Below, in pieces: positions 1 to 64,000 of a DNA stretch of 64,000 nucleotides. The translations under genes and the position numbers were made by a program. The stretch is from Halorussus marinus. GTDB lineage: Archaea; Halobacteriota; Halobacteria; Halobacteriales; Haladaptataceae. The stretch is taken from assembly GCF_004765795.1 (NCBI RefSeq), contig NZ_SBIV01000001.1, forward strand, positions 310,001-374,000. The letters are read 5' to 3'. Positions within the stretch are counted from its first letter, which is position 1, and each line of letters starts with the position of its first letter. A model generated the notes under the pieces. It saw nothing but the letters and a program-made list of their open reading frames with translations. It had not been told where the DNA came from and did not search any database.

Positions 1-316
1 GAATCCGAGTGGGCATTGGACTGCGTCCTCGTGCGAGGCTCGACCGACCCTACATAAAAGCATTTCTGATTCTTCAGTTATATAATGGTCGTTATCGGCG
101 TTTTAGCCCGGCGCAGTCTTGCGGTTCAACGCCAGTTGCACTCCGCCCAACGAGGATGGATGTTCGGGACGCCCAGTCGTAGGCACGGACTTGGCGACCG
201 GCGGCGTACGCATAACTTATGAGAATTATCGAACTCACGTCCGCACCGCGCGCGCCGCGACCGACGGCTCGCGGCCAAACCATAAAGCACGACATGGCGC
301 GCCACCACTGATACGT
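1..316. other. Upstream region without a recognised gene
   Basis: No convincing protein gene lies here; both long open frames read out of phase with haloarchaeal codon bias. A strong TATA-like box is seen at 79-86 on the plus strand, followed by about 200 bases that could be transcribed as a non-coding RNA, but no tRNA, SRP or RNase P RNA pattern was recognised. A second AT-rich box at 281-287 is correctly placed to drive the gene starting at 317. A five-codon ORF (294-311) sits just before that start. Confidence 0.5.
281..287 (+). promoter_or_regulatory. TATA box of the UPF0212 gene
   Basis: CATAAAG lies about 33 bp before the ATG at 317, suitable for a transcript with a leader of only a few bases. 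Confidence 0.45.
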
Positions 317-694
317 ATGAGCAATTACCTCGTTGCGATGGAGGCGGCATGGTTGGTTCGAGACGTCGAGGACGTGGACGACGCCATCGGCGTGGCGGTC
401 AGCGAAGCCGGCAAGCGGCTCAACGACCAGAGCATGGACTACGTCGAGGTCGAGGTGGGCGCCACGGGCTGTCCCGCGTGTGGCGAACCGTTCGACTCGG
501 CGTTCATCGCGGCGGGAACCTCGCTCGTCGGCCTGCTGTTGGAGATGAAGGTGTTCAACGCCGAGGGCGAGGAACACGCCCAGCGCATCGCCAAGAGCGA
601 GGTCGGCGGCGCGCTCCGGGACGTCCCGCTCGAAGTCGTCGAGACGATCGAGTACGAGGAAGACGAGGAGATCGAACTGGGCGGCGACGAGTAA
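317..694 (+). CDS. UPF0212 (DUF555) family protein
   Basis: A 125-residue acidic protein of the archaeal UPF0212/DUF555 family, whose function is unknown. It starts [10 protein letters not shown] and carries a CPAC pair (residues 52-55) that probably binds a metal, with an acidic tail rich in Glu. The frame is open much further upstream, but the ATG at 317 gives the usual family N-terminus and lies about 33 bp after a TATA box. It is transcribed alone, followed by a promoter for the HTH-CBS gene. The family call is from recalled sequence pattern. Confidence 0.8.
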
Positions 695-734
695 GCGTCC
701 GGTCGCCCGCGGCGGCTCGGAGAGCAGACCGAAG

Positions 735-743
735 CTTTATCTA
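735..743 (+). promoter_or_regulatory. TATA box of the HTH-CBS gene
   Basis: CTTTATCTA is centred about 27 bp before the ATG at 766, the typical spacing of a leaderless haloarchaeal transcript. Confidence 0.55.
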
Positions 744-765
744 TAACCCGTGGTTATCCGATCGT

Positions 766-1305
766 ATGGAACTACCGACGCCTCAGGACGTCCGAGACCG
801 TCGGACGGAGCTCGGACTCACCCAGAGCGAACTCGCCGACCGCGCGGGCGTCTCCCAGCCGCTGATCGCCCGCATCGAGGGCGGTGACGTCGACCCGCGC
901 CTCTCGACGCTCCGGCGCATCGTCGGCGCGCTCGACGAATCTGAGGGCGACATCGTGCGCGCCGACGACCTGATGCACGAGGAGGTCGTCAGCGTCGCGC
1001 CCACCGACTCGGTCAGTTCGGCCGTGAGCGAGATGCAAGACGCCGGCTACTCCCAGCTTCCGGTCATCGAGGACGGCGTCCCGGTCGGCTCCATCAGCTT
1101 CGAGGACCTGATGAGCGTCGACGAGGACGCCCGCGACCGACCGGTCAGCGAGTACATGGGCGAGGGCTTTCCCACCAAGTCCCGGAACGCCACTCTCGAC
1201 GAGATCAGCACCGACCTCGGCCACAACAAGGCGGTCATCGTCACCGAGCGGGGCAACACCGTCGGCATCATCACCGAGGCCGACATCGCGGCGCGGCTCT
1301 CCTAG
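766..1305 (+). CDS. HTH / tandem CBS domain transcriptional regulator
   Basis: A 179-residue protein with an N-terminal XRE-type helix-turn-helix (about residues 8-60, with the LTQSELADRAGVSQPLIARIE pattern) and two CBS domains (about 68-115 and 125-178). CBS pairs usually bind adenine nucleotides, so this is likely a ligand-sensing DNA-binding regulator; the ligand and targets are unknown. The ATG at 766 is preceded by a well-placed TATA box, while the longer frame upstream is basic and not haloarchaeal in character. The architecture is common in archaea. Confidence 0.85.
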   Translation: MELPTPQDVRDRRTELGLTQSELADRAGVSQPLIARIEGGDVDPRLSTLRRIVGALDESEGDIVRADDLMHEEVVSVAPTDSVSSAVSEMQDAGYSQLPVIEDGVPVGSISFEDLMSVDEDARDRPVSEYMGEGFPTKSRNATLDEISTDLGHNKAVIVTERGNTVGIITEADIAARLS

Positions 1306-1319
1306 CGACCTTTTGTTGC

Positions 1320-1343
1320 GGGCGGCGCCCGAACGCGCCGCCC
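1320..1343 (+). repeat. GC-rich inverted repeat after the HTH-CBS gene
   Basis: Arms 1320-1328 and 1335-1343 are complementary over 9 bp with a 6-base loop, starting 15 bases after the stop codon at 1305. A short T-rich stretch (TTTTGTT) precedes the first arm. It may mark a transcript end, though archaeal terminators usually rely on T-runs rather than hairpins. Confidence 0.4.
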
Positions 1344-1558
1344 TTGCAAACGCTCGATCAAAAACTCGTCGTCACCACCTCCCTCGCGTCCTCGCGTCGC
1401 TCGGACGCTCAGTCGATGGTTCCTCGGTCCGCTCGCTCACTGTGTTCGCTCACGGCGCGACCGCTATAACGACGACTGCCGGCGAACCCGGCCGAGCGCG
1501 CGCCGGGCATCCCCGAGAACCACCAACAATTATCGTGCGTGCCGACACACGTCGTGAC

Positions 1559-2680
1559 ATGACGGACTTCTCCGACAGGGTCGAACAGGTCTCGATCAGC
1601 GGCATCCGCGAAGTGTTCGAGGCGGCGGGCGAGGACGCTATCAACCTCGGGCTCGGCCAGCCCGACTTCCCGACGCCCGACCACGCCCGGCGAGCCGCGA
1701 TCGAGGCGATCGAGGCCGGCGACACCGACGCCTACACCTCCAACAAGGGGACCCGCGAGCTCCGGGAGGCGATCAGCGCGAAGCACGACCGCGACAACCA
1801 CTTCTCGGTCCCGCCCGAGAACCTGATCGCGACCGCTGGGGGGAGCGAGGCGCTCCACATCGCGCTCGAAGCTCACCTCGACGCCGGCGACGAAGTGATC
1901 TTCCCCGATCCGGGCTTCGTCTCCTACGACGCGCTCACCCGGCTCGCGGGCGGCGAACCAGTGCCGGTCGGGCTCCGCGAGGACCTCACGCTCGACCCGG
2001 CGGCGGTCGAGGACGCGCTCACCGACGACACCGCGGCGTTCGTGGTCAACAGCCCGGCGAACCCGACCGGGGCGGTCCAGACCGAGACCGACATGCGGGA
2101 GTTCGCCCGGATCGCCGACGAGCACGACGTGCTGTGTATCTCCGACGAGGTGTACGAACACATAGTCTTCGACGGCGAGCACCGCTCGCCGATGGCGTAC
2201 GCCGACTCGGACAACGTGGTCGTCGTCAACGCCTGCTCGAAGAGCTACTCGATGACCGGCTGGCGGCTCGGGTGGGTCGCCGCCAGCGAGCGCCGGATCG
2301 AGCGCATGCTCCGGGTCCACCAGTACGCCCAGGCGTGTGCGAGCGCCCCGGCCCAGTTCGCCGCCGAGGCCGCCCTCTCGGGGCCGCAGGACTGCGTCGA
2401 CGAGATGGTCGCCGCCTTCGAGGAGCGCCGCGACGTGTTGCTCGACGGCCTCGCCGACATGGGCCTCGAAACCCCGACGCCCTCCGGCGCCTTCTACGCG
2501 ATGCCGAAGGTCCCGGACGGCTGGGTCGACGAGGTCATCGACCGCGGGGTCGTGGTGGTGCCCGGCGAGGCGTTCGGCGACCGCGGGGAGGGGTACGCCC
2601 GCATCTCGTACGCAACCGACATGGCCCAGATCCGCGAGGCGCTCGACGTGATGGCGGAGGCGACCCGAGCCGTCCGGTGA
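1559..2680 (+). CDS. Class I/II pyridoxal-phosphate aminotransferase
   Basis: A 373-residue fold-type I aminotransferase of the AspC/AraT-like group. It should transfer amino groups between an amino acid and a 2-oxoacid; the substrate cannot be fixed from sequence. Landmarks are GLGQPDFPTP (31-40), NPTG (168-171), Asp196 in the SDEVY motif that contacts the PLP ring nitrogen, and the PLP lysine Lys228 in SKSYSMTGWRLGW. The ATG at 1559 gives the family N-terminus and lies about 28 bp after a TATA-like CAATTATC (1527-1534). The frame is open further upstream but that stretch is not protein-like. It stands alone. Confidence 0.9.
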   Translation: MTDFSDRVEQVSISGIREVFEAAGEDAINLGLGQPDFPTPDHARRAAIEAIEAGDTDAYTSNKGTRELREAISAKHDRDNHFSVPPENLIATAGGSEALHIALEAHLDAGDEVIFPDPGFVSYDALTRLAGGEPVPVGLREDLTLDPAAVEDALTDDTAAFVVNSPANPTGAVQTETDMREFARIADEHDVLCISDEVYEHIVFDGEHRSPMAYADSDNVVVVNACSKSYSMTGWRLGWVAASERRIERMLRVHQYAQACASAPAQFAAEAALSGPQDCVDEMVAAFEERRDVLLDGLADMGLETPTPSGAFYAMPKVPDGWVDEVIDRGVVVVPGEAFGDRGEGYARISYATDMAQIREALDVMAEATRAVR

Positions 2681-2697
2681 GCGCCGACTCGCCCTGA

Positions 2698-2706
2698 GAT
2701 TTTATC
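2698..2706 (+). promoter_or_regulatory. TATA box of the UbiA-family gene
   Basis: GATTTTATC is centred about 28 bp before the ATG at 2731, just after the aminotransferase stop codon. Confidence 0.5.
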
Positions 2707-2730
2707 CCGCTCGCTTCCGTCTAGGCGCCC

Positions 2731-3585
2731 ATGCCCATCTCGCGCCGGGAGTCCGGCGTCGCTCCCGCGACACGCGCGCTCGCCTCCCAGGTCCACCCCG
2801 TGTTCATGCTCCCGCCGGTCTCGTGTTCGCTGTTCGGCGGGGTGCTCGCCGGGACGTTCGCGCCCGTCCCGGGCGTCCTCCACGCGACGGCCATCTTCGC
2901 CGCCGTCTACACCGCCCACGTCAAGGACGGCTACGTCGACTTCTACGTCCGGGGCGAGGACGACGACCACCCGCTGAGCGAGCGGGGGTGTCGGCTCGCG
3001 CTCGCCGGCGCCAGCGGGCTCTTTTTCGCCTGCACGGCCGGCCTGTGGCTGATCGTCGGGCCGATCGCGGCCCTGCTCACGCTCCCGACGTGGCTGGTTG
3101 GCTACCACCACGCTCCCCAGTTGGACACCAACCCCGTGACCGCCACCACCGGCTATCCGCTGGGGATCGCGCTGGCGATCCTCGGGGGGTTCTACGCGCA
3201 GGCCGGCGCGCTCGGGGCGGTCCCGATCGCGTTCGCCGCCGTCTTCCTCGTGTTGCTCTCGGGCGTGAAGGTCATCGACGACGCGCAGGATTTCGACTAC
3301 GACCGCTCGATCGACAAGACGACCGTGGCGGTCGCGCTCGGGCCCCAGCGGGCCCGGACCGCGGCGTTCGGCCTGATGATCGGGGCGCTCGCGCTCGTGG
3401 TCGGGTTCGCCGCGCTCGCGGTGTTCCCGCCGAGTAGCGTCGCCGCGGTCGCCGGGTTCGGCGCCGTGGCCGCGATCGCCCGCCGGGCAGACCCGACGGT
3501 GGCGACGATGCTTCTCGTCCGCGGGTCGTACGTCTTCCTCGCGCTCCTGCTGGTGGCGGTGTGGTTCCGACCCCTCGGCGGGTGA
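2731..3585 (+). CDS. UbiA family prenyltransferase
   Basis: A 284-residue polytopic membrane protein of the UbiA superfamily, which moves polyprenyl groups onto aromatic or lipid acceptors. Two Asp-rich sites that would bind Mg-diphosphate are visible: D66/D70 in KDGYVDFYVRGEDDD and D183, D184, D187, D189, D191 in VIDDAQDFDYD. About eight hydrophobic segments separate them. The substrate is not clear; haloarchaea have several UbiA proteins for menaquinone and for ether lipids (DGGGP synthase). No pathway partner is adjacent. The ATG at 2731 follows a TATA box. Confidence 0.85.
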   Translation: MPISRRESGVAPATRALASQVHPVFMLPPVSCSLFGGVLAGTFAPVPGVLHATAIFAAVYTAHVKDGYVDFYVRGEDDDHPLSERGCRLALAGASGLFFACTAGLWLIVGPIAALLTLPTWLVGYHHAPQLDTNPVTATTGYPLGIALAILGGFYAQAGALGAVPIAFAAVFLVLLSGVKVIDDAQDFDYDRSIDKTTVAVALGPQRARTAAFGLMIGALALVVGFAALAVFPPSSVAAVAGFGAVAAIARRADPTVATMLLVRGSYVFLALLLVAVWFRPLGG

Positions 3586-3727
3586 CCGGTCGGGCGCTCT
3601 CGGCCCCGCATAGCCGCCCGACAGATCCGGTCGGTCCGTCGGGGCCGAACGACCCTAATCTCGGCGTATACGGCCGTATCAATCGTTACGGCTCCGAAAA
3701 GGATCGTTTCTCGGCGGTACGCCCGCA

Positions 3728-3772
3728 TTCACGTTCTGAACTCTGCGGTACGTCAACGTTCACGTTCTGAAC
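3728..3772 (+). promoter_or_regulatory. Tandem 14-bp operator-like repeat
   Basis: TTCACGTTCTGAAC occurs exactly at 3728-3741 and again at 3759-3772, 31 bp apart start to start, about three helical turns. Each copy contains the palindrome GTTC-T-GAAC. The pair lies 45-90 bp before the ATG at 3817, so it is a likely binding site for a dimeric regulator of the secreted protein gene. Confidence 0.6.
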
Positions 3773-3816
3773 GGTGGGTCCGTTTCTTCTCCGCACGCGG
3801 CGTGGCCCGTCGTGCA

Positions 3817-4494
3817 ATGATTCGTAAGACAGCACTCGTCGCGCTCGTCGCGCTCCTCGCGGTCGGTATGTCGATGGGAGCGATGGGTGCGGCGCCGATG
3901 GCACAAGACACGACCGAGGAAGGCCAAGAGACGACGACCGAAGGCGAGGAGATGGACGGTGAGGAGACCACGGCCGCGGGCGAGGAGATGGCCGAGAACG
4001 CCACGGTCACGTTGACGAACCAGACCACCGACGGCTCCGAACTCGTCGTCAACGAGACGATGCTCCCCGAGGGCGGATTCATCGCCATCCACCTCGCGGA
4101 CAACGTCACGGCGTCGTCGTACGAGGACCCCGAGAACGTCTCGGTCGGTCCGGTCGTCGGCAACTCGACCTACCTCGAGGCCGGCACCCACGAGAACGTC
4201 ACCGTCGAGCTGAACCGGTCGATCAACGAGAGCCAGCCGCTGGTGGCGATGCCCCATCAGGACACGAACGACGACGAGCGCTACACCTTCCCCGAAGCTG
4301 ACGACCCCTACACGGTCGAGATGCTCCCGGTCATCGACGTCGGCTTCCTGACCGTCGAGGACGGCGGGATGGCCGAGGACGGCGAGGAGATGACGACCGA
4401 AGAAGGCGAGGAGATGACGACCGAAGAAGGCGAGGAGATGACGACCGAAGAAGGCGACGCGATGGGCGACGGCGAGACCACGACCGAAGCGTAG
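3817..4494 (+). CDS. Secreted DUF7282-like protein with acidic repeats
   Basis: A 225-residue exported protein. A hydrophobic signal segment (about residues 4-26) is followed by a Glu/Thr-rich linker, a central domain (about 60-175, with the hydrophobic pattern LVVNETMLPEGGFIAIH seen in haloarchaeal DUF7282 domains) and a low-complexity tail. Several NxT/NxS sequons suggest N-glycosylation on the cell surface. The tail holds three perfect copies of an EEMTTEEG unit encoded by a 24-bp DNA repeat. A GTG at 3802 is in frame, but the ATG at 3817 gives the better signal peptide. Its role is unknown; it has a two-copy operator upstream. Confidence 0.75.
   Translation: MIRKTALVALVALLAVGMSMGAMGAAPMAQDTTEEGQETTTEGEEMDGEETTAAGEEMAENATVTLTNQTTDGSELVVNETMLPEGGFIAIHLADNVTASSYEDPENVSVGPVVGNSTYLEAGTHENVTVELNRSINESQPLVAMPHQDTNDDERYTFPEADDPYTVEMLPVIDVGFLTVEDGGMAEDGEEMTTEEGEEMTTEEGEEMTTEEGDAMGDGETTTEA
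4384..4455 (+). repeat. Three perfect 24-bp tandem repeats
   Basis: Copies at 4384-4407, 4408-4431 and 4432-4455 are identical and each encodes EEMTTEEG in the C-terminal tail of the secreted protein. Identity at the DNA level points to recent slippage expansion. Confidence 0.9.
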
Positions 4495-4525
4495 ACCGCG
4501 GCGCGGATACCCGACCGAGAGGCTC

Positions 4526-4535
4526 AATCTTTTTT
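4526..4535 (+). promoter_or_regulatory. T-rich promoter element of the hydrolase gene
   Basis: A T-rich box at about 4526-4535 is centred roughly 28-30 bp before the ATG at 4559, matching leaderless transcription. It may also end transcription of the preceding gene. Confidence 0.4.
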
Positions 4536-4558
4536 CGGCTGCGGGACCTCTGTCCGGT

Positions 4559-5455
4559 ATGACCATTCGAGGCCCCTGGACTCACGAGCAGGCTCTCGCA
4601 AACGACGTGCGCCTCCACTACGTCGCGGCGGGCGACCCCGACGACCCTCTCGTCGTCCTGTTGCACGGCTTCCCGGAGTTCTGGTACTCGTGGCACGATC
4701 AGATCCCGGCGCTCGCCGACGCCGGCTATCGAGTCGTCGCGCCGGACATGCGCGGGTACAACCGCTCGGAGAAGCCCCGCGGAGTGAGCGAGTACCGCAT
4801 CGAGAAACTGGTCGACGACGTGGCCGGGCTGATCGACCACTGCGAGGCGGCGTCGGCCCGGGTCGTGGGCCACGACTGGGGCGGCGTGGTGGCGTGGGAG
4901 ACCGCGATCCGTCGACCCGAGGTCGTCGACCGACTGGCGGTCCTGAACGCGCCCCACCCCGGACGCTACCGGGAGGCGCTGGCCCGCGACCCCGACCAGT
5001 GGCGCCGGTCGTGGTACGCCCTCTCGTTTCAGCTCCCGGGAGTGCCCGAGTTCGCGCTCGGCGCGCGCGACGGAGCCGGCGTCGCGAGGCTCCTCCGAGA
5101 CACCGCCGGCTCGGACACCTTCGACGAGACCGATCTCCGACGCTACCGCGGGGCGGCGAGTCGCCCCGGCGCGCTGACCGCCGCGATCAACTACTACCGG
5201 GCGGCGTTCCGCGAGGGCCTCGGCGAGGAGGCGCGGACGCTGATCGGCGGCGGCCGGCCCGACCGCACGGTTCGGGTCCCGACGCTCCTGCTGTGGGGCG
5301 ACGACGATCCGGCGCTCGGGACGGCGCTGTCGAGGGGCCTAGAGCGGTGGGTGCCCGACCTCCGGGTCGAACACTTCCCCGACGCGACCCACTGGCTCCA
5401 GAACGACCGCCCCGAGGCGGTGAGCGACCGGCTCGCGTCGTTCTTCGAGGGGTGA
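4559..5455 (+). CDS. Alpha/beta-hydrolase, epoxide hydrolase/dehalogenase-like
   Basis: A 298-residue alpha/beta-hydrolase. The oxyanion-hole motif HGFP is at 36-39, the nucleophile elbow GHDWGG puts Asp106 (not Ser) at the nucleophile position, and His278 in DATHWLQND is the catalytic base. An Asp nucleophile is the mark of epoxide hydrolases and haloacid/haloalkane dehalogenases; the HGFPEFWYSW start and the cap region favour an epoxide hydrolase. The natural substrate is unknown. It converges on the minus-strand gene ending at 5457, with only one base between them. Confidence 0.85.
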   Translation: MTIRGPWTHEQALANDVRLHYVAAGDPDDPLVVLLHGFPEFWYSWHDQIPALADAGYRVVAPDMRGYNRSEKPRGVSEYRIEKLVDDVAGLIDHCEAASARVVGHDWGGVVAWETAIRRPEVVDRLAVLNAPHPGRYREALARDPDQWRRSWYALSFQLPGVPEFALGARDGAGVARLLRDTAGSDTFDETDLRRYRGAASRPGALTAAINYYRAAFREGLGEEARTLIGGGRPDRTVRVPTLLLWGDDDPALGTALSRGLERWVPDLRVEHFPDATHWLQNDRPEAVSDRLASFFEG

Positions 5456-5456
5456 G

Positions 5457-5993
5457 TCACTCCTCGGGGAGCCGGACGATCTCCTCGGGGTTCTGGAAGG
5501 CGTACAGGACGAGCGACCCGTCGAGGCGCTGTTCGCGGAGCAGTCTGGAGGCGACGCTCCTGTCGAGCCCCGCGATGATCTCGACCGCGGTCAGGAGTTC
5601 GTCCTGAGCGATGCCGAGCCGGTCGCGGTCGATCTCGACGCCCTCGGGGGCGCGGACGCTTTCTAACATCACGTCGACGAACGCCGCGAGGTCGGTGGTG
5701 TCGGCGAGTCGCTCGTGCCACGACGCCGGGTAGATGCTGACAGCCCCGTCGACGTCGTAGAGGCGTTCGCCGGGCCGCCAGCTCCGCGAGTCGGTCAGTC
5801 GGTCCTCGAGCGACGTCTCGAATCGCTCGCGGTCGTAGTCGAGCGCCTCGGCGTACGCCTCGACGAGCTCTCGCGAGAGGCCCGATCCCTCGACCGGGTG
5901 GTGGCGTTCGAGAAACCGGATCAGCTCCTTGGCCGAGAAGTAATCGTCGTGGCCGGCGATGCGTTCGACGAGGTCTGGGTCGACGGACGTCAT
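5457..5993 (-). CDS. Hypothetical haloarchaeal protein
   Basis: A 178-residue acidic protein that I do not recognise. It is predicted soluble and mostly helical, with no cysteine and no membrane segment. The N-terminal part (HDDYFSAKELIRFLERHH) looks like a small helical module. The ATG at 5993 is preferred; a GTG three codons upstream (6002) is in frame. The gene is convergent with the epoxide-hydrolase-like gene and shares the intergenic region with the YchF gene, which ends at 6109 in the same direction. Confidence 0.65.
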   Translation of the reverse strand: MTSVDPDLVERIAGHDDYFSAKELIRFLERHHPVEGSGLSRELVEAYAEALDYDRERFETSLEDRLTDSRSWRPGERLYDVDGAVSIYPASWHERLADTTDLAAFVDVMLESVRAPEGVEIDRDRLGIAQDELLTAVEIIAGLDRSVASRLLREQRLDGSLVLYAFQNPEEIVRLPEE

Positions 5994-6108
5994 GTCACGC
6001 ACCGACGCCGCCGAGTCGCAAAAACGCCCGCGTAAGGATTCCGAGAGATCGGTGGGTCGCTTGGTCCCCGCGACCGCATACCCGCCGGTCGGTGGCGAAC
6101 GCGAGCGC

Positions 6109-7290
6109 TCAGCTCGCGGTGCTGACGATCTTGATCACGTCGCCCTCTTCGAGCTCGTAGCTCTCGCTCACCTCGCGGTTCGTCTTCGCGTTCACCGCGT
6201 GGAGGTAGCCGTCGCCGATGTCCGAGTGGACGGCGTACGCGAGGTCCGTCGGGGTCGACCCCCGCGGGAGGAGGAACGCGTCGGGCAGGACGTTGCCCTT
6301 CGCGTCGGTCCACCGGGTCTCGTTCTGGACGGGGTAGGCGGTGATCCGGTCGAGCAGTTCGTACACCGCGTGGTCGAGCGCGGCCTGGATGCCGGTGCCG
6401 CCCCGCTCGGCCATCACTTCTCGGATCTTTTCGAGGCCGGCCGACTGCTCGTCGGAGAGGTCCCCGACGATCTCGAAGTCGTCGTCGCCGGGGTCGTAGT
6501 CGACGACGCCGGCCTCGGCGGCCTGTCGGAGCGCGAGTTCGCCCTCGGCGGTGGCGGGGATGACGGGCTTGCCGGTCTCGTTCAGGCGCTCGATGTTCTC
6601 GGGCGGCGCGACGTCGGCCTTGTTCGCCACGAGGATGATGGGCTTCGTCCGGGCGCGCACGTCGCGAGCGAGCGCCTCGCGGTGGTCGTCGGTCCACTGG
6701 ATCGGGTCCTCGGGGTAGTCGAGGTCCCGGAGGCTGGCAGCCACGTCGGCCTCGGTCGCGCCGAACCCGGTCAGCATCTCCGCGAGCGCGTCGTCGACGT
6801 CGAAGTCGGGCGATCGGGACTGGCGCTCGACGGTCTCCCAGTTGCGGTCGATGATGCCGGCGAGCCACTGGTCCATCTCCTCCTCGATGAAGTCGACCTC
6901 CTCGACCGGGTCGTAGGTCCCGACCTCGACGGGCTCGCCCTCCTCGTTGGTCCCGCCCGAGGCGTCGACGACGTTGACGATGGCGTCGGCGTTGGTGAGT
7001 TCGTCGAGGAACTGGTTGCCGAGCCCGCGGCCCTCGTGGGCGCCGGGGACCAGCCCCGCCACGTCGAGCAACTCGATCGGGACGTAGCGCTTGCCGGCCC
7101 GGCAGTGCTCGTCGCCACACCGCTCGTCGCGTTCGAGACAGGGGCAGTCGGTGCGGACCGAACTCACCCCGCGGTTGGCGTCGATGGTCGTGAACGGGTA
7201 GTTGGCCACGTCCACGTCGGCCATCGTGGCGGCCTTGTAGAAGGTGGACTTGCCCGCGTTGGGCTTGCCCGCCAGCGCGATGGAAATCAT
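6109..7290 (-). CDS. YchF/Obg-type GTP-binding protein with TGS domain
   Basis: A 393-residue GTPase of the YchF/OLA1 branch, which binds the ribosome and hydrolyses ATP or GTP. The P-loop GKPNAGKS is at 8-15, the DVAG switch region at 76-79, and NKAD (in [12 protein letters not shown]) provides base recognition. A TGS domain occupies the last 75 residues or so. Four cysteines (C49, C51, C58, C63) between the P-loop and DVAG form an archaeal-type insert that may bind zinc. The ATG at 7290 gives the canonical start directly before the P-loop strand; the open frame upstream is not used by family members. Confidence 0.93.
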
Positions 7291-7437
7291 GCGGGAAGCT
7301 ACCGGCGTGTCCGGGAATTGCCTTTCGGTTCCGCGGATCGACCTCGAGCCGAGCGACCCCCGCGCCGGCTCGACGCGGCCGTCCGGCCACATCCCTTTTC
7401 GACGGCGTCGCTGTTAGGACACCCGTAGGGAGACAAA

Positions 7438-8142
7438 ATGAGTAGATTCACGACACGAGATCGGACGGAAACGACGACCGAATCGGTAAAGGGAGCCGTC
7501 TCGGCGGTGGCCGACCGGAGCGAGATGGAGACGACCGCGGACGGAGAGTCGAGGGGGCCGTACCTCGTCGTCGACCTCGGGCCGGTCGTCGAGCGGTTCT
7601 TCGGCGACGCGAGCGTCGGCGCGGTCGAATCGCGCGCCGAATCCGCGCTCGATGCGGCCGAGACGCGCGCAGAGTCGGCGATCGACGCCGCGGACTCGGA
7701 GACCGGAACTCCCGAACGCGACGGCGGCGGCCCGAGCACGCTCTCGCGGGTGTTCCTCCTCGGGCTCGTGGCCGGCATCGGCTACGCGCTCCGACGGCGG
7801 TCGGTGTCGACGGGCGACGCGCTCGACCGGGTCACCGGCGGCGTCCAGTCGGCCGCCGACGAGACGACCGATCGTTCGGGCGAGGCCGCGGATCGGACCG
7901 AAAGCGTCGCGGGCGAGACCGCAGACCGCGTCCGCGAGACGGGCGAGATGGCGGCCGACCGGGTCGAAGAGGGGAGCGAGGCGGTCGCCGAGTCGATAGA
8001 ATCCGGCGGCGAGGCGGCGTCCGAGCAGGTCGAGGAGGGCGGAGAGGCCGCGGCCGACCGGATGGAGGAGACCGCAGACACCGCCGAGGAGACCGCCGAG
8101 TCCGAACAGGAGTCGGACGACGGCGACGACACCGACTCGTAA
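7438..8142 (+). CDS. Hypothetical protein with helical Glu/Ala repeats
   Basis: A 234-residue protein of unknown function. It has a possible membrane or re-entrant helix (about 103-118, VFLLGLVAGIGYALRR) followed by a long, low-complexity helical tail in which segments such as GETADRVRETGEMAADRVEEG recur with an 11-residue-like period. Such tails resemble LEA/apolipoprotein-like amphipathic repeats and may coat a surface or form a coiled coil. Short heptad-like Glu/Ala runs also precede the hydrophobic segment. It is divergent from YchF and stands alone. Confidence 0.7.
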   Translation: MSRFTTRDRTETTTESVKGAVSAVADRSEMETTADGESRGPYLVVDLGPVVERFFGDASVGAVESRAESALDAAETRAESAIDAADSETGTPERDGGGPSTLSRVFLLGLVAGIGYALRRRSVSTGDALDRVTGGVQSAADETTDRSGEAADRTESVAGETADRVRETGEMAADRVEEGSEAVAESIESGGEAASEQVEEGGEAAADRMEETADTAEETAESEQESDDGDDTDS

Positions 8143-8218
8143 GCGACTCTCGCGAACGCTTTAGCCGTCGGTCGGCCGACGCGGCCACAAGAAGCTACAC
8201 CCCCTCGTCGTACCACCG

Positions 8219-8404
8219 GTGGCCACGACGGCAGTCACGATCATCAAGGTGCTCGGCACCTCCGAGGAATCGTGGCAGGACGCCGCCGAGGAAGCGTTCC
8301 GGCAGGCGAGCCAGACGGTCGACGACATCAGCGGCGTCGAGATAGAAGACTGGACCGCGAACGTCGAAGACGGCGAGATTCGGGAGTACCACGCGACCGC
8401 CGGC
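8219..8404 (+). pseudogene. Dodecin-like gene with disrupted 3' end
   Basis: GTG at 8219 opens a frame whose first 61 residues match dodecin, the small dodecameric flavin-binding protein: the pattern TIIKVLGTSEESW, the tryptophan in EIEDW that stacks on flavin, and DGEIREYHATA. Dodecins then end after a last beta strand of about seven to ten residues. Here that strand is missing: from about 8402 the frame turns basic and runs on without a stop to 9136, antisense to the next gene. No stop codon occurs in any of the three forward frames near here, so a simple frameshift does not restore an end. A small deletion or sequence error is likely. Confidence 0.6.
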
Positions 8405-8428
8405 CGGTCGGCGCGGCCGGCGTGGGAT

Positions 8429-9229
8429 TCAGGCCGATGTCGGCGCCTCCTCGACCGACGCGACCCGCGATCGGGGCGCCGTCAGCAGGAAGCCAAAGAG
8501 GACCGCCGGACCGAGGATCGGCGCGCCGACGATGCCCGCGACTATCGGACTCGCGCCGGCGGCGAACGCCGCCAGCGACGCGACGACCCCGAGTCCGACG
8601 GTCGCTCCGAGCGCTCGCCAGTCGTCGCGCCGGAGCGCGGCCCCGGCCGCGACCCCGAACAGCGCGATCGGTCCGAACGCCTCGGCCGGCAGGAGATACG
8701 CCGCCGACGCGCCCGAGAGCGCCACGTCGTAGGCGTTCGTCGCCGCGACCGCGACCGCCGCCACGACCGGGACCGCGAGCGCGCGTCGCGGGGAAAGCGG
8801 GACGAGGCGGCCGGTCCGAGCGACCGACGCGCCCGCGACGAGCGCGAGCGAGCCGACCGCGGTCAGGAACACGCGGGCCGCGGTTCCGATCCCGGTCAGG
8901 AGTCCGCCGTGATACGCGAGGTAGTACCGGTAGTAGGTGCCCTCGCGCTCGACGTACTCGGCGTCCCGGAGCGCCTCGATGGCGGCGTCGTGGTCGCCCC
9001 GCCAGAGGGTCGAGGACTCGCCGTTCAGCGCGGCGTCGATCGAGCGCCGGGCCCGTGGCGGGAGGTCGGCGTACGCGACCGCGTCGTCGGTGATCGGCTC
9101 GCCCTGCACCTCGTCGATTTGGTGGACGAACGCTGACGCCTGACCGTGGTGGGCGAACAGGTACACCGGGTGGGCGAGCACTGCGAGTCCGACCACTACG
9201 AGGAGGGCGGCCACTCGGCGGGTCTCCAT
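8429..9229 (-). CDS. Polytopic membrane protein, hypothetical
   Basis: A 266-residue integral membrane protein of unknown function. An N-terminal transmembrane segment (about 6-27) is followed by an extracytoplasmic soluble region (about 30-115, with the aromatic stretch EREGTYYRYYLAYHGG) and then about five hydrophobic helices to the C-terminus. The stop codon at 8429-8431 lies only about 28 bases from where the dodecin homology ends. It is divergent from nothing and follows the HTH-GNAT gene in the same direction, 37 bases apart. Confidence 0.7.
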   Translation of the reverse strand: METRRVAALLVVVGLAVLAHPVYLFAHHGQASAFVHQIDEVQGEPITDDAVAYADLPPRARRSIDAALNGESSTLWRGDHDAAIEALRDAEYVEREGTYYRYYLAYHGGLLTGIGTAARVFLTAVGSLALVAGASVARTGRLVPLSPRRALAVPVVAAVAVAATNAYDVALSGASAAYLLPAEAFGPIALFGVAAGAALRRDDWRALGATVGLGVVASLAAFAAGASPIVAGIVGAPILGPAVLFGFLLTAPRSRVASVEEAPTSA

Positions 9230-9265
9230 ACTGGCGATTATCTCACCGAGAATAAGTATGTTCGC

Positions 9266-10045
9266 CTACAGCTCGACCGCCATCATCACCTCGTCGACGT
9301 AGTCGCCGTCGATCTTGTAGTGGTCTTCCCGGACGGCTTCGGTCTCCCAGTCGTGGCCTTCGAGGAACGCGATCGCGTCCTCGTTGGTCGAAGGGACGCT
9401 CTGATAGACCTTCTCGTAGCCGTTCGCGCCCGCCCACTCCAGCCCGCGGGCGAGCAGGTGGCTCCCGACCCCGTGGCCCTGATACTCGTCGAGGACGCCG
9501 ACGGTGAGCTCGGCGGTGTGGGCCAGCTTGTCGAGCTCCGGGGCGTGAAGGTGGACCCACCCGACGACGTCGTCTCCCGGTCCCCCGACCGGCCGGTCCG
9601 AGCCGGCCTGCGTCTCGCCGTCGCCGACGGTGGCGACGAAGAACATCCGCGACTCGAGTTCGTTGTGTCTGAGCAACGCCTCGTCGTGGTCGATCTCGTC
9701 GGCGACGCTCTCGGCGACGATGTAGGTCCGCTCCTCGGCGACCCGCCGGATCGCGCCGACGATGCCCGAGAGGTCCTCCTGTCGGGCGGGCCGGATCGCG
9801 AACTCGAAGCCCTCGACCTCGTACTCCTCGGTGGCCCCGGCGTCGAACGCCGCCCGGAGGCGGCCGTCGCGCTCCTCGAGGTAGCCGTCGCGCTTGAGGA
9901 TCGCGACGTGGTGGCGGAACCCGCCGGGATCGACCCGGAGCCGCTCGCGGGCCTCCTCGGCGCCGACCTCGCCGTGGCGCTCGACGTACTCGTAGATGCG
10001 TTTCCTGTCGTCGTGGTCGAAATCGAGGCTCTCCGAAAACTGCAT
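9266..10045 (-). CDS. HTH-fused GNAT N-acetyltransferase
   Basis: A 259-residue two-domain protein. The first 60 residues form a winged-helix domain (RKRIYEYVERHGEVGAEEARERL), and residues about 80-259 form a GNAT acetyltransferase domain with the acetyl-CoA loop pattern VLDEYQGHGVGSHLL (motif A, Q/RxxGxG/A-like). It should transfer an acetyl group from acetyl-CoA to an unknown amine and may also bind DNA. The ATG at 10045 is followed upstream by an inverted repeat at 10056-10080 that could be an operator. It lies downstream of the fix operon in the same direction. Confidence 0.85.
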   Translation of the reverse strand: MQFSESLDFDHDDRKRIYEYVERHGEVGAEEARERLRVDPGGFRHHVAILKRDGYLEERDGRLRAAFDAGATEEYEVEGFEFAIRPARQEDLSGIVGAIRRVAEERTYIVAESVADEIDHDEALLRHNELESRMFFVATVGDGETQAGSDRPVGGPGDDVVGWVHLHAPELDKLAHTAELTVGVLDEYQGHGVGSHLLARGLEWAGANGYEKVYQSVPSTNEDAIAFLEGHDWETEAVREDHYKIDGDYVDEVMMAVEL

Positions 10046-10055
10046 GGTTAATGAT

Positions 10056-10080
10056 AACAGTTCGCACTCACTTAACTGTT
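10056..10080. promoter_or_regulatory. Inverted repeat between fix operon and GNAT gene
   Basis: AACAGTT (10056-10062) and AACTGTT (10074-10080) are perfect reverse complements 11 bases apart. The element overlaps the last codons and stop of the fix-operon small gene and lies 11 bases before the GNAT start. It could be an operator or a weak terminator. Confidence 0.45.
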
Positions 10081-10439
10081 TCTCGGGGCGGAACCCCGGT
10101 CAGCAGTTGGGCGGCGTCGACGAGATCGCGGGTGTCGACGACGAGGTCCGCGATCTCTCTGGCGGTGAACTCGGCGTCGATTCGCCGGCCGTGACACCGG
10201 GCGTACAGCTCCAGCCAGTCGTTGAGCGCCCGCTCCAACAGCGCCATCTCCTCGCGGTCGAGACCGACGAGGTCGCCGGTCCGGGCGTCGACGTAGCAGG
10301 CGACGACGTCGCCGACGCCGTCTCGGAGATAGCCGAGCGCCCGCTCCTCGTCGGGCGGGTCGGCCGGCGGGTCGAACGCCGCCCTGTCGGCCGCCGCCCG
10401 GTCTGCGAGCGCGCCGATCCGGTCGCGGAACTGGCTCAT
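10068..10439 (-). CDS. Small helical protein at the end of the fix operon
   Basis: A 123-residue, mainly helical protein of unknown function. The ATG (10437-10439) overlaps the stop codon of fixC in an ATGA arrangement, so it is translationally coupled to the ETF operon. The central part (YLRDGVGDVVACYVDARTG) may be a strand-rich core; the C-terminal part is helical. No motif was recognised. The coupling suggests a role with the electron-transfer flavoprotein system, but this is inference only. Confidence 0.7.
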   Translation of the reverse strand: MSQFRDRIGALADRAAADRAAFDPPADPPDEERALGYLRDGVGDVVACYVDARTGDLVGLDREEMALLERALNDWLELYARCHGRRIDAEFTAREIADLVVDTRDLVDAAQLLTGVPPRETVK

Positions 10440-12103
10440 CCCTGCCTGAACTCGACGCCCTTCCCGCCGCGGGGGTGCTCCCACTCGGTGTCGGCGACCA
10501 CCGCGCAGGTGCCACACTCGACGCAGGGCTGGGTGTCGAGGCTCACGACCGTCTCCTCGTGGCCGTTGGTCTTTCGGGTCTCCTCGCGGTAGCACCCGCC
10601 CCCGAAGTCCCGGGCGCTGACCGGACACGCCGCGACCGCCGCGCCGCTGGCGGCCGCGGAGGTGTCCCGGAGCTCGATGTGGGGGTCGCCCACGTCGGTG
10701 TCGTAGGTCAGGTCGCCGATGCGGTCGAGCAGGCTCTTTGGCTCGTAGTCGGGATCGGCGTCGACGCGCTCGCCGAGCTCTTCGGCGATGACGGTCGGCA
10801 TCGTGACGTACGGCGTCCGGGTGTCGGGCACGATCTGTGAGAGGATCGGCGACGAGTAGAGGCCCTCCAGTCGATCGCCGAGCAGTCGGATCGCCCGGCG
10901 GCCGACACCCGAGGTCAGCACCGCATCCGCGAGGTCGGTCACCGACTCGCGCTCGCCGAGCGCGCTGGTCAGGCGATACCCCTGCGGGCGGAGCTTCGCC
11001 ATCACGCCCTCCTCGCGGAGTTTGCGCTCGTAGAGGTCGCCGGCGCTCGCGGGATCGTTGCGCAGTTTCGCCTCGGCGAACGCCTCGCCGGCGAGCGCGC
11101 CCGCGGTCACGGCGTGGTTCATCCCCTTGATTATCGGCCCCTGTGCCTGCATCTGGCCGGCGGCGTCGCCGACCGCGAGCAGGCGCCCGCGGTGGGGCGC
11201 GGGGTGGGCGACCTTCTTCGAATCGGGAACGAGCTTCGCGCTGTACTCGACCTCGTCGTAGTGGCCGTCGAGCCACTCTGCGAGCAGGGGATGGGTGAGC
11301 AGTTCGTCGAGCAGTTCGTGGGGTTCGGCGTCCTCGGCGACGAGGCTATCTAAGTGAAAGACGGTGCCGATCGACAGCGAGTCGCGATTTGTGTAGACGA
11401 ACCCGCCGCCCCGGACGCCCTCGAACAGGTCCCCCGAGAACAGGTGGGCCTCGCCCTCGTCGTCGCCGATCCCGAACCGCTCGGCGATGACGTCCTCGGG
11501 GACGTCGACCACGGCCTTGACCCCCTGGAACCACTCTTCTGGCTCCTCCCAGTCCATCAGCCCGGCGTCGCGGGCGAGCTCGGAGTTGACGCCGTCGGCC
11601 GCGACCACGAGGTCGGCCCTGATGGGGTCGAGTTCCTCGCAGGTCACGCCGGTGATCTCGCCGCCCTCCCGGAGGAGACCCTCGACCCGAACGTCGGTCA
11701 GCAGGCCGCCGCCAGTCTCGCGGGTCAGCTCGTGGACCCGCTCGGCGAGCCACGAGTCCATCGTCCGGCGCAAGACCGCCTCGGACCACTCGGTGTCGTG
11801 GTCGTGGAGGTCGGTGATGTCGAATGTCTTGACCCGGTCGCCCGCCACGTTGTGGAGGTAGTAGTCGGTGACCGGTCGCTCGGCCGCCGCCTCCCGGAAC
11901 CCGGGGAACAGGTCCGAGAGCGTGTACGGCGCCGACTCCTCGGCGTAGACGAGCCCGCCGCTCACGTTCTTCGACCCGGCCTCGACGCCGCGTTCGAGGA
12001 CCAGCGTTTCCACGTCGTTGCGCGCCAGCGTCGCCGCCGCCGCGGCCCCGCCGGGACCCGCCCCGACGACGACCGCCTCGTAGTGTTCGTAGTCGTCAGT
12101 CAT
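10436..12103 (-). CDS. fixC: ETF:quinone oxidoreductase-like FixC fused to FixX ferredoxin
   Basis: A 555-residue flavoprotein. The N-terminus carries the FAD dinucleotide fold GAGPGGAAAAATL, and the middle matches FixC/ETF-QO dehydrogenases that pass electrons from electron-transfer flavoprotein toward the quinone pool at the membrane. The C-terminal 90 residues hold cysteines in ACPVSARDF, GGGCY and CVECGTC, the pattern of a FixX ferredoxin domain. So FixC and FixX, usually separate genes in bacteria, are fused. The start overlaps the end of fixB by 8 bases, giving tight coupling in the order fixA-fixB-fixC-small gene. Confidence 0.9.
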   Translation of the reverse strand: MTDDYEHYEAVVVGAGPGGAAAAATLARNDVETLVLERGVEAGSKNVSGGLVYAEESAPYTLSDLFPGFREAAAERPVTDYYLHNVAGDRVKTFDITDLHDHDTEWSEAVLRRTMDSWLAERVHELTRETGGGLLTDVRVEGLLREGGEITGVTCEELDPIRADLVVAADGVNSELARDAGLMDWEEPEEWFQGVKAVVDVPEDVIAERFGIGDDEGEAHLFSGDLFEGVRGGGFVYTNRDSLSIGTVFHLDSLVAEDAEPHELLDELLTHPLLAEWLDGHYDEVEYSAKLVPDSKKVAHPAPHRGRLLAVGDAAGQMQAQGPIIKGMNHAVTAGALAGEAFAEAKLRNDPASAGDLYERKLREEGVMAKLRPQGYRLTSALGERESVTDLADAVLTSGVGRRAIRLLGDRLEGLYSSPILSQIVPDTRTPYVTMPTVIAEELGERVDADPDYEPKSLLDRIGDLTYDTDVGDPHIELRDTSAAASGAAVAACPVSARDFGGGCYREETRKTNGHEETVVSLDTQPCVECGTCAVVADTEWEHPRGGKGVEFRQG

Positions 12104-13643
12104 CGTCTGCCTCCGCCTGAATCGTCAGTTCGCCCGCCTCGATCGACTCGGTGAGGCGGGGGAGCACCTCGAAGAGGTCGCCCTCGATGAAGTAGTCGCT
12201 GAAGTCCCGGATCCGGGCGTCGGGGTCGGTGTTGATCGCGACGATAGTGTCCGAGTCGTCCATCCCGACCTTGTGCTGGACCGCCCCGGAGATGCCGGCC
12301 GCGACGTACAGGTCGGGTTCGACCGCCTGCCCGGTCTCGCCGATCTGGCGCTCCTCGGCCACGTACTCCTCGACGTGCCCGTCGACGCCGTACGAGGCGG
12401 TCACGACGCCCCGCGAGAGGCCGAGGGCGGCGTCGTCGAACGCGTCGACCAGATCGAGGCCGAGTTCGATCCCCTCGGTGGGGTCGTCGCCGATCCCCCG
12501 CCCGAGCGCGACCACCACGTCGTGGCCGGTGAGGTCGACGCCGGAGTCGAGGCGATCGAACTCCGTCACCTCGACCCGGAACCACTCCTCGCGGAGCCCG
12601 ACCGCGTGCTCGATCACCTCACCCTCGCGGTCGTCGGGGTCGGGCACGTCGAAGCTCCCCGGGATCACCGAACACCCCTGCGGGTGGAACTCCCGGCCGG
12701 GGTTGTCGAGACAGAGGATGGTCGAGTACTCGAACCCGGAGAAATCGGGGCGTTTCATGTGGAGCACGCGCTCGAACTCCACCTTCTCGCCGGGCTCGCC
12801 GGTCTTGACCGGGTTCGAAATCAGCTCCTCTTCGATGAACAGCCCCGAGCAGTCGCTCGCCAGCCCGGAGTCGAGTTCGGCCTGGACCTGCGCCGAGAGG
12901 TCCCGGCCGTTGTTGGTCGCCGGAAACAGGAAGTACCGGGGCTTGTCGTACTCGCGCCAGTCGGCGCCGGGCGCAGTTCCGGGGTCGCCGGTCGCCCAGT
13001 TCGGGGGCTCGGCGCCGCCGCGGGCCATGTCGGCGACGATCTCGGCGTAGGGCTTGTGCCGGAAGCGTTCGAGCCGGTCGTCCTCGCGGTAGATCGCCAC
13101 GTCCGCGCCGTACGCGATCACGTCGTCGGTGAGGTCGGTGACCGACCCGTCGCCGACCAGCACGCCGACGACTCGCTCGTCGGCGTCGTAGTCGGCGTTG
13201 TACGCGTCCATCAGCTCGCGGGCCTTCCCGAGCATCTCCTTGGAGACGTCCCGGAGCTCGCCGCCCTGCGTCTCGCAGTACACCCACATGTCGCGGTACT
13301 GTCCGCCCTTCAGCGCCCGGACGTGCTTTTTGTCCTTGGTCTGGTTCTCGGTGGCGTAGTCGCGTTCGTCGGGCGCGTCCTCGTCCCGGTCCGGGTCGTC
13401 GGTCGCCTCGGGGGCGCCCTCCTCGTCCTCTCTGGAGGCGGTGTCGGCGGGCTCGTCGTCGGCCTCGGCCGCCAGCTCGTCGATCCGCTTTTCGATGGCC
13501 TCGCGGGCGGTCTTGCGGTCTTTGCCCTCCCGCTCGGCCGCCAGCGCGGCGTCGAGTTCCGCGGGGCTCTCGACGTCGGTCAGCGCCTCTCGGAGCTCGT
13601 CGACCGTGTGGTCGCCGGGGTCGAGCGAGGCGTCGTCGGTCAC
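12096..13643 (-). CDS. fixB: Electron-transfer flavoprotein alpha subunit
   Basis: A 515-residue ETF alpha/FixB protein, clearly longer than the usual 310-330 residues. The first 110 residues are an acidic extension with a helical module (TVDELREALTDVESPAELDAA) and a low-complexity Asp/Glu stretch. The body has the alpha-subunit core, and the C-terminal FAD-binding domain includes LSRGVVTASYGVDGHVEE, QIGETGQAVEPDLYVAAGISG, QHKVGM and AINTDPDARI. It pairs with FixA to carry electrons from dehydrogenases to FixC. Two bases separate it from the fixA stop. Confidence 0.93.
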   Translation of the reverse strand: MTDDASLDPGDHTVDELREALTDVESPAELDAALAAEREGKDRKTAREAIEKRIDELAAEADDEPADTASREDEEGAPEATDDPDRDEDAPDERDYATENQTKDKKHVRALKGGQYRDMWVYCETQGGELRDVSKEMLGKARELMDAYNADYDADERVVGVLVGDGSVTDLTDDVIAYGADVAIYREDDRLERFRHKPYAEIVADMARGGAEPPNWATGDPGTAPGADWREYDKPRYFLFPATNNGRDLSAQVQAELDSGLASDCSGLFIEEELISNPVKTGEPGEKVEFERVLHMKRPDFSGFEYSTILCLDNPGREFHPQGCSVIPGSFDVPDPDDREGEVIEHAVGLREEWFRVEVTEFDRLDSGVDLTGHDVVVALGRGIGDDPTEGIELGLDLVDAFDDAALGLSRGVVTASYGVDGHVEEYVAEERQIGETGQAVEPDLYVAAGISGAVQHKVGMDDSDTIVAINTDPDARIRDFSDYFIEGDLFEVLPRLTESIEAGELTIQAEADDD

Positions 13644-13645
13644 GG

Positions 13646-14539
13646 TCAGTCACCTCCCGCGAGCGGTCGCATCGTCTCGAGCACCGCGTGTAGTTCCTCG
13701 GGGTCGTCGGGGTCGACCGCCGTCGCCTCGCGCTCGGAGGGCGCCTTCGGGATCGGATCGACGCCCGAGACGATGGTGGGCGAGCCGTCGAGCCCGATGA
13801 AATCGGGGTCGAGGTCGAGCTCCTCGGCGCTCCACGTCGTGAGGTGGTCCTCGTAGTTCTCGACGCGCTCTTCGGTCTCGGCTCTGAGCTCCTTGTGCCT
13901 GAGCCGGTGTTCGGCCCGCCGGTAGGACGCCTCGAACTCGGGATCGGTCACAACGAACGCGGGGAGCGAAGTCTCGACCGTCTCGATCTCGTCGGGGTCG
14001 CCCTCGACCAGCCGCTTGGCTCGGAGTCGGCCCTCGTCCTCCTCGACGTCGAGGGCGACGACGTGGGTCACGATCGAGCGGTCGAGACACCACGCCGTCT
14101 GCGGCCCGGTCTGGCCCGTCTCGCCGTCGGCGGTCTTGAACCCCGCGAACACCAGATCGGGCTCCTCCGACTCCTCCGCGGGGCTCGACGAGCCCTGCTC
14201 GTCGGCGGCGCCGATCTTCTCGATGCCGGCCGAGAGCGTGATCGCGGTCGACCACGTATCCGCGGCCGCCATCTCGCGGTCCGACAGCAGGTAGAGGTCG
14301 TCGGCGTACACGCTCATCGCTTCTTCGAGGACGCTCTCGTAGCCCGGCGGCCCCATGCTCATCACGCTGACTCGGCCGCCGCGCTTGACCTTCGTCTGGA
14401 GCGCGGCCTCCAGCGCGAACTCGTCGTTCGGGTTCATCACCGTGGGGGTCGCGCCGCGTTCGAGGTGGCCGTCCTCGTCGAACGACACCTGTCCCTCCCG
14501 GAAGTCGGGGACGCCCTTCGTCAACACTACGGAGTGCAT
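13646..14539 (-). CDS. fixA: Electron-transfer flavoprotein beta subunit
   Basis: A 297-residue ETF beta/FixA subunit. The AMP/nucleotide-binding region reads NPNDEFALEAALQTK, and VSVMSMGPPGYESVLEEA and DLVFAGFKTADGETGQTGPQ match the family. It forms a heterodimer with FixB. The ATG at 14539 (MHSVVLTKGVPDF) fits family members; a GTG two codons upstream is in frame but less likely. A 15-codon mini-ORF in another frame (14527-14574) overlaps this start, and the TATA box is placed for that mini-ORF, so the first gene of the operon may be translated by reinitiation. Confidence 0.92.
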   Translation of the reverse strand: MHSVVLTKGVPDFREGQVSFDEDGHLERGATPTVMNPNDEFALEAALQTKVKRGGRVSVMSMGPPGYESVLEEAMSVYADDLYLLSDREMAAADTWSTAITLSAGIEKIGAADEQGSSSPAEESEEPDLVFAGFKTADGETGQTGPQTAWCLDRSIVTHVVALDVEEDEGRLRAKRLVEGDPDEIETVETSLPAFVVTDPEFEASYRRAEHRLRHKELRAETEERVENYEDHLTTWSAEELDLDPDFIGLDGSPTIVSGVDPIPKAPSEREATAVDPDDPEELHAVLETMRPLAGGD

Positions 14540-14574
14540 CGACACACCTCCGCCTGAGTGAGTCTCTCTCCCAT
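14527..14574 (-). other. Upstream mini-ORF overlapping the fixA start
   Basis: ATG at 14574 opens a 15-residue frame (MGERLTQAEVCRCTP) ending with TAG at 14527-14529, which runs across the fixA ATG at 14539 in a different frame. The TATA box at 14600-14607 is centred 29 bp before this ATG, so the transcript probably begins at or near the mini-ORF and not at fixA. Confidence 0.5.
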
Positions 14575-14599
14575 ACCGTCGAAGTATTTGATTTCAAAG

Positions 14600-14607
14600 T
14601 TTATTAC
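14600..14607 (-). promoter_or_regulatory. TATA box of the fix operon
   Basis: Read on the minus strand the box is GTAATAAA. It is centred about 29 bp before the ATG of the mini-ORF at 14574 and about 64 bp before the fixA start. Confidence 0.55.
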
Positions 14608-14745
14608 ATTAACCCCGTCGCGCCGTCGGCGATGCTGTGGGGCTGAGATTCCGATTATCGGTCGGTAGCGCGGCTCGATAGCGACGAACGAACCAGAAGT
14701 GCGACCCGTCGGTCGGCCGGCGCCCGTCGTCGCGGGAACGCGGAT

Positions 14746-15819
14746 TCACTCGTCGTCGGAGTCGGTTTTGTCGGCCTCGCCGTCGATGTCGTCGTTTCCG
14801 ACCTGCTCGGCGTCGGTTTCGTCGGCTTCGCCGTCGGCGTCGCGTTCGGTCTCGGCGGCGTCGTCCTCGACCTCGTCAGCGTCGATGTCGTCTTCGACCC
14901 CGTCGTCGTCGAGACGCTCGCGCTCGGCGCCGTTGCCCCCGGACTCGCGTCCCACGCCGTCGGCCGCGATCCGGGTGGTCGTCCCGGCCTGCACCATCCG
15001 CATCTCGCCGCTCGTGCGCATCGTGCCGTCGACGACCGCGCCCTCGTGGAACCGGAGGTCCTCGCAGGAGACGTCGCCCCGGATCTCACAGCCGTCGGCG
15101 AGTTCGACCGTCCCGCTCCGGGTGGTCACGTCGCCGTGGATCACGGTGTCGGCCCCGACCGACACGTCGCCGCGCGCCCGGAGGCTCCCGAACACCTCGT
15201 TGCGCTCGCCGACGTCGATCGACTCGGCCCGGAAGTTGCCGTGGAGCCGGCAGTCGTCGCCGACGCTCGCCGGGGTCGACACCCGCCACGAGTCGTCGCT
15301 GACGTGGCCGTTCCGGGGGATCACGACCGGCTCGGCGTCGATCTCCTCGTTTTCGAGCAGGTCCGAGACGAGGTCCTCGGCGGCCTCGTCCTCGCCGATC
15401 CGCAACAGCTGTTGGAGGTAGACGAACACGAACACGACGGTCGGCATCGGGTTCCGGATCACGATCCAGCCGTTGGCCTCGAACCCCTCCTCGATGTCGA
15501 CGTCGTCGCCGATGTCGAGGTCGCCGCTGACCATCAGCCGGCCCGCGACGTGGACGCGCTCGCCGAGGTAGGCGTCCCGGCCCACGAGGACGTTGCCGTC
15601 GACGTCCGACCACATGTCGAGCCGGCAGTCGGCCTCCGCCTCGATGTGGCCGCCGAACGTTGCTCGCTCGCCCGCGATGACGTTGTGGCCCCGAACGCCG
15701 AACTCCACGGTGCTCTGGCCGCCGACGACGACGTCGCCGTCGGTCACCAGGTCGTGTTCCTCGACGGTCGTCCCGTCGGGGATCGCGAGTTCGTCGAGCG
15801 GGTTCGAGCGGAGCGACAC
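14746..15819 (-). CDS. Bactofilin-like polymer-forming cytoskeletal protein
   Basis: A 357-residue protein. Residues about 10-280 hold hydrophobic beta-rich repeats such as GDVVVGGQSTVEFGV, GRLMVSGDLDIGDDVDIEEG and GDVSVGADTVIHGDV, the beta-helix pattern of bactofilins (DUF583), which self-assemble into filaments. A more hydrophobic insert (IVIRNPMPTVVFVFVYLQQLL) may touch the membrane. The last 70 residues are an extremely acidic, Asp/Glu/Ala-rich tail. Its cellular role in haloarchaea is not established; it may act as a scaffold for envelope or shape functions. The GTG start at 15819 lies about 26 bp after a TATA-like box (15841-15850). Confidence 0.8.
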   Translation of the reverse strand: MSLRSNPLDELAIPDGTTVEEHDLVTDGDVVVGGQSTVEFGVRGHNVIAGERATFGGHIEAEADCRLDMWSDVDGNVLVGRDAYLGERVHVAGRLMVSGDLDIGDDVDIEEGFEANGWIVIRNPMPTVVFVFVYLQQLLRIGEDEAAEDLVSDLLENEEIDAEPVVIPRNGHVSDDSWRVSTPASVGDDCRLHGNFRAESIDVGERNEVFGSLRARGDVSVGADTVIHGDVTTRSGTVELADGCEIRGDVSCEDLRFHEGAVVDGTMRTSGEMRMVQAGTTTRIAADGVGRESGGNGAERERLDDDGVEDDIDADEVEDDAAETERDADGEADETDAEQVGNDDIDGEADKTDSDDE

Positions 15820-15840
15820 ACCGACAACTGTCGGTTCACC

Positions 15841-15850
15841 CCTAATAAAG
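15841..15850 (-). promoter_or_regulatory. TATA box of the bactofilin gene
   Basis: On the minus strand the box is CTTTATTAGG, centred about 26 bp before the GTG at 15819, so this gene is expected to be leaderless. Confidence 0.5.
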
Positions 15851-15919
15851 CTCCGTCAGACATTCGGGTCGCGCCGGCGGTTCTGTGGGTTTTTACCTGC
15901 CGGGGGCAAACGCCGGGGT

Positions 15920-16117
15920 ATGACTACGCTCGCATTCGACGAGAAGGGCGTCGACGTCGTGTACGAGGGCACCGAGTTCCGGCTCTCGAAAGACCTCATC
16001 GAGGGGGCGACCGGCAAGTCCTACTTCGAAGTGACCGACCACGAGGTGCTCCAGATCGTCGAGGCGGACCCGAGCCTCTCGGGACAGGCCCGTCAGATCC
16101 GCGACATCGTCAGGTAG
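15920..16117 (+). CDS. Small DUF5800-like protein
   Basis: A 65-residue acidic protein (starts MTTLAFDEKG) with the pattern VDVVYEGTEFRLSKDLIE and GKSYFEVTDHEVLQIVEADPSL. It resembles, from memory, the haloarchaeal DUF5800 family; no function is known. It is divergent from the bactofilin gene and is followed by a 44-residue membrane protein on the same strand 32 bases later. Confidence 0.65.
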   Translation: MTTLAFDEKGVDVVYEGTEFRLSKDLIEGATGKSYFEVTDHEVLQIVEADPSLSGQARQIRDIVR

Positions 16118-16149
16118 GATTTAAGGCCCGGCGGCGCCTCGCCCCGTAC

Positions 16150-16284
16150 ATGACCGCGCTCGCCGACTTCGACCACCCCTCGTGGAAGACCGCGCTCGGG
16201 ACGCTCGCCGGCTACGGGCTGATCCTGCTCGTGATGACCGCCGTGCTGTTTCTCGTGCCGTACGCGATCTTTCTGAACGTCTGA
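16150..16284 (+). CDS. Small single-span membrane protein
   Basis: A 44-residue protein (MTALADFDHP...) with one hydrophobic helix (about 16-42). It is of the kind of tiny membrane proteins that are conserved but undescribed in haloarchaea. It lies 32 bases after the DUF5800-like gene on the same strand, so the two may be co-transcribed. Confidence 0.55.
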   Translation: MTALADFDHPSWKTALGTLAGYGLILLVMTAVLFLVPYAIFLNV

Positions 16285-16338
16285 GCTCGGAACGCCGGCC
16301 GATCGGGTCGGGTCGGCTCGAACTGTTCGACCGGTAGA

Positions 16339-16346
16339 CATAAATC
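16339..16346 (+). promoter_or_regulatory. TATA box upstream of the SBF transporter
   Basis: CATAAAT is centred about 28 bp before the ATG of the mini-ORF at 16370, not before the transporter's own GTG at 16408 (about 66 bp). Confidence 0.5.
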
Positions 16347-16369
16347 TCGTAGCTGACAGCCCCGAACGA

Positions 16370-16411
16370 ATGCTACGACTACACGCGCCGAACCGGGGGG
16401 CCGTCGCGTGA
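16370..16411 (+). other. Upstream mini-ORF overlapping the SBF transporter start
   Basis: A 13-residue frame (MLRLHAPNRGAVA) ends with TGA at 16409-16411, overlapping the transporter start as GTGA. Its ATG lies about 28 bp after a TATA box, as expected for a leaderless start. Confidence 0.5.
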
Positions 16412-17397
16412 GCGCCCTCGACACCGTCCGTCGCGCCAGCGATTTCGCGAACAAGTACTTCGTCGTCTGGGTGCTCGCCGCCTCCGGGGCGGCGCTCGCG
16501 GTCCCGTCCGGCTTTACGTGGATCGGACCGTACATCACGCCGCTACTCGGCGTCATCATGCTGGGAATGGGGCTGACGCTCCGACCCGAGGACTTCCGGC
16601 GACTCGCCGCCCGCCCGCGCGACGTCGCCATCGGGACGCTCACCCAGTGGCTGGTCATGCCCGCGGCGGCCTACGGGCTGACCGTCGCGCTGTCGCTCCC
16701 GACCGAACTCGCCGTCGGCGTGATCCTCGTCGGGGCCGCGCCCGGCGGCACCGCCTCGAACGTGATGACGTTCCTCGGGAAGGGCGACGTGGCGCTCTCG
16801 GTGGCCATCACGACCGTCACGACGCTCGCGGCGCCCGTGGTCATGCCCGCGTGGGTGGTCTTCCTCGCGGGCGAACAGTTGAGCGTCACGTTCGCCGAGA
16901 TGTTCACCAGCATCGTTCAGATCGTCATCGTTCCGGTCGGTGCCGGGTTCGCGCTCCGGTACGTCCTCGACCGCAAGGCTCCGAACGTCGCGGAAGCCGG
17001 ACTGGACGTGTTCCCGGCGGTGAGCGTCGTCGCCATCGTCGCCATCGTCGCGGCCGTCGTGGGCCTGAGCAAGAGCACCATCCTGACCGCCGGGGCGGCG
17101 GCGGTGGTGGCGGTCGTCGCGCACAACGGTATCGGCCTCGGCGCCGGCTACGGCGTGGGTCGGCTCACCGGGATGTCGGAGGACCGCGCCCGGACCTGCG
17201 CGTTCGAGGTGGGCCTCCAGAACAGCGGGCTCGCGGTGGCGCTCGCCACCGCCTTCTTCTCGCCCGCCGCGGCGCTTCCGCCGGCGCTGTTCAGCGTCTG
17301 GCACAACGTGAGCGGCCCGGCGCTCGCCTCGTACTTCGCGCGCAACGAATCGACCGCCGCGCCCGAATCGGTCGGGGCGCGAGCGAGCGACGACTGA
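16408..17397 (+). CDS. Bile acid:sodium symporter (BASS/SBF) family transporter
   Basis: A 329-residue integral membrane protein with nine to ten hydrophobic helices. The conserved GAAPGGTASNVMTFLGKGDVALS stretch is the signature of the SBF/BASS family, which carries organic anions with sodium. The substrate in haloarchaea is not known. The GTG at 16408 overlaps the stop of a mini-ORF (GTGA), suggesting coupled translation. It stands alone between small genes and the PAN gene, which faces it. Confidence 0.85.
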   Translation: MSALDTVRRASDFANKYFVVWVLAASGAALAVPSGFTWIGPYITPLLGVIMLGMGLTLRPEDFRRLAARPRDVAIGTLTQWLVMPAAAYGLTVALSLPTELAVGVILVGAAPGGTASNVMTFLGKGDVALSVAITTVTTLAAPVVMPAWVVFLAGEQLSVTFAEMFTSIVQIVIVPVGAGFALRYVLDRKAPNVAEAGLDVFPAVSVVAIVAIVAAVVGLSKSTILTAGAAAVVAVVAHNGIGLGAGYGVGRLTGMSEDRARTCAFEVGLQNSGLAVALATAFFSPAAALPPALFSVWHNVSGPALASYFARNESTAAPESVGARASDD

Positions 17398-17503
17398 CTG
17401 AGCCTCGGCCTCGCGGCGCGGTCGCTCGGGTTCGACGGCGTCGAGACTGCGAACCGTCGTGAAAAACCGCAGATACGACGAGGAGCCGCCCGCAGAACCG
17501 AGC

Positions 17504-18718
17504 TTACGCGAACGTCTTCGAGATCTCTTCGTCCTCGTCCTCGGCGTCGATCTTAGACTTGGCGCTCTCGAAGTCTTCCATCGTGATCTCGGTGCGGTCG
17601 TCCCGGATGGCGAACATGCCGGCCTCGGTGCAGACCGCCTTGATGTCCGCGCCAGATGCGTCCTCGGCGTCCTTCGCGAGCTTCTCGAAGTCGACGTCGT
17701 CGGCGACGTTCATGTCGCGAGTGTGGATCCGGAAGATCTTCTTGCGGCCCTCGAGGTTCGGCTTGGGAACCTCGATGAGCCGATCGAACCGACCGGGCCG
17801 GAGGATGGCCCGATCGAGCATGTCGAAGCGGTTGGTGGCGGCGATGATCCGGACCTCGCCGCGGTCCTCGAAGCCGTCCATCTCCGAGAGGAGTTGCATC
17901 ATCGTCCGCTGGACCTCCGCGTCGCCCGAGGTCTTCGAGTCGGTCCGCTTGGCGGCGATGGCGTCGATCTCGTCGATGAAGAGGACGGCGGGTTCGTGCT
18001 GGCGGGCGACCTCGAAGAGGTCCCGGACGAGCTTTGCGCCCTCGCCGATGAACTTGTGGACCAGCTCGGAGCCGGCCATCTTGATGAACGTGGCGTCGGT
18101 CTGGTTCGCGACCGCCTTCGCCAGCATCGTCTTGCCCGTGCCCGGCGGGCCGTAGAGCAGGACGCCGCTCGGGGGTTCGATCCCGACTTCGCCGAACATG
18201 TCGGGATTCTTGAGGGGCATCTCGACCGTCTCGCGGACCTCCTGCATCTGCTCTTCGAGCCCGCCGATGTCCTCGTAGGTGACCTCGGGGCTCTCTTCGA
18301 CCTGCATGACGCGGGCCCGCACGTCGGTCTCGTTGTCGAGGGTCTTGACGATAGAGAGGGAGTTGTTGACCGCGACCCGGCTGTCGGGTTCGAGCTCCGC
18401 GCGCATCTCGTCGGTGACCTCGGTGACCGCCTCCTGATTGTTGCCGTGCTGTTTGATGATGACGCCCTCGTCGGTCATCTCTTGGACGGTGGCGACGAAC
18501 AGCGGCGACTGCTTGAGCTTCTTGTTCTCGTGGGTCAGCCGTTCGAGCTTCTGCTGGTACTTGTTGTTCTCCGCGTTCGCGTCGAGGAGCTTGTCCCGCA
18601 TCTCCTCGTTCTGCGACTCGAGGACCTCGAGGCGTTCCTGTAACGCCTCGATCTTGTCCTTCTGTGACGCGCTCTCCTCGTCGTAGGGGAGATCGACGTC
18701 TTCGACGGTGTCGGTCAT
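17504..18718 (-). CDS. panA: Proteasome-activating nucleotidase (PAN)
   Basis: A 404-residue AAA ATPase that unfolds substrates and feeds them to the 20S proteasome. An N-terminal coiled coil (about 18-70) is followed by an OB domain and the AAA module with Walker A GPPGTGKT (190-197), Walker B LFIDE (D249, E250), and the region NRFDMLDRAILRPGRFDR. The C-terminus reads ISKTFA and lacks the usual hydrophobic-Tyr-X (HbYX) end that opens the proteasome gate, so docking may differ. The ATG at 18718 is preferred over the GTG one codon upstream. The divergent gene at 18877 is a small HTH protein. Confidence 0.93.
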   Translation of the reverse strand: MTDTVEDVDLPYDEESASQKDKIEALQERLEVLESQNEEMRDKLLDANAENNKYQQKLERLTHENKKLKQSPLFVATVQEMTDEGVIIKQHGNNQEAVTEVTDEMRAELEPDSRVAVNNSLSIVKTLDNETDVRARVMQVEESPEVTYEDIGGLEEQMQEVRETVEMPLKNPDMFGEVGIEPPSGVLLYGPPGTGKTMLAKAVANQTDATFIKMAGSELVHKFIGEGAKLVRDLFEVARQHEPAVLFIDEIDAIAAKRTDSKTSGDAEVQRTMMQLLSEMDGFEDRGEVRIIAATNRFDMLDRAILRPGRFDRLIEVPKPNLEGRKKIFRIHTRDMNVADDVDFEKLAKDAEDASGADIKAVCTEAGMFAIRDDRTEITMEDFESAKSKIDAEDEDEEISKTFA

Positions 18719-18841
18719 CACGCCGGTCTAGGTGCCTGTCTCATAAGAGGCTTCGGGTGGGTGTGACGCACGTCGGACCCGCCGCAGGCGGCGCGGTCGG
18801 CCGACCGGTAGAATACCCTATAGTAATACGAACGAAGGGGA

Positions 18842-18852
18842 AATATTATTAT
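18842..18852 (+). promoter_or_regulatory. TATA box of the small HTH gene
   Basis: AATATTATTAT is centred about 30 bp before the ATG at 18877, consistent with a leaderless transcript. Confidence 0.5.
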
Positions 18853-18876
18853 ACTGTATGCAAAAGGTGGTGGTAC

Positions 18877-19152
18877 ATGAGTACCTCAGAGACCGCGGGA
18901 ACCGAGAAGAGTCAGCTCACCGGGGAGGACGCCTCCGAGTCGATACGCGACCTGCCGCCCAGCGCCAAGCTGGTCGCCAAGGTACTGGAGTACAACGACA
19001 CCCTGACCCAGAGCCAGATCGCCGAGGAGTCGCTCCTTCCCGACCGAACCGTCCGGTACGCGCTGAACCGACTCGACGAGCAGGGACTCGTCGACTCGCG
19101 GTTCTCGTTCTCGGACGCTCGCAAGCGCCTCTACACGCTCGATCTGGAGTAG
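18877..19152 (+). CDS. Small MarR/TrmB-type HTH protein
   Basis: A 91-residue winged helix-turn-helix protein. Residues about 24-90 hold the wHTH with DTLTQSQIAEESLLPDRTVRYALNRLDEQGLV and a wing SRFSFSDARKRLY. No sensor domain is present, so it may act as a small DNA-binding regulator. Its gene is divergent from PAN; the shared intergenic region of about 158 bp makes regulation of PAN a possibility, but this is inference. Similar single-domain HTH proteins are common in haloarchaea. Confidence 0.75.
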   Translation: MSTSETAGTEKSQLTGEDASESIRDLPPSAKLVAKVLEYNDTLTQSQIAEESLLPDRTVRYALNRLDEQGLVDSRFSFSDARKRLYTLDLE

Positions 19153-19270
19153 CGGGCTCTCGGGGTCGCCCTCGTCTTCTCTCGCTGGGCAGGCGGGCCC
19201 GAACCGGGGCTGGGGCCGCGCCCGCCCCGTCGCACAACGCCTTTAGCCCCCCGACGCAAACCCCGAACCG

Positions 19271-20608
19271 ATGACACGGGTGATACACACGGGGGACACC
19301 CACCTCGGCTACCGCCAGTACCACTCGCCCGAGCGACGCCAGGACTTCCTCGACGCGTTCGAGCAGGTGGTCGACGACGCGGTCGCCGAGGACGTGGACG
19401 CGGTGGTCCACGCCGGCGACCTGTTCCACGACCGTCGGCCCGACCTCTCGGCGCTCCACGGCACCATCTCGATTCTCCGGAAGCTCCGGGCGGCCGACAT
19501 CCCGTTTCTCGCCATCGTCGGCAACCACGAGGGCACCCGCGGGCGCCAGTGGCTCGACCTCTTCGAGATGCTCGGGCTGGCGACCCGACTCGGCGACGAG
19601 CCCGAGGTCGTCGGCGAGACCGCCTTCTACGGCCTCGATCACGTCCCGAAGGCCAAGCGCGAGGACCTCGACTACGCGTTCGCCGACCACGACCAGCCCC
19701 ACGCCGCGCTGGTGAGCCACGGCCTGTTCGAGCCGTTCGACGTCGGCGACTGGGACGCCCGGGAGGTGTTGGCCGAGTCGAACGTCGCGTTCGACGCGAT
19801 GTTGCTGGGCGACAACCACGACCCCGGTGTCAAGGAGGTGGCCGAGACGTGGGTCACCTACTGCGGGTCGACCGAGCGCTGTAGCACCGCCGAGCGCGAG
19901 GACCGGGGGTACAACATCGTCGAGTTCGACGGCGAGGTGACGATCGCCCGCCGGGGGCTCGACGTCACCCGGGACTTCACGTACGTCTCGGTCGACCTCG
20001 GCGAGAGCGAGGGGATCGAGCGGGTCCGCGAGGCGATCCGCGAGCGCGACCTCGACGGCGCGGTCGCCGTCGTCGAGATCGACGGCGAGGGCGAGGACGT
20101 GACTCCTGCCCGGGTCGAGGAGTTCGCGCTCGAGGCGGGCGCGCTGGTCGTCCGCGTCAAAGACCGGCGCGAGACCGGCGAGGACGGCGAGTCTCTCGAC
20201 GTCTCGTTCGCGGACCCCGACGACGCGGTCCGCGAGCGCGTGCGCGATCTGGGTCTGAGCGAGGCGGCCCGCGGGATCGACGAGACCGTGCGAGCGAGCA
20301 CGGTCGCGGACGCGAACGTCCGCGAGTCGGTACAGAACCGGGTGACGGCGCTGATCGAGGACGGCGAACGCTCGGCGTTCGAGGCCGCACCCGAGGAGCC
20401 GCCCGACGACGAGGACGCGGCCGACGGCGACGCCGAACCGTCCGAGTCCGAGCGCGTCGGTCCCGCCCCGGACGCCGGGTCGTCCGCGGCCGCCGACGGC
20501 GGCCCCGCAGACGCCCCGGACGGAGATGGGGCCGACCGAGACGCGACCCGAGATAGCGAGCCGACCGACGCCGGCGACGACCAGCGCTCGATGGAGGAGT
20601 ACCTGTGA
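19271..20608 (+). CDS. mre11: DNA double-strand-break repair nuclease Mre11
   Basis: A 445-residue Mre11-type Mn2+-dependent nuclease. The catalytic metallophosphatase motifs are D9/H11 (HTGDTHLG), D50 (HAGDLFHD), N85/H86 (VGNHE), SHG and GDNHD. The core ends near residue 325; the last 120 residues are acidic and low complexity and finish with a short conserved-looking MEEYL. It forms a complex with Rad50 to process broken DNA ends. The stop codon overlaps the Rad50 start as GTGA, giving tight coupling. Confidence 0.95.
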
Positions 20609-23271
20609 AGTTCGACCGCGTCCGCCTCCGGAACTTCAAGTGCTACGCCGACGCCGACCTCCGGCTCGACGCCGGCGTGACGGTCGTCCACGGGCTCAAC
20701 GGCAGTGGAAAGTCCTCGCTACTCGAAGCCTGCTTTTTCGCGCTGTACGGCGCGAAGGCGCTCGACCGGACGCTCGAGGACGTGGTGACGCTCGGCGAGG
20801 ACGAGGCCGAGATCGAACTGTGGTTCTCCCACGAGGGCGGCGGCTACCACGTCCGCCGCCGGATCCGCGCGACCGGCGAGCGCGCCAAGACCGCCGAGTG
20901 CGTGCTCGAAACGCCCGACGACACGATCGAGGGCGCGACCGACGTTCGGGAGACGATCGCGGAGCTGTTCCGGATGGACTCCGAGGCGTTCGTCAACTGC
21001 GCGTACGTCCGGCAGGGCGAGGTCAACAAGCTCATCAACGCGACCCCCGCCCAGCGCCAGGACATGATCGACGACCTCCTCCAGCTCGGGAAACTCGAGG
21101 AGTACCGCGAGCGCGCCAGCGACGCCCGGCTCGGGGTCAAGAGCGTGCTCGACGGCAAGCGCGAGCGCCTCTCGGGTATCGACGACCAGATCGCCGAGAA
21201 AGAAGACAAGAACCTCCACGGCCGGCTCAACGAACTCGAGTCCGACCTGAACTCGGTCGAAGCCGACATCGAGGAGTACGAGGACAACCGCGAGACCGCC
21301 CGCGAGACCCGCGATCGGGCGACCGAGGTGCTCGACTCCTACGAGGAGAAACGCGAGGAGCTCGAATCGCTGGAGGCCGACGTCGAGGAGCTGGAGGACG
21401 AGATTTCAGCGACCGAGAAAGAGCGGACCGACCACGCCGACCGCGTGCGCGAGCTCCGGGAGACCGTCGAGGACCTCGAAGCCGAGATCGAGTCGCTGTC
21501 GGCCGAAACCGAGGTCGAGGCGACCGACGAGACGGCGATCGAGGCCCGCCTCGAAGCCCTCGACGCGCGCGACGAGACGCTCGCCTCGGAGCTCGGCGAC
21601 GCGGAGACCCAGGCCCAGATGTTCGCCAATCAGGCCGACAACCTCGCCGACCGGGCCGCGGAGTTCGAGTCGCGGGCCGAGAGCAAGCGCGCGGACGCCG
21701 ACGAACTCGAAGCGGAGGCCGACGAGGCCGAGCGAGACCTCGCGGAGTCCCGCGAGAAGCTCGACCGGCTCGGCGACGACATCGACGCCGAGAAGGCGAC
21801 GTTCGACGACGCGCCGGTCGAGTTCGGCGCCGCCGCCGACCGACTCGAACGTCTAAGAGACGAACGCGAGGAACTCCGCGAGCGCGAGCAGGAGCTGACC
21901 GCGGCGCTCGCGAGCGCCCGCGACAGCGTCGCCGAGGCCGAGGAGCTCCTCGAAGCGGGCAAGTGTCCCGAATGTGGCCAGCCGGTCGACGGCTCCCCGC
22001 ACGTCGACTCGCTGGACGAGGAGCGCGAGCGCGTCGAATCGCTCGAAGCAGAGCTCGAATCGGTCCGCGAGGACCGCGAGGAGATCGAGGCCGACGTCGA
22101 GGCGGCCGAGCGGCTCAGGGAGGCCGAACAGACCGTCGACTCGTTGCAGACCAACCGCGAGAACGTCGAACAGCTCGTCGAGACGAAGGCCGAGGCCGTC
22201 GAGGCAAAGCGCGCGGACGCCGACCAGCTCCGCGAGGAAGCTGAGGAACTGGAGGCCGAAGCCGACGAGAAGCGCACGGACGCCGACCAGCTCCGCGAGA
22301 AGGCCGAGGCCCACCGCGAGACGGTCGAAGATCTCGAAGCCGAGCGCGAGGAGCTCGCCGACAAGCGCGAGCGCCTCGAGGAGATTCGATCGCTCGGCGA
22401 GCGGGTCGCCGACGCCGAGGCCGACATCGAGCGCCACCGCGAGAAGCGCGCCAGCCTCGAAGCGGTGAACGACCAGCGCCGCGAGCGCCTCGCCGACAAG
22501 CGCGAGCGACGGGCGGGGCTCCGCGAGGAGTACGACGAGCAGAAGGTCGCCTCGGCCCGCGAGGACAAGGAGCGCGCCGAGACGTACTTAGAGCAGGTCG
22601 AGGCGAAGCTCGACGAGCTTCGGGATCGGCGAAACGACCTCCAGAGCCGGATCGGCGGCGTGAAAAGCGAGATCGGCGAGCTCGAAAGCCTCCGCGAGCG
22701 CCGCGAGGAGGTGGCCGAGCGGGTCGCGTCGCTGGAGTCGCTCCGCGAGGAGACCGTCGACCTCCAGGAGATGTACGGCGACCTGCGGGCCGAGTTGCGC
22801 CAGCGCAACGTCGACCACCTCGAAGAGATGCTCAACGAGGTGTTCGATCTGATCTACCAGAACGACTCGTACGCCCGCATCGAGCTCGACGGGGAGTACG
22901 AGCTCACCGTCTACCAGAAGGACGGCGAGCCACTCGACCCCGAGCAGTTGTCGGGCGGCGAGCGCGCGCTGTTCAACCTCAGCCTCCGGTGTGCGATCTA
23001 CCGCCTGCTCGCGGAGGGGATCGAGGGCGGCGCGCCGATGCCGCCGCTCATCCTCGACGAGCCGACCGTCTTCCTCGACTCGGGCCACGTCTCCCAGCTC
23101 GTCGAGCTGGTCGAGTCGATGCGGGATCTGGGCGTCGAGCAGATCGTGGTCGTGAGCCACGACGACGAACTGGTCGCGGCCGCCGACGACCTGGTGCGGG
23201 TCGAGAAAGACTCCGTGTCGAACCGCTCGACCGTCGAGCGTCGCGAGGCGGCCTTGGAAGCCGCCGATTAG
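20605..23271 (+). CDS. rad50: DNA double-strand-break repair ATPase Rad50
   Basis: An 888-residue SMC-like ATPase. Walker A (GLNGSGKSS, 30-38) opens the protein, a long antiparallel coiled coil fills the middle, and the zinc hook CPEC is at 454-457, joining two Rad50 arms through zinc. The ABC signature ([11 protein letters not shown], about 782) and Walker B (LILDEP, D817/E818) are at the C-terminus. With Mre11 it binds and tethers DNA ends. The GTG start overlaps the Mre11 stop. The 3' end overlaps the opposite-strand HTH gene by 4 bases. Confidence 0.95.
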
Positions 23272-23690
23272 TTTCGGAGTGCGGCCAGCCCCTCGTCGCC
23301 GCGGTCGGTCGTGGCGTACCCCCGCTCGCCGCCGACCCGTCGCTCCTCGACCAGTCCGGCCGCCCGAAACTCCGTCAGGATACCGAGCAGATCGCTCTCA
23401 CAGAGGTCCGCGGCGTCGAGCAGGTGCCGGACCGGGAGCGGCCCGCGCTCGCCGAGTTCCACCAGCAGGCCGAGCGCCCGCTCGTCGGGGACCGCGGTCA
23501 GAATCCGGCGGGCCGGGGCCGGGATCGCCCGCGAGGCGGTCGCCAGCGGCGACTCGCCGTCGACGGGGTCGAGTTCGTCGGCCGGTCGGTGGCTCTCGGC
23601 GCCCGTCTCCGGATCCCGTAGCTTGCAGGCGTCGCCGGACTCTTTGACGAGCAGGTAGGTGTCGCCCGACTCGTCCCGGACCGTTCGCAT
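23268..23690 (-). CDS. HTH-containing DUF7346-like protein
   Basis: A 140-residue protein. The first 50 residues form a small domain ([23 protein letters not shown]), the rest a winged helix ([38 protein letters not shown]) followed by a short C-terminal stretch. It fits haloarchaeal proteins recalled as DUF7346. Convergent with Rad50, overlapping by 4 bases, so the arrangement does not imply co-expression. It probably binds DNA or RNA. Confidence 0.65.
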
Positions 23691-23715
23691 GGCCGGTGGT
23701 AGGGGGCTGTCGGAG

Positions 23716-24105
23716 TTAGTCTTTCCGGACCGAGCGGTAGCGGTACCACCCGCGGACGAACGCGAAGACGCCGACCGCGAGCAGGCCGCCTCCGACGGTC
23801 CACCGGCGCTCGAACCCGATCAACAGCAGGCCGAGACTCGCCGCGAGGAGCGCGAGGTTGAAAAGTAGCGCCAGCGACCAGAACCGGGTCGCGAGCTCCG
23901 AGTCGACCGACGGCTCCGACTCCGTCGACGCCTCCGCCCCGCCGAAGCCGAGCTCCTCGGCGAGGCCGGGCTCGTCGTCGGTGAGGTCGGGCGCTTGCGG
24001 GATCTCGGGTGCGACGTCCGCGGCCGGGTCGTCCGGGCGCAGGTCGGCGTCCGGGGTCGGCTCGCCGTCGGCGTCCGGCTGGGTCGTCGAGTCGTCGCTC
24101 GGCAC
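23716..24105 (-). CDS. Acidic protein with two C-terminal membrane helices
   Basis: A 129-residue protein, likely starting at GTG 24105 (VPSDDSTT). About 70 acidic, Pro-rich residues are followed by two hydrophobic helices (about 75-97 and 103-118) and a basic end RYRSVRKD. The long disordered acidic N-terminus probably faces the cytoplasm. No known motif was recognised. The start is uncertain because the frame continues upstream to 24195. It lies 44 bases downstream of the small gene at 24150-24338 on the same strand. Confidence 0.55.
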   Translation of the reverse strand: MPSDDSTTQPDADGEPTPDADLRPDDPAADVAPEIPQAPDLTDDEPGLAEELGFGGAEASTESEPSVDSELATRFWSLALLFNLALLAASLGLLLIGFERRWTVGGGLLAVGVFAFVRGWYRYRSVRKD

Positions 24106-24149
24106 GGCTAGGGGTTCGGCAAGCGGCGGGGAAAAGCGTTCGGAGTCGG

Positions 24150-24338
24150 CTACGCCTGCTCGGTCAGGGTGAGCGGCTCGCCCGCTTTCAACCACGCCAG
24201 CGGATTTCGGGAGTCGTAGAATACGACGCCCTCGTCCGTCTCGTACGCCTCGATCGTCGCCTCCGCCTGCGCGTCGGCTTCGGGAAGCGCGGCTTCCGCA
24301 CGGTCCAGCTCGTCGCCGGGGTTGGCGTGGTCGGACAT
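24150..24338 (-). CDS. Small acidic protein with NPLAWL motif
   Basis: A 62-residue acidic protein starting MSDHANPGDELD. The C-terminal half, AYETDEGVVFYDSRNPLAWLKAG, resembles the pattern in the small protein at 38594-38719 (ELRSKGSPEAWIQ). Similar short haloarchaeal proteins are recalled as DUF7331. The ATG at 24338 is supported by a TATA-like box at about 24371-24380 on the same strand, about 37 bp upstream. No function is known. Confidence 0.6.
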   Translation of the reverse strand: MSDHANPGDELDRAEAALPEADAQAEATIEAYETDEGVVFYDSRNPLAWLKAGEPLTLTEQA

Positions 24339-24420
24339 TGGCGTCACCACAAGCGTGGTATGTGGTAACATGGTATATGTCTTTCCCTCAGACATCTCCG
24401 GAGGGGCTCGGAAAGAGAGG

Positions 24421-24430
24421 GTTTTTACCC
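24421..24430 (+). promoter_or_regulatory. TATA-like box of polB
   Basis: GGTTTTTACC is centred about 27 bp before the ATG at 24453, as expected for a leaderless polB transcript. Confidence 0.5.
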
Positions 24431-24452
24431 GAAAGCGCCAAACCCGGGATAC

Positions 24453-27400
24453 ATGAGCAATCCGGGGTCTGACGCGAAATTAAGCGACTTCTCCGCGGGC
24501 GCCGAGCCCGACCGCGACGCCGAGGCCGAGGCCCGGGCGGTCGCCGGCGGCGACCGGCAGGACGCCGACGCCGTCGTCGACGCCGACGACTGGCTACCCG
24601 AGGCGACCGGCCGCGTCGAACTCTCGGTGACGCAGGTCGACTACACTATCGAGGGGTCGGGCGACGACGAGACGGTCGTCGTCCACGTCTTCGGCCGGAC
24701 CGAAGACGACGACCTCGAACACCTCCACGTCCACGGGTTCGAGCCGTACTTCTACGCGCCGACCGACTCGCTCGACGTTCCGCCCGAAGAGGAGTTCGAC
24801 CGGCTACTCGACAGCCAAGAGACCGACGAGAACGGCGAGCCCTACGAGAGCATCCGGGGCGAACGGCTCACCAAGATCGTCGGCCAGACGCCCCGCGACG
24901 TGGGGAACGTCCGGGACCACTTCGACCACTACGAGGCCGACATCCTGTTCCCGAACCGGTTTCTCATCGACAAGGGGGTGAAAAGCGGCATCCGGGTCCC
25001 GGAGCGTCGCGACGAGGACGGCGATCTGCACTTCCACGACGACGTCGACGCGGTCGACCCCGTCGAGGTACAGGCAAGCCCTCGTGTCAGCTACTTCGAC
25101 ATCGAGGTCGACGACCGGTCTGGGTTCCCCGAGGACGGCGAGGAGCCGATCGTCTGTCTCACCAGCTTCGACTCCTACCGCGACGAGTACGTGGCGTGGC
25201 TCTACGACGCCCCGGAAGGCGACGCCGAAGCCCCCGAGACGCTCGACGGTTACGACCCGATCGAGGCCGTCGACGTCGAGGTGCGGACGTTCGGCGACGA
25301 GCGCGCGATGCTCGCGGCGTTCCTCGACTACATCGAGGAGACCGACCCGGACGTCCTGACCGGCTGGAACTTCGAGGACTTCGACGCTCCCTACCTCGTC
25401 GACCGACTCGACGTTCTCGCCGGCCCCCACGAGTACGACCTCGACTCGGATCGGCTCTCGCGGGTGAACGAGGTGTGGGACTCCGACTGGGGCGGCCCCA
25501 CCGTGAAGGGCCGGGTCGTCTTCGACCTGCTGTACGCGTACAAGCGGACCCAGCGCTCGGAACTCGACTCCTACCGGCTCGACGCCGTCGGCGAGGTCGA
25601 ACTCGGCGTCGGCAAGGAGCGGTACCCCGGCGACATCGGCGACCTCTGGGAGGACGACCCCGAACGCCTGCTGGAGTACAACCTCCGGGACGTCGAGCTG
25701 TGCGTCGAACTCGACCGCAAGCAGGACATCGTCTCGTTCTGGGAGGAGGTCGCGTCGTTCGTGGGCTGTAAGCTCGAAGACGCCACCACGCCCGGCGACG
25801 CGGTCGACGTGTACGTCCTCCAGAAGGCCCACGGGGAGTTCGCGCTCCCCTCGAAGGGCAAACAGGAGAGCGAGGACTTCGAGGGCGGGGCGGTGTTCGA
25901 GCCGATCACCGGGGTCAAAGAGAACGTGACGGTGCTCGACCTCAAGAGCCTCTACCCGATGTCGATGACCACGATCAACGCCTCCCCGGAGACCAAAGTC
26001 GACCCCGAGGAGTACGACGGCGAGACCTACCGGGCGCCGACGGGGACCCACTTCCGGAAGGACCCCGACGGCATCATCCGGGAGATCATCGACGAGACCC
26101 TCGACGAGCGCGAGGAAAAGAAGGCCCTGCGCGACGAGCACGACCCCGACACGCCGGAGTACGAGCGGTACAACCGCCAGCAGGCGGCGGTGAAGGTGAT
26201 CATGAACTCACTCTACGGCGTTTCGGGGTGGGATCGGTTCCGCCTCTACGACAAGGAGGCGGCCGCCGCCATCACGGCGACCGGTCGCGACGTGATCGAG
26301 TACACGCAGGAGACCGCGACCGAGATGGGGTACGAGGTGGCGTATGGGGACAGCGTCACAGGCGAGCGCCCCGTAGTCGTTCGGGACCCCGGTGGAAACC
26401 TACGTATCCTGCCTATCGAGGACCTGTTCGAACGCGCCACTCCGACAGCGGCCGACGAGATTCTCATCACCGCCGACGGCGGTCCGGTTGCCAGCGTCGC
26501 GTCTCCGAAGGATGTCGGAACGCTCGACGGATGGGACGCGTTGTCCGTCAACGAGGTCGGGGAGACCGAGTGGAAACCGATCCAGCAGGCTATCCGTCAT
26601 GAGACGGACAAACCCGTCGTCAAGCTACAGCACAAGTTCGGCGAATCGGTCACGACGCGCGATCACTCGTACGTCGTGGAAGACGACGGCGAACTCGTCG
26701 AAGCGACGCCCGAAGCCGTTGAGGAGCCGCTGCGCGTACCGGACGTACCGAACGTCGAAGCCTGCGAAGAGATCGACGTGTACGAGGTTCTCAAAGGGTA
26801 CGAACGGGAGTACGAAGACGGTCGAGGAACGGGCGGAACGACGACGAAGACGAAGCGAGTTCACGCGGACGACGAGCGGGTGTGGTTCGGGCACGGCCAT
26901 CACAGCGGCCTCGACAAGACGATTACCGTCCAGCGCTACATCGACCTCGATAGCGAGGACGGCGAGGCGCTACTCCGACTGCTCGGCGCGTACGTTCCCG
27001 AGGGGAGCGCATCGACGGCCGAGACCACGTCCGACAAGTTCGGCGCGAGCATCGCGGAGTCGGACCCGGAGTGGCTCGAACAGCTACGGAACGACTACCA
27101 GCGGTTGTTCGACGGGGCGACTGCGAGTGTCGTGGCGAGCGACACCCGGGACGAGCGGACGGTCGAGTACGTGACGGACGACGCCAATGATTCGGTCACG
27201 TACGACGATAGTACCCGGAAGCTACAGATGATGAACGAACTTTCGGCGGTATTCTTCCGCGAATTCGCGGGACAGACGTCTCGCGGAAAGCGTGTCCCGT
27301 CGTTCGTGTTCCACCTCTCCGAGTCGAAACAGGACGTGTTCCTCGAAACGGTCGTCGAAGGCGACGGCTCCCGGGAGTTCCCCCGTTACTCCGAGGACTA

Positions 27401-28484
27401 CTGTGACCGGAATTTCGACTTCGAGACGGTGAGTCGTGAACTGGCTGCCGGTCTCTCGATGTTGCTCACCCAGCGCGGCGAGAAGCACTCTCTCAAGTAT
27501 CGCGACGCGAAGGGCTCGTACACTATTCGAACCTGCGACTACTACCGATCTGGACGCGATCCCGTTTTGACCGAAGCAGAGCACGATGGGTACGTCTATG
27601 ACCTCAGCGTCGCGGACAACGAGAATTTTGTCGACGCGCTCGGCGGTATCGTCCTCCACAACACCGACAGCGTCATGTTAGAGCTTGGCGACGTCGACAG
27701 GGAGGAGGCCCTCGACCAGTCGTTCGAGATCGAGGACCACATCAACGAGGCCTACGACGACTTCGCGCTCGGGGAACTCAACGCCGAGGAACACCGCTTC
27801 CAGATCGAGTTCGAGAAGCTCTACCGGCGGTTCTTCCAGGCGGGCAAGAAGAAACGCTACGCCGGCCACATCGTCTGGAAGGAGGGCAAGGACGTCGACG
27901 ACATCGACATCACCGGCTTCGAGTACAAGCGCTCGGACATCGCGCCCATCACCAAGGAGGTCCAGAAAGACGTCATCGACATGATCGTCCACGGCGAGGA
28001 CGTCGAAGACGTCAAAGAGTACGTCCACGACGTGATCGCCGACTATCAGGCCGGGAACGTCGACCTCGACGACGTCGGCATCCCCGGCGGCATCGGCAAG
28101 CGCCTCGACAACTACGACACCGACACCGCCCAAGTCCGGGGCGCGAAGTACGCAAACCGACTGCTCGGGACCAACTTCCAGCGCGGGAGCAAGCCAAAGC
28201 GCCTCTACCTCGAGAAGGTCCACCCCTCGTTCTTCGAGCGACTGGAGGCCGAGGAGGGGTTCGACGCCCGGACGGACCCGCTGTACGGCGAGTTCAAGCG
28301 CGATCCCGACGTGATCTGTTTCGAGTACGCCGACCAGATCCCCGAGGAGTTCGAGATCGACTGGGACAAGATGCTCGACAAGACCCTGAAGGGGCCGATC
28401 GAGCGCATCCTCGAAGCCCTCGACATCTCGTGGAACGAGGTCAAGACCGGCCAGGAACAGACCGGGCTGGGGAGTTTCGTCTGA
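24453..28484 (+). CDS. polB: Family B DNA polymerase (PolB) carrying an intein
   Basis: A 1343-codon gene whose extein product of 906 residues is a replicative/repair family B DNA polymerase. Exo I (D216/E218 in YFDIEV), Exo II (NFEDFDAPY), Exo III (YNLRDVELC), motif A (D496 in DLKSLYPM), motif B (K581, NS in KVIMNSLYG) and a KKKRY motif are intact. Motif C YGDTDS is split by an intein between YGD and TDS. Splicing must precede activity because the inserted element interrupts a catalytic Asp pair. About the first 90 residues are a short haloarchaeal extension. The ATG at 24453 follows a TATA-like box. Confidence 0.95.
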   Translation: MSNPGSDAKLSDFSAGAEPDRDAEAEARAVAGGDRQDADAVVDADDWLPEATGRVELSVTQVDYTIEGSGDDETVVVHVFGRTEDDDLEHLHVHGFEPYFYAPTDSLDVPPEEEFDRLLDSQETDENGEPYESIRGERLTKIVGQTPRDVGNVRDHFDHYEADILFPNRFLIDKGVKSGIRVPERRDEDGDLHFHDDVDAVDPVEVQASPRVSYFDIEVDDRSGFPEDGEEPIVCLTSFDSYRDEYVAWLYDAPEGDAEAPETLDGYDPIEAVDVEVRTFGDERAMLAAFLDYIEETDPDVLTGWNFEDFDAPYLVDRLDVLAGPHEYDLDSDRLSRVNEVWDSDWGGPTVKGRVVFDLLYAYKRTQRSELDSYRLDAVGEVELGVGKERYPGDIGDLWEDDPERLLEYNLRDVELCVELDRKQDIVSFWEEVASFVGCKLEDATTPGDAVDVYVLQKAHGEFALPSKGKQESEDFEGGAVFEPITGVKENVTVLDLKSLYPMSMTTINASPETKVDPEEYDGETYRAPTGTHFRKDPDGIIREIIDETLDEREEKKALRDEHDPDTPEYERYNRQQAAVKVIMNSLYGVSGWDRFRLYDKEAAAAITATGRDVIEYTQETATEMGYEVAYGDSVTGERPVVVRDPGGNLRILPIEDLFERATPTAADEILITADGGPVASVASPKDVGTLDGWDALSVNEVGETEWKPIQQAIRHETDKPVVKLQHKFGESVTTRDHSYVVEDDGELVEATPEAVEEPLRVPDVPNVEACEEIDVYEVLKGYEREYEDGRGTGGTTTKTKRVHADDERVWFGHGHHSGLDKTITVQRYIDLDSEDGEALLRLLGAYVPEGSASTAETTSDKFGASIAESDPEWLEQLRNDYQRLFDGATASVVASDTRDERTVEYVTDDANDSVTYDDSTRKLQMMNELSAVFFREFAGQTSRGKRVPSFVFHLSESKQDVFLETVVEGDGSREFPRYSEDYCDRNFDFETVSRELAAGLSMLLTQRGEKHSLKYRDAKGSYTIRTCDYYRSGRDPVLTEAEHDGYVYDLSVADNENFVDALGGIVLHNTDSVMLELGDVDREEALDQSFEIEDHINEAYDDFALGELNAEEHRFQIEFEKLYRRFFQAGKKKRYAGHIVWKEGKDVDDIDITGFEYKRSDIAPITKEVQKDVIDMIVHGEDVEDVKEYVHDVIADYQAGNVDLDDVGIPGGIGKRLDNYDTDTAQVRGAKYANRLLGTNFQRGSKPKRLYLEKVHPSFFERLEAEEGFDARTDPLYGEFKRDPDVICFEYADQIPEEFEIDWDKMLDKTLKGPIERILEALDISWNEVKTGQEQTGLGSFV
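26352..27662 (+). mobile_element. PolB intein, pol-c site, with LAGLIDADG-like endonuclease
   Basis: A 437-residue intein (codons 634-1070) inserted in YGD/TDS, the classical pol-c site. It begins with Ser634 and ends GGIVLHN followed by Thr1071 (+1). Block B is visible as TTRDHSY and block F as YVYDLSVADNENFV. A central region contains LLGAYVPEG (about 840-850) and ETVVEGDGS (about 963-971), which look like the two LAGLIDADG motifs of a homing endonuclease; whether it is active is not clear. Third-position bases are visibly less GC-rich than in the extein, consistent with separate origin. Confidence 0.9.
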
Positions 28485-28540
28485 GCCCGGGCGCGCTCGC
28501 CGACCGCGGATCGGCTCCCCGCGGGCGTTTCCGTTTTCGG

Positions 28541-28550
28541 GAAATTTATT
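28541..28550 (+). promoter_or_regulatory. TATA box of the suf operon
   Basis: AAATTTATTT is about 34 bp before the mini-ORF ATG at 28580 and about 92 bp before sufC. Confidence 0.5.
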
Positions 28551-28579
28551 TTCACTCGAAGAAAACCATTTACGTGGGA

Positions 28580-28630
28580 ATGCGAAAGTATTATGGGTCG
28601 CCTGACCCATTCTCCGAACGTCTTAGGTGA
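28580..28630 (+). other. Mini-ORF before sufC
   Basis: A 16-residue frame (MRKYYGSPDPFSERLR) ending with TGA at 28628-28630, seven bases before the sufC ATG. It is about 34 bp after a TATA box. A hairpin-forming repeat (28593-28599 with 28604-28610) and the iron-box palindrome lie inside or at its end. Confidence 0.45.
28593..28610 (+). repeat. Inverted repeat in the suf leader
   Basis: ATGGGTC (28593-28599) and GACCCAT (28604-28610) are perfect reverse complements with a 4-base loop. The element lies about 13 bp upstream of the TTAG-N6-CTAA palindrome in the untranslated leader of sufC and could form an RNA hairpin. Confidence 0.55.
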
Positions 28631-28636
28631 ACCTAA
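28623..28636 (+). promoter_or_regulatory. TTAG-N6-CTAA palindrome before sufC (DtxR-type box)
   Basis: TTAGGTGAACCTAA is a perfect 6-bp inverted repeat with a 2-base centre. It matches the half-site of DtxR/IdeR iron boxes (TTAGG...CCTAA) known from bacteria. It sits two bases before the sufC ATG, downstream of the TATA box, so a bound regulator would block elongation or translation start. The same TTAG-N6-CTAA layout occurs at 38135-38148. Confidence 0.65.
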
Positions 28637-28637
28637 C

Positions 28638-29546
28638 ATGGCAACGCTACAACTCAAAAATCTACACGCTGAGGTCGTCGAGGCCGACGAGAAGATTCTC
28701 AACGGCGTCGACCTCGAAGTCGAATCGGGCGAGATCCACGCTCTCATGGGACCGAACGGCAGCGGGAAGTCCACGACCGCGAAAGTCATCGCCGGCCACC
28801 CCGCCTACGAGGTAACCGAGGGCGAGGTGCTCATCCACCTCGACGACGCCGACGTCGACGGAGAGATCCCCGACGACAAGCGGACGTGGAACCTCCTCGA
28901 GATGGAGCCCAACGAGCGAGCCGCGCTCGGCGTCTTCCTCGGCTTCCAGTACCCCGCCGAGATCGAGGGCGTCACGATGGTCAACTTCCTCCGGCAGGCG
29001 CTGAACGCCAAGCTCGAAGAGCGCGAGGAGCTCTTCGAGGACGAGGAGGGTGCCGACGAGGACGAGGACGAAGACGAGGCGGGCTACGACACCAGCCCGA
29101 TGGAAGGCCCCGCCGACGAGGGCGAGGTCGGCGTCGCGGAGTTCCAGCAGCTCCTTTCGGAGAAGATGGAACTGCTCGACATGGACGAGAAATTCGCCCA
29201 GCGGTACCTCAACGCGGGGTTCTCCGGCGGCGAAAAGAAGCAAAACGAAGTGCTTCAGGCCGCGATCCTCGAGCCGTCTGTCGCCGTGCTCGATGAGATC
29301 GACTCCGGGCTCGACATCGACCGCCTTCAGGACGTCTCGAAGGGCATCAACGCCCTGCGCGACGAGCAGGGCACCGGCATCCTCCAGATCACCCACTACC
29401 AGCGCATCCTCGACTACGTCGAGCCCGACCACGTTCACGTCATGCTCGACGGCGAGATCGCGAAAAGCGGCGGCGCGGAGCTCGCCGAGAAACTCGAAGA
29501 CGAGGGGTACGACTGGGTTCGCGAAGAAGCCTACGAGACCGCCTAA
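28638..29546 (+). CDS. sufC: Fe-S cluster assembly ATPase SufC
   Basis: A 302-residue ABC-type ATPase of the SUF system. Walker A GPNGSGKST is at 38-46, the signature FSGGEKK and Walker B VAVLDEIDSGLD follow. A haloarchaeal acidic insert (about 120-165) is present. It powers SufBCD, the scaffold that builds iron-sulfur clusters. The ATG at 28638 gives the usual start MATLQLKN; an in-frame ATG at 28593 is upstream but less typical. First gene of sufC-sufB-sufD. Confidence 0.95.
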   Translation: MATLQLKNLHAEVVEADEKILNGVDLEVESGEIHALMGPNGSGKSTTAKVIAGHPAYEVTEGEVLIHLDDADVDGEIPDDKRTWNLLEMEPNERAALGVFLGFQYPAEIEGVTMVNFLRQALNAKLEEREELFEDEEGADEDEDEDEAGYDTSPMEGPADEGEVGVAEFQQLLSEKMELLDMDEKFAQRYLNAGFSGGEKKQNEVLQAAILEPSVAVLDEIDSGLDIDRLQDVSKGINALRDEQGTGILQITHYQRILDYVEPDHVHVMLDGEIAKSGGAELAEKLEDEGYDWVREEAYETA

Positions 29547-29552
29547 ATCATC

Positions 29553-30983
29553 ATGAGCTCAGACCAAGACCACCTACAAGAGACCAACACCGAGGAGCGC
29601 TTCGAGTTCAAAAAAGAGGAGAGCTCCGCGGTCAAGTCCGGCAAGGGCCTCACCGAGGAGGTCGTGCGGCTGATCAGCGAGGACAAAGACGAGCCCGACT
29701 GGATGCTCGACCGGCGCCTGCGTGCGCTCGAGCACTACCAGAACATGCCGTTGCCCACCGACTGGCCCGGCCAGCCCGACCTCACCCAACTCGACATCGA
29801 AGAGATCGTCCCTTACATCCGCCCCGACGTCGACAAGCGCGAGGGCGCCGACAGCTGGGACGACCTCCCCGAGGACATCCAGGACACCTTCGAAAAACTC
29901 GGCATTCCCGAGGCCGAGCGCAAGGCCCTCTCCGGGGTCGGCGCTCAGTACGAGTCCGAGGTCGTCTACCAGAACATGCAAGAACAGTGGGAGGAGAAAG
30001 GCGTCGTGTTCTGCAACATGGACGAGGCCGTCCGCGAACACGAAGAGTTAGTGAAGGAGTACTTCATGACCTCCTGTGTCCCCCCGTCGGACAACAAGTT
30101 CGCCGCGCTCCACGGCGCCGTCTGGAGTGGCGGCAGTTTCGTCTACGTTCCCGAGGGCGTCACCGTCGAAATGCCCGTCCAGGCGTACTTCCGCATGAAT
30201 TCGGAGGGCATGGGCCAGTTCGAACACACCCTCATCATCGCCGAAGAGGGCAGCGAGGTCCACTACATCGAAGGCTGTAGCGCGCCCAAGTACGGCAGTC
30301 ACAATCTCCACAGCGGCGGCGTCGAGGTCTTCGTGGGCGAGGACGCTCACGTTCAGTACTCGACCGTCCAGAACTGGAGCAAGAACACGTTCAACCTCAA
30401 CACCAAGCGCGCGCTCGTCGAGAAGGGCGGGCGCATGGAGTGGGTGTCCGGAAGCATGGGGTCGAAGGCGACGATGCTGTACCCGTGTTCGGTGCTGAAG
30501 GGCCGAGGCGCGTCGGCGAACCAGATTTCGATCGCGTTCGCAGGCGAAGGCCAGAACATCGACACCGGCGCGAAGGTCTATCACAACGCGCCGCATACGA
30601 ACTCGACGATCGAGTCCAAATCCATCAGCAAGGACGGCGGGCGCACCAACTACCGGGGGCTGGTCCACATCTCGGAGGGGGCCGAACACTCCTCGACGTC
30701 GGTGGAGTGTGACGCTCTGATGTTCGACAACGAGTCGACGTCGGACACGATGCCGTACATGGAGATCGACGAGTCGAAAGTCGACGTAGCCCACGAGGCG
30801 ACGGTGGGGAAGATCGGCGACGAGGACGTCTTCTACCTCCAGTCCCGAGGGCTCGACGACGACGACGCAAAACAGATGATCGTCTCGGGGTTCATCGAAC
30901 CCATCACCGAGGAACTCCCGATCGAGTACGCGGTCGAACTCAATCGGCTCATCGAACTCGAAATGGAGGGGAGCCTCGGATGA
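29553..30983 (+). CDS. sufB: Fe-S cluster assembly scaffold SufB
   Basis: A 476-residue SufB protein, the beta-helix scaffold that accepts sulfur and iron in the SufBC2D complex. The pattern SGGSFVYVPEGVTVEMPVQAYF, YIEGCSAPKYGSHNLHSGGVEV, NTKRALVEKGGRMEWVSGSMGSK and STSVECDALMFDNES matches the family. It starts six bases after the sufC stop and overlaps sufD by four bases (ATGA). Confidence 0.95.
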   Translation: MSSDQDHLQETNTEERFEFKKEESSAVKSGKGLTEEVVRLISEDKDEPDWMLDRRLRALEHYQNMPLPTDWPGQPDLTQLDIEEIVPYIRPDVDKREGADSWDDLPEDIQDTFEKLGIPEAERKALSGVGAQYESEVVYQNMQEQWEEKGVVFCNMDEAVREHEELVKEYFMTSCVPPSDNKFAALHGAVWSGGSFVYVPEGVTVEMPVQAYFRMNSEGMGQFEHTLIIAEEGSEVHYIEGCSAPKYGSHNLHSGGVEVFVGEDAHVQYSTVQNWSKNTFNLNTKRALVEKGGRMEWVSGSMGSKATMLYPCSVLKGRGASANQISIAFAGEGQNIDTGAKVYHNAPHTNSTIESKSISKDGGRTNYRGLVHISEGAEHSSTSVECDALMFDNESTSDTMPYMEIDESKVDVAHEATVGKIGDEDVFYLQSRGLDDDDAKQMIVSGFIEPITEELPIEYAVELNRLIELEMEGSLG

Positions 30984-32191
30984 CTGCGACGCAAGTCCAC
31001 GAGACGATCTCGGAGGACACCGTCCGGGAGATCTCCGAGTCGCTGGGCGAGCCCCAGTGGCTCCTCGACGTGCGTCTCGACGCGCTCGACGCGCTCGAAG
31101 ACCTGGAGATGCCCGACGTGATCCGGACGCCGGGCCGCGACTGGACCAACCTCCACGGGCTCGACTACGAGAGTTTCGTCGACCCCCTGAACGCCGCCGA
31201 GGACAAAGACCAGGTCGGTCCCGACGAGGTCGACGTCCTCCCGTTCGCGGACGCGGTCGACGAACACGAACCGCTCCTGAAAGAGCACTTCGGGTCGGTC
31301 ATCGACCCCCAGGAGAACTATCTGACTGCGCTCTCGACCGCGCTGTTCAGCACGGGCACGGTCGTTCACGTCCCGGAGAACGTCGACGCGGAGGACGTGA
31401 CGATCCGGACCACCCAGAACTCCCAGTCGCTGTTCAACTACACGCTGGTGGTCACCGAGCAGTCGAGTTCGGCGACGATCCTCGAACGTCAGGACACCGG
31501 CGAGTCGGCCGACGGCGAGCAGTACTACAGCGGCATCGTCGAGGTCGCCGCGGGCGAGAACAGCCACGTCCAGTACGGCTCGCTCCAGAATCTCGACGAG
31601 GAGACGTACAACTACACGCTCAAGCGCGGTGACGCCGACGACTACGCCACGGTCAACTGGGTCGAGGGCAACCTCGGCTCGCGGCTCACCAAGTCCTCGG
31701 TCGAGACCGAACTCAACGGCGAGGGCTCGGAGACCAAGACGGTCGGGGCCTTCTTCGGGCACAACGACCAGCACTTCGACATCGCGGCCCGCGTGTGGCA
31801 CAAGACGGCCCACACGACCGCCGATCTGGTGACCCGCGGCGTGCTCGACGACGACGCCCGGTCGGTGTACGAGGGCGTCCAGGACGTCGGTCGCGACGCC
31901 TGGGACACCAACTCCTACCAGCGCGAGAACACGCTGATGCTGTCGGACACCAGCGAGGCCGACGCTTCGCCGAAGCTCATCATCAACAACCACGACACCG
32001 AGGCGAGCCACTCGGCGACGGTCGGCCAGATAGACGAGGAAGATCTCTTCTACATGACCTCGCGGGGCGTCGACGACCGGTCCGCGCGGAACATGCTGGT
32101 CGAGGGCTTTTTCGTCCCGGTCCTCGAGGAAGTCGAGGTCGAGGAACTGCGCGAGGACCTCGAAGCGAACGTCGCGGCCCGGCTCCGGTAG
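30980..32191 (+). CDS. sufD: Fe-S cluster assembly scaffold SufD
   Basis: A 403-residue SufD paralogue of SufB. The beta-helix region with HVQYGSLQNLDEETYNYTLKRGDADD and FGHNDQHFDIAARVWHKTAHTTADLVTRGVLDDDARSVYEG is typical. It completes the SufBC2D complex. Its ATG overlaps the sufB stop (30980-30983). The operon seems to end near 32191; the ferritin-like gene has its own promoter. Confidence 0.95.
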   Translation: MTATQVHETISEDTVREISESLGEPQWLLDVRLDALDALEDLEMPDVIRTPGRDWTNLHGLDYESFVDPLNAAEDKDQVGPDEVDVLPFADAVDEHEPLLKEHFGSVIDPQENYLTALSTALFSTGTVVHVPENVDAEDVTIRTTQNSQSLFNYTLVVTEQSSSATILERQDTGESADGEQYYSGIVEVAAGENSHVQYGSLQNLDEETYNYTLKRGDADDYATVNWVEGNLGSRLTKSSVETELNGEGSETKTVGAFFGHNDQHFDIAARVWHKTAHTTADLVTRGVLDDDARSVYEGVQDVGRDAWDTNSYQRENTLMLSDTSEADASPKLIINNHDTEASHSATVGQIDEEDLFYMTSRGVDDRSARNMLVEGFFVPVLEEVEVEELREDLEANVAARLR

Positions 32192-32251
32192 CCGACGCGG
32201 CCCGCTCTCGACGGTCCGACGCCGTTCGGCCCGAAACCGCCGACAACCACA

Positions 32252-32260
32252 TCTGTTAAG
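32252..32260 (+). promoter_or_regulatory. Promoter element of the ferritin-like/SirR operon
   Basis: CTGTTAAGT lies about 30 bp before the mini-ORF ATG at 32286 and about 68 bp before the ferritin-like GTG. Confidence 0.4.
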
Positions 32261-32285
32261 TCCCCGAGAATCCGAGCTATCCACG

Positions 32286-32327
32286 ATGACTGACGTATCG
32301 ACGTTCGAGCGCGGGTGGTCGGCGTGA
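32286..32327 (+). other. Upstream mini-ORF overlapping the ferritin-like gene
   Basis: A 13-residue frame (MTDVSTFERGWSA) ends with TGA at 32325-32327, overlapping the GTG start at 32324 as GTGA. Its ATG is placed about 30 bp after a TATA-like box, as a leaderless start should be. Confidence 0.5.
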
Positions 32328-32815
32328 GCGTCGGCAACCGCGTCTCGAACGACCACCAGCTCGCTCGCCTGCTCCAGATCGGCGTGGTTCTGGAGGAAGT
32401 CGTCGAGGTGCGGGCGGCGCGTCACTACGAGACGCTGTCGGCCGACGAGCGCGACGCGGACGTCGAAACCCTGCTGGCCGACGCCCGGGAGGAGTCGGCC
32501 GACCACCGCGAGCGCCTCGAAGCCCTGATCGACCGGCTCGACGCCGATCCGGTGCCCTTAGCGGAGGTCGAGGCGCTGGTCGAGGCCCAGTACGCCCAGA
32601 CGCGACCGGAGGACTTCGACGGCGTCCTCTACGATCAGCTCAACGGCGAGGAGACCGCGTACAAGTTCTACGACGACCTGATCGAAGCGATCGAAGCCAG
32701 CGAGGCCTCGTTCGCGCTCGACCGCGAGGAACTGCTCGCCACGCTGAAGGAGATCCGGGCGGAAGAGGCCGAAGGCGTCGAGGAAGTGACCGAATTTATG
32801 GAGGACCGAGCATGA
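32324..32815 (+). CDS. Ferritin-like protein of the suf region
   Basis: A 163-residue four-helix bundle protein starting MSVGNRVSNDHQLARLLQIG. Glu/His residues (EEVVEVRAARHYE, EESADHRE, QLNGEETAYKFYDD) are spaced as in ferritin-like proteins, so it may bind iron. It lies after sufBCD and its stop overlaps the ATG of a SirR/DtxR regulator (ATGA), pairing iron handling with regulation. A GTG three codons upstream is an alternative; the 32324 GTG is chosen because of the overlap with the mini-ORF and the family N-terminus. Confidence 0.8.
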   Translation: MSVGNRVSNDHQLARLLQIGVVLEEVVEVRAARHYETLSADERDADVETLLADAREESADHRERLEALIDRLDADPVPLAEVEALVEAQYAQTRPEDFDGVLYDQLNGEETAYKFYDDLIEAIEASEASFALDREELLATLKEIRAEEAEGVEEVTEFMEDRA

Positions 32816-33240
32816 ACACGGCAGATCAGTATCTCAAAGCGATCTACCTCGTCCAGCGAATGGAAAACGGCCCGGCGTCGACCGGCGCGCTGGCCGACCG
32901 CCTCGACGTGAGCCCCGCCAGCGTCAACGAGATGATCGGCAAGCTCCAAGATCGCGGGCTCGCCGACCACGAGAAGTACAAAGGCGTCAGCCTCACCGAC
33001 GAGGGGATCGAACACGCCCGCGAGGCGCTCCAGACCTACTGCATCATCGAGCGGTTCCTCCACAACGTCCTCGAAGTCGAGGAGTTCCCGAGCGAGGCCA
33101 AGGCCCTCGAGAGCGTCATCGACGAGACGGTCGCCGAGCGACTCGACACCATCATCGACCGTGAGCCCCAGTGTCCCGACTGCTTCGATCCGAAGGCGGA
33201 CATGTGCGCCGAACTCGTCCCGGAGGGCGAGGCGGACTGA
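32812..33240 (+). CDS. sirR: SirR/DtxR-family metal-dependent regulator
   Basis: A 142-residue DtxR/MntR-type repressor. The N-terminal winged helix (SPASVNEMIGKLQDRGLADHEKYKGVSLTDEG) is followed by a dimerisation/metal-binding domain (ILHHRVIERFL-like region AREALQTYCIIERFLHNVLEVEE) and a Cys-rich end (C-P-D-C-F-D and a later Cys). No SH3 domain is present. It overlaps the ferritin-like gene (ATGA), so the two are co-expressed. It is a candidate reader of the TTAG-N6-CTAA sites, though the second DtxR gene is another. Confidence 0.85.
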   Translation: MNTADQYLKAIYLVQRMENGPASTGALADRLDVSPASVNEMIGKLQDRGLADHEKYKGVSLTDEGIEHAREALQTYCIIERFLHNVLEVEEFPSEAKALESVIDETVAERLDTIIDREPQCPDCFDPKADMCAELVPEGEAD

Positions 33241-33299
33241 CCGATCGCGGCCGCCGATTGCGATACGTTCAAGTGTTTCTTGGCGCTAGGGTGGACTGC

Positions 33300-33348
33300 A
33301 GTCCCGTGGTGTCGAGAGAATCGATAGATTCTCGAGGGTCACGGGACG
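33300..33348 (+). repeat. tRNA-Gln-like hairpin upstream of tRNA-Gln
   Basis: The 13 bases AGTCCCGTGGTGT (33300-33312) are identical to the first 13 bases of the tRNA at 33364. GTCCCGTG (33301-33308) pairs perfectly with CACGGGAC (33340-33347), and inside it GAGAATC (33316-33322) pairs with GATTCTC (33327-33333). It thus has a tRNA-like acceptor end on a simple hairpin of about 49 bases. It could be a degenerate tRNA copy, a processing signal or a small RNA. Confidence 0.65.
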
Positions 33349-33363
33349 ACGAGTGACGCGAGG

Positions 33364-33436
33364 AGTCCCGTGGTGTAGTGGCCAATCATATGGGCCTTTG
33401 GAGCCTATGACGGCGGTTCGAATCCGCCCGGGACTA
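33364..33436 (+). tRNA. tRNA-Gln (anticodon UUG)
   Basis: A complete cloverleaf fold: acceptor AGTCCCG pairs with CGGGACT, anticodon stem TGGGC/GCCTA closes a seven-base loop CTTTGGA that places TTG at the anticodon, and the T arm is GGCGG-TTCGAAT-CCGCC. The discriminator is A. The CCA end is not encoded. It reads CAA (and with wobble CAG) glutamine codons. Confidence 0.95.
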
Positions 33437-33762
33437 CTTCTGCTGCGAGTAACACCGCAAGCAGGATATACGTGTATAAGAGCCGTCATTTTCCATCCGG
33501 GACGCCGAACGCCACCGAAGGCTCTCGGAACAGATCGCACGTCGCCGAGACGTCCCGGCCGGACTCCGTAGCGTCGGTGCGAGCGAGACGTCCTCGATCG
33601 ACGCCGCATGGATTTGGTAGACCTCGATTACCCCGATTTCAGCCCGCCGCTATTCGACGGCCAGCCGACCCATAACAAAGCCGCTCGGTCCCGTCGTTTC
33701 GCGTGCATGGTCCTCTCCACAACGTCGCACCGCTTGGCCGACCGGCGTCGGCGCTCGAACGC
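33437..33762. other. Region after tRNA-Gln without a firm gene
   Basis: This stretch of about 330 bases holds no convincing gene. A frame from 33608 opens with an acidic haloarchaeal-looking start (MDLVDLDYPDFSPPLFDG) but soon turns basic, so it looks like a remnant of a broken gene. A TATA-like CATAACAAAG (33671-33680) lies 31 bp before an ATG at 33707. Sites next to tRNA 3' ends often carry traces of integrated elements. Confidence 0.5.
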
Positions 33763-33772
33763 ATGGAGCTGA
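33707..33772 (+). other. Mini-ORF overlapping the small membrane gene start
   Basis: A 21-residue frame from ATG 33707 (begins MVLSTTSHRL) ends with TGA at 33770-33772 and overlaps the ATG at 33763. The TATA-like box at 33671-33680 is centred about 31 bp before this ATG, as in the other mini-ORFs of this window. Confidence 0.4.
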
Positions 33773-34071
33773 CCCTCCTCGCGGGAGCCGGTGTTCTCGC
33801 GGCGGGGCTCTGTGTCGTCGCCGTCCGGAGGGCCGGCCGACCCCGAACGGTCGTCTGGGCCCGACTGTGCGGGGCGCTGGTCGGGCTGGCGACCCGCGAT
33901 CTGTTCCGACCGCGCCACCGCGGAGGTCCGCGACCGACGCCCCGCGATCGCTCCGCGAATCGCAGTCGGGCGGTCGCCGACGGCGGCGACGGCTCGGGAC
34001 GCTCGGACGACGCGGCCCGGTCGTCGCTGGTCGCCAGACTCCGGCGCCGGGTCGACGGCTGGCTCGGCTGA
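33763..34071 (+). CDS. Small putative membrane protein
   Basis: A 102-residue product starting MELTLLAGAGVLAAGLCVVAV, one hydrophobic N-terminal helix followed by RAGRPRTVVWARLCGALVGLATRDLF and a basic, low-complexity tail. The tail is unusual for haloarchaeal proteins, but third codon positions in the first half are almost all G or C. The mini-ORF that overlaps its start supports it being real. No known family was recognised. Confidence 0.45.
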   Translation: MELTLLAGAGVLAAGLCVVAVRRAGRPRTVVWARLCGALVGLATRDLFRPRHRGGPRPTPRDRSANRSRAVADGGDGSGRSDDAARSSLVARLRRRVDGWLG

Positions 34072-34136
34072 GTCGGCCGTCGAAAACGGCTTCCGCCGAC
34101 CCATGAGTTAACTGCCTCCGAACCCTCCGACCGCCC

Positions 34137-34862
34137 ATGACCGAACAGCGCTACCTCCCCGACGAAGACGGCGTGACGGAGTTCGAGGCGACGGTGACCG
34201 AGGCGACCGACGACTACGTGATCCTCGACGGGACCTACTTCTACCCCGAGGGCGGCGGCCAGCCCGCCGATAGGGGTTCGCTGTCGTGGGACGGCGGTCA
34301 CGCGGCGGTCCGAGACGTCCGGAAGAATCACGGCGACGTTCGCCACTACGTCGAGGAGATCGAGGGCGAAGTCCCCGAGTCGGGCGCGACGGTCCGCGGA
34401 GAGATCGACGCCGAGCGCCGGGCGGCCCACCGACGGATGCACACCGCCCAGCACGTCGTCTCGCGGGTAGTTCTCGACGAGTACGGCGGCGAGACCGCGG
34501 GCAACCAGATCCACGCCGACCGGTCGCGGATCGACTTCGAACCCGTCGCGTTCTCCGAGGACGACGTCGAGGCCATCGAGCGGACCGCCAACGAGATCGT
34601 CGCCCGCGACCTCGCCGTGACGAAGGCCGAGCGCCCCCGGGAGGAGGCCGAGCGGCGGGTCGACGACGGCCGGGCGTTGCTCGATCTCATCCCCGACAGC
34701 GTCGACCCGCTTCGGGTGGTCGAGATCGAAGACTACGACTACTGTCCCTGCGGCGGGACCCACGTCGACAGCCTCGGGGAGATCGGCCGGATTCGGATCA
34801 CCGACTGCGAGTCGAAGGGCGCCGACACCGAACGCATCGAGTTCGTGCTGGACGACGCGTAG
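34137..34862 (+). CDS. alaX: Alanyl-tRNA editing protein AlaX
   Basis: A 241-residue stand-alone editing domain related to the alanyl-tRNA synthetase C-terminal editing domain. It clears Ser (or Gly) wrongly attached to tRNA-Ala. Zinc ligands are His102 and His106 (HTAQH) and Cys205/His209 in CPCGGTH. The first 90 residues carry the YFYPEGGGQPAD motif of AlaX-M/L type proteins. It stands alone, starting at ATG 34137. Confidence 0.9.
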   Translation: MTEQRYLPDEDGVTEFEATVTEATDDYVILDGTYFYPEGGGQPADRGSLSWDGGHAAVRDVRKNHGDVRHYVEEIEGEVPESGATVRGEIDAERRAAHRRMHTAQHVVSRVVLDEYGGETAGNQIHADRSRIDFEPVAFSEDDVEAIERTANEIVARDLAVTKAERPREEAERRVDDGRALLDLIPDSVDPLRVVEIEDYDYCPCGGTHVDSLGEIGRIRITDCESKGADTERIEFVLDDA

Positions 34863-35061
34863 GGGTCGAGTGTTCGAGCCGCGACTCCGGGATCGAAGGG
34901 CGGCCGAGTCGGATCGCGTCGGACCGGATCAGGCGATCGAAGCGTCCGCGCCCTGACGGGACGGTGACACACCACACGCACAATCGACCCCGAGCGAATC
35001 GCCCGTAAGGGGGCTGAGACGAGGCGGCGCTCGGCGAAGCGCCCGGAATCGCGGCGTCGTA

Positions 35062-35073
35062 ACTCTAAAGAGT
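35062..35073 (+). promoter_or_regulatory. Palindrome upstream of the HD-hydrolase gene
   Basis: ACTCT-AA-AGAGT (35062-35073) is a perfect inverted repeat about 10 bp upstream of a TATA-like TTTATA (35084-35089). It could be an activator or repressor site. Confidence 0.4.
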
Positions 35074-35098
35074 CAATCATTCGTTTATACGAGTAAGA

Positions 35099-35143
35099 AT
35101 GAGTACCGAGCGCAGACAACCGGGGTGGTTCGGTGGGCGTTGA
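35099..35143 (+). other. Mini-ORF overlapping the HD gene start
   Basis: A 14-residue frame (MSTERRQPGWFGGR) from ATG 35099 ends with TGA at 35141-35143 and overlaps the GTG at 35133 in another frame. The distance to the TATA box at 35084 is too short for standard leaderless use, but the AT-rich box at 35061-35070 would be well placed. Confidence 0.4.
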
Positions 35144-35843
35144 AATCAAGGAGTCGCCCGTCACCGACTCGGAGTTCGAGGCGATGCAGGACTTCGTCTA
35201 CGAGTATCTGGCGGCGAGCGTCGAGAACGAAGAGGGCGGCGGTCGGATGCGGTGGTACCCGTGGCACTCCGCGGAGTACCGGTTCAACCACATCCTCAAC
35301 GTGGTCGACCTCACAGAGACCATCGCCGAACAGGAGGGCGCCGACGTGGACGTCGCGCGGGTCGCCGCGCTGTTTCACGACATCGCCAAACTCGACGCCG
35401 ATCAGGACGTCCACGCCGAGGAGGGCGCCCGGATCGCCCGGAAGTACCTCCAGACTCACGGCGACTTCCCCGAATCGTTCATCGAGGCGGTCTGCAAGGC
35501 CGTCGAGAACCACTCCTATCAGGGCGACCTGACCGACCTGCCCAAAGAGACCCAGTGTCTCATCGAGGCCGACCTGCTCGACAAGGTCGGAGCCAACGGG
35601 ACGGCGCTGATGTTGCTCCGGATGGGCTACGAGGCCCGCACCCACATGGACGCCGCCGAGATGGTCGACCGGGTGATGAAGCGGGGCAAGGACGCGGCCG
35701 ATCGCGTCGAGACCGACACCGCCGAGGGCATCGCCCACCGGCGGCTCAAGCGGGTCAAGTGGTTCCGCGAGTGGCTCGAAGGCGAGGTCCCCGAGATGGA
35801 CCACGAGCCCGACTCCTCGCCACGGAGCTACGAGCGGCCGTAG
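35133..35843 (+). CDS. HD-domain metal-dependent phosphohydrolase
   Basis: A 236-residue HD-superfamily protein. The metal ligands His53, His82 and Asp83 (FNHILNV, FHDIAK) and a further His region ENHSYQGD are visible, followed by a helical segment. HD hydrolases cleave phosphate esters of nucleotides; the substrate here is unknown. The start is GTG 35133. A mini-ORF overlaps this start and a palindrome lies upstream, pointing to some regulation. Confidence 0.8.
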   Translation: MGVEIKESPVTDSEFEAMQDFVYEYLAASVENEEGGGRMRWYPWHSAEYRFNHILNVVDLTETIAEQEGADVDVARVAALFHDIAKLDADQDVHAEEGARIARKYLQTHGDFPESFIEAVCKAVENHSYQGDLTDLPKETQCLIEADLLDKVGANGTALMLLRMGYEARTHMDAAEMVDRVMKRGKDAADRVETDTAEGIAHRRLKRVKWFREWLEGEVPEMDHEPDSSPRSYERP

Positions 35844-35974
35844 TTCGGGGCGATCGCTCCCGCGCGGCGCGATCTCGCCACGGCTAACGAGCGACCGGGA
35901 GACGTCGCGACCAGCGGCGAGCGAACCGACCGCCGCGCACGTAGCCCGTGCGCCCGCGCCGAGTCGGACGGCGC

Positions 35975-36628
35975 CTACGTCGCGATCCCGACCGCCTCCG
36001 AGAGGAACGAGAGCCCCGCGAGCGCCAGCACCGCGGCGCTCGCGTAGGCGACCACGGGCGCGAGCGCGTCCACCCGACGGCCAGCCGCGACGAGCGCGGC
36101 GGGGAAGCCGGTGATCCAGACCGCGATGCCCGCGAAGAACCCGACGACGATCACCGGGCTCCCGGTCGCGACGGTGAGCCCGCCGAGCGCGTCGGTCGAG
36201 ACGGTCCCGGGATCGAGCAGGCTCACGCCCGCGGTCAGCCACCACAGGATCTGGTAGGGGTTGGTGAGCGCGAGCACGAACGCCTTCTGGAACCCCTTGC
36301 TATCGTCGGCCACGTCCGAGGGGTCGCCCGTGAAGGCGTCGCTGGCGTCGCTGGCCGCGCCGTACGCGAAGTAAAGCATCAGGAGGCCGCCCGCGGCGAA
36401 GAGCGCGCCCTTGACGACCGGCACGTCCCGGACCACCGCGACGACCCCGAGCAGTGCCAGCATCAAAAAGCAGGCGTCGGCGGACATCGCGCCGAGTCCG
36501 GCTCGGAACCCCGAGCGCCACCCGCGAAGGACGCTCTCCTCGGCGATGATCGCGTTCATCGGGCCGGGCGGGGCCGCCAGCGAGAGGCCGAGCGCGACCC
36601 CTGCCAGCGCCGAGACCAGCGGTTGCAC
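35975..36628 (-). CDS. LysE-family exporter
   Basis: A 217-residue membrane protein with about six hydrophobic helices and the LysE/RhtB pattern LSLAAPPGPMNAIIAEESVLRGWRSGF near its start. The family exports amino acids or cations. It starts GTG 36628. It lies 68 bp downstream of the GDT1-type gene on the same strand; LysE and GDT1 belong to the same LysE superfamily of exporters, so a shared role in cation export is possible. Confidence 0.85.
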   Translation of the reverse strand: MQPLVSALAGVALGLSLAAPPGPMNAIIAEESVLRGWRSGFRAGLGAMSADACFLMLALLGVVAVVRDVPVVKGALFAAGGLLMLYFAYGAASDASDAFTGDPSDVADDSKGFQKAFVLALTNPYQILWWLTAGVSLLDPGTVSTDALGGLTVATGSPVIVVGFFAGIAVWITGFPAALVAAGRRVDALAPVVAYASAAVLALAGLSFLSEAVGIAT

Positions 36629-36696
36629 GAGTCACGAGTTGGCCCCCGTCCGTCAAAAGGCCTGCTACACCGGCAGACGCGTCGGCCGAGCCGACC

Positions 36697-37401
36697 TCAG
36701 ACCGCCGCGAGGACCGCGGTCGAGACCCCGCCGACGATCTGCTCCCAGACCGAGAAGCCGGTCACCAGCGCGAGTGCGGTGTCGGCCGCGAAGAACGCGA
36801 ACAGCGCGGCGGCGAAAAAGTGCGCCTTCCGGGCGTCGAACCGACCGGAGAACCGGTGGAAGAAGTAGGCGTTCGCGAGGCTCACCGGGATGATGGCGGC
36901 CATCTCGCCGACCCAGATTGCGGGGGTCGCGCCGAACCGGGCGGCCAGCCCGATCGTCACCAGTTGGGTCTTGTCGCCGAACTCGCCGGCGGCCATCAGC
37001 AGGAAGATCGGGACGAAGCCGCCGAACGACGACGAGAGGTCCCGGCCGAAGACGGTCGGGAGGTCGACGTCGGGCGAGAGCGTCGCGACCCCGCCGTCGG
37101 ATTCGAGCCCGCCGGTGGCGTCGCGGGCGGGCGCCGACCGCCACAGCAGGACCGCGAACGCGAAAAAGAGGACCGCGGTGAACGCATCGAGGACGTTCGG
37201 CGGGAGCGCGTTCTTGAGCGCCTGTCCGAACAGGATCTCTAGCGCGGTCCACCCCGCGAACGCGGCGCCGGCGGCGCTCACGACGACGATCGGCCGGAAC
37301 CGGGTCGAGAGCCCGGCGATGATGAACTGGACTTTCTCGCCGGGCAACACCGCCAACTGGGCGACCGCCGCCACGATCGCGATTTCGAGCCAGCCGGTCA
37401 C
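36697..37401 (-). CDS. GDT1/TMEM165-family cation exporter
   Basis: A 234-residue membrane protein of the UPF0016 (GDT1) family, thought to export Mn2+ or Ca2+. The second signature EFGDKTQ is clear. The first half, where the family normally has E-x-G-D-[KR]-[ST], reads LPGEKVQ, so one metal-binding motif is degenerate. Its start overlaps the stop of the upstream DtxR gene by 4 bases, giving an Mn/Fe-sensing regulator and its likely target as one unit. Confidence 0.85.
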   Translation of the reverse strand: MTGWLEIAIVAAVAQLAVLPGEKVQFIIAGLSTRFRPIVVVSAAGAAFAGWTALEILFGQALKNALPPNVLDAFTAVLFFAFAVLLWRSAPARDATGGLESDGGVATLSPDVDLPTVFGRDLSSSFGGFVPIFLLMAAGEFGDKTQLVTIGLAARFGATPAIWVGEMAAIIPVSLANAYFFHRFSGRFDARKAHFFAAALFAFFAADTALALVTGFSVWEQIVGGVSTAVLAAV

Positions 37402-38120
37402 GCGCCGCCCACCCCGGATTCGGGAGTCGCGGTCTCGGAGTCACCGCTCCGGACTCGGATCGACGCCGCGACCGACTCGGGGAGGCTCTGCTCGCGTCGG
37501 TCGTCGGGGGCGGCCTCGCCGCCGCGGATTCGAACGGTGACCATCCCGAACGGCGCGACGTCGACGACCTCCAGCCGGGTGCCGGGCGCCACGCCCGCCT
37601 CCGAGAGGTATCGGAGCTCCTCGTCGTCGCGGTCGCTCACCCGGGCGACGACGACAGTCTCGCCCTCGCCGTGGTCGCTCAGGGGCGTGGTGTCGTCGTC
37701 CTCGATCGGGGCGAGGTCGGCGTTCGGGATCGGATCGCCGTGCGGGTCGACTTCGGGATCGCCGAGCGCCTCGGCGACCCGGCGCTCGAACTCCTCGCTG
37801 ATGTGGTGTTCGAGCCGGTCGGCCTCGTCGTGGACCTCGCTCCACGCGTAGTCGAGGTGTTCGTTCAGGTACGCCTCCAGCAGTCGGTGGTGGCGCAACA
37901 CCTCCAGCGCGACCGTCTCGCCCTCCGGGGTGAGCTCGACGCCCTTGTACTTCTCGCGCTCGACGAGTTCGCGCTCTTCGAGCTTCTCGACCATGCTCGT
38001 GACCGTGGGCGGGGTCACGTCGAGGTACTCCGCGATGGCGGAGGTGGCCACCGGGTCGCCGTCCTCGGTCTGGAGCGTGTAGATCGCCTTCAGATAGTCC
38101 TCCATCACGTCGCTCAACAT
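37398..38120 (-). CDS. DtxR/MntR-family regulator with FeoA-like domain
   Basis: A 240-residue metal-dependent repressor: winged helix (VTPPTVTSMVEKLEERELVEREKYKGVELTPEG, about 30-65), metal/dimer domain (about 66-130 with YLNEHLDYAWSEVHDEADRLEHHI) and a C-terminal SH3/FeoA-like domain (about 150-225). It overlaps the GDT1 exporter gene. Its promoter has a TATA box at 38151-38158 and a TTAG-N6-CTAA palindrome between TATA and start site, the classical place for autoregulation. Confidence 0.88.
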   Translation of the reverse strand: MLSDVMEDYLKAIYTLQTEDGDPVATSAIAEYLDVTPPTVTSMVEKLEERELVEREKYKGVELTPEGETVALEVLRHHRLLEAYLNEHLDYAWSEVHDEADRLEHHISEEFERRVAEALGDPEVDPHGDPIPNADLAPIEDDDTTPLSDHGEGETVVVARVSDRDDEELRYLSEAGVAPGTRLEVVDVAPFGMVTVRIRGGEAAPDDRREQSLPESVAASIRVRSGDSETATPESGVGGA

Positions 38121-38134
38121 CTTCGTGGGTCGTA

Positions 38135-38148
38135 TTAGGCTCGTCTAA
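38135..38148 (-). promoter_or_regulatory. TTAG-N6-CTAA palindrome in the DtxR promoter
   Basis: Read on either strand the site is TTAG-N6-CTAA, with the same spacing as the box before sufC. It lies between the TATA box (38151-38158) and the start codon (38118-38120), near the expected transcription start, so binding would block transcription of the DtxR-GDT1 operon. Confidence 0.65.
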
Positions 38149-38150
38149 AG

Positions 38151-38158
38151 TATAAATT
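38151..38158 (-). promoter_or_regulatory. TATA box of the DtxR-GDT1 operon
   Basis: On the minus strand the box is AATTTATA, about 34 bp before the ATG at 38120. Confidence 0.5.
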
Positions 38159-38336
38159 TGTCTGTCCGTCACTTCGCGTTCGGTGTGGGCGAACTCAGGC
38201 GGTCGGTCGGCCGGGACGACGCCCCGACGGGTCGACCGGTAGCCGGCGACCTGCGAGTCGTGCGATTCGGCGGGCCGGGTCTGTCGGGACCCGTAGACGG
38301 CGTATAACTAACGGTCCGGCCGACGTCGGTGGGGGT

Positions 38337-38504
38337 ATGTCGAAAGCCGACGCGAGTATCGGATGTCCGAACTGCGAGTCGCCCGCCGTCGACGTCTCGG
38401 AGGCAACCGACCGGACGGCGGCGTTCGGCGACGGCCAGCGCCTGAAGGGGACGAGCGTCGACTGTCGCAACTGCGGTGACGAGTTCGAGCTGTACTTTTA
38501 CTGA
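38337..38504 (+). CDS. Small zinc-ribbon protein
   Basis: A 55-residue protein (MSKADASIGC...). Two Cys pairs, CPNC (10-13) and CRNCG (43-47), give a zinc ribbon. It is of the kind of tiny Zn proteins common in haloarchaea. The ATG at 38337 follows a TATA-like GTATAACTA at about 38301-38309. No function is known. It is too short to have been found by a length cutoff of 60 codons. Confidence 0.7.
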   Translation: MSKADASIGCPNCESPAVDVSEATDRTAAFGDGQRLKGTSVDCRNCGDEFELYFY

Positions 38505-38593
38505 CTGTTTCGGTTCGTTCGACCTCGGAACGGACCGCCTGACGCGAGGGTAGACGGCGAATAACGATGTGGAACCCGGGCGTCGGTGAAGCC

Positions 38594-38719
38594 ATGTCCG
38601 ACTCCGAATCGAACGGACGCATCACCGAAAACCGCGACGACGGCCGACTCGAACTCCGGTCGAAGGGCTCGCCCGAGGCGTGGATCCAGTGTGAGAACCC
38701 GGCGATCGTCGAGCGCTAG
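38594..38719 (+). CDS. Small protein with SPEAWIQ motif
   Basis: A 41-residue acidic protein (MSDSESNGRI...) ending ...SPEAWIQCENPAIVER. The central pattern resembles the small protein at 24150-24338. It converges with the threonine synthase gene, overlapping it by 4 bases at the stop codons. Function unknown. Confidence 0.55.
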   Translation: MSDSESNGRITENRDDGRLELRSKGSPEAWIQCENPAIVER

Positions 38720-39909
38720 ATCCCCTTGCTCATCAGGTGGCTCCGGAGCACGTCGTCGTCCTTGTTGCCGGCGCCGGTGTTGAGCAACACCACGGTGTCG
38801 TCGTCGTCGAACTCCCCGCGGCGCGCCAGCTCCCACGCCCCGCTGGCGGCGGCCGCGCAGGTCGCGCCCATCTCGAGGCCCTCCTGCTGGGCGACCGCGA
38901 TCGCGCTGTCGAGGATCTCCTCGTCGCTGGTCGCGACCGCGCCGCCGTCGCTCTCCCGGAGCGCGTCGAGTATCATGGGGCTCGCGCCGGGGTCGGGGAT
39001 CTCGATGCCCCCACAGATGGTGTCGGGGACCTCCCAGACCTCGTGGACGTCTTTGCCCTCCTCGAACGCCTCGACCACGGGCGCACACCCCGACGACTGG
39101 GCGGCGTACATCGCCGGGAGCTCGTCGGTCAGCCCGAGTTCGCGAAGCTCCGTCGCGGCCTTGTGCATCCCGACGAGCCCGACCCCGCCGCCGGTCGGGT
39201 AGACCACCGCGTCGGGCACCTCCCAGTCGTTCTGTTCGACGACCTCGTACAGCATCGTCTTCTTGCCCTCGTGGCGGTACGGCGTCACGAACGTCTTGAC
39301 CGAGTACCAGTCGTCGCGGTCGGCCATCGCGTCGGCGTAGGCCTCGCCGGCGTCACCGATGCGGCCCTCGACCACGTTGAGGTCGCCGCCGTGGACGTTG
39401 ACCATCGCCTTGTTGGTGAACCCCGCCCGCGAGGGGAGAAAGACGTGCGAATCGAGGTCGGCGCGGGCGGCGTACGCCGCGGCGGCTTGGCCCGCGTTGC
39501 CCGCGGAGTTGAGCGCCACGTCGGTCGCGCCGTGCTGGACCGCCGCGGTGATCGCGGCCGCCTGCCCGCGGTCCTTGAACGTCCCCGTGGGGTTTCGCCC
39601 CTCGTCTTTGAGCAGGACTCGCCCGACTCCGAGTTCGTCGGCGAGGCTCGGACACTCGACGAGCTGGGTCGCGCCCTCGTCCATCGAGACGGCCGCAGAC
39701 CGGGCGAACGGGAGCAACTCCTCGTAGCGCCACATCGACTCGAACGGCCGGGAGTCGAGCTCCTCGCGGGTCAGCTCGATCGCCTCGTAGTCGTACTCGG
39801 GGTCGAGGATGCCGTCGCAGTCCGGACATCGGTGGGTCGCGGTCCCGGCGTCGAACGTCTCGCCGCAGTCGACGCACGTCAGTCCGACGAACGCCTCTGT
39901 TGTCTCCAT
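38716..39909 (-). CDS. thrC: Threonine synthase
   Basis: A 397-residue PLP enzyme that makes threonine from O-phosphohomoserine. The PLP lysine is Lys112 (NPTGTFKDRG). An N-terminal zinc-ribbon-like segment (C12, C15, C28, C31) is present, a feature of some archaeal threonine synthases. A Gly-rich PLP-phosphate loop (NSAGNAGQAAAA) and TGGGVGLVG follow. The frame is open far upstream, but the ATG at 39909 is the family start. The gene is divergent from the ABC transporter. Confidence 0.92.
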   Translation of the reverse strand: METTEAFVGLTCVDCGETFDAGTATHRCPDCDGILDPEYDYEAIELTREELDSRPFESMWRYEELLPFARSAAVSMDEGATQLVECPSLADELGVGRVLLKDEGRNPTGTFKDRGQAAAITAAVQHGATDVALNSAGNAGQAAAAYAARADLDSHVFLPSRAGFTNKAMVNVHGGDLNVVEGRIGDAGEAYADAMADRDDWYSVKTFVTPYRHEGKKTMLYEVVEQNDWEVPDAVVYPTGGGVGLVGMHKAATELRELGLTDELPAMYAAQSSGCAPVVEAFEEGKDVHEVWEVPDTICGGIEIPDPGASPMILDALRESDGGAVATSDEEILDSAIAVAQQEGLEMGATCAAAASGAWELARRGEFDDDDTVVLLNTGAGNKDDDVLRSHLMSKGI

Positions 39910-40032
39910 GCGCGGGAGGTTCGGAGTCGAGCGACTAATCGCTACCCCTTCGGGACCGACCCGGGCGCGGTCGCCGATCCCGGGAGCGCCGACTTTTATC
40001 AGCCCGATAACCATAGTGGGACACGATCGACG

Positions 40033-40800
40033 ATGGCCGCGATCCAGACGACAGCGCTCACGAAACGCTACGGGGAGACCCTCGCGGTCGACGAACTCGA
40101 CCTCTCGATCCCCGCGGGCACCGTCTACGGCTTCCTCGGTCCCAACGGAGCCGGCAAGACCACCACCATGCGGATGCTCACCGGGCTCGCGCGCCCGACC
40201 AGCGGCTCGGGCGCCGTCGCGGGCGTCGACGTCACCGACCGCGACGGCCTCCGTCCCCACATCGGGTACCTGCCCGAAGAGCCCCCGCTGTACGAGCAGG
40301 CGACCGGCTACGAGCAACTCGAATACGTCGCGGGCCTGCGCGGCATGGCCGACGACGCGACCCGCGACCGGATCGACCGGCTCCTCGGGGAGCTCGATCT
40401 CGCCGACGACGCCGCGACCCGGATCGCCGACTACTCGAAGGGGATGCGCCAGAAGGTCGCCTACGTGCAGGCGGTGCTCCACGACCCCGACGTGGTCTTT
40501 CTCGACGAGCCCACCTCCGGGCTCGATCCGCGGGCCGCCCGCACCATTCGGGAGATGATCCGCGGGCTCGCCGACTCGGGGACGACGGTCTTTCTCTCGA
40601 CCCACATCCTGCCGGTCGTCGAGGCGGTCGCCGACGAGGTCGGTATCCTCTACGACGGCCGACTCGTCGCCGAGGACGCCCCCGACGCGCTCGCGCGTCG
40701 GGCCGAGGCCGGCGCGACAGGCACGCTCGAAGACGCGTTCCTCGACCTGACGGCGACCGACCCCGCCGCCGACGCGAGCGCGGAGGCGACGGATGGCTGA
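40033..40800 (+). CDS. ABC transporter ATP-binding protein
   Basis: A 255-residue ABC ATPase. Walker A GPNGAGKTT (36-44), signature YSKGMRQKV, and Walker B VFLDEPTSGLDP are all present. It is of the CcmA/ABC-2 group that energises exporters or drives membrane remodelling. Its stop overlaps the permease start by 8 bases. A TATA-like box CTTTTATCA lies before ATG 40033. Confidence 0.92.
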   Translation: MAAIQTTALTKRYGETLAVDELDLSIPAGTVYGFLGPNGAGKTTTMRMLTGLARPTSGSGAVAGVDVTDRDGLRPHIGYLPEEPPLYEQATGYEQLEYVAGLRGMADDATRDRIDRLLGELDLADDAATRIADYSKGMRQKVAYVQAVLHDPDVVFLDEPTSGLDPRAARTIREMIRGLADSGTTVFLSTHILPVVEAVADEVGILYDGRLVAEDAPDALARRAEAGATGTLEDAFLDLTATDPAADASAEATDG

Positions 40801-42544
40801 GCCGGGGTGGCCGCGCCACGCCCTCGACGTGGGTCTGTTCGAGTTCCGACGCTCGGTCCGGGCGATCTGGGCGGACAAGGCCCGGTTCGCGCTCATGTCG
40901 CTCGGCGTGGTGATCCCGTCGGCGTCGCTCGGCGCCTTCGTCGTGGTGTTCGCCGACGCGATTCGCGGGGTCGACGCGCTCGCGCTCCCCGCACAGCTCC
41001 GGGGCACCGTCGCGCTGTTCTGGCTGTTCGGGGTCTTCGTGGTCGGCCAGCGTGTGGCGTCGGCCCGCACCCGGGTCGACGCCGAGCCCCTGATGCTGAC
41101 GACCGTCTCGGCACGCACGATCGCGGCCGGACTCGCGATCGCCGAGACCCTCCGGATCTTCGCCTACCTCGGGCTACCGGTCCTCGTGGCTACCGGGGCG
41201 GCGGTCTACCTGTTCGAGTCGGTCGCCAGCCTGGTGGCGGTGCCGGCGGCGGCGCTCTTGTTCACCGCGACCGCGGTCGTCGTCGGGTCGACCGCCGGCT
41301 ACGCGGTCGCGCTGTTGGTCGCGACCTCGCGGTTCGTCGCCCGTCACAAGACGGTGCTGGGATCGGCGGCCTCGCTGGGTGCGATGGGGCTGTACTTCCT
41401 GTTTCTCTACCCGGAGCTCGGCGGCGTCAGTCAGGCGTGGCTCGCGTGGCTCCCGGTTGGGTGGTTCGTCGACCTCGCGGCGGTCGGGACGCCGCTCGTC
41501 GGCTCCCAGACCCGGACGCTCGTCGTCTTACCGGCGAGCCTCGCGATCCTCGCCGCGGGCGGCGTCGCGGTCGAGCGGACCGCGGTCTCGCTCTGGTTCA
41601 CCGATCCCGTGAGCGTCGAAGAGTCCGAGGGTCCCGCCCCCGAGACGTCGGGCGCGAGCCGACCCGACGCGCTCGCGGCGGCCGTCGCGCCGCTCGCGAT
41701 CCCGCGGGCGGTCTCGGTCCCGGTCCGGCGGGTCGGCGAGTGGGCGCTCCTCCGGACCCGCCGGGACCCAAACCGGCTGACCTTCCTGTTTCTCCCCGTG
41801 CTGGCGGTCGGGAGCGCGATCATCAGCTCGGGGCTCCAGTCGGGCGCGATCGGCGCGCTTCTCGCCCCGATCGCCGCGGTCGTGGTGCCGTGGCTCGCGG
41901 GCGCGCTGTTCGCGATGAACCCGTTCGGCGACGAGGGCGCGGTGTTGCCGGTGACGCTCACGGCGGTCTCGGGCCGCCAGTTCGTCCGCGGGCTGATGGT
42001 GCCGGGGGCGGTCTACGGCCTGCCGATCGCGGTCGTCGCGACCGGCGCGGCGACCCTCGCCTCCCCGTACGGGCTCGCCGAGCGGGCCGGGCTGGTCGCG
42101 CTGGCCGCGTACGCGACGTGCGTCTCGGTCGCGGTCGCGCCCGCGATCGGGATGGCCCTGCCCCGGTTCAGCGCGATCAGCGTCGGCCAGAGTCGCGACG
42201 TGCTTCCGCCCCGGATGACCGCGGTGATCGCCCACATCGCGGTGACCGCACTCCCCGCGGGCTGGCTCGCGGCTCTCGTGGTCGCCCCGCGGATCGCACG
42301 GGCGGCGCTCGCGGTCGTCTTCGGCTTTCTGCCGGCGGTGGTGCTCGGACTCGCCAGCCGATCGAGCGACGGCGCGCTGGCGGCGGCCGGCGAGCAGTTC
42401 CGCGAGGTCGCGGCCCAGATTCAGGCGATCGGTCTCGATCAGTTGTGGCTGGTCGGCGCCGCGGTGGCGGTCGCCGGCGCGGTCGTCGCCGCCCTGCTGT
42501 ACGCGAACGCGGTCCGCCGGTTCGACGGCTACGCGCCGCCGTGA
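40793..42544 (+). CDS. ABC-2-type transporter permease
   Basis: A 583-residue membrane protein with about twelve to fourteen hydrophobic helices in two halves. It starts eight bases inside the end of the ATPase gene, so the two form a heteromeric transporter. The pattern of clusters of hydrophobic segments with soluble loops is like haloarchaeal ABC-2 permeases; the substrate is unknown. Confidence 0.85.
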   Translation: MAEPGWPRHALDVGLFEFRRSVRAIWADKARFALMSLGVVIPSASLGAFVVVFADAIRGVDALALPAQLRGTVALFWLFGVFVVGQRVASARTRVDAEPLMLTTVSARTIAAGLAIAETLRIFAYLGLPVLVATGAAVYLFESVASLVAVPAAALLFTATAVVVGSTAGYAVALLVATSRFVARHKTVLGSAASLGAMGLYFLFLYPELGGVSQAWLAWLPVGWFVDLAAVGTPLVGSQTRTLVVLPASLAILAAGGVAVERTAVSLWFTDPVSVEESEGPAPETSGASRPDALAAAVAPLAIPRAVSVPVRRVGEWALLRTRRDPNRLTFLFLPVLAVGSAIISSGLQSGAIGALLAPIAAVVVPWLAGALFAMNPFGDEGAVLPVTLTAVSGRQFVRGLMVPGAVYGLPIAVVATGAATLASPYGLAERAGLVALAAYATCVSVAVAPAIGMALPRFSAISVGQSRDVLPPRMTAVIAHIAVTALPAGWLAALVVAPRIARAALAVVFGFLPAVVLGLASRSSDGALAAAGEQFREVAAQIQAIGLDQLWLVGAAVAVAGAVVAALLYANAVRRFDGYAPP

Positions 42545-42550
42545 GCCGGG

Positions 42551-43330
42551 CTACTCCCAGTCGGGCTCCCGGTCGTCGAGGAACGCCGCCATCCCCTCGC
42601 GCTGGTCGTGGGTGCCGAACAGGCCGCTCCACGCCCGTCGCTCGTAGCGCAGGCCGGCCTCCTGACCGGTCTCGTGGGCCTGATTGAGCAGTTCCTTGGC
42701 CGTCCGGAGCGCGTAGGCGGGCTTGGCCGCGAGGTCGGCCGCGAGGTCGGCGACGTGGTCGTCGAGCTGATCGGACGCGACGACCTCGCCGACCAGCCCG
42801 TGCTCGTGGGCGTCCTGGGCGTCGATGCGCTCGCCGAAGAAGATCAGCCGACGCGCGATCTCGTCGCCGACCAGCCGGGGGAGCCGCTGACTGCCGCCCC
42901 ACCCGGGGACGATCCCGAGGTCGATCTCGGTCTGGCCGACCACGGCGTCCTCGCTGGCGACCCGGAGGTCGGCCGCGAGCGCGAGCTCGCACCCGCCGCC
43001 GAAGGCGTAGCCGTTGATCGCCGCGATCACCGGCGCGGGGAACCGCTCGATCTTGTCGGCGACGCGGTGGCCCAGTTCGGCGTAGGCCTGCGCCTCGGGC
43101 GTCGAGAGTTCGCGCATGTAGCCGATGTCCGCGCCGGCGACGAACGCGTCGTCGCCCGCGCCGGTGAGCACGAGCGCCCGGGCGCCCTCCCGCTCGGCCT
43201 CCTCGAGCGCGTCCTCGATGGCTTCGAGGGTGTCGACGTTCAGCGCGTTCAGCCGGTCCGGTCGGTCGACGGTCAGGGTCGCGACGTCGTCGGAATCGAA
43301 CTCGAGGCGAATGGTCTCCCAGTCGGACAT
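42551..43330 (-). CDS. Enoyl-CoA hydratase/isomerase family protein
   Basis: A 259-residue crotonase-superfamily enzyme that adds water to trans-2-enoyl-CoA in fatty acid beta-oxidation. The oxyanion-hole motif AGADIG (65-70) and the catalytic Glu115 (GGGCELAL) and Glu135 (GQTEIDLG) are present. It ends four bases after the permease. The ATG at 43330 is about 30 bp after a TATA-like ATTATT on the minus strand. It stands alone. Confidence 0.9.
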   Translation of the reverse strand: MSDWETIRLEFDSDDVATLTVDRPDRLNALNVDTLEAIEDALEEAEREGARALVLTGAGDDAFVAGADIGYMRELSTPEAQAYAELGHRVADKIERFPAPVIAAINGYAFGGGCELALAADLRVASEDAVVGQTEIDLGIVPGWGGSQRLPRLVGDEIARRLIFFGERIDAQDAHEHGLVGEVVASDQLDDHVADLAADLAAKPAYALRTAKELLNQAHETGQEAGLRYERRAWSGLFGTHDQREGMAAFLDDREPDWE

Positions 43331-43408
43331 ACCCGTCGGTACGGACGCTCGCCGAATAATCCTTCCCTTCCGGAAAGCGGAAATATCACCCCGCCGTAGC
43401 GCCGACCG

Positions 43409-43909
43409 ATGACTCTCTCGGAGGAGGCCCGCGAGCGGCTCGCCGATCTGGTGGAGCTACAGCCGACGAAGAACGCCGAGCTACAGGACCGCTGGGGTCT
43501 CGAAAGCGGGAGCGAGGTCCACGGCTACCTCGAAGACGAGCTCAAAGAGTACTACTACCGCGACGACAACAGCCTCATCCGGGCGACCGCCGAGGCCGCC
43601 GACCTCGTCGACGTCGAGCCCGGGGTCGAGAGCGACGAGGAAGGCGGGGTCCCCGACGTGATCCGAGTGCCTCGGCTCCAACAGCAGGTGTTCGAGGTCG
43701 TCGCGGGTCCCGACGAGGACTCAGAGAGCGTGGTGTCGGTGTTGAACAAGCTCCGGGAGGCGTTCGACGTCGACCCCGAGGCCGAAGACGTCCGGAGCGC
43801 GCTCCAGAGCCTCCGGCGAAAGGGGGTCGTGGAAGTCGTCTATCGGACCGTGCCGACGTTCCGGCTGGCGGTCGAGCGCGACGCGGTCGCCGTCGAGCGC
43901 TCGGATTAA
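43409..43909 (+). CDS. DUF5797-family protein
   Basis: A 166-residue acidic protein with two winged-helix-like halves (KNAELQDRWGLESGSEVHGYLEDELKEYY and SVVSVLNKLREAFDVD...SALQSLRRKGVVEV). From memory it matches the haloarchaeal DUF5797 family. It is likely a nucleic-acid-binding protein. It converges with the DUF5787 gene, overlapping by 4 bases. Confidence 0.7.
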   Translation: MTLSEEARERLADLVELQPTKNAELQDRWGLESGSEVHGYLEDELKEYYYRDDNSLIRATAEAADLVDVEPGVESDEEGGVPDVIRVPRLQQQVFEVVAGPDEDSESVVSVLNKLREAFDVDPEAEDVRSALQSLRRKGVVEVVYRTVPTFRLAVERDAVAVERSD

Positions 43910-44958
43910 TCCGGGCGCTCGCGCTCGCGTCGCCGTCCGAGTAGTCGCCGAACCCCCTTTCCCGGGCCGCCCTCGATCGGCCAGCCGCCGGTCCGCCACT
44001 GGGGCGGCTCCGGGGAGAACTCCGGACACGACCCCGAACAGGCCGCCCCGGTCTGGTGACAGTCGTTCGCCCCGCAGTAGGGCAACAGCGCCCGGCCGTC
44101 GCGTCTGAGCTCGAAGTGCCGACAGTCCGGGCGCATCGTGTCGGCGAACGACCGCCACCCCGTCTCGTAGGCGCGCTCGGCGATTTCCAGCCGCTTGTCG
44201 GCCTTCCACTCGGGGTCGGCGTACTCGAAGGTCGCCGCCGAGGCGTCGTACTCGCCGCCCTCGGGACGGTCGAGGATCCGGGTGCCGGGCGCGTCGGCGT
44301 CCAGCGACCGGGGAAACCACTCGACGCTCGCCCGCGTCTGCGCGTCGCCCTCGGCGTCGACGGTCAGGATGCCCGCCTCGACCGGGACGCCCTCCAAGAG
44401 CGCGGGCTCGACGCGCTCGCCGGTCGCGCGGGTCGCCACCCACACCTCGTCGGCGAGCGACAGCGCCACGTCGTACTCAAGTTGAGAGCCCAGAGCGCGG
44501 GCCGCGCTCGCGTCGAGGTCGGGCTTGTTCTCGATCGCGACGATCCGGTCGACCCAGTCGGGGTAGGCCCACTTCCGGCGAATCTGGAGCCGGTTTCCCG
44601 ACTTGCGGGTGTCCAGAATCCCGCGGTCGGCAGCGCGGTGGATCGCCTCCCGGACGTAGCGCCACGGGTAGCCGGGGTCGGCCAGCGCCTCGCGGTACCA
44701 CGCCCACTCGGCCGGGGCGTCCCGGAGGACCGCGAGCAGGTCCGAGTCGAGGCGCTCGGGGCCGAAGTTCCGGCGCCGGGCGAGCCCCTCGGGATCGACC
44801 TCGACGACGATGGTGTCCCACCGGCGGCGTCTGGTCCCGAGCTGGCGGGCGACGAGCGCGGGACGCGCCGTCGACTCGCCCGGGGGCCACTCGCGTTCGG
44901 CCCACCGGCAGGTCCGCAACTCGAAGACGAACTCGGGGTCGGCGTCCGCGTCGGTCAC
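43906..44958 (-). CDS. DUF5787-family protein, possible Fe-S nuclease
   Basis: A 350-residue protein of the haloarchaeal DUF5787 family (recalled). It has a single Cys near the N-terminus (C17), a central segment with D134, D137, the ExK-like E143-N-K145 and the Q159-L-E-Y162 stretch, and a C-terminal Cys cluster (C279, C295, C300, C307, C311). This order, one N-terminal Cys, a PD-(D/E)xK-like core and a C-terminal Cys cluster, resembles Cas4/AddB-type Fe-S nucleases. The resemblance is by motif only, and the spacing of the last motif is not canonical. Start GTG 44958. Confidence 0.65.
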   Translation of the reverse strand: MTDADADPEFVFELRTCRWAEREWPPGESTARPALVARQLGTRRRRWDTIVVEVDPEGLARRRNFGPERLDSDLLAVLRDAPAEWAWYREALADPGYPWRYVREAIHRAADRGILDTRKSGNRLQIRRKWAYPDWVDRIVAIENKPDLDASAARALGSQLEYDVALSLADEVWVATRATGERVEPALLEGVPVEAGILTVDAEGDAQTRASVEWFPRSLDADAPGTRILDRPEGGEYDASAATFEYADPEWKADKRLEIAERAYETGWRSFADTMRPDCRHFELRRDGRALLPYCGANDCHQTGAACSGSCPEFSPEPPQWRTGGWPIEGGPGKGVRRLLGRRRERERPD

Positions 44959-45073
44959 GGTGGCGGTTGGCGTCGGGGCGGCCTAAGTGGTTCGGAACCC
45001 GGGGACGCTCCGGGCGCGAGTTCCGAGCGCGGCTGACGCTTCGAGGGCGTCGGCCCTTCGGGGCGACGACGAC

Positions 45074-45511
45074 TCAGATGTCGCCGTTCTCCTCCTTCTC
45101 GTTGAGGAACTCGTGGGCGTCTTCGAGGATCTCGCGGGGGCCGTCCTGCGTGATCGTGTTGATCGCCTGATCGTAGTCGCGCCACTGGTGGTCCCGATGC
45201 TCGTGGGAGAGCTCGGCGCTCGCCTCGTAGGACTTGGCGACGAACAGGTGGACCGTCTTGTGGATGGTGTCGCCGTTGGCCTCGAAGACGTAGTCGTAGT
45301 CGTCGCGAAAGCCGTCGAGCAGTCGGAAATCCTGGATGCCAGACTCCTCTTTGACTTCCCTGATCGCGGTCTGCTGTAGCTCTTCGTCTCCCTCGACGCC
45401 GCCCTTGGGGAACTCCCAGTCTCCCGGTCGGCTCTTCAGGAGAAGGTATTCGCGTCGACCGCGGGTGTCCCGGTAGAGGATCGCACCCGCGCTCGTGGCT
45501 TGAACCGTCAT
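45074..45511 (-). CDS. NUDIX hydrolase, Ap4A-pyrophosphatase-like
   Basis: A 145-residue Nudix hydrolase. The Nudix box runs from G37 to I59 (GGVEGDEELQQTAIREVKEE) and has the canonical G-x5-E-x7-RE-x2-EE pattern. The FPKGGVE start and the length suit diadenosine tetraphosphate hydrolases. It should remove a nucleoside diphosphate linked to X. The GTG/ATG start at 45511 is preceded by a TATA-like box on the minus strand. Confidence 0.9.
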   Translation of the reverse strand: MTVQATSAGAILYRDTRGRREYLLLKSRPGDWEFPKGGVEGDEELQQTAIREVKEESGIQDFRLLDGFRDDYDYVFEANGDTIHKTVHLFVAKSYEASAELSHEHRDHQWRDYDQAINTITQDGPREILEDAHEFLNEKEENGDI

Positions 45512-45640
45512 TTGATGGGTTCTATACGGCGGTGCGTTAAGAGAATGTCGGAGACCCGCGCAGTCGAAGAGGTCCGCGAACCGAGAGCAGTCGATTTACG
45601 TACCTCGACGCTGAAGGGGACGGACACCCAGCACCCAGCC

Positions 45641-45967
45641 ATGACCTTCGTAACCAGAATCCGACTCCAGAGCGGGAATCGCCCCGCGCTGGAGCACGTC
45701 GTCGACGAGATTCGCACGAAAGCAGAACGAAAGGGCGCCGAGCTCCGCGGCCCCCACTCGGCCCCGCCGACCGACCTCACGGTCCCCCTGTACAAGACGA
45801 CCGACGGCGACCAGTCTCGCCACTTCGGCTCGTGGGACTACACCGTCTACACTCGCCAGCTCGAGATCGTGGGTCACAACGACCTCGCACGGCGGGTGGC
45901 CGAGTTCGACTTCCCCGAGGGCGTCCACGTCGAGGTCGAACTCGAACAGATCGAGCAGATGGCCTGA
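45641..45967 (+). CDS. uS10-like protein
   Basis: A 108-residue protein starting MTFVTRIRLQSGNRPALEHVV. The fold pattern with GAELRGPHSAPPTDLTVPLYK and WDYTVYTRQLEIVGHNDLARRVAEF matches the ribosomal protein uS10 fold. It is a second S10-like protein outside the main ribosomal cluster, so it may not be the canonical subunit. It precedes the DHPS gene by about 70 bases on the same strand. Confidence 0.75.
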   Translation: MTFVTRIRLQSGNRPALEHVVDEIRTKAERKGAELRGPHSAPPTDLTVPLYKTTDGDQSRHFGSWDYTVYTRQLEIVGHNDLARRVAEFDFPEGVHVEVELEQIEQMA

Positions 45968-46035
45968 GCCGGCCCCGTCCCCGGCTCCGGCTCCGAAGCG
46001 ACTCTCTTATTGTCTCTCGGCCGACCGTACCCCAC

Positions 46036-47172
46036 ATGCAGAACGTCTCCGCCGCGGGGCTGGGCATCGGCGACGACCACCCGCCCCGGATCATGGGCGT
46101 GTTGAACGTCAGCGCCGAGTCGCCGTACGACCCGAGCGTCTACGACGACCCCGGCGAGGCCGCGGCGTACGTCGACACCGAGCTCATCGACGAGGGCGCA
46201 GACATCGTCGACGTGGGGCTCGAATCGGCGAACAAGCGCTTCGAGGTCCTCTCGGCCGACCAGGAGCTCGACCGGCTCGACACCGCGATCGAGACCATCG
46301 AGAGCGTCTCTGGCGACGCGGTGTTTTCGATCGAGACGCGCTACGCCGAGGTCGCCGACGAGGCCCTCTCGCGGGGCTTCGACATGGTCAACGACATCTG
46401 TGGCTTCGCCGACCCCGAGATGCCCGCTGTCTGTCGCGAGCGCGACGCCGCGGTGGTGAAGATGGCGAGCCCGCCCGATCTGGAGCGGCCCGGGGCGGTC
46501 GAGAAGCCCGACGACATCTACGACGCCCTCGAACGGGGCGGGCTGACCGACAAGACCGTCGTCGACCCGGCGTTCGGCGGCTGGTCGGAGGCCAAGACGC
46601 TCGAAGACGACCGCGAGACGTTCCGCCGGCTCCGGGAGTTTCGCGGGCTCGACCGACCGATCCTCGTCTCGATCAACCGCAAGAACTTCCTCCGGGAGCT
46701 CGCGGGTCGCACGACCGAGGCGGCGCTACCGGTCTCGCTGGCGGCGACCGCGATGGCGGTCGAGCGTGGCGCCCACGTCGTCCGGACCCACGACGTGGCC
46801 GAGACCGCCGACGCCGCGAAGATCGGGTCGGCGTTCGCCCGCGACCGCGTCCGGGACACCGGCGTCGGCGTCGAGGAACTCGACGTGACGACCGCGGGCG
46901 AGGCGTCTCGGCACCTCCACCGCGTCGGCGCCGACGAGTCGGTCGCCGAGCGCGTCCCGGTCCGCGTCTTCGAACTGACCGGGCTCGCCGACGCCGACCG
47001 GGACGCGCTCGCGGCGGCCGCGGCCGACGCGGGCGTCGCGTTCGCCCCCGGCGACGCCGGCTGTATTCTGGCGGGGTCGCCGGCCGATCTCGACCGGCTT
47101 CGAACCCTCTCTACGGGCGGCTCGGACCGTCTCGACGCCGTCTTCGATGCTGTCAGCGAGCCCGAACGGTAA
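46036..47172 (+). CDS. Dihydropteroate synthase-like protein
   Basis: A 378-residue DHPS-like TIM-barrel protein. The pattern IMGVLNVSAESPYDP is the haloarchaeal form of the DHPS motif, and ADIVDVGLESA, FSIETRYAEVADEA, MVNDICGF, VDPAFGG and SINRKNFLRE follow. It should join pterin diphosphate to p-aminobenzoate or a related aniline in making folate or methanopterin-like cofactors. The start is ATG 46036; the open frame upstream is not used. It is followed by mptE. Confidence 0.85.
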   Translation: MQNVSAAGLGIGDDHPPRIMGVLNVSAESPYDPSVYDDPGEAAAYVDTELIDEGADIVDVGLESANKRFEVLSADQELDRLDTAIETIESVSGDAVFSIETRYAEVADEALSRGFDMVNDICGFADPEMPAVCRERDAAVVKMASPPDLERPGAVEKPDDIYDALERGGLTDKTVVDPAFGGWSEAKTLEDDRETFRRLREFRGLDRPILVSINRKNFLRELAGRTTEAALPVSLAATAMAVERGAHVVRTHDVAETADAAKIGSAFARDRVRDTGVGVEELDVTTAGEASRHLHRVGADESVAERVPVRVFELTGLADADRDALAAAAADAGVAFAPGDAGCILAGSPADLDRLRTLSTGGSDRLDAVFDAVSEPER

Positions 47173-47212
47173 GAGAAAACTTATGCCGGGCGAAAAACAA
47201 CCCCCGGTGGGA

Positions 47213-47262
47213 AGCCGGAAGGGCGTCCGCGGGTAGGGGTACTTGCAGACGAACTTCCGGCT
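47213..47262 (+). other. Structured leader before mptE
   Basis: AGCCGGAAG (47213-47221) and CTTCCGGCT (47254-47262) are perfect 9-bp complements around a 32-base loop, 15 bases before ATG 47278. A second small hairpin pairs CCGGG (47186-47190) with CCCGG. A TATA-like box (about 47177-47183) would start the RNA near 47205, so mptE has an unusual leader of about 75 bases. Confidence 0.5.
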
Positions 47263-47277
47263 CAGACGGTTCTGACA

Positions 47278-47964
47278 ATGCACTACGACACCTGGAGCCC
47301 CGTCTATCGGGAGTTACTCGACGACTTGGGCTACGACCGGGCGGGCGACGAGCGGGCCCGCGATCGGCTCGCGGAGTTGACCGAGCCGTTCGACTGCGAA
47401 CTGCTCGACGTCGACGGCGACCGAGTCGCCGTAGCTGGGGCGGGCCCCTCGCTGTCCGACGAACTCGACCGGGCCCGCGAGGCCGACGCGGTGGTCGCCG
47501 CCTCCTCGGCCGCCGACGTCCTCCGGGCGGCCGGCGTCGGGGTCGACTGCGTGGTCACCGACCTCGACAAGACCCCCGAAACCGCCCGCGAGCTCGCCGC
47601 CGAAGGCGTCCCCGTGGCGGTTCACGCCCACGGCGACAACGTCTCGGCGGTCGAGACGTGGGTCCCGCGGTTCGACGCCGAGGCCGTGCTGGCGACGACG
47701 CAGGCCGAGCCGGTCGGCCACGTCCGGAACTTCGGGGGTTTCACCGACGGCGACCGGGCGGCGTTCCTCGCTGACCACCTCGGGGCGGCCGAGCTCGCGT
47801 TCGTCGGCTGGGACTTCGACGATCCGTCGGTGAGCGCCGAGAAAGCCGAAAAGCTCGGGTGGGCCGCCCGCCTGCTCCGCTGGCTGGAGCGCCGACGCGG
47901 CGAGTCGTTCGCGGTGCTCGACGGCCGGCGCGCCGAGCTGGACGTGAGCGATTTCCCGGCGTAG
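47278..47964 (+). CDS. mptE: 6-hydroxymethylpterin diphosphokinase (MptE-like)
   Basis: A 228-residue DUF115-type protein. MptE in archaea transfers diphosphate from ATP onto 6-hydroxymethylpterin, the step before dihydropteroate synthase. The patterns VAVAGAGPSLSDELDRAREADAVVAA, DCVVTDLDKTP and VAVHAHGDN match the family. It follows the DHPS gene by 105 bases, with its own promoter and a structured leader. The pairing of the two supports the pathway assignment. Confidence 0.85.
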   Translation: MHYDTWSPVYRELLDDLGYDRAGDERARDRLAELTEPFDCELLDVDGDRVAVAGAGPSLSDELDRAREADAVVAASSAADVLRAAGVGVDCVVTDLDKTPETARELAAEGVPVAVHAHGDNVSAVETWVPRFDAEAVLATTQAEPVGHVRNFGGFTDGDRAAFLADHLGAAELAFVGWDFDDPSVSAEKAEKLGWAARLLRWLERRRGESFAVLDGRRAELDVSDFPA

Positions 47965-48034
47965 CTGGCCGAGAAAAGTCGTGAGACGGTCGCTGGTCGA
48001 ATCGAGCGCGAGCGATCGTTCGTCCGCCGCGGTC

Positions 48035-49006
48035 TCAGGGAGTCAACACGACCTTCCCGACGGTCTCGCGGCTCTCGATGGCCTCGTGGGCGGCCGCGGC
48101 GTCCGTCAGATCGAAGCTGTCGCCGACCACGACCTCCAGATCGCCGGCGGCAAGCAGTTTCTGGAGTTCGGGGACCGACTGGAGGACGCGCTCGGGAGTC
48201 CGTTCGAGCGCGTTGCCGAGGTGGAACCCCCGGACCGACTTGTTCTCGAACAGGAGGTCGGTGGTGTCGACCTGTCCGGGGACGCCGCTGGCGGCGCCGT
48301 ACGTCACGATCCGGCCGAAGTGTGCGAGCGCGTCGACGCTCCGAGAGAACGCGTCGCCGCCGACGCCGTCGAGGACGAGGTCGAGGCCCGCGCCGTCTGT
48401 CTCCTCGGCCACGACCTCGCGGAGGTCGGTCGTCTCGTAGTTGATCGGGTGGTCACAGCCCAGCCGCTCTGCGAGCTCGAGCTTCTCGCCGGTGCTCGCG
48501 GTGCCGAACACGGTCGCGTCGGCCGCGGCCGCGAGCTGGACCGCCGCGGTGCCGACCCCGCCGGCCGCGGCGTGGACGAGCACGTTCTCGCCGGCCTCCA
48601 GCCCGCCCCACTCGTGGAGGACGGCGTGGGCCGTCAGGAACTGCACCGGGAAGCCCGCGGCGGCCTCGAACTCCATCGACTCGGGCACCTCGAACAGCGA
48701 ATCGGCGTCGGCGAGCGCGTACTCGGCGTACCCGCCGACGCCGGTCATCGCGACCACGCGGTCGCCCTCGGCGGCGTCGGCGCCCTCGCCGACCGCGTCG
48801 ACGGTGCCGGCGGCCTCCATCCCGGGGACGAACGGCGGCGTCGGCCCGCCCTTGTAGTGGCCGCGCCGTTGCATGATGTCCGCGAAGTTGATGCCGGCGG
48901 CCTCGACGTCGATCCGGACCTGTCCCGCGTCGGGCTCGGGCGTCTCGGCGTCGATCACTTCGAGCGCGTCGCTATCGCCGAACTCCGTGACTTGGATCGC
49001 GTTCAC
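48035..49006 (-). CDS. Zeta-crystallin-like quinone oxidoreductase
   Basis: A 323-residue NADPH-dependent MDR-family oxidoreductase. The GROES-like N-terminal half (ADIMQRRGHYKGGP, PFVPGMEAAGTVDAVGEG) and the Rossmann half with the nucleotide site AAAGGVGTAAVQLAAA are clear, and the zinc ligands of alcohol dehydrogenases are absent, so it is a quinone/alkene reductase. The start GTG 49006 is the likely one. It is convergent with mptE. It may detoxify quinones. Confidence 0.87.
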   Translation of the reverse strand: MNAIQVTEFGDSDALEVIDAETPEPDAGQVRIDVEAAGINFADIMQRRGHYKGGPTPPFVPGMEAAGTVDAVGEGADAAEGDRVVAMTGVGGYAEYALADADSLFEVPESMEFEAAAGFPVQFLTAHAVLHEWGGLEAGENVLVHAAAGGVGTAAVQLAAAADATVFGTASTGEKLELAERLGCDHPINYETTDLREVVAEETDGAGLDLVLDGVGGDAFSRSVDALAHFGRIVTYGAASGVPGQVDTTDLLFENKSVRGFHLGNALERTPERVLQSVPELQKLLAAGDLEVVVGDSFDLTDAAAAHEAIESRETVGKVVLTP

Positions 49007-49062
49007 CTCCGGTGGTTCGGCCGGCGGGCGGATAAGTGGCGTGCCCGAGGCAGGACGGGGCG

Positions 49063-49248
49063 CTACTCGAGGGTCTCGACCCCGGCGTCCGGGGCGTTCT
49101 GTTTCACGCTCCGGAGGCCCTGTTCGGCCTTCTGTTTCGAGGCGTACCCCTCGCCGGAGTCGGCGATGATGTTCCCGTTGTCGTGGACGAGTCGCCACCG
49201 CCACTCGTCGGTCTCGTCTCGGTACAGTTCGAAGGTGGCGTTGCTCAT
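49063..49248 (-). CDS. HVO_2922-type DUF1508 protein
   Basis: A 61-residue small protein (MSNATFELYR) with the pattern EWRWRLVHDNGNIIADSGEGYASKQKAEQGL, which is the DUF1508/YegP fold. In haloarchaea such proteins are common and small. The start ATG 49248 agrees with the size of the family. It may be a tandem-dimer protein of unknown function. It stands alone. Confidence 0.85.
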   Translation of the reverse strand: MSNATFELYRDETDEWRWRLVHDNGNIIADSGEGYASKQKAEQGLRSVKQNAPDAGVETLE

Positions 49249-49402
49249 GGGTCGTCGGCCGAAGGCTCGGAGTCGCGGTACAAAAGCGTTCCCCGCCGTC
49301 GACCGCGAGCGCGGATCTCGGCCGCGCCAGTCCGTGACGCGGTATCGCGGTTCCGGCAAGCCTCAAGGCGACGTGGCCACTACGAACGTTTCTCTGAACA
49401 CG

Positions 49403-50413
49403 ATGTGGAACACGACGCTTCGATCTCACTCTGCGGTCGGTCTGTTCGTCGGTCTCGCGGCCGTCTGGGGCACCGCGTATCTCGCGATTCAGGTCGGCCT
49501 CCGGTCGATCCCGCCGATCACCTTCGCCGCGCTCCGCTACGACGTCGCCGGGCTGGTGTTGCTCGCGGCGACCGCCGGGCTCGCGCTCCGCACCGGGAGT
49601 CGGTGGCGCCCTCGAACGCGCGAGGAGTGGGCGCTGGTCGGGACGGGCGGACTGCTCGTCGTCGGCGTCCACTTCGCGCTGTTGTTCGCGGGCCAACAGT
49701 ACGTCTCGGGCGGGGTCGGCTCGATCGTGATGAGCCTCTCGCCCGTCCTGACGCCGGCGTTCGCGCTGGCGCTGTTGCCCGACGAGCGCCCGGACCGCCG
49801 GCAGGTCGTCGGCGTGGCGCTCGGACTCCTCGGCGTGGTCGTCGTCGCCCGTCCGGACCCCTCGGGCGGCCAGACCGCCCTCGGCGTGGGGCTGATGGTC
49901 CTCTCGGCGGCGAGCTTCGCGCTCGGCTCGGTACTCACCCGCCGGTACGACAGCGGGCTTTCGCTGATAGCCGCCCAGGCGTGGACGATGCTGATCGGCG
50001 CAGCGTTTCTCGACCTGCTCGTGGTCGGACTCCCCGGCGAGTCGTTCCGCGCGGTCGCGCCGACGCCGACCGCGCTCGCGGCGCTCGCGTACCTCTCGAT
50101 CGTCGCGAGCGTCGGGGGCTTTCTCGCGTACTTCCGACTGCTCGACCTGTTCGGACCCAACGAGGCGAGCCTCGTCAACTACGCGGTCCCGATGTTCGCC
50201 GCCCTCGGCGAGTGGCTCGCGCTCGGTCGCGCGCTCGCGCCGCCGACCGTCGTCGGGTTCGGGATCATCCTCGCCGGGTTCGGCGCGGTGAAGTGGCGGA
50301 CGCTCCGCCGGGCGACGACCCCGACGCCCGACCGGCCCGCCGCCAGAGCACAGGCCGCGGACGCCGGCGCCGTGATGGTCCGGGAGAACGTCTACTACCG
50401 GGACGTCGAGTAG
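49403..50413 (+). CDS. EamA/DMT-family transporter
   Basis: A 336-residue membrane protein with ten hydrophobic helices in two EamA repeats (about 10-145 and 155-305). The segment QYVSGGVGSIVMSLSPVLTP is typical of the family and shares a pattern with the second DMT protein in this window (61071-62060). The substrate is unknown; members move metabolites or nucleotide sugars. A polar, acidic-neutral tail of about 30 residues ends it. Start ATG 49403. Confidence 0.88.
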   Translation: MWNTTLRSHSAVGLFVGLAAVWGTAYLAIQVGLRSIPPITFAALRYDVAGLVLLAATAGLALRTGSRWRPRTREEWALVGTGGLLVVGVHFALLFAGQQYVSGGVGSIVMSLSPVLTPAFALALLPDERPDRRQVVGVALGLLGVVVVARPDPSGGQTALGVGLMVLSAASFALGSVLTRRYDSGLSLIAAQAWTMLIGAAFLDLLVVGLPGESFRAVAPTPTALAALAYLSIVASVGGFLAYFRLLDLFGPNEASLVNYAVPMFAALGEWLALGRALAPPTVVGFGIILAGFGAVKWRTLRRATTPTPDRPAARAQAADAGAVMVRENVYYRDVE

Positions 50414-50414
50414 G

Positions 50415-51419
50415 CTACGCCTCGGGCGCGAGCGCGTCGAGGGTCGCTTCGACCTCCTCGGGCTCGGCCCCGCGCGGGAACGACACCGCCAGCCGGTCGA
50501 CGCCGTCGATCGCTTCGAACTTCTCGAGCTGTGCGCGGGCCTCCTCGGGCGTCCCGACCGCGCCGAGGTCTTCGAGCAGGTCGTCGTCGATCGCCGCGAG
50601 CGCGGCCTCCTGATCGCCGTTGCCCCACGCCGCCGCGACCTCGTTCGCGGTCTCCTCGTAGCCCTGTCGGGCGAGCGCGTTCCGGTAGAACGTCCCCATC
50701 GCGCCGACGTAAAACGAGAGGTGCTGGCGGGCGAGCCGGCGAGCCCGCTCGCCGTCTTCCGAGACACAGCAGGTCAGCGAGACGGTCGTCCGCACCGCCT
50801 CGGGATCCCGGTCGCCGAGCTCGGCGCCCCGCCGGAGGTCTTCGATCCGGTCGCGCAGGCCGTCGGGTGTGAGCATCAGCGCGTGCCAGCCGTCGGCGAA
50901 CCGGCCCGCGAGCTCGACCGACTTCGGGCCCATCCCCGCGGCGTCGATCGCCACCGGGGTCTCGGGCGGATCACACCGGAGTCGGAACCCGCCGAGGGTG
51001 AACACGTCGCCGTCGTAGTCGACCTGCTCGCCCGACAGCACCGCCCGGATCACGTCGAGGTACTCGCGGGTCCGCCGGAGCGGGCGGTCGAACTCGGCGC
51101 CGTGCCAGCCCTCGATGACCGCCGGCCCCGAGGGGCCGATTCCGAGCCGGAGCCGGCCGTCCGAGAGCTCCTGGAGCGTGGCGGCGGTCTGGCCCACCAG
51201 CGCCGGCGACCGCGAGTAGACGTTGAGGATCGACGGCCCGATGCCGACGGTGTCGGTGCGTTCGGCGATGGCCGAGAGGACGGTCGCGGCGTCCCGGCCC
51301 CACGTCTCGGGGAGCCAGACCCGTCGGTAGCCGAGGTCTTCGGCGCGCTGGGCGTAGCCGACGATGTCGGAGATGTTCGGCTGGGCGGCCACCGGCAAGT
51401 GGACGGTTCGGTCGGTCAT
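50415..51419 (-). CDS. LLM-class F420-dependent oxidoreductase
   Basis: A 334-residue protein of the luciferase-like monooxygenase family, F420-dependent subgroup. The patterns YAQRAEDLGYRRVWLPETWGRDAATVL, GPSILNVYSRSPALVGQTAATLQELSDGRL, LGIGPSGPAVIEGWHG and GPKSVELAGRFADGWH are typical. It should reduce or oxidise a carbon substrate with coenzyme F420. The start is ATG 51419; the ATG nine codons upstream is less likely. It faces the DMT gene, 1 base between stop codons. Confidence 0.87.
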   Translation of the reverse strand: MTDRTVHLPVAAQPNISDIVGYAQRAEDLGYRRVWLPETWGRDAATVLSAIAERTDTVGIGPSILNVYSRSPALVGQTAATLQELSDGRLRLGIGPSGPAVIEGWHGAEFDRPLRRTREYLDVIRAVLSGEQVDYDGDVFTLGGFRLRCDPPETPVAIDAAGMGPKSVELAGRFADGWHALMLTPDGLRDRIEDLRRGAELGDRDPEAVRTTVSLTCCVSEDGERARRLARQHLSFYVGAMGTFYRNALARQGYEETANEVAAAWGNGDQEAALAAIDDDLLEDLGAVGTPEEARAQLEKFEAIDGVDRLAVSFPRGAEPEEVEATLDALAPEA

Positions 51420-51619
51420 AGGAGCCACCACGGACCCCGCCACCATAGTTCCGGTGTCAACTCCGCGACCGACAAACGGCGTTTATCGCGTCCGGGGTTT
51501 GCCCTCGGGCGCTCGCGACCCCGTCGATCGGGCGAAACCGGTACTCATTACGCTTTCGGTCGATGCGCGCTCTCTCCGTTTCCCGGTAAACCTTTTAGAG
51601 TTACACCCAACGACACAGT

Positions 51620-52711
51620 ATGGACTTCTCGGTCGCGACCGCGCGAGCCCGGCGGCTCTCGCTGTCGACCGGCGAGATCACCGGCGCGGTCGGCGACTCG
51701 GTGACCGTCCTGCCGGTGGTGGTCGCGGTCGCGGCGCTGACCGAGCTCCGGCTCCCGGTGCTCCTGCTGTGGTTCGGCGCGTTCCAGATCGTCTGGGGAC
51801 TGTGGTACGGCTCGCCGGTGTCGGTCGAGCCGATGAAGGCGCTGGCGGCGCTGGTGATCGCCGGATCGCTGACCGTCCCGGAACTCGCGACCGCCGGGCT
51901 CCTCTCGGGGGGCGTGCTCCTCGCGTTCGGGGCCGCGGGCGCGCTGGGCGCGCTCGCCGAGCGGGTCGACGACGCGGTGATCCGGGGCGTGCAGGTCGCG
52001 GTCGCGCTCGTGCTCGCCCGGACCGGGCTCGAACTCGGGGCGAGCGCCCCGACGGTCGCGCTGGGGGCCGCGGCGGCGGGCCTCGCGGTCGCGGCGGTCG
52101 GCTACCCCCGGGCGAGCGCGCTGGTGGTTCTCGCGCTCGGCGCCGGAGTCGCGGGCGCCGCGACCGGACTGCCGTCGGTCGCGATCCCCGACGTTCGTCC
52201 GAGCATCGCGCTCGCGCCCACCGCCGACGCGCTCGCGGCGACCGGCGCCCAGTTGGCGATGACCGTCGGGAACGCGGCGGTCGCGACCTCGCTCCTCCTC
52301 GAGGACCTCTACGACGCCGACGTCTCGCCCGACGAGCTGTCGGCGAGCATGGGCGCGATGAACCTCCTCGCGGTGCCCCTCGGCGGGCTCCCGATGTGCC
52401 ACGGGAGCGGCGGCGTCGCCGGGAAGTACGCGTTCGGAGCCCGGACTGCGGGAGCGAACCTCGTGCTCGGCGCGCTCTACGTCGGCGCGGCGCTTGGCGC
52501 GGCCGAGGTGGTCGCCGCCTTCCCGCTGGCCGCGCTCGGCGTAGTGTTGGTCATCGTCGCGGCCCAGCTCGGCCGCTCGGGGCTCCGGACCGACTCGCCG
52601 GGGCTGACCGTCGGCGTCGGGATCCTCGGGGCGGCGACGAACGTCGGGCTGGCGTTCGCGGTCGGGATCGTCGCGTCGGTCGCGCTCGGGCGGGTCCGCT
52701 CGGGCGCGTGA
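51620..52711 (+). CDS. MOT1-family molybdate/sulfate-like transporter
   Basis: A 363-residue polytopic membrane protein of the MOT1 family (PF16983 type). Two family landmarks are visible: the PMKALAALVIAG segment near residue 73 and the GGLPMCHGSGGVAGKYAFGARTAGANLV segment near residue 255. It should take up molybdate or sulfate. It stands alone with a TATA-like TTTTAGAG about 28 bp before the ATG. Confidence 0.85.
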   Translation: MDFSVATARARRLSLSTGEITGAVGDSVTVLPVVVAVAALTELRLPVLLLWFGAFQIVWGLWYGSPVSVEPMKALAALVIAGSLTVPELATAGLLSGGVLLAFGAAGALGALAERVDDAVIRGVQVAVALVLARTGLELGASAPTVALGAAAAGLAVAAVGYPRASALVVLALGAGVAGAATGLPSVAIPDVRPSIALAPTADALAATGAQLAMTVGNAAVATSLLLEDLYDADVSPDELSASMGAMNLLAVPLGGLPMCHGSGGVAGKYAFGARTAGANLVLGALYVGAALGAAEVVAAFPLAALGVVLVIVAAQLGRSGLRTDSPGLTVGVGILGAATNVGLAFAVGIVASVALGRVRSGA

Positions 52712-52751
52712 GACCGGCCCTTTGACAATCCGGCGGTCCTTCGCTTCGGGC

Positions 52752-54152
52752 ATGAACGTCCACTGGCACCGTCGGGACCTCCGCGTCGCCGACAACCGCG
52801 CGCTCGCTGAGGCGGCGGCCGACGACGCGGTCCTGCCGGTCTTCGTCCTCGATCCGGGCGTCCTCGATCACGCGGGCCCGCCCCGGGTCGCGTTCTTGCT
52901 CGACGCGCTCGAATCGCTCCGCGAGACGTACCGCGGACTCGGCGGGGACCTCCTCGTGGTCCGGGGCGACCCCCGCGAGGAGCTCCCTCGGATCGCACGC
53001 GAACGCGACGCAGAGGCCGTCTACTGGAATCGGGACTACTCGGGGCTGGCCCGCGAGCGCGACAGCGCGGTCCGGCTCGCGCTCGACGACGCCGGCGTCT
53101 CGCGGGGCGCATACCACGACGAGCTCCTCCACGAGCCGGGGTCGATCCGAACCAACAAGGGCGAGCACTACTCGGTGTTTTCGTACTTCTGGAAGAAGTG
53201 GGCAGACCGCGAGAAAGACCGCCCGATCGACGCGCCCGCGGCGGGCCGGATCGTCGATCCCGGAGACGCCTCCCCGATCCCGACGCTCGACGATCTCGGC
53301 GTCGAGGCGCCGACCGCCGAGATCCCGCCGGCCGGGACAGAGTCGGCCCGCGAGCGGCTCCGGGCCTTTTGCGAGGGCCCGATCTTCCGGTACGACGAGT
53401 CCCGCGACGACCCCGCGGCCGACGCGACCTCCCGTCTCTCGGTCCAGCTCAAGTACGGCACGCTCGGCGTCCGCGAGGTCTGGGCGACGGTCGCCGACGC
53501 CGCCGAGCGCGCCGATGGCGACGAGGCCGACGCGGTCGAGGAGTACCAGCGCCAACTCGCGTGGCGGGAGTTCTACGCCCACGTCCTCGCGGCCCGGCCC
53601 GACGTGGTGACCGAAGACTACCGCGGGTACGACAACCCCGTCGAGTGGCGCGACGACCCCGAGGCCCTGCAGGCGTGGAAGGACGGCCGGACTGGCTATC
53701 CGATCGTCGACGCCGGGATGCGCCAGCTCCGGGCGGAGGCGTGGATGCACAACCGCCTGCGGATGGTCGTCGCCTCGTTTCTCACCAAGGACTTGCTGAT
53801 CGACTGGCGGGCGGGCTACGACTGGTTCCGCGAGAAGCTGGTGGACCACGACACCGCCAACGACACCGGCGGCTGGCAGTGGGCGGCCTCGACCGGAACG
53901 GACGCCCAGCCGTACTTCCGGGTGTTCAACCCGATGACGCAGGGCGAGCGCCACGACCCCGACGCCGAGTACATCAAGCGCTACGTCCCCGAGCTCCGGG
54001 ACGCGCCCCCCGACGAGATCCACTCGTGGCACGAGCTTTCAGACGCCGAGCGCGACCGGATCGCGCCGGCGTATCCCGAACCGATCGTCGACCACGCCGA
54101 CCGCCGCGAGCGTGCCATCGAGATGTTCGAACGCGCCCGCGGAGAGGACTGA
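52752..54152 (+). CDS. phr: Deoxyribodipyrimidine photolyase
   Basis: A 466-residue DNA photolyase of the cryptochrome/photolyase family, repairing UV-made cyclobutane dimers with blue light. The N-terminal antenna domain starts MNVHWHRRDLRVADNRAL and the FAD domain holds GYPIVDAGMRQLRAEAWMHNRLRMVVASFLTKDLL and NDTGGWQWAASTGTDAQPYFRVFNP. It is a class I CPD-type enzyme. The ATG at 52752 fits the family; an in-frame ATG ten codons upstream does not. Confidence 0.95.
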   Translation: MNVHWHRRDLRVADNRALAEAAADDAVLPVFVLDPGVLDHAGPPRVAFLLDALESLRETYRGLGGDLLVVRGDPREELPRIARERDAEAVYWNRDYSGLARERDSAVRLALDDAGVSRGAYHDELLHEPGSIRTNKGEHYSVFSYFWKKWADREKDRPIDAPAAGRIVDPGDASPIPTLDDLGVEAPTAEIPPAGTESARERLRAFCEGPIFRYDESRDDPAADATSRLSVQLKYGTLGVREVWATVADAAERADGDEADAVEEYQRQLAWREFYAHVLAARPDVVTEDYRGYDNPVEWRDDPEALQAWKDGRTGYPIVDAGMRQLRAEAWMHNRLRMVVASFLTKDLLIDWRAGYDWFREKLVDHDTANDTGGWQWAASTGTDAQPYFRVFNPMTQGERHDPDAEYIKRYVPELRDAPPDEIHSWHELSDAERDRIAPAYPEPIVDHADRRERAIEMFERARGED

Positions 54153-54219
54153 GACGCGAGAGTCGGCCGTGTGAACCTCCGACACACTTTACTGCCCGCT
54201 CGTTTCATTATTCGAGAGC

Positions 54220-54609
54220 ATGTCTGACGATGGGTTCGGTTCGGGGGCCGACGAAGAGAAACCGACCGTCAGCGACGGCGGGACGTCGCTTCTGAGCCGC
54301 GTCTTCGGGGCGCTCGCCGAACCGCGACGCCGGTACGTCCTCTACTACCTGCGCGAACACGGCCGGGCTAGAGTCGACGACCTCGCGATCCAGATCGGGG
54401 CGTGGGAGCGCGACGTTGCGACGGCCGAACTCTCTGTCGACGACGTCGAGCAGATCACGCTCGAACTCGTTCACACTCACCTCCCCAAGCTCGAAGACGC
54501 GGGTCTGGTCGGATACGATCGCCGGACCGAAACCGTGAGCTACGACTATCCGCCGTCGCTGCTCGACGAGGCGCTCGATATCGCGGCCATGATCGAAGAC
54601 CACCCGTGA
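54220..54609 (+). CDS. DUF7344-like winged helix protein
   Basis: A 129-residue acidic protein with a winged helix (about 30-105): FGALAEPRRRYVLYYLREHGRARVDDLAIQIGAWE and THLPKLEDAGLVGYDRRTETV. The pattern matches haloarchaeal DUF7344 proteins. It may be a DNA-binding regulator. It lies between the photolyase and redoxin genes, but no operator is clear. Confidence 0.7.
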   Translation: MSDDGFGSGADEEKPTVSDGGTSLLSRVFGALAEPRRRYVLYYLREHGRARVDDLAIQIGAWERDVATAELSVDDVEQITLELVHTHLPKLEDAGLVGYDRRTETVSYDYPPSLLDEALDIAAMIEDHP

Positions 54610-54633
54610 CCGCCCGGCGGCGACACCGTCCGA

Positions 54634-55116
54634 CTACTCGCCGAACGGGTTCTCGAAGTCCCCCCGGATGAAGTACCGAACCCAGTTGCCGTGCGTGCGG
54701 TCGGCGGGGTCGTCTGCGATCTGTTCGTACCTCACGGTGGCGTCGGTGTCGACGACGTACGTGCCGGCGACCGCGGTCAGGCCGTGGTCGGTCTGTTCGG
54801 TGCCGCTGTACTGGTCGGCGACCGACCCGTCGGGGTCCGCGAGCAACTGGAAGTTGTAGCCAAAGCGGTCGCGCATCTCGACCAGTTTCGGACGCGGGCT
54901 CGTCACCACCGGCAGGACGTCGACGCCCTCGTTGAAGTGGAGGTCCTCGTAGACCCGGCTGAACGTCGCGAGCTGTTCGGCACAGAAGCTACACCAGTGG
55001 CCGCGGTTGACGAGCACGACCGTCGGGCCGTCGTCGAGGGTCTCGCCGAGCGAGACCTCGCCGCCGGACGTGCTTTCGAGCGTGAAATCGGGCGCGGTAG
55101 TGCCTTCGAGAGACAT
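54634..55116 (-). CDS. Redoxin/peroxiredoxin-like protein
   Basis: A 160-residue AhpC/TSA-fold protein. The active site WCSFC carries C42 and C45, a CxxC-type arrangement, and the family patterns APDFTLESTSGGEVSLGE and VVLVNRGHWCSFCAEQL are present. It should act in thiol redox or peroxide defence. The start ATG 55116 is the best one; the frame stays open upstream. It sits beside two SOD genes. Confidence 0.85.
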   Translation of the reverse strand: MSLEGTTAPDFTLESTSGGEVSLGETLDDGPTVVLVNRGHWCSFCAEQLATFSRVYEDLHFNEGVDVLPVVTSPRPKLVEMRDRFGYNFQLLADPDGSVADQYSGTEQTDHGLTAVAGTYVVDTDATVRYEQIADDPADRTHGNWVRYFIRGDFENPFGE

Positions 55117-55281
55117 GGACCGATAGACGGCGCCCCGATCAAAGGCGCTTGTGCCCGCGGCCGCGCTCGCCGGGGCGGTCCCGGCGTCCAACGAGTGTCC
55201 GGGAACCCGCATATCGGGGTTTCGACCACTGGGTCAACGCTTAACACCGGCCCCGTTGAGCGACTCGACGGGGGAGATACT

Positions 55282-55914
55282 GTGAGTACCTACGAGCTTC
55301 CGGAGCTACCGTACGACTACGACGCGCTCGAACCGGTCATCGACGAGCGCATCATGGAACTGCACCACGACAAGCACCATCAGGGGTACGTCGACGGGGC
55401 GAACGCCGCGCTCGAGGCGCTCGACGGGATGCGCGAGCGCGACGAGTTCGGCGACACCCGCGCGGTCAAGCGCAGTCTCGCGTTCAACCTCTCGGGCCAC
55501 GTCAATCACACCGTCTTCTGGCAGAACATGTCGCCCGACGGCGGCGGCGAGCCCGGGGGCGAACTCGCCGACGCGTTCGAGGACCACTTCGGCGGCTACG
55601 ACGGCTTCAAACGGGACTTCTCGGCGGCCGCCAAGAACGTCGAGGGGTCGGGCTGGGGGATGCTCGTCTACGACCACATCGCCGACAAGCCGATGGTCGC
55701 GGCCGCGGAGAACCACCAGAACCAGCACCCGCAGGGCGCGACGCCCCTGCTCGTCCTCGACGTGTGGGAGCACGCCTACTACCTCCAGTACGAGAACAAC
55801 CGCGGCGACTACGTCGAGAACTTCTGGGACGTCGTCGACTGGGACGACGTCGAACGGCGCTACCAGCAGGCGCGGGACGCCGACGCGATCCCGGTCCACA
55901 CCGGTTCCGAGTAA
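55282..55914 (+). CDS. sod: Fe/Mn superoxide dismutase (first copy)
   Basis: A 210-residue iron/manganese SOD. The ligands are H28 (LHHDKHHQGYV), H76 (NHTVFW), D160 and H164 (DVWEHAYYLQY). It starts at GTG 55282; no ATG nearby fits. It converts superoxide to hydrogen peroxide. It is the first of two SOD genes, separated by about 220 bases and both on the plus strand. Confidence 0.93.
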   Translation: MSTYELPELPYDYDALEPVIDERIMELHHDKHHQGYVDGANAALEALDGMRERDEFGDTRAVKRSLAFNLSGHVNHTVFWQNMSPDGGGEPGGELADAFEDHFGGYDGFKRDFSAAAKNVEGSGWGMLVYDHIADKPMVAAAENHQNQHPQGATPLLVLDVWEHAYYLQYENNRGDYVENFWDVVDWDDVERRYQQARDADAIPVHTGSE

Positions 55915-56000
55915 CGGCGACTCCGCGGCGGGTCGTGCCTCGGCCGTCACCCCGATTGTGGGGGCCGACCAGACGTATCTGAATTCTTACTTTAATCGAG

Positions 56001-56019
56001 TTCACCACTCGACGGTGAA
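56001..56019. promoter_or_regulatory. Inverted repeat between the two SOD genes
   Basis: TTCACC (56001-56006) and GGTGAA (56014-56019) are perfect complements with a 7-base spacer. About 30 bp later, TTAGG...CCTAG (56049-56063) is a weaker palindrome resembling, but not matching, the DtxR box. Both lie upstream of the second SOD promoter. Confidence 0.35.
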
Positions 56020-56109
56020 ACGGTCGCGTTCGAGGCTCAAATCCAGAATTAGGGGCGTCCTAGAGGCGTGGTACCAAACGACTACTCAACCTTTAAGAGC
56101 GAGAAGTGA

Positions 56110-56127
56110 CATATATAGGTTGGAGGT
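56110..56127 (+). promoter_or_regulatory. TATA-like box and Shine-Dalgarno-like GGAGGT of sod2
   Basis: CATATATAG (56110-56118) and GGAGGT (56122-56127) precede ATG 56135 by 17-25 and 8 bases. If transcription began 25 bp after this TATA, the SD would not be in the transcript; a box CCTTTAAG (about 56090-56097) would place it in a short leader. A good SD is unusual in this window. Confidence 0.45.
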
Positions 56128-56134
56128 AATATTC

Positions 56135-56746
56135 ATGCCCGAGCAATCCAATCCCGAGCTGCCACCGCTTCCGTACGACTACGACGCGCTCGAACCGCAC
56201 ATCTCCGAGCAGGTGCTGACCTGGCATCACGACACCCACCATCAGGGGTACGTAAACGGCCTCGACAGCGCCGAGCAGACGCTGGCGGAGAACCGCGAGA
56301 GCGGCGACTTCGACGGCACCGCCGGCGCGCTGGGCGACGTGACCCACAACGGATCGGGTCACTACCTGCACACGCTGTTCTGGGAGAACATGGACCCGAA
56401 CGGCGGCGGCGAGCCCGAGGGCGACCTGCGCGACCGCATCGAGGAGGACTTTGGCTCCTACGAGGGCTGGAAGGGCGAGTTCGAGACCGCAGCGAGCGCC
56501 GCGGGCGGCTGGGCGCTCCTCGTCTACGACCCCGTCGCCAAGCAACTCCGTAACGTCGCGGTCGACAAGCACGACCAGGGCGCGCTCTGGGGATCGCACC
56601 CGATCCTGGCGCTCGACGTGTGGGAACACTCCTACTACTACGACTACGGTCCGGACCGCGGCGACTTCGTGAGCAACTTCTTCGAGGTCGTCGACTGGGA
56701 CGCCGTGGCCGAGCAGTACGAGACCACCGTCGGCAACCACGAGTAG
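56135..56746 (+). CDS. sod: Fe/Mn superoxide dismutase (second copy)
   Basis: A 203-residue SOD, diverged from the first copy. The metal ligands are H31 (WHHDTHHQGYV), H79 (HTLFW), D161 and H165. The N-terminus has an extra MPEQSNPELP. The duplication may allow different metals or conditions. The start is ATG 56135. Confidence 0.93.
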   Translation: MPEQSNPELPPLPYDYDALEPHISEQVLTWHHDTHHQGYVNGLDSAEQTLAENRESGDFDGTAGALGDVTHNGSGHYLHTLFWENMDPNGGGEPEGDLRDRIEEDFGSYEGWKGEFETAASAAGGWALLVYDPVAKQLRNVAVDKHDQGALWGSHPILALDVWEHSYYYDYGPDRGDFVSNFFEVVDWDAVAEQYETTVGNHE

Positions 56747-56841
56747 CGTCGACTCCGCACATTTCTTTCGCGCCTACCCGACAGCCGCAGGTGTCCTGAA
56801 ATCCCCCCGCGACCGCTTCGCACCGTCGCGGTGGTCGCCGA

Positions 56842-57273
56842 CTACCCCGGCAGGAACGACTCGACCGCGTAGTCGCCGACCACCGACTGGATGTCCCGAT
56901 ACAGCGCGCCGAAGTCGTAGCCGATGTCGCGCCGGTCGAAGCTGGCGAACACGCCGATCTTCTCCTCGTCGACCGACAGGAACGTCCGGAACTGCTCGAA
57001 GCCGTCGAACCCCCGGACGGTGTACTCGTAGTCGGCGTAGTGGAGGTCGCCGTAGGTTTCGCGGGTCACGAAGCCGTAGCGTTCGTTGTCCACGTACCGC
57101 TCGACGTCGAACCCGGCGAGCTTCTCGGAGACGTCCTCGCGGAGGAACAGCGACTCGTGGTCCGTCCGATCGAACAGCCAGACGTCACGGAGCGCGCCGC
57201 CCCCGAACGTCTCGAACGTCTCGACAAGGGCGGTTTTCGCCTCGCACCGGCTTGCCCCGTCAGATGTTGGCAT
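56842..57273 (-). CDS. DUF7522-like protein
   Basis: A 143-residue acidic protein. The pattern LREDVSEKLAGFDVERYVDNERYGFVTRETYGDLHYADYEYTVRGFDGFEQF matches haloarchaeal DUF7522 proteins, whose role is unknown. It starts at ATG 57273 and faces the DUF5827 gene. Confidence 0.7.
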   Translation of the reverse strand: MPTSDGASRCEAKTALVETFETFGGGALRDVWLFDRTDHESLFLREDVSEKLAGFDVERYVDNERYGFVTRETYGDLHYADYEYTVRGFDGFEQFRTFLSVDEEKIGVFASFDRRDIGYDFGALYRDIQSVVGDYAVESFLPG

Positions 57274-57376
57274 GTGAGAAGCAGTTTGTTAACAACCACG
57301 GATAAAAATTGAGGTTCGGCGCCGACCGAATCGAGAAGACGAACGATTTACCCGGCGGTCGACCGTATCGCCTGCC

Positions 57377-57655
57377 ATGCCCAGACCGAAGTCCGCGTTC
57401 GACGAGCTGTATCCCTGCGACTTCTACGAGCCCGACGAACTGCTGGAGCCCGATCAGATGTACACCGTCTACGAGATCGCACGCCTCCTTCAGGAGCTCG
57501 ACACCGACGCCGAGCTCGAACCCGAGACCGAGAGCGTCCTGCTCGACTGGGCCATCCCGTGGGTCGTCGACAACGCGGCCGATCTGGTCGTCGCCGAGCC
57601 CGACCGCGACGACGAGCCGGGCTACTACGGGCTGAAGACCGACGACGAGCGATGA
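57377..57655 (+). CDS. DUF5827-like protein
   Basis: A 92-residue acidic protein starting MPRPKSAFDELYPCDFYEPDELLEPDQMYTVYEIARLLQEL, recalled as DUF5827. The stop overlaps the next gene's ATG (ATGA), so it is coupled to the P-loop ATPase at 57652. Function unknown. Confidence 0.7.
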   Translation: MPRPKSAFDELYPCDFYEPDELLEPDQMYTVYEIARLLQELDTDAELEPETESVLLDWAIPWVVDNAADLVVAEPDRDDEPGYYGLKTDDER

Positions 57656-58455
57656 GGCTGTTGGTCGCCGGCGCCGACCGGGTCGACGCCGGCAAGACCA
57701 CGTTCACGACCGGACTGGTCGACCGACTCGACGGGGTGGGGTTCAAGCCCCGCGCCGGCAACGACTACTGGTTCGACCACGACGACTACCGACGCGCGGT
57801 CGCGGCGGGCCGACTCTACGGGAAGGACGCCCGGCGGCTCGCGGCGGCGAGTCGCGGGGACTTCGACCCCGAGGAGCTCAATCCTGTTCACAGGCTCTGG
57901 CGGCCGGCGCCGGGGCCGGCGACCGGACTGATCGGCGGCGCCGACCGACGGTTCGTGCTGGATCGGGTCGGCGAGTCGTTCGTCGTCAACGCCGAGGCCG
58001 ACCTGCCCGAGGCCGCCCGCGAGGCGCTCGCGCTCGACGACGCGCCCCGAGTCGAGACGGTCGCGGAGCTGAACGAGATCGCGACGAAGCGCCACTTTCC
58101 GACGCTGGCGGCGTTCGCCGACCGGGTTCGCGCGGCCGAGCGCGCGGTCGTCGAGTCGTACGGCGACGTGGCGCTCCCGATCCGGGACCTGTCGGTCGAC
58201 GCGGTGGCGGTCGTCGAGCCCGGCCGGATGGCCGCCTACGACGGCGACCGGTTCCTGAAGGCCTGCGAGGTCGCCGGCGGGACGCCCCGCGAGGGCCGAC
58301 TCGAAGTCCACACCGGCGAGGTGACCGACCTCGCCGACCCGAAGGCGACCGCGACCCTTCCGGCGCTCGCCGACGACGACCGCCGGGACCCCCGAGCGGT
58401 CGCGCGGGCGTACGAGGCCGCCTACGACGAGCTGGTGGCGGTCGCGACCGACTAG
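57652..58455 (+). CDS. P-loop ATPase
   Basis: A 267-residue ATPase with an unusual P-loop GADRVDAGKTTF (G7 to F18; Gly14-Lys15-Thr16). The fold has features of the dethiobiotin synthase/MinD-like group, but no substrate motif was recognised. It is translationally coupled to the upstream DUF5827-like gene, which suggests a joint function. The start overlaps the stop of that gene (57652-57655). The end converges with the Rieske gene by four bases. Confidence 0.75.
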   Translation: MRLLVAGADRVDAGKTTFTTGLVDRLDGVGFKPRAGNDYWFDHDDYRRAVAAGRLYGKDARRLAAASRGDFDPEELNPVHRLWRPAPGPATGLIGGADRRFVLDRVGESFVVNAEADLPEAAREALALDDAPRVETVAELNEIATKRHFPTLAAFADRVRAAERAVVESYGDVALPIRDLSVDAVAVVEPGRMAAYDGDRFLKACEVAGGTPREGRLEVHTGEVTDLADPKATATLPALADDDRRDPRAVARAYEAAYDELVAVATD

Positions 58456-58880
58456 AATCCGATGTGGGAGGTCGAGTCCGGCTCGTCGTCGCCGTCGGTT
58501 CCGGCTCCGTCCTCGATGGCCCCTTCGTGGTCGAACTCGTAGCCGCGGTCCGCGAGGTAGACGTCGCCGCCCTCGACCGCGAGTTCGACCGAGACCAGCG
58601 TGGTGTCGGCCGCGTCGCCGTTGTCGCAGTACCCCGAGCAGGCGTCGAACATCGAGCCGTGTCTCGGGCAGATGATCTGGCCGTCGCGGATCGGGGCACC
58701 GGTCCCGCGGTCGAGCCGCTGGGCCTCGTGGGTACAGCGGTTGAGCCACGCCTCGACGCCGTCTTCGCAGGGCACGACGACGACCTCTTCGGGTTCGCCG
58801 TACCGGTCTCGGGCTGTGAACAGCCACGACCCCTCCTCGTGGACCGTCTCGACGCTCGTGAGTCGCGTTCGCTCGGACAC
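58452..58880 (-). CDS. Rieske [2Fe-2S] domain protein
   Basis: A 142-residue protein with the Rieske motif C49-x-H51 ... C71-x2-H74, which binds a [2Fe-2S] cluster. Two more cysteines (C81, C85) follow the second motif and could form a disulfide, as in bc1-type proteins. A basic acidic tail ends the protein. The start is GTG 58880. It may pass electrons in an oxygenase or respiratory-like chain. Confidence 0.87.
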   Translation of the reverse strand: MSERTRLTSVETVHEEGSWLFTARDRYGEPEEVVVVPCEDGVEAWLNRCTHEAQRLDRGTGAPIRDGQIICPRHGSMFDACSGYCDNGDAADTTLVSVELAVEGGDVYLADRGYEFDHEGAIEDGAGTDGDDEPDSTSHIGF

Positions 58881-58951
58881 GGGTGGAGTGGTGGCCGCCC
58901 AAACAGTGAACCTTTCGACGACTCGCCGGCCCCTCCTGGGGACTCGACCGC

Positions 58952-59530
58952 TCACCCCATCCGGGCGGCCTGGCCCGCCATCTCGATGTCGCGGGCGGGG
59001 TCGGTCGTCACGCTCGGGCCGTGGCCGGTGTGCATCTCCGCGAGGTGGCCGTCGACGCGCTGGCTCAGCCGGTCGATGCTCTCGATCAGCCGCCCGCGAT
59101 CGCCCTCTTCGAGGTCGGTTCGGCCGAAGCTCCCGTTCTGGAAGACGAGATCGCCCGCGAACAGCACGCCCGCCCCGGCCGAGTAGAAACAGAGGTGGTC
59201 GTTCTTGTGCCCCGGCGTGTGGAGCGCGACGTAACCGTCGTCGCCGAGTCGGACCGTCTCCTCGTCGCCGATGGCGTTGTCGACGCCCGGTTGGTCGGCG
59301 TCGAAGCCCCACGCCTCGACGCCGAACGCGTCTTTGACCGAGTCGAGGTTGCCGACGTGGTCCGAGTGAGTGTGGGTGAGAACGACGGCGTCGAGGTCGG
59401 CCTCGCGTTCGTCGAGCGTTCCGACGGCGTCGAAGTTCGCACCCGTATCGACCAACACCGTCCGGTCGCCCTCGACGAGAAACGCGTTGCTCGTGAACGC
59501 TTGCACGCCGCGTGCGATGTTCGTTATCAT
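58952..59530 (-). CDS. Metallo-beta-lactamase-fold hydrolase
   Basis: A 192-residue MBL-fold protein. The HxHxDH motif (H53-T-H55-S-D57-H58) binds two metals, and further His are at PGHKNDH and GHGP. Glyoxalase II-like and other hydrolases share this fold. The substrate is unknown. The start ATG 59530 is better than the upstream in-frame ATG because the pattern MITNIARGVQAFTSNAFLVE is a family-like start. Confidence 0.85.
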   Translation of the reverse strand: MITNIARGVQAFTSNAFLVEGDRTVLVDTGANFDAVGTLDEREADLDAVVLTHTHSDHVGNLDSVKDAFGVEAWGFDADQPGVDNAIGDEETVRLGDDGYVALHTPGHKNDHLCFYSAGAGVLFAGDLVFQNGSFGRTDLEEGDRGRLIESIDRLSQRVDGHLAEMHTGHGPSVTTDPARDIEMAGQAARMG

Positions 59531-59628
59531 GGTCGACCGTACGGACGGGCGCGGTTTGTGCGTATCGCTACCGGTCGAGACGACGATGTCGCGTGGGTTT
59601 ATGTAGGCCTGCGGTACTCCCCACACGT

Positions 59629-60372
59629 ATGGAAGTCCGCCTGCTCGAAGCGACCGAGGACCCGGAGGAGGTCATCTGTACCGCGGCGCGAAACGACTAC
59701 ATGGAGGCGTTCGTCGGCGATCGGTCGTTCGAAGAGGTCATGGCGACCATCGAGGGCGACGATATCGAGGCGAAAAAAGAGACGCTCATCGGCCACCTGC
59801 TCAAGCAGGGCCACTTCGGCCCGTTCGAGCACGCGCAGGCCACCTTCGCGGTCAAGGGGATCAGCCGGTCGTGCATGGCCCAGATCACCCGCCACCGCCA
59901 CGCGTCGTTCGACGTCCGGAGCATGCGGTACGTCTCGTTCGACGACGTCGACCCCGAGGACGTGGCGGAGGGCGAACTCGTGGTCACGCCCCCGTCGGCG
60001 ACCGATCCCGACTGGATCGGCCGGAATCAGAAGACCGGCTCGGTCGACGAGGAGACCGTCGAGGAACGCGAGGCGATCTTCCGGGAGTCGGTCGAGCGGT
60101 CGGTCGAGGACTATCAGGAACTGCTCGATCTGGGGATGCCGCCCGAGGACGCCCGGTTCGTCCTCCCGATCGGGACCGAGGTCAACATGGTGTTCTCGGT
60201 GAACGCTCGGATGCTGATGCACGTCGCCGACATGCGGGCGGCGGCCGACGCCCAGTGGGAGATTCGAGAGATGACCGAACGGATGCTCGATCTCGCGGCC
60301 GAGTGGTGCCCCCTCACCTTCGAGTACTACGAGGAGAACATGAAAAACCGGAAGAACCGCCTCGCGCCCTGA
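59629..60372 (+). CDS. thyX: Flavin-dependent thymidylate synthase
   Basis: A 247-residue ThyX enzyme, which makes dTMP from dUMP with methylene-THF and FAD/NADPH. The signature RHR-x7-S is at R88-H89-R90 to S98. This is the sole thymidylate synthase type seen in this window. The start ATG 59629 is about 28 bp after a TATA-like TTTATG. It ends before the AsnC gene. Confidence 0.93.
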   Translation: MEVRLLEATEDPEEVICTAARNDYMEAFVGDRSFEEVMATIEGDDIEAKKETLIGHLLKQGHFGPFEHAQATFAVKGISRSCMAQITRHRHASFDVRSMRYVSFDDVDPEDVAEGELVVTPPSATDPDWIGRNQKTGSVDEETVEEREAIFRESVERSVEDYQELLDLGMPPEDARFVLPIGTEVNMVFSVNARMLMHVADMRAAADAQWEIREMTERMLDLAAEWCPLTFEYYEENMKNRKNRLAP

Positions 60373-60379
60373 TCGCCGC

Positions 60380-60865
60380 CTACTCGTCGGCCAACTCCTC
60401 GATCAGGCTCTCTAAACTGTAACTCCGGAGCGGGCGCTCGTCGTCCCGGAGCGACGAGATGACGAACGTCGAGTTCGTCCGCTCGACGCCTTCGATGGCC
60501 TCGAACTCGCTGATGAGTCGCTCGACGGCGTCGCTGTCGGGGAGTCGCGCGACGAGGATGAAGTCGGTCTCGCCCATCGTGAAGTACGCCTGCGTGACTC
60601 CCTCGACTTCGAGGAGTCGGTCGCCGAACTCCTCGTAGGGACCCTCGTAGTCCGCCAGCACCTCCACGAGCACGGTCACGCCGAGGCCCGCCGCTTCGAG
60701 GTCGATGTCGTAGAGGTCGTTTTCGATCACGCCCTCCTCCCGGAGGTTGGTCAGCCGGTAGTGGATCGTCGACACCGGGATGTCGGTCTCCTCGCTGAGC
60801 TGTTCGGGGCTCCCGGTACCCAGGTCCGCGATGGCCTTCAGAATGGTGACGTCGCGCTCGTCCAT
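60380..60865 (-). CDS. Lrp/AsnC-family transcriptional regulator
   Basis: A 161-residue AsnC-type regulator: N-terminal HTH (about 1-50, DVTILKAIADLGTGSPEQLSEETDIPVSTIHYRL) and a C-terminal RAM/AsnC ligand domain (about 60-140, VEGVTQAYFTMGETDFILVARLP). It probably senses an amino acid. It faces thyX (tail to tail) and is divergent from the DMT gene at 61071. Confidence 0.9.
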   Translation of the reverse strand: MDERDVTILKAIADLGTGSPEQLSEETDIPVSTIHYRLTNLREEGVIENDLYDIDLEAAGLGVTVLVEVLADYEGPYEEFGDRLLEVEGVTQAYFTMGETDFILVARLPDSDAVERLISEFEAIEGVERTNSTFVISSLRDDERPLRSYSLESLIEELADE

Positions 60866-61070
60866 TTTCGTGGCACTTCGGTCGTCCGCCTAATTAACAC
60901 CGGCGTTCGACCGTCACCGACCCCCAGTTCCGTCTTTTGACGTGTCCGCGACCGCGCATAGTAGCCAGAAACGCGCAAATATTACTCCTATATCTAGGGC
61001 CAGTTCGAGTATTTTGAGAGTCTTTGTAGAAAGGTTTAACTCTACCGCGCTATTTCGTGCTACCAGAACC

Positions 61071-62060
61071 ATGTTATCGGACGATATTTGGCGTTTTGTC
61101 TCGCGCACCCCGGTGCTGTTCGTGCTCGTCGCGACCCTCTGGGGCGGCTCGTTCGTCGCCATCGAAGTCGGACTCCACTACTTCCCGCCGCTGTTGTTCG
61201 CCGGCGTTCGCTACTCGATCGCGGGCGCGATCATCCTCGGCTACGCGGTGTTCGCCGCCGATCGGTGGCGGCCCGCGGGCCGCGACGAGTGGCTCTCGAT
61301 CGGCGTGGTCGGCGCGTTCATCATCGCGGGCCACCACGCGTTCGTCTACATCGGCGAACTGTACGTCTCGGGCGCGATCGCGTCGATCGTGATCAGCCTC
61401 TCGCCGGTCCTGACCGCGGTGTTCGCGTCGCTCGTCCTCGGCCGGCGGCTGTCGACGACCGAGATAGTCGGCTTCGTGATCGGGCTCGTCGGCGTGCTGA
61501 TCGTCGCGGACTTCGACCCGACGAACGCCGCCTCGGCGAGCGCGGTCGGCGTCGGACTCGTGTTCGTCTCGGTGGTCTGCTTCGCGCTCGGGGGCGTGTT
61601 GCTCCGGCCGCTCCGGACCGACCTCCCGGTGTCGTCGCTTCAGGGCTGGGGCATGGTCAGCGGGTCCGGGGTGCTGTACGCCGTCGGCGGGCTCCGGGGC
61701 GAGACGTTCGCCGCGGTGGCGTGGACCTCGACCGCGATCGCGTCGCTGACCTATCTCACCCTGCTCTCTGGCGTGGTCGCGTTCCTCGTCTACTTCGCGC
61801 TGCTCGACCGGGTCGGGCCGACCCAGCTCAACCTCGTCGGCTACCTTGAACCCGTGATGGCGACGCTGTTCGGGTGGCTGTTGCTCGGCGACCTGATCGA
61901 CGGGACCACGGCGGCGGGCTTCGGGGCGATCTTCCTCGGGTTCGCGCTGGTGAAACGCCGGGCGCTCGTCGACATCGTCCGATCGGCACTCGACACCGAC
62001 GACGCCGACGAGTCGGCCTCGTGGTCCGAGCGGAACGCCGTCGCTCCGGCCGACGACTGA
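61071..62060 (+). CDS. EamA/DMT-family transporter (second copy)
   Basis: A 329-residue membrane protein with ten hydrophobic helices. The stretch ELYVSGAIASIVISLSPVLT parallels the other DMT protein. It starts at ATG 61071, after an AT-rich divergent promoter region with the AsnC-type regulator, which could control it. The acidic tail is short. The substrate is unknown. Confidence 0.88.
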   Translation: MLSDDIWRFVSRTPVLFVLVATLWGGSFVAIEVGLHYFPPLLFAGVRYSIAGAIILGYAVFAADRWRPAGRDEWLSIGVVGAFIIAGHHAFVYIGELYVSGAIASIVISLSPVLTAVFASLVLGRRLSTTEIVGFVIGLVGVLIVADFDPTNAASASAVGVGLVFVSVVCFALGGVLLRPLRTDLPVSSLQGWGMVSGSGVLYAVGGLRGETFAAVAWTSTAIASLTYLTLLSGVVAFLVYFALLDRVGPTQLNLVGYLEPVMATLFGWLLLGDLIDGTTAAGFGAIFLGFALVKRRALVDIVRSALDTDDADESASWSERNAVAPADD

Positions 62061-62194
62061 GGCGTCGGTCCGGGCGACGCCGCCGGGCGCCGAGTCGATT
62101 TCTGTGGCGATTTTCTTCGTCTCGTCGTCCCTGATCGGCCGCCGGGGGTTCCGGGACCCGGACGTTTAGGATGTGTCGGGACAACTACTCGCAC

Positions 62195-63349
62195 ATGCTG
62201 GCACTCCGAGGCGGGACAGTCGTAGACGCGGGCGGCACTCGAAAAGCGGACGTCGCCGTCGAGGACGGCGAGATCGCGGCGGTCGGGGACGTGCCCGACG
62301 CCGACGAGGAGATCGACGCGACCGGACAGTTCGTCGCGCCCGGACTCGTCGACGCCCACGTCCACCTCACCCTCGACGGCCGGCCGGATCCGGGGTCGGC
62401 GCGCGGGGCCTCCGAAGCGACGCTCGCCTACCGGGCCGCCAACAACCTCGAGAGCGCGCTCGACGGCGGCGTGACGACGGTTCGAGACCTCGGGGCGGCG
62501 GCGTCGGTCGCGCTCGACGCCGCCGACGCCGTCGAGTCGGGCGTGCTCGACGGGCCCCGGGTCCTCGCCTGCGGCCAGAGCGTGGTGATGACCGGCGGCC
62601 ACGGCCACTGGCACGCCCGCGAGGCCGACGGCGTCGCCGAGGTACAGAAGGCGACTCGCGAGCAACTCAAGCGGGGTGCGGACGTCGTGAAGACGATGGC
62701 GACCGGCGGGGTCCTCACCGAGGGCGCGCTGACGGGCGCCCCGGAACTCACCGAGGAGGAGCTGTCGGCGCTCGTCGAGACGGCCGCGGCCAAGCGCGTG
62801 CCGACGGCGGCCCACGCTCACGGCGCGGCGGGCATCAAGAACGCGACCCGGGCGGGTATCACCAGCGTCGAACACGGCACCTTCATGGACCGGGAAGCGG
62901 CCGAGCTGATGGCCGATCGGGGCACCTACTGGGTCCCGACCGCGAAGGCGCTCCACGGCATCGTCGACGCCGGGACCGAAGCCGGGATCCCCGAGTTCGC
63001 GGTTCGGAAGGCCGAAGAAGCGGCCGAGGCGTTCGACGAGGCGTTCGACCACGCGATCGAGGCGGGCGTCCCGATCGCCATGGGAACCGACGCCGGCACG
63101 CCGTTCAACCACCTCGCCGACGCCCCGGAGGAGTTGGCGTTGATGGTCGACCACGGCCTCTCGCCGGCGGCGGCTCTGGAGGCGGCGACGGTCAACGCCG
63201 CCGACCTGCTGGGTCTCGACGGCGAGGTCGGGCGGGTAATCGAAGGCTACCGGGCGGACCTCCTGATTCTCGACGGGGACCCGCTCGACGACGCGACCGC
63301 GTGGCAATCGCCAGCACGCGTCGTGGCCGATGGCACCGTTGTCCGGTGA
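62195..63349 (+). CDS. Amidohydrolase (imidazolonepropionase/prolidase-like)
   Basis: A 384-residue metal-dependent amidohydrolase. The metal motif HVH (H55, H57), a likely carbamylated or metal-bridging Lys166 (VVKTMATGG), HAHG, VEHG and the catalytic Asp in GTDAGTP are visible. Such enzymes hydrolyse cyclic amides or peptides; the substrate is open. An in-frame ATG eight codons upstream (62171) is an alternative start. Confidence 0.87.
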   Translation: MLALRGGTVVDAGGTRKADVAVEDGEIAAVGDVPDADEEIDATGQFVAPGLVDAHVHLTLDGRPDPGSARGASEATLAYRAANNLESALDGGVTTVRDLGAAASVALDAADAVESGVLDGPRVLACGQSVVMTGGHGHWHAREADGVAEVQKATREQLKRGADVVKTMATGGVLTEGALTGAPELTEEELSALVETAAAKRVPTAAHAHGAAGIKNATRAGITSVEHGTFMDREAAELMADRGTYWVPTAKALHGIVDAGTEAGIPEFAVRKAEEAAEAFDEAFDHAIEAGVPIAMGTDAGTPFNHLADAPEELALMVDHGLSPAAALEAATVNAADLLGLDGEVGRVIEGYRADLLILDGDPLDDATAWQSPARVVADGTVVR

Positions 63350-63400
63350 CAGCCCCACGTCAAAAGGTCTTTTATACCGGGCAATGGAGGAATAACGTGC

Positions 63401-64000
63401 ATGAGACGGCTGCTGGCTGTCGGCCTCGTAGTCGTGTTACTCGTCGGAGCGGTGCCCGCGGCGGCGTTCGCGGGCGGGCCGTCCGCAAGCTCGCCGACCG
63501 CCGAGCCACAGCGGCTCGGCGTCGGCGACGACTTCGACGACGTCACGTTCCACATCACGGTGTACGGCAACGGCACCGCCAAGTGGACGTTCACCTACCA
63601 GCAGACGCTCAACGAGACCGAAAAAGACGAGTTCGAGGCGTTCGCCGAGGAGTTCAACAACAACTCGACCGCACTCTACGACGGCTTCCGAGGGCAGGCC
63701 AAGGACCTCGCGAGCGCCGGCCAGAACCGGACGAACCGGACGATGGACGCCGAGCGCTTCTCGAAAGAGGCCCGCGTCGGCGGGATCGTCAACGAGAATC
63801 GAGGGATCGTCCAGATGTCGTTCCACTGGACCTCCTTCGCGGTCGCCGACGGCGCTGACGTGGTCATCGGAGACGTGTTTCAGGACGGGCTGTATCTGGG
63901 TCCGAACCAGTCGCTGGTCGTCCACGCGGGCCCCGAACTCCGGTTCACCGCTGTCGATCCGAACGCCACCGTCTCTGACGGCACGCTGGCCCAGTCCGAA
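63401..64000 (+). CDS. Secreted haloarchaeal protein, cut by window end
   Basis: The first 200 codons of a protein that continues past the window. A signal peptide (about 1-26, MRRLLAVGLVVVLLVGAVPA) is followed by a Thr/Ser-rich linker and a domain with DDVTFHITVYGNGTAKWTFTYQQ, with several N-glycosylation sequons. It resembles haloarchaeal surface proteins of the DUF7345/DUF7343 type. A TATA-like box TTTTATACC (about 63369-63377) precedes it. Confidence 0.7.
   Translation, partial: MRRLLAVGLVVVLLVGAVPAAAFAGGPSASSPTAEPQRLGVGDDFDDVTFHITVYGNGTAKWTFTYQQTLNETEKDEFEAFAEEFNNNSTALYDGFRGQAKDLASAGQNRTNRTMDAERFSKEARVGGIVNENRGIVQMSFHWTSFAVADGADVVIGDVFQDGLYLGPNQSLVVHAGPELRFTAVDPNATVSDGTLAQSE

Follow-up and report, generated by a model that had tools for sequence, protein, structure and literature searches.

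The 64-kb window (the whole stretch of DNA that was analyzed) contains a palindrome in the promoter of a DtxR-family regulator gene, which lies in one operon with a gene for a GDT1 transporter. The features relevant here are as follows.

28623 to 28636, + strand: sufC palindrome, TTAGGTGAACCTAA, of the form TTAGG-N4-CCTAA (iron type, a separate class)
32812 to 33240, + strand: other DtxR-like protein, TroR-like by position, downstream of sufCBD and without canonical ligands
35975 to 36628, - strand: LysE-type translocator (PF01810)
36697 to 37401, - strand: GDT1 (UPF0016) transporter (PF01169), in one operon with the regulator gene, with which it shares 4 bases
37398 to 38120, - strand: DtxR-family regulator, SirR/MntR-like, with the Pfam N-terminal DNA-binding, metal-binding/dimerization, and FeoA domains
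38135 to 38148, - strand: operator palindrome, TTAGGCTCGTCTAA on the + strand and TTAGACGAGCCTAA in gene sense
38150 to 38159, - strand: TATA-like box, AAATTTATAC in gene sense, the 5' neighbor of the operator

The operator lies 1 base 3' of the TATA-like box and 14 bases upstream of the ATG of the DtxR gene (38120), confirming the first-pass annotation, which had placed a TTAG-N6-CTAA palindrome between the TATA box and the DtxR start. Its count of two such palindromes in 64 kb was also correct: the window contains exactly two, at 28623 and 38135, compared to a mean of 0.01 in shuffled windows, and none of 100 shuffles gave two. The linkage of the regulator and GDT1 genes in an operon recurs in many genomes, and the gene for the LysE-type translocator may be third in this operon.

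The regulator was found in 114 of the 118 genomes of the order, and conservation of the palindrome was assessed in a set of 150 non-redundant orthologous promoters of its gene. The motif TTAGAYNNRTCTAA was present exactly in 47 of these promoters, with at most one mismatch in 80, and with at most two mismatches in 95, compared to 0.0, 0.04, and 0.61 in shuffled promoters at the same three thresholds. The operator of the matching promoters always started at -21 to -29 relative to the ATG, so that a palindrome conserved at a fixed promoter position was found in 95 of 150 orthologues, and no operator match was found in control segments of the same loci (-180 to -121 upstream and a coding segment). 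When these 95 promoters were aligned, A+T content peaked at -11 to -4 from the operator start. In the remaining 55 promoters, for example those of Halorubrum, no operator was recognizable. Position 5 was A in 0.89 and position 10 was T in 0.84 of the orthologous promoters, the two columns that hold G and C in the iron type, and the iron-type site TTAGG-N4-CCTAA was exact in none of the 150 regulator promoters and present with one mismatch in 4. This DNA switch is genuine and conserved, and its occurrence is not due to chance. Of the promoters with GDT1 nearby, 64 of 66 had an operator, versus 31 of 84 of those without it, a comparison that ignores kinship and in which some flanks were short; because the operator is this frequent where GDT1 is nearby, control of GDT1 probably belongs to its purpose, and we set aside autoregulation as the sole purpose.

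The window copy itself has one mismatch to TTAGAY-N2-RTCTAA, the C at position 10, and likewise one mismatch to TTAGG-N4-CCTAA, its left half-site TTAGAC being of the Mn type and its right half-site GCCTAA being the same as the iron-type half. It was assigned to the TTAGAY-N2-RTCTAA class because of the related sites in other genomes. Halorussus amylolyticus, which is closely related to the window genome, has TTAGACGGCTCTAA at the equivalent promoter place (L270).

Across 59 haloarchaeal genomes, TTAGAY-N2-RTCTAA was found at 56 exact sites, compared to 8 for the reversed control pattern. Thirty-nine of the 56 lay directly before genes of four families: the regulator (dtxR2; 15 sites), mntA (15 sites), ArsP_2 (6 sites), and GDT1 (3 sites, counting GDT1 genes apart from the regulator). 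This tally was made by coordinates, and it is not inflated, with one regulator site (G029) counted among the others. The other 17 sites comprised 6 before two-domain multicopper oxidases, 2 before DoxX, 2 just 3' of the regulator gene, and 7 unassigned sites. The presence of the motif at Mn importer genes was borne out by mntA, 28 of 30 promoters of which carried TTAG-N6-CTAA, and in the window genome a site of the same kind as that at 38135, TTAGACTAGTCTAA, precedes a ZnuA/MntA-type ABC importer operon (C3:195902). GDT1 genes that lie away from the regulator often have their own copy of the operator. The conserved block and this regulon together support the earlier view that an operator of the DtxR kind stands in the DtxR-GDT1 promoter.

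Placement of the operator within the promoter varied with the gene family. It directly follows the TATA box in the promoters of the regulator, stand-alone GDT1, and multicopper oxidase genes, lies approximately 20 bases further downstream of the TATA box at ArsP_2, and is upstream of the BRE/TATA element in many mntA promoters. By eye, approximately half of the mntA promoters L131 to L144 also have an extra half-site, TTAGA, beside the BRE and 22 bases after the operator start. ArsP_2 proteins (PF11449) are annotated as arsenic or heavy-metal exporters, and the Mn-type operator upstream of their genes (L220, L222, L226, L229, L234, and L237) suggests an Mn role for the family in haloarchaea. 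The two-domain multicopper oxidases with this operator upstream (L223, L225, L233, L235, L238, and L239) are possible Mn oxidases. Across the 118 genomes, mntA orthologues rarely co-occur with ArsP_2, which was present in 4 of the 30 genomes with mntA versus 41 of the other 88 (Fisher P of 0.001, kinship ignored).

The genome-wide search that the first-pass annotation had proposed was run, and TTAG-N6-CTAA sites were found to adjoin metal genes across the genome. In the whole genome (3.76 Mb) there were 25 sites versus 17 for the reversed pattern, a count that is weak when taken alone; the telling figure is the ratio of 19 exact to 10 one-mismatch sites for TTAGG-N4-CCTAA, whereas approximately 30 one-mismatch sites per exact site would be expected by chance. 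Sites of this iron type precede the genes for three siderophore-type solute-binding proteins (PF01497), ABC and FecCD components, an SBP_bac_8 operon, sufC, and others. The sufC site ends 1 base ahead of the sufC start codon, which places it 3' of where transcription presumably starts. Among 30 sufC promoters, an exact iron-type site was found in 4 and a near-exact site in 1 more, all within its own family. Two genes for DUF7552 proteins (L020:4204-4650 and L025:3147-4007) have iron-type sites 1 to 3 bases before their starts, and their products are possibly iron-related proteins. The iron-type and Mn-type operators of haloarchaea form distinct classes, judging from their sequences and from the different gene families that lie downstream of them.

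The closest relatives of the regulator in the PDB are 5zr4, 8pvt, SloR, and IdeR. In the alignment, the regulator has D8 at the position of IdeR Met10 and D101 at that of IdeR Cys102, followed by E104 and H105; D and E occupy those two positions in the aligned 5zr4, 8pvt, SloR, and ScaR. The protein thus carries ligands of the Mn type, which are D at IdeR Met10, D or E at IdeR Cys102, and a conserved E and H. Its best NCBIfam model was MntR (NF047407), at 219.5 bits, below the cut-off of 350; since no archaeal model was among the NCBIfam hits, this failure concerns the name and not the mode of action. Like bacterial MntR, an Mn-sensing DtxR protein that controls Mn transport genes, the regulator has D at the IdeR Met10 position, but it is larger, has a FeoA domain, and is associated with an archaeal TATA promoter and the half-site TTAGAC. 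The 38135 site shares the outer TTAG...CTAA frame of the DtxR/IdeR iron box (TTAGG...CCTAA), which the iron-type sites of the genome, such as that of sufC, fit well, but its fifth base in gene sense is A, and the regulator has neither the Met nor the Cys ligand of IdeR.

Which of the two DtxR-like proteins in the window would read the palindrome had been left open. The protein encoded at 32812 has Q, K, and S at the aligned ligand positions, whereas the Mn-type ligands are found in the 37398-38120 product, which is therefore the likeliest binder, and from these sequences the palindrome is likely read by the latter and not by the former. The 32812 protein was considered less likely both for its ligand positions and because the Mn-type motif goes along with dtxR2 and Mn transporters. 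There are three clear DtxR proteins in the genome, the third encoded at C3:321024. Both of the other DtxR-like proteins (32812-33240, and L036 at C3:321024) have cysteine-rich C-terminal tails, CPDCFDPKADMC and CDGQCNAPRDEYAAC, as possible binding sites for iron or a cluster. The three DtxR proteins of Haloferax are named Idr, SirR, and TroR (PMC11349517), and the three proteins here may be matched to these by analogy.

The site with its conservation, constant placement, and regulon, together with the Mn-type ligands of the regulator, leads us to infer the binding, the metal, and the direction of control: the 38135 palindrome is quite probably a SirR/MntR operator to which the operon's own regulator binds, with autorepression of the regulator-GDT1 operon. 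The Mn2+-loaded regulator dimer would bind TTAGAY-N2-RTCTAA immediately 3' of the TATA box and stop RNA polymerase from being recruited or from initiating, and the same regulator would act on the mntA-type importer at C3:195902. Observations that weigh against this reading include the 55 promoters without a recognizable operator, the score of the regulator below the MntR cut-off, and the mismatch in the window copy. DtxR-family regulons in Archaea have reportedly been predicted by comparative genomics by Leyn and Rodionov (J Bacteriol, 2015). A review of GDT1 proteins (PMC7380456) refers to that study for four UPF0016 genes in halobacteria that are controlled by Mn. Publications on Halobacterium describe SirR as an Mn(II)-dependent autorepressor (PMC3600143) and report that deletion of sirR raised zurM, zurA, and ycdH expression in the presence of Mn (PMC1779511). 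Haloarchaeal SirR (Halobacterium NRC-1 SirR and Haloferax volcanii HVO_0819) is likewise of the DtxR family, and its autorepression by Mn and its repression of an Mn/Fe ABC importer, as reported there (PMC3600143 and PMC1779511), match the operators found at the regulator and mntA; this likeness is drawn from published descriptions of the two proteins. One of these papers (PMC1779511) assigns VNG0535C, a Halobacterium membrane protein of unknown function, to the expression cluster of zurM, zurA, and ycdH; going by its locus number, our guess is that VNG0535C is the GDT1 gene.

The first-pass annotation had read the two palindromes as the same layout and as one common operator for iron-sulfur assembly and GDT1. 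The first of these claims holds for the outer TTAG-N6-CTAA frame and fails at the inner bases, where the motif differs. A single DtxR operator that serves the suf and DtxR-GDT1 operons, with both sites read by one protein, is very improbable despite the identical frame and the single mismatch of the 38135 site to TTAGG-N4-CCTAA, given the prevailing A and T at positions 5 and 10 of the orthologous promoters, the near absence there of iron-type sites, the limitation of the sufC site to its own family, and the different gene families that follow the two types of site. We therefore rejected an Fe/Mn operator common to sufC, whose site is of the iron type, and the 38135 site, which belongs with the orthologous regulator promoters to the Mn class. 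Since the right half of the 38135 site is the iron-type half, an iron regulator could cross-bind there, and the palindrome might then be a hybrid that the Mn regulator and an Idr- or TroR-like iron regulator both recognize, with Fe-Mn cross-talk at the GDT1 operon as the result. The Mn-type left half, the TTAGACGTGCCTAA shared by a relative (L047), and the three DtxR proteins of the genome accord with this arrangement, but at the equivalent place the site is purely of the Mn type in most relatives and a single base change may represent drift, and we regard such a hybrid as unlikely.

The direction of control can also be read differently. Bacterial MntR activates its efflux genes, and a position downstream of the TATA box is usual for archaeal repressors. 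It would be odd for an Mn-exporting GDT1 to be repressed by the very ion that it exports, which is a puzzle for the autorepression model. Induction of the GDT1 operon by the Mn-loaded regulator is what would be expected of an Mn exporter, and published work reports that the UPF0016 members MneA and SynPAM71 export Mn (PMC7380456) and that certain DtxR proteins act in a dual role (PMC1779511). Such activation is nevertheless quite unlikely, with the operator in the repressor position and Halobacterium SirR described as an autorepressor in the work cited above (PMC3600143). A further, doubtful possibility is that haloarchaeal GDT1 and ArsP_2 are switched off by Mn as Mn importers or as parts of a novel Mn-sparing cycle. 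The Mn-type operator of both lies in the repressor position and is the same as that of the Mn importer. The GDT1 protein has the motif E-x-G-D-(K/R)-(S/T), of which members of the family carry one or two copies: in the window gene and its relatives, the second repeat is EFGDKT in 71 of 71, and the first repeat is altered to LPGEKV or close to it in 63 of 71 and is ..GDKG in 8 of 71. This altered motif and the rarity of ArsP_2 with mntA are compatible with such a switch.

An Mn-responsive SirR is already known from haloarchaea, and the 38135 palindrome is probably a further case of this kind. The split between iron and Mn operators, the ArsP_2 and multicopper oxidase targets, and the direction of GDT1 control may go beyond what is known, and a presumed Mn exporter with its operator in the repressor position is new or worth testing. 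One base per half-site, TTAGG for iron and TTAGA for manganese, tells these look-alike haloarchaeal operators apart, and the Fe and Mn regulons can therefore be read from sequence. The operators also tie GDT1 and ArsP_2, both poorly understood transporters, and the multicopper oxidases to Mn control, and the operator described here bears on the direction in which archaeal GDT1 moves Mn.
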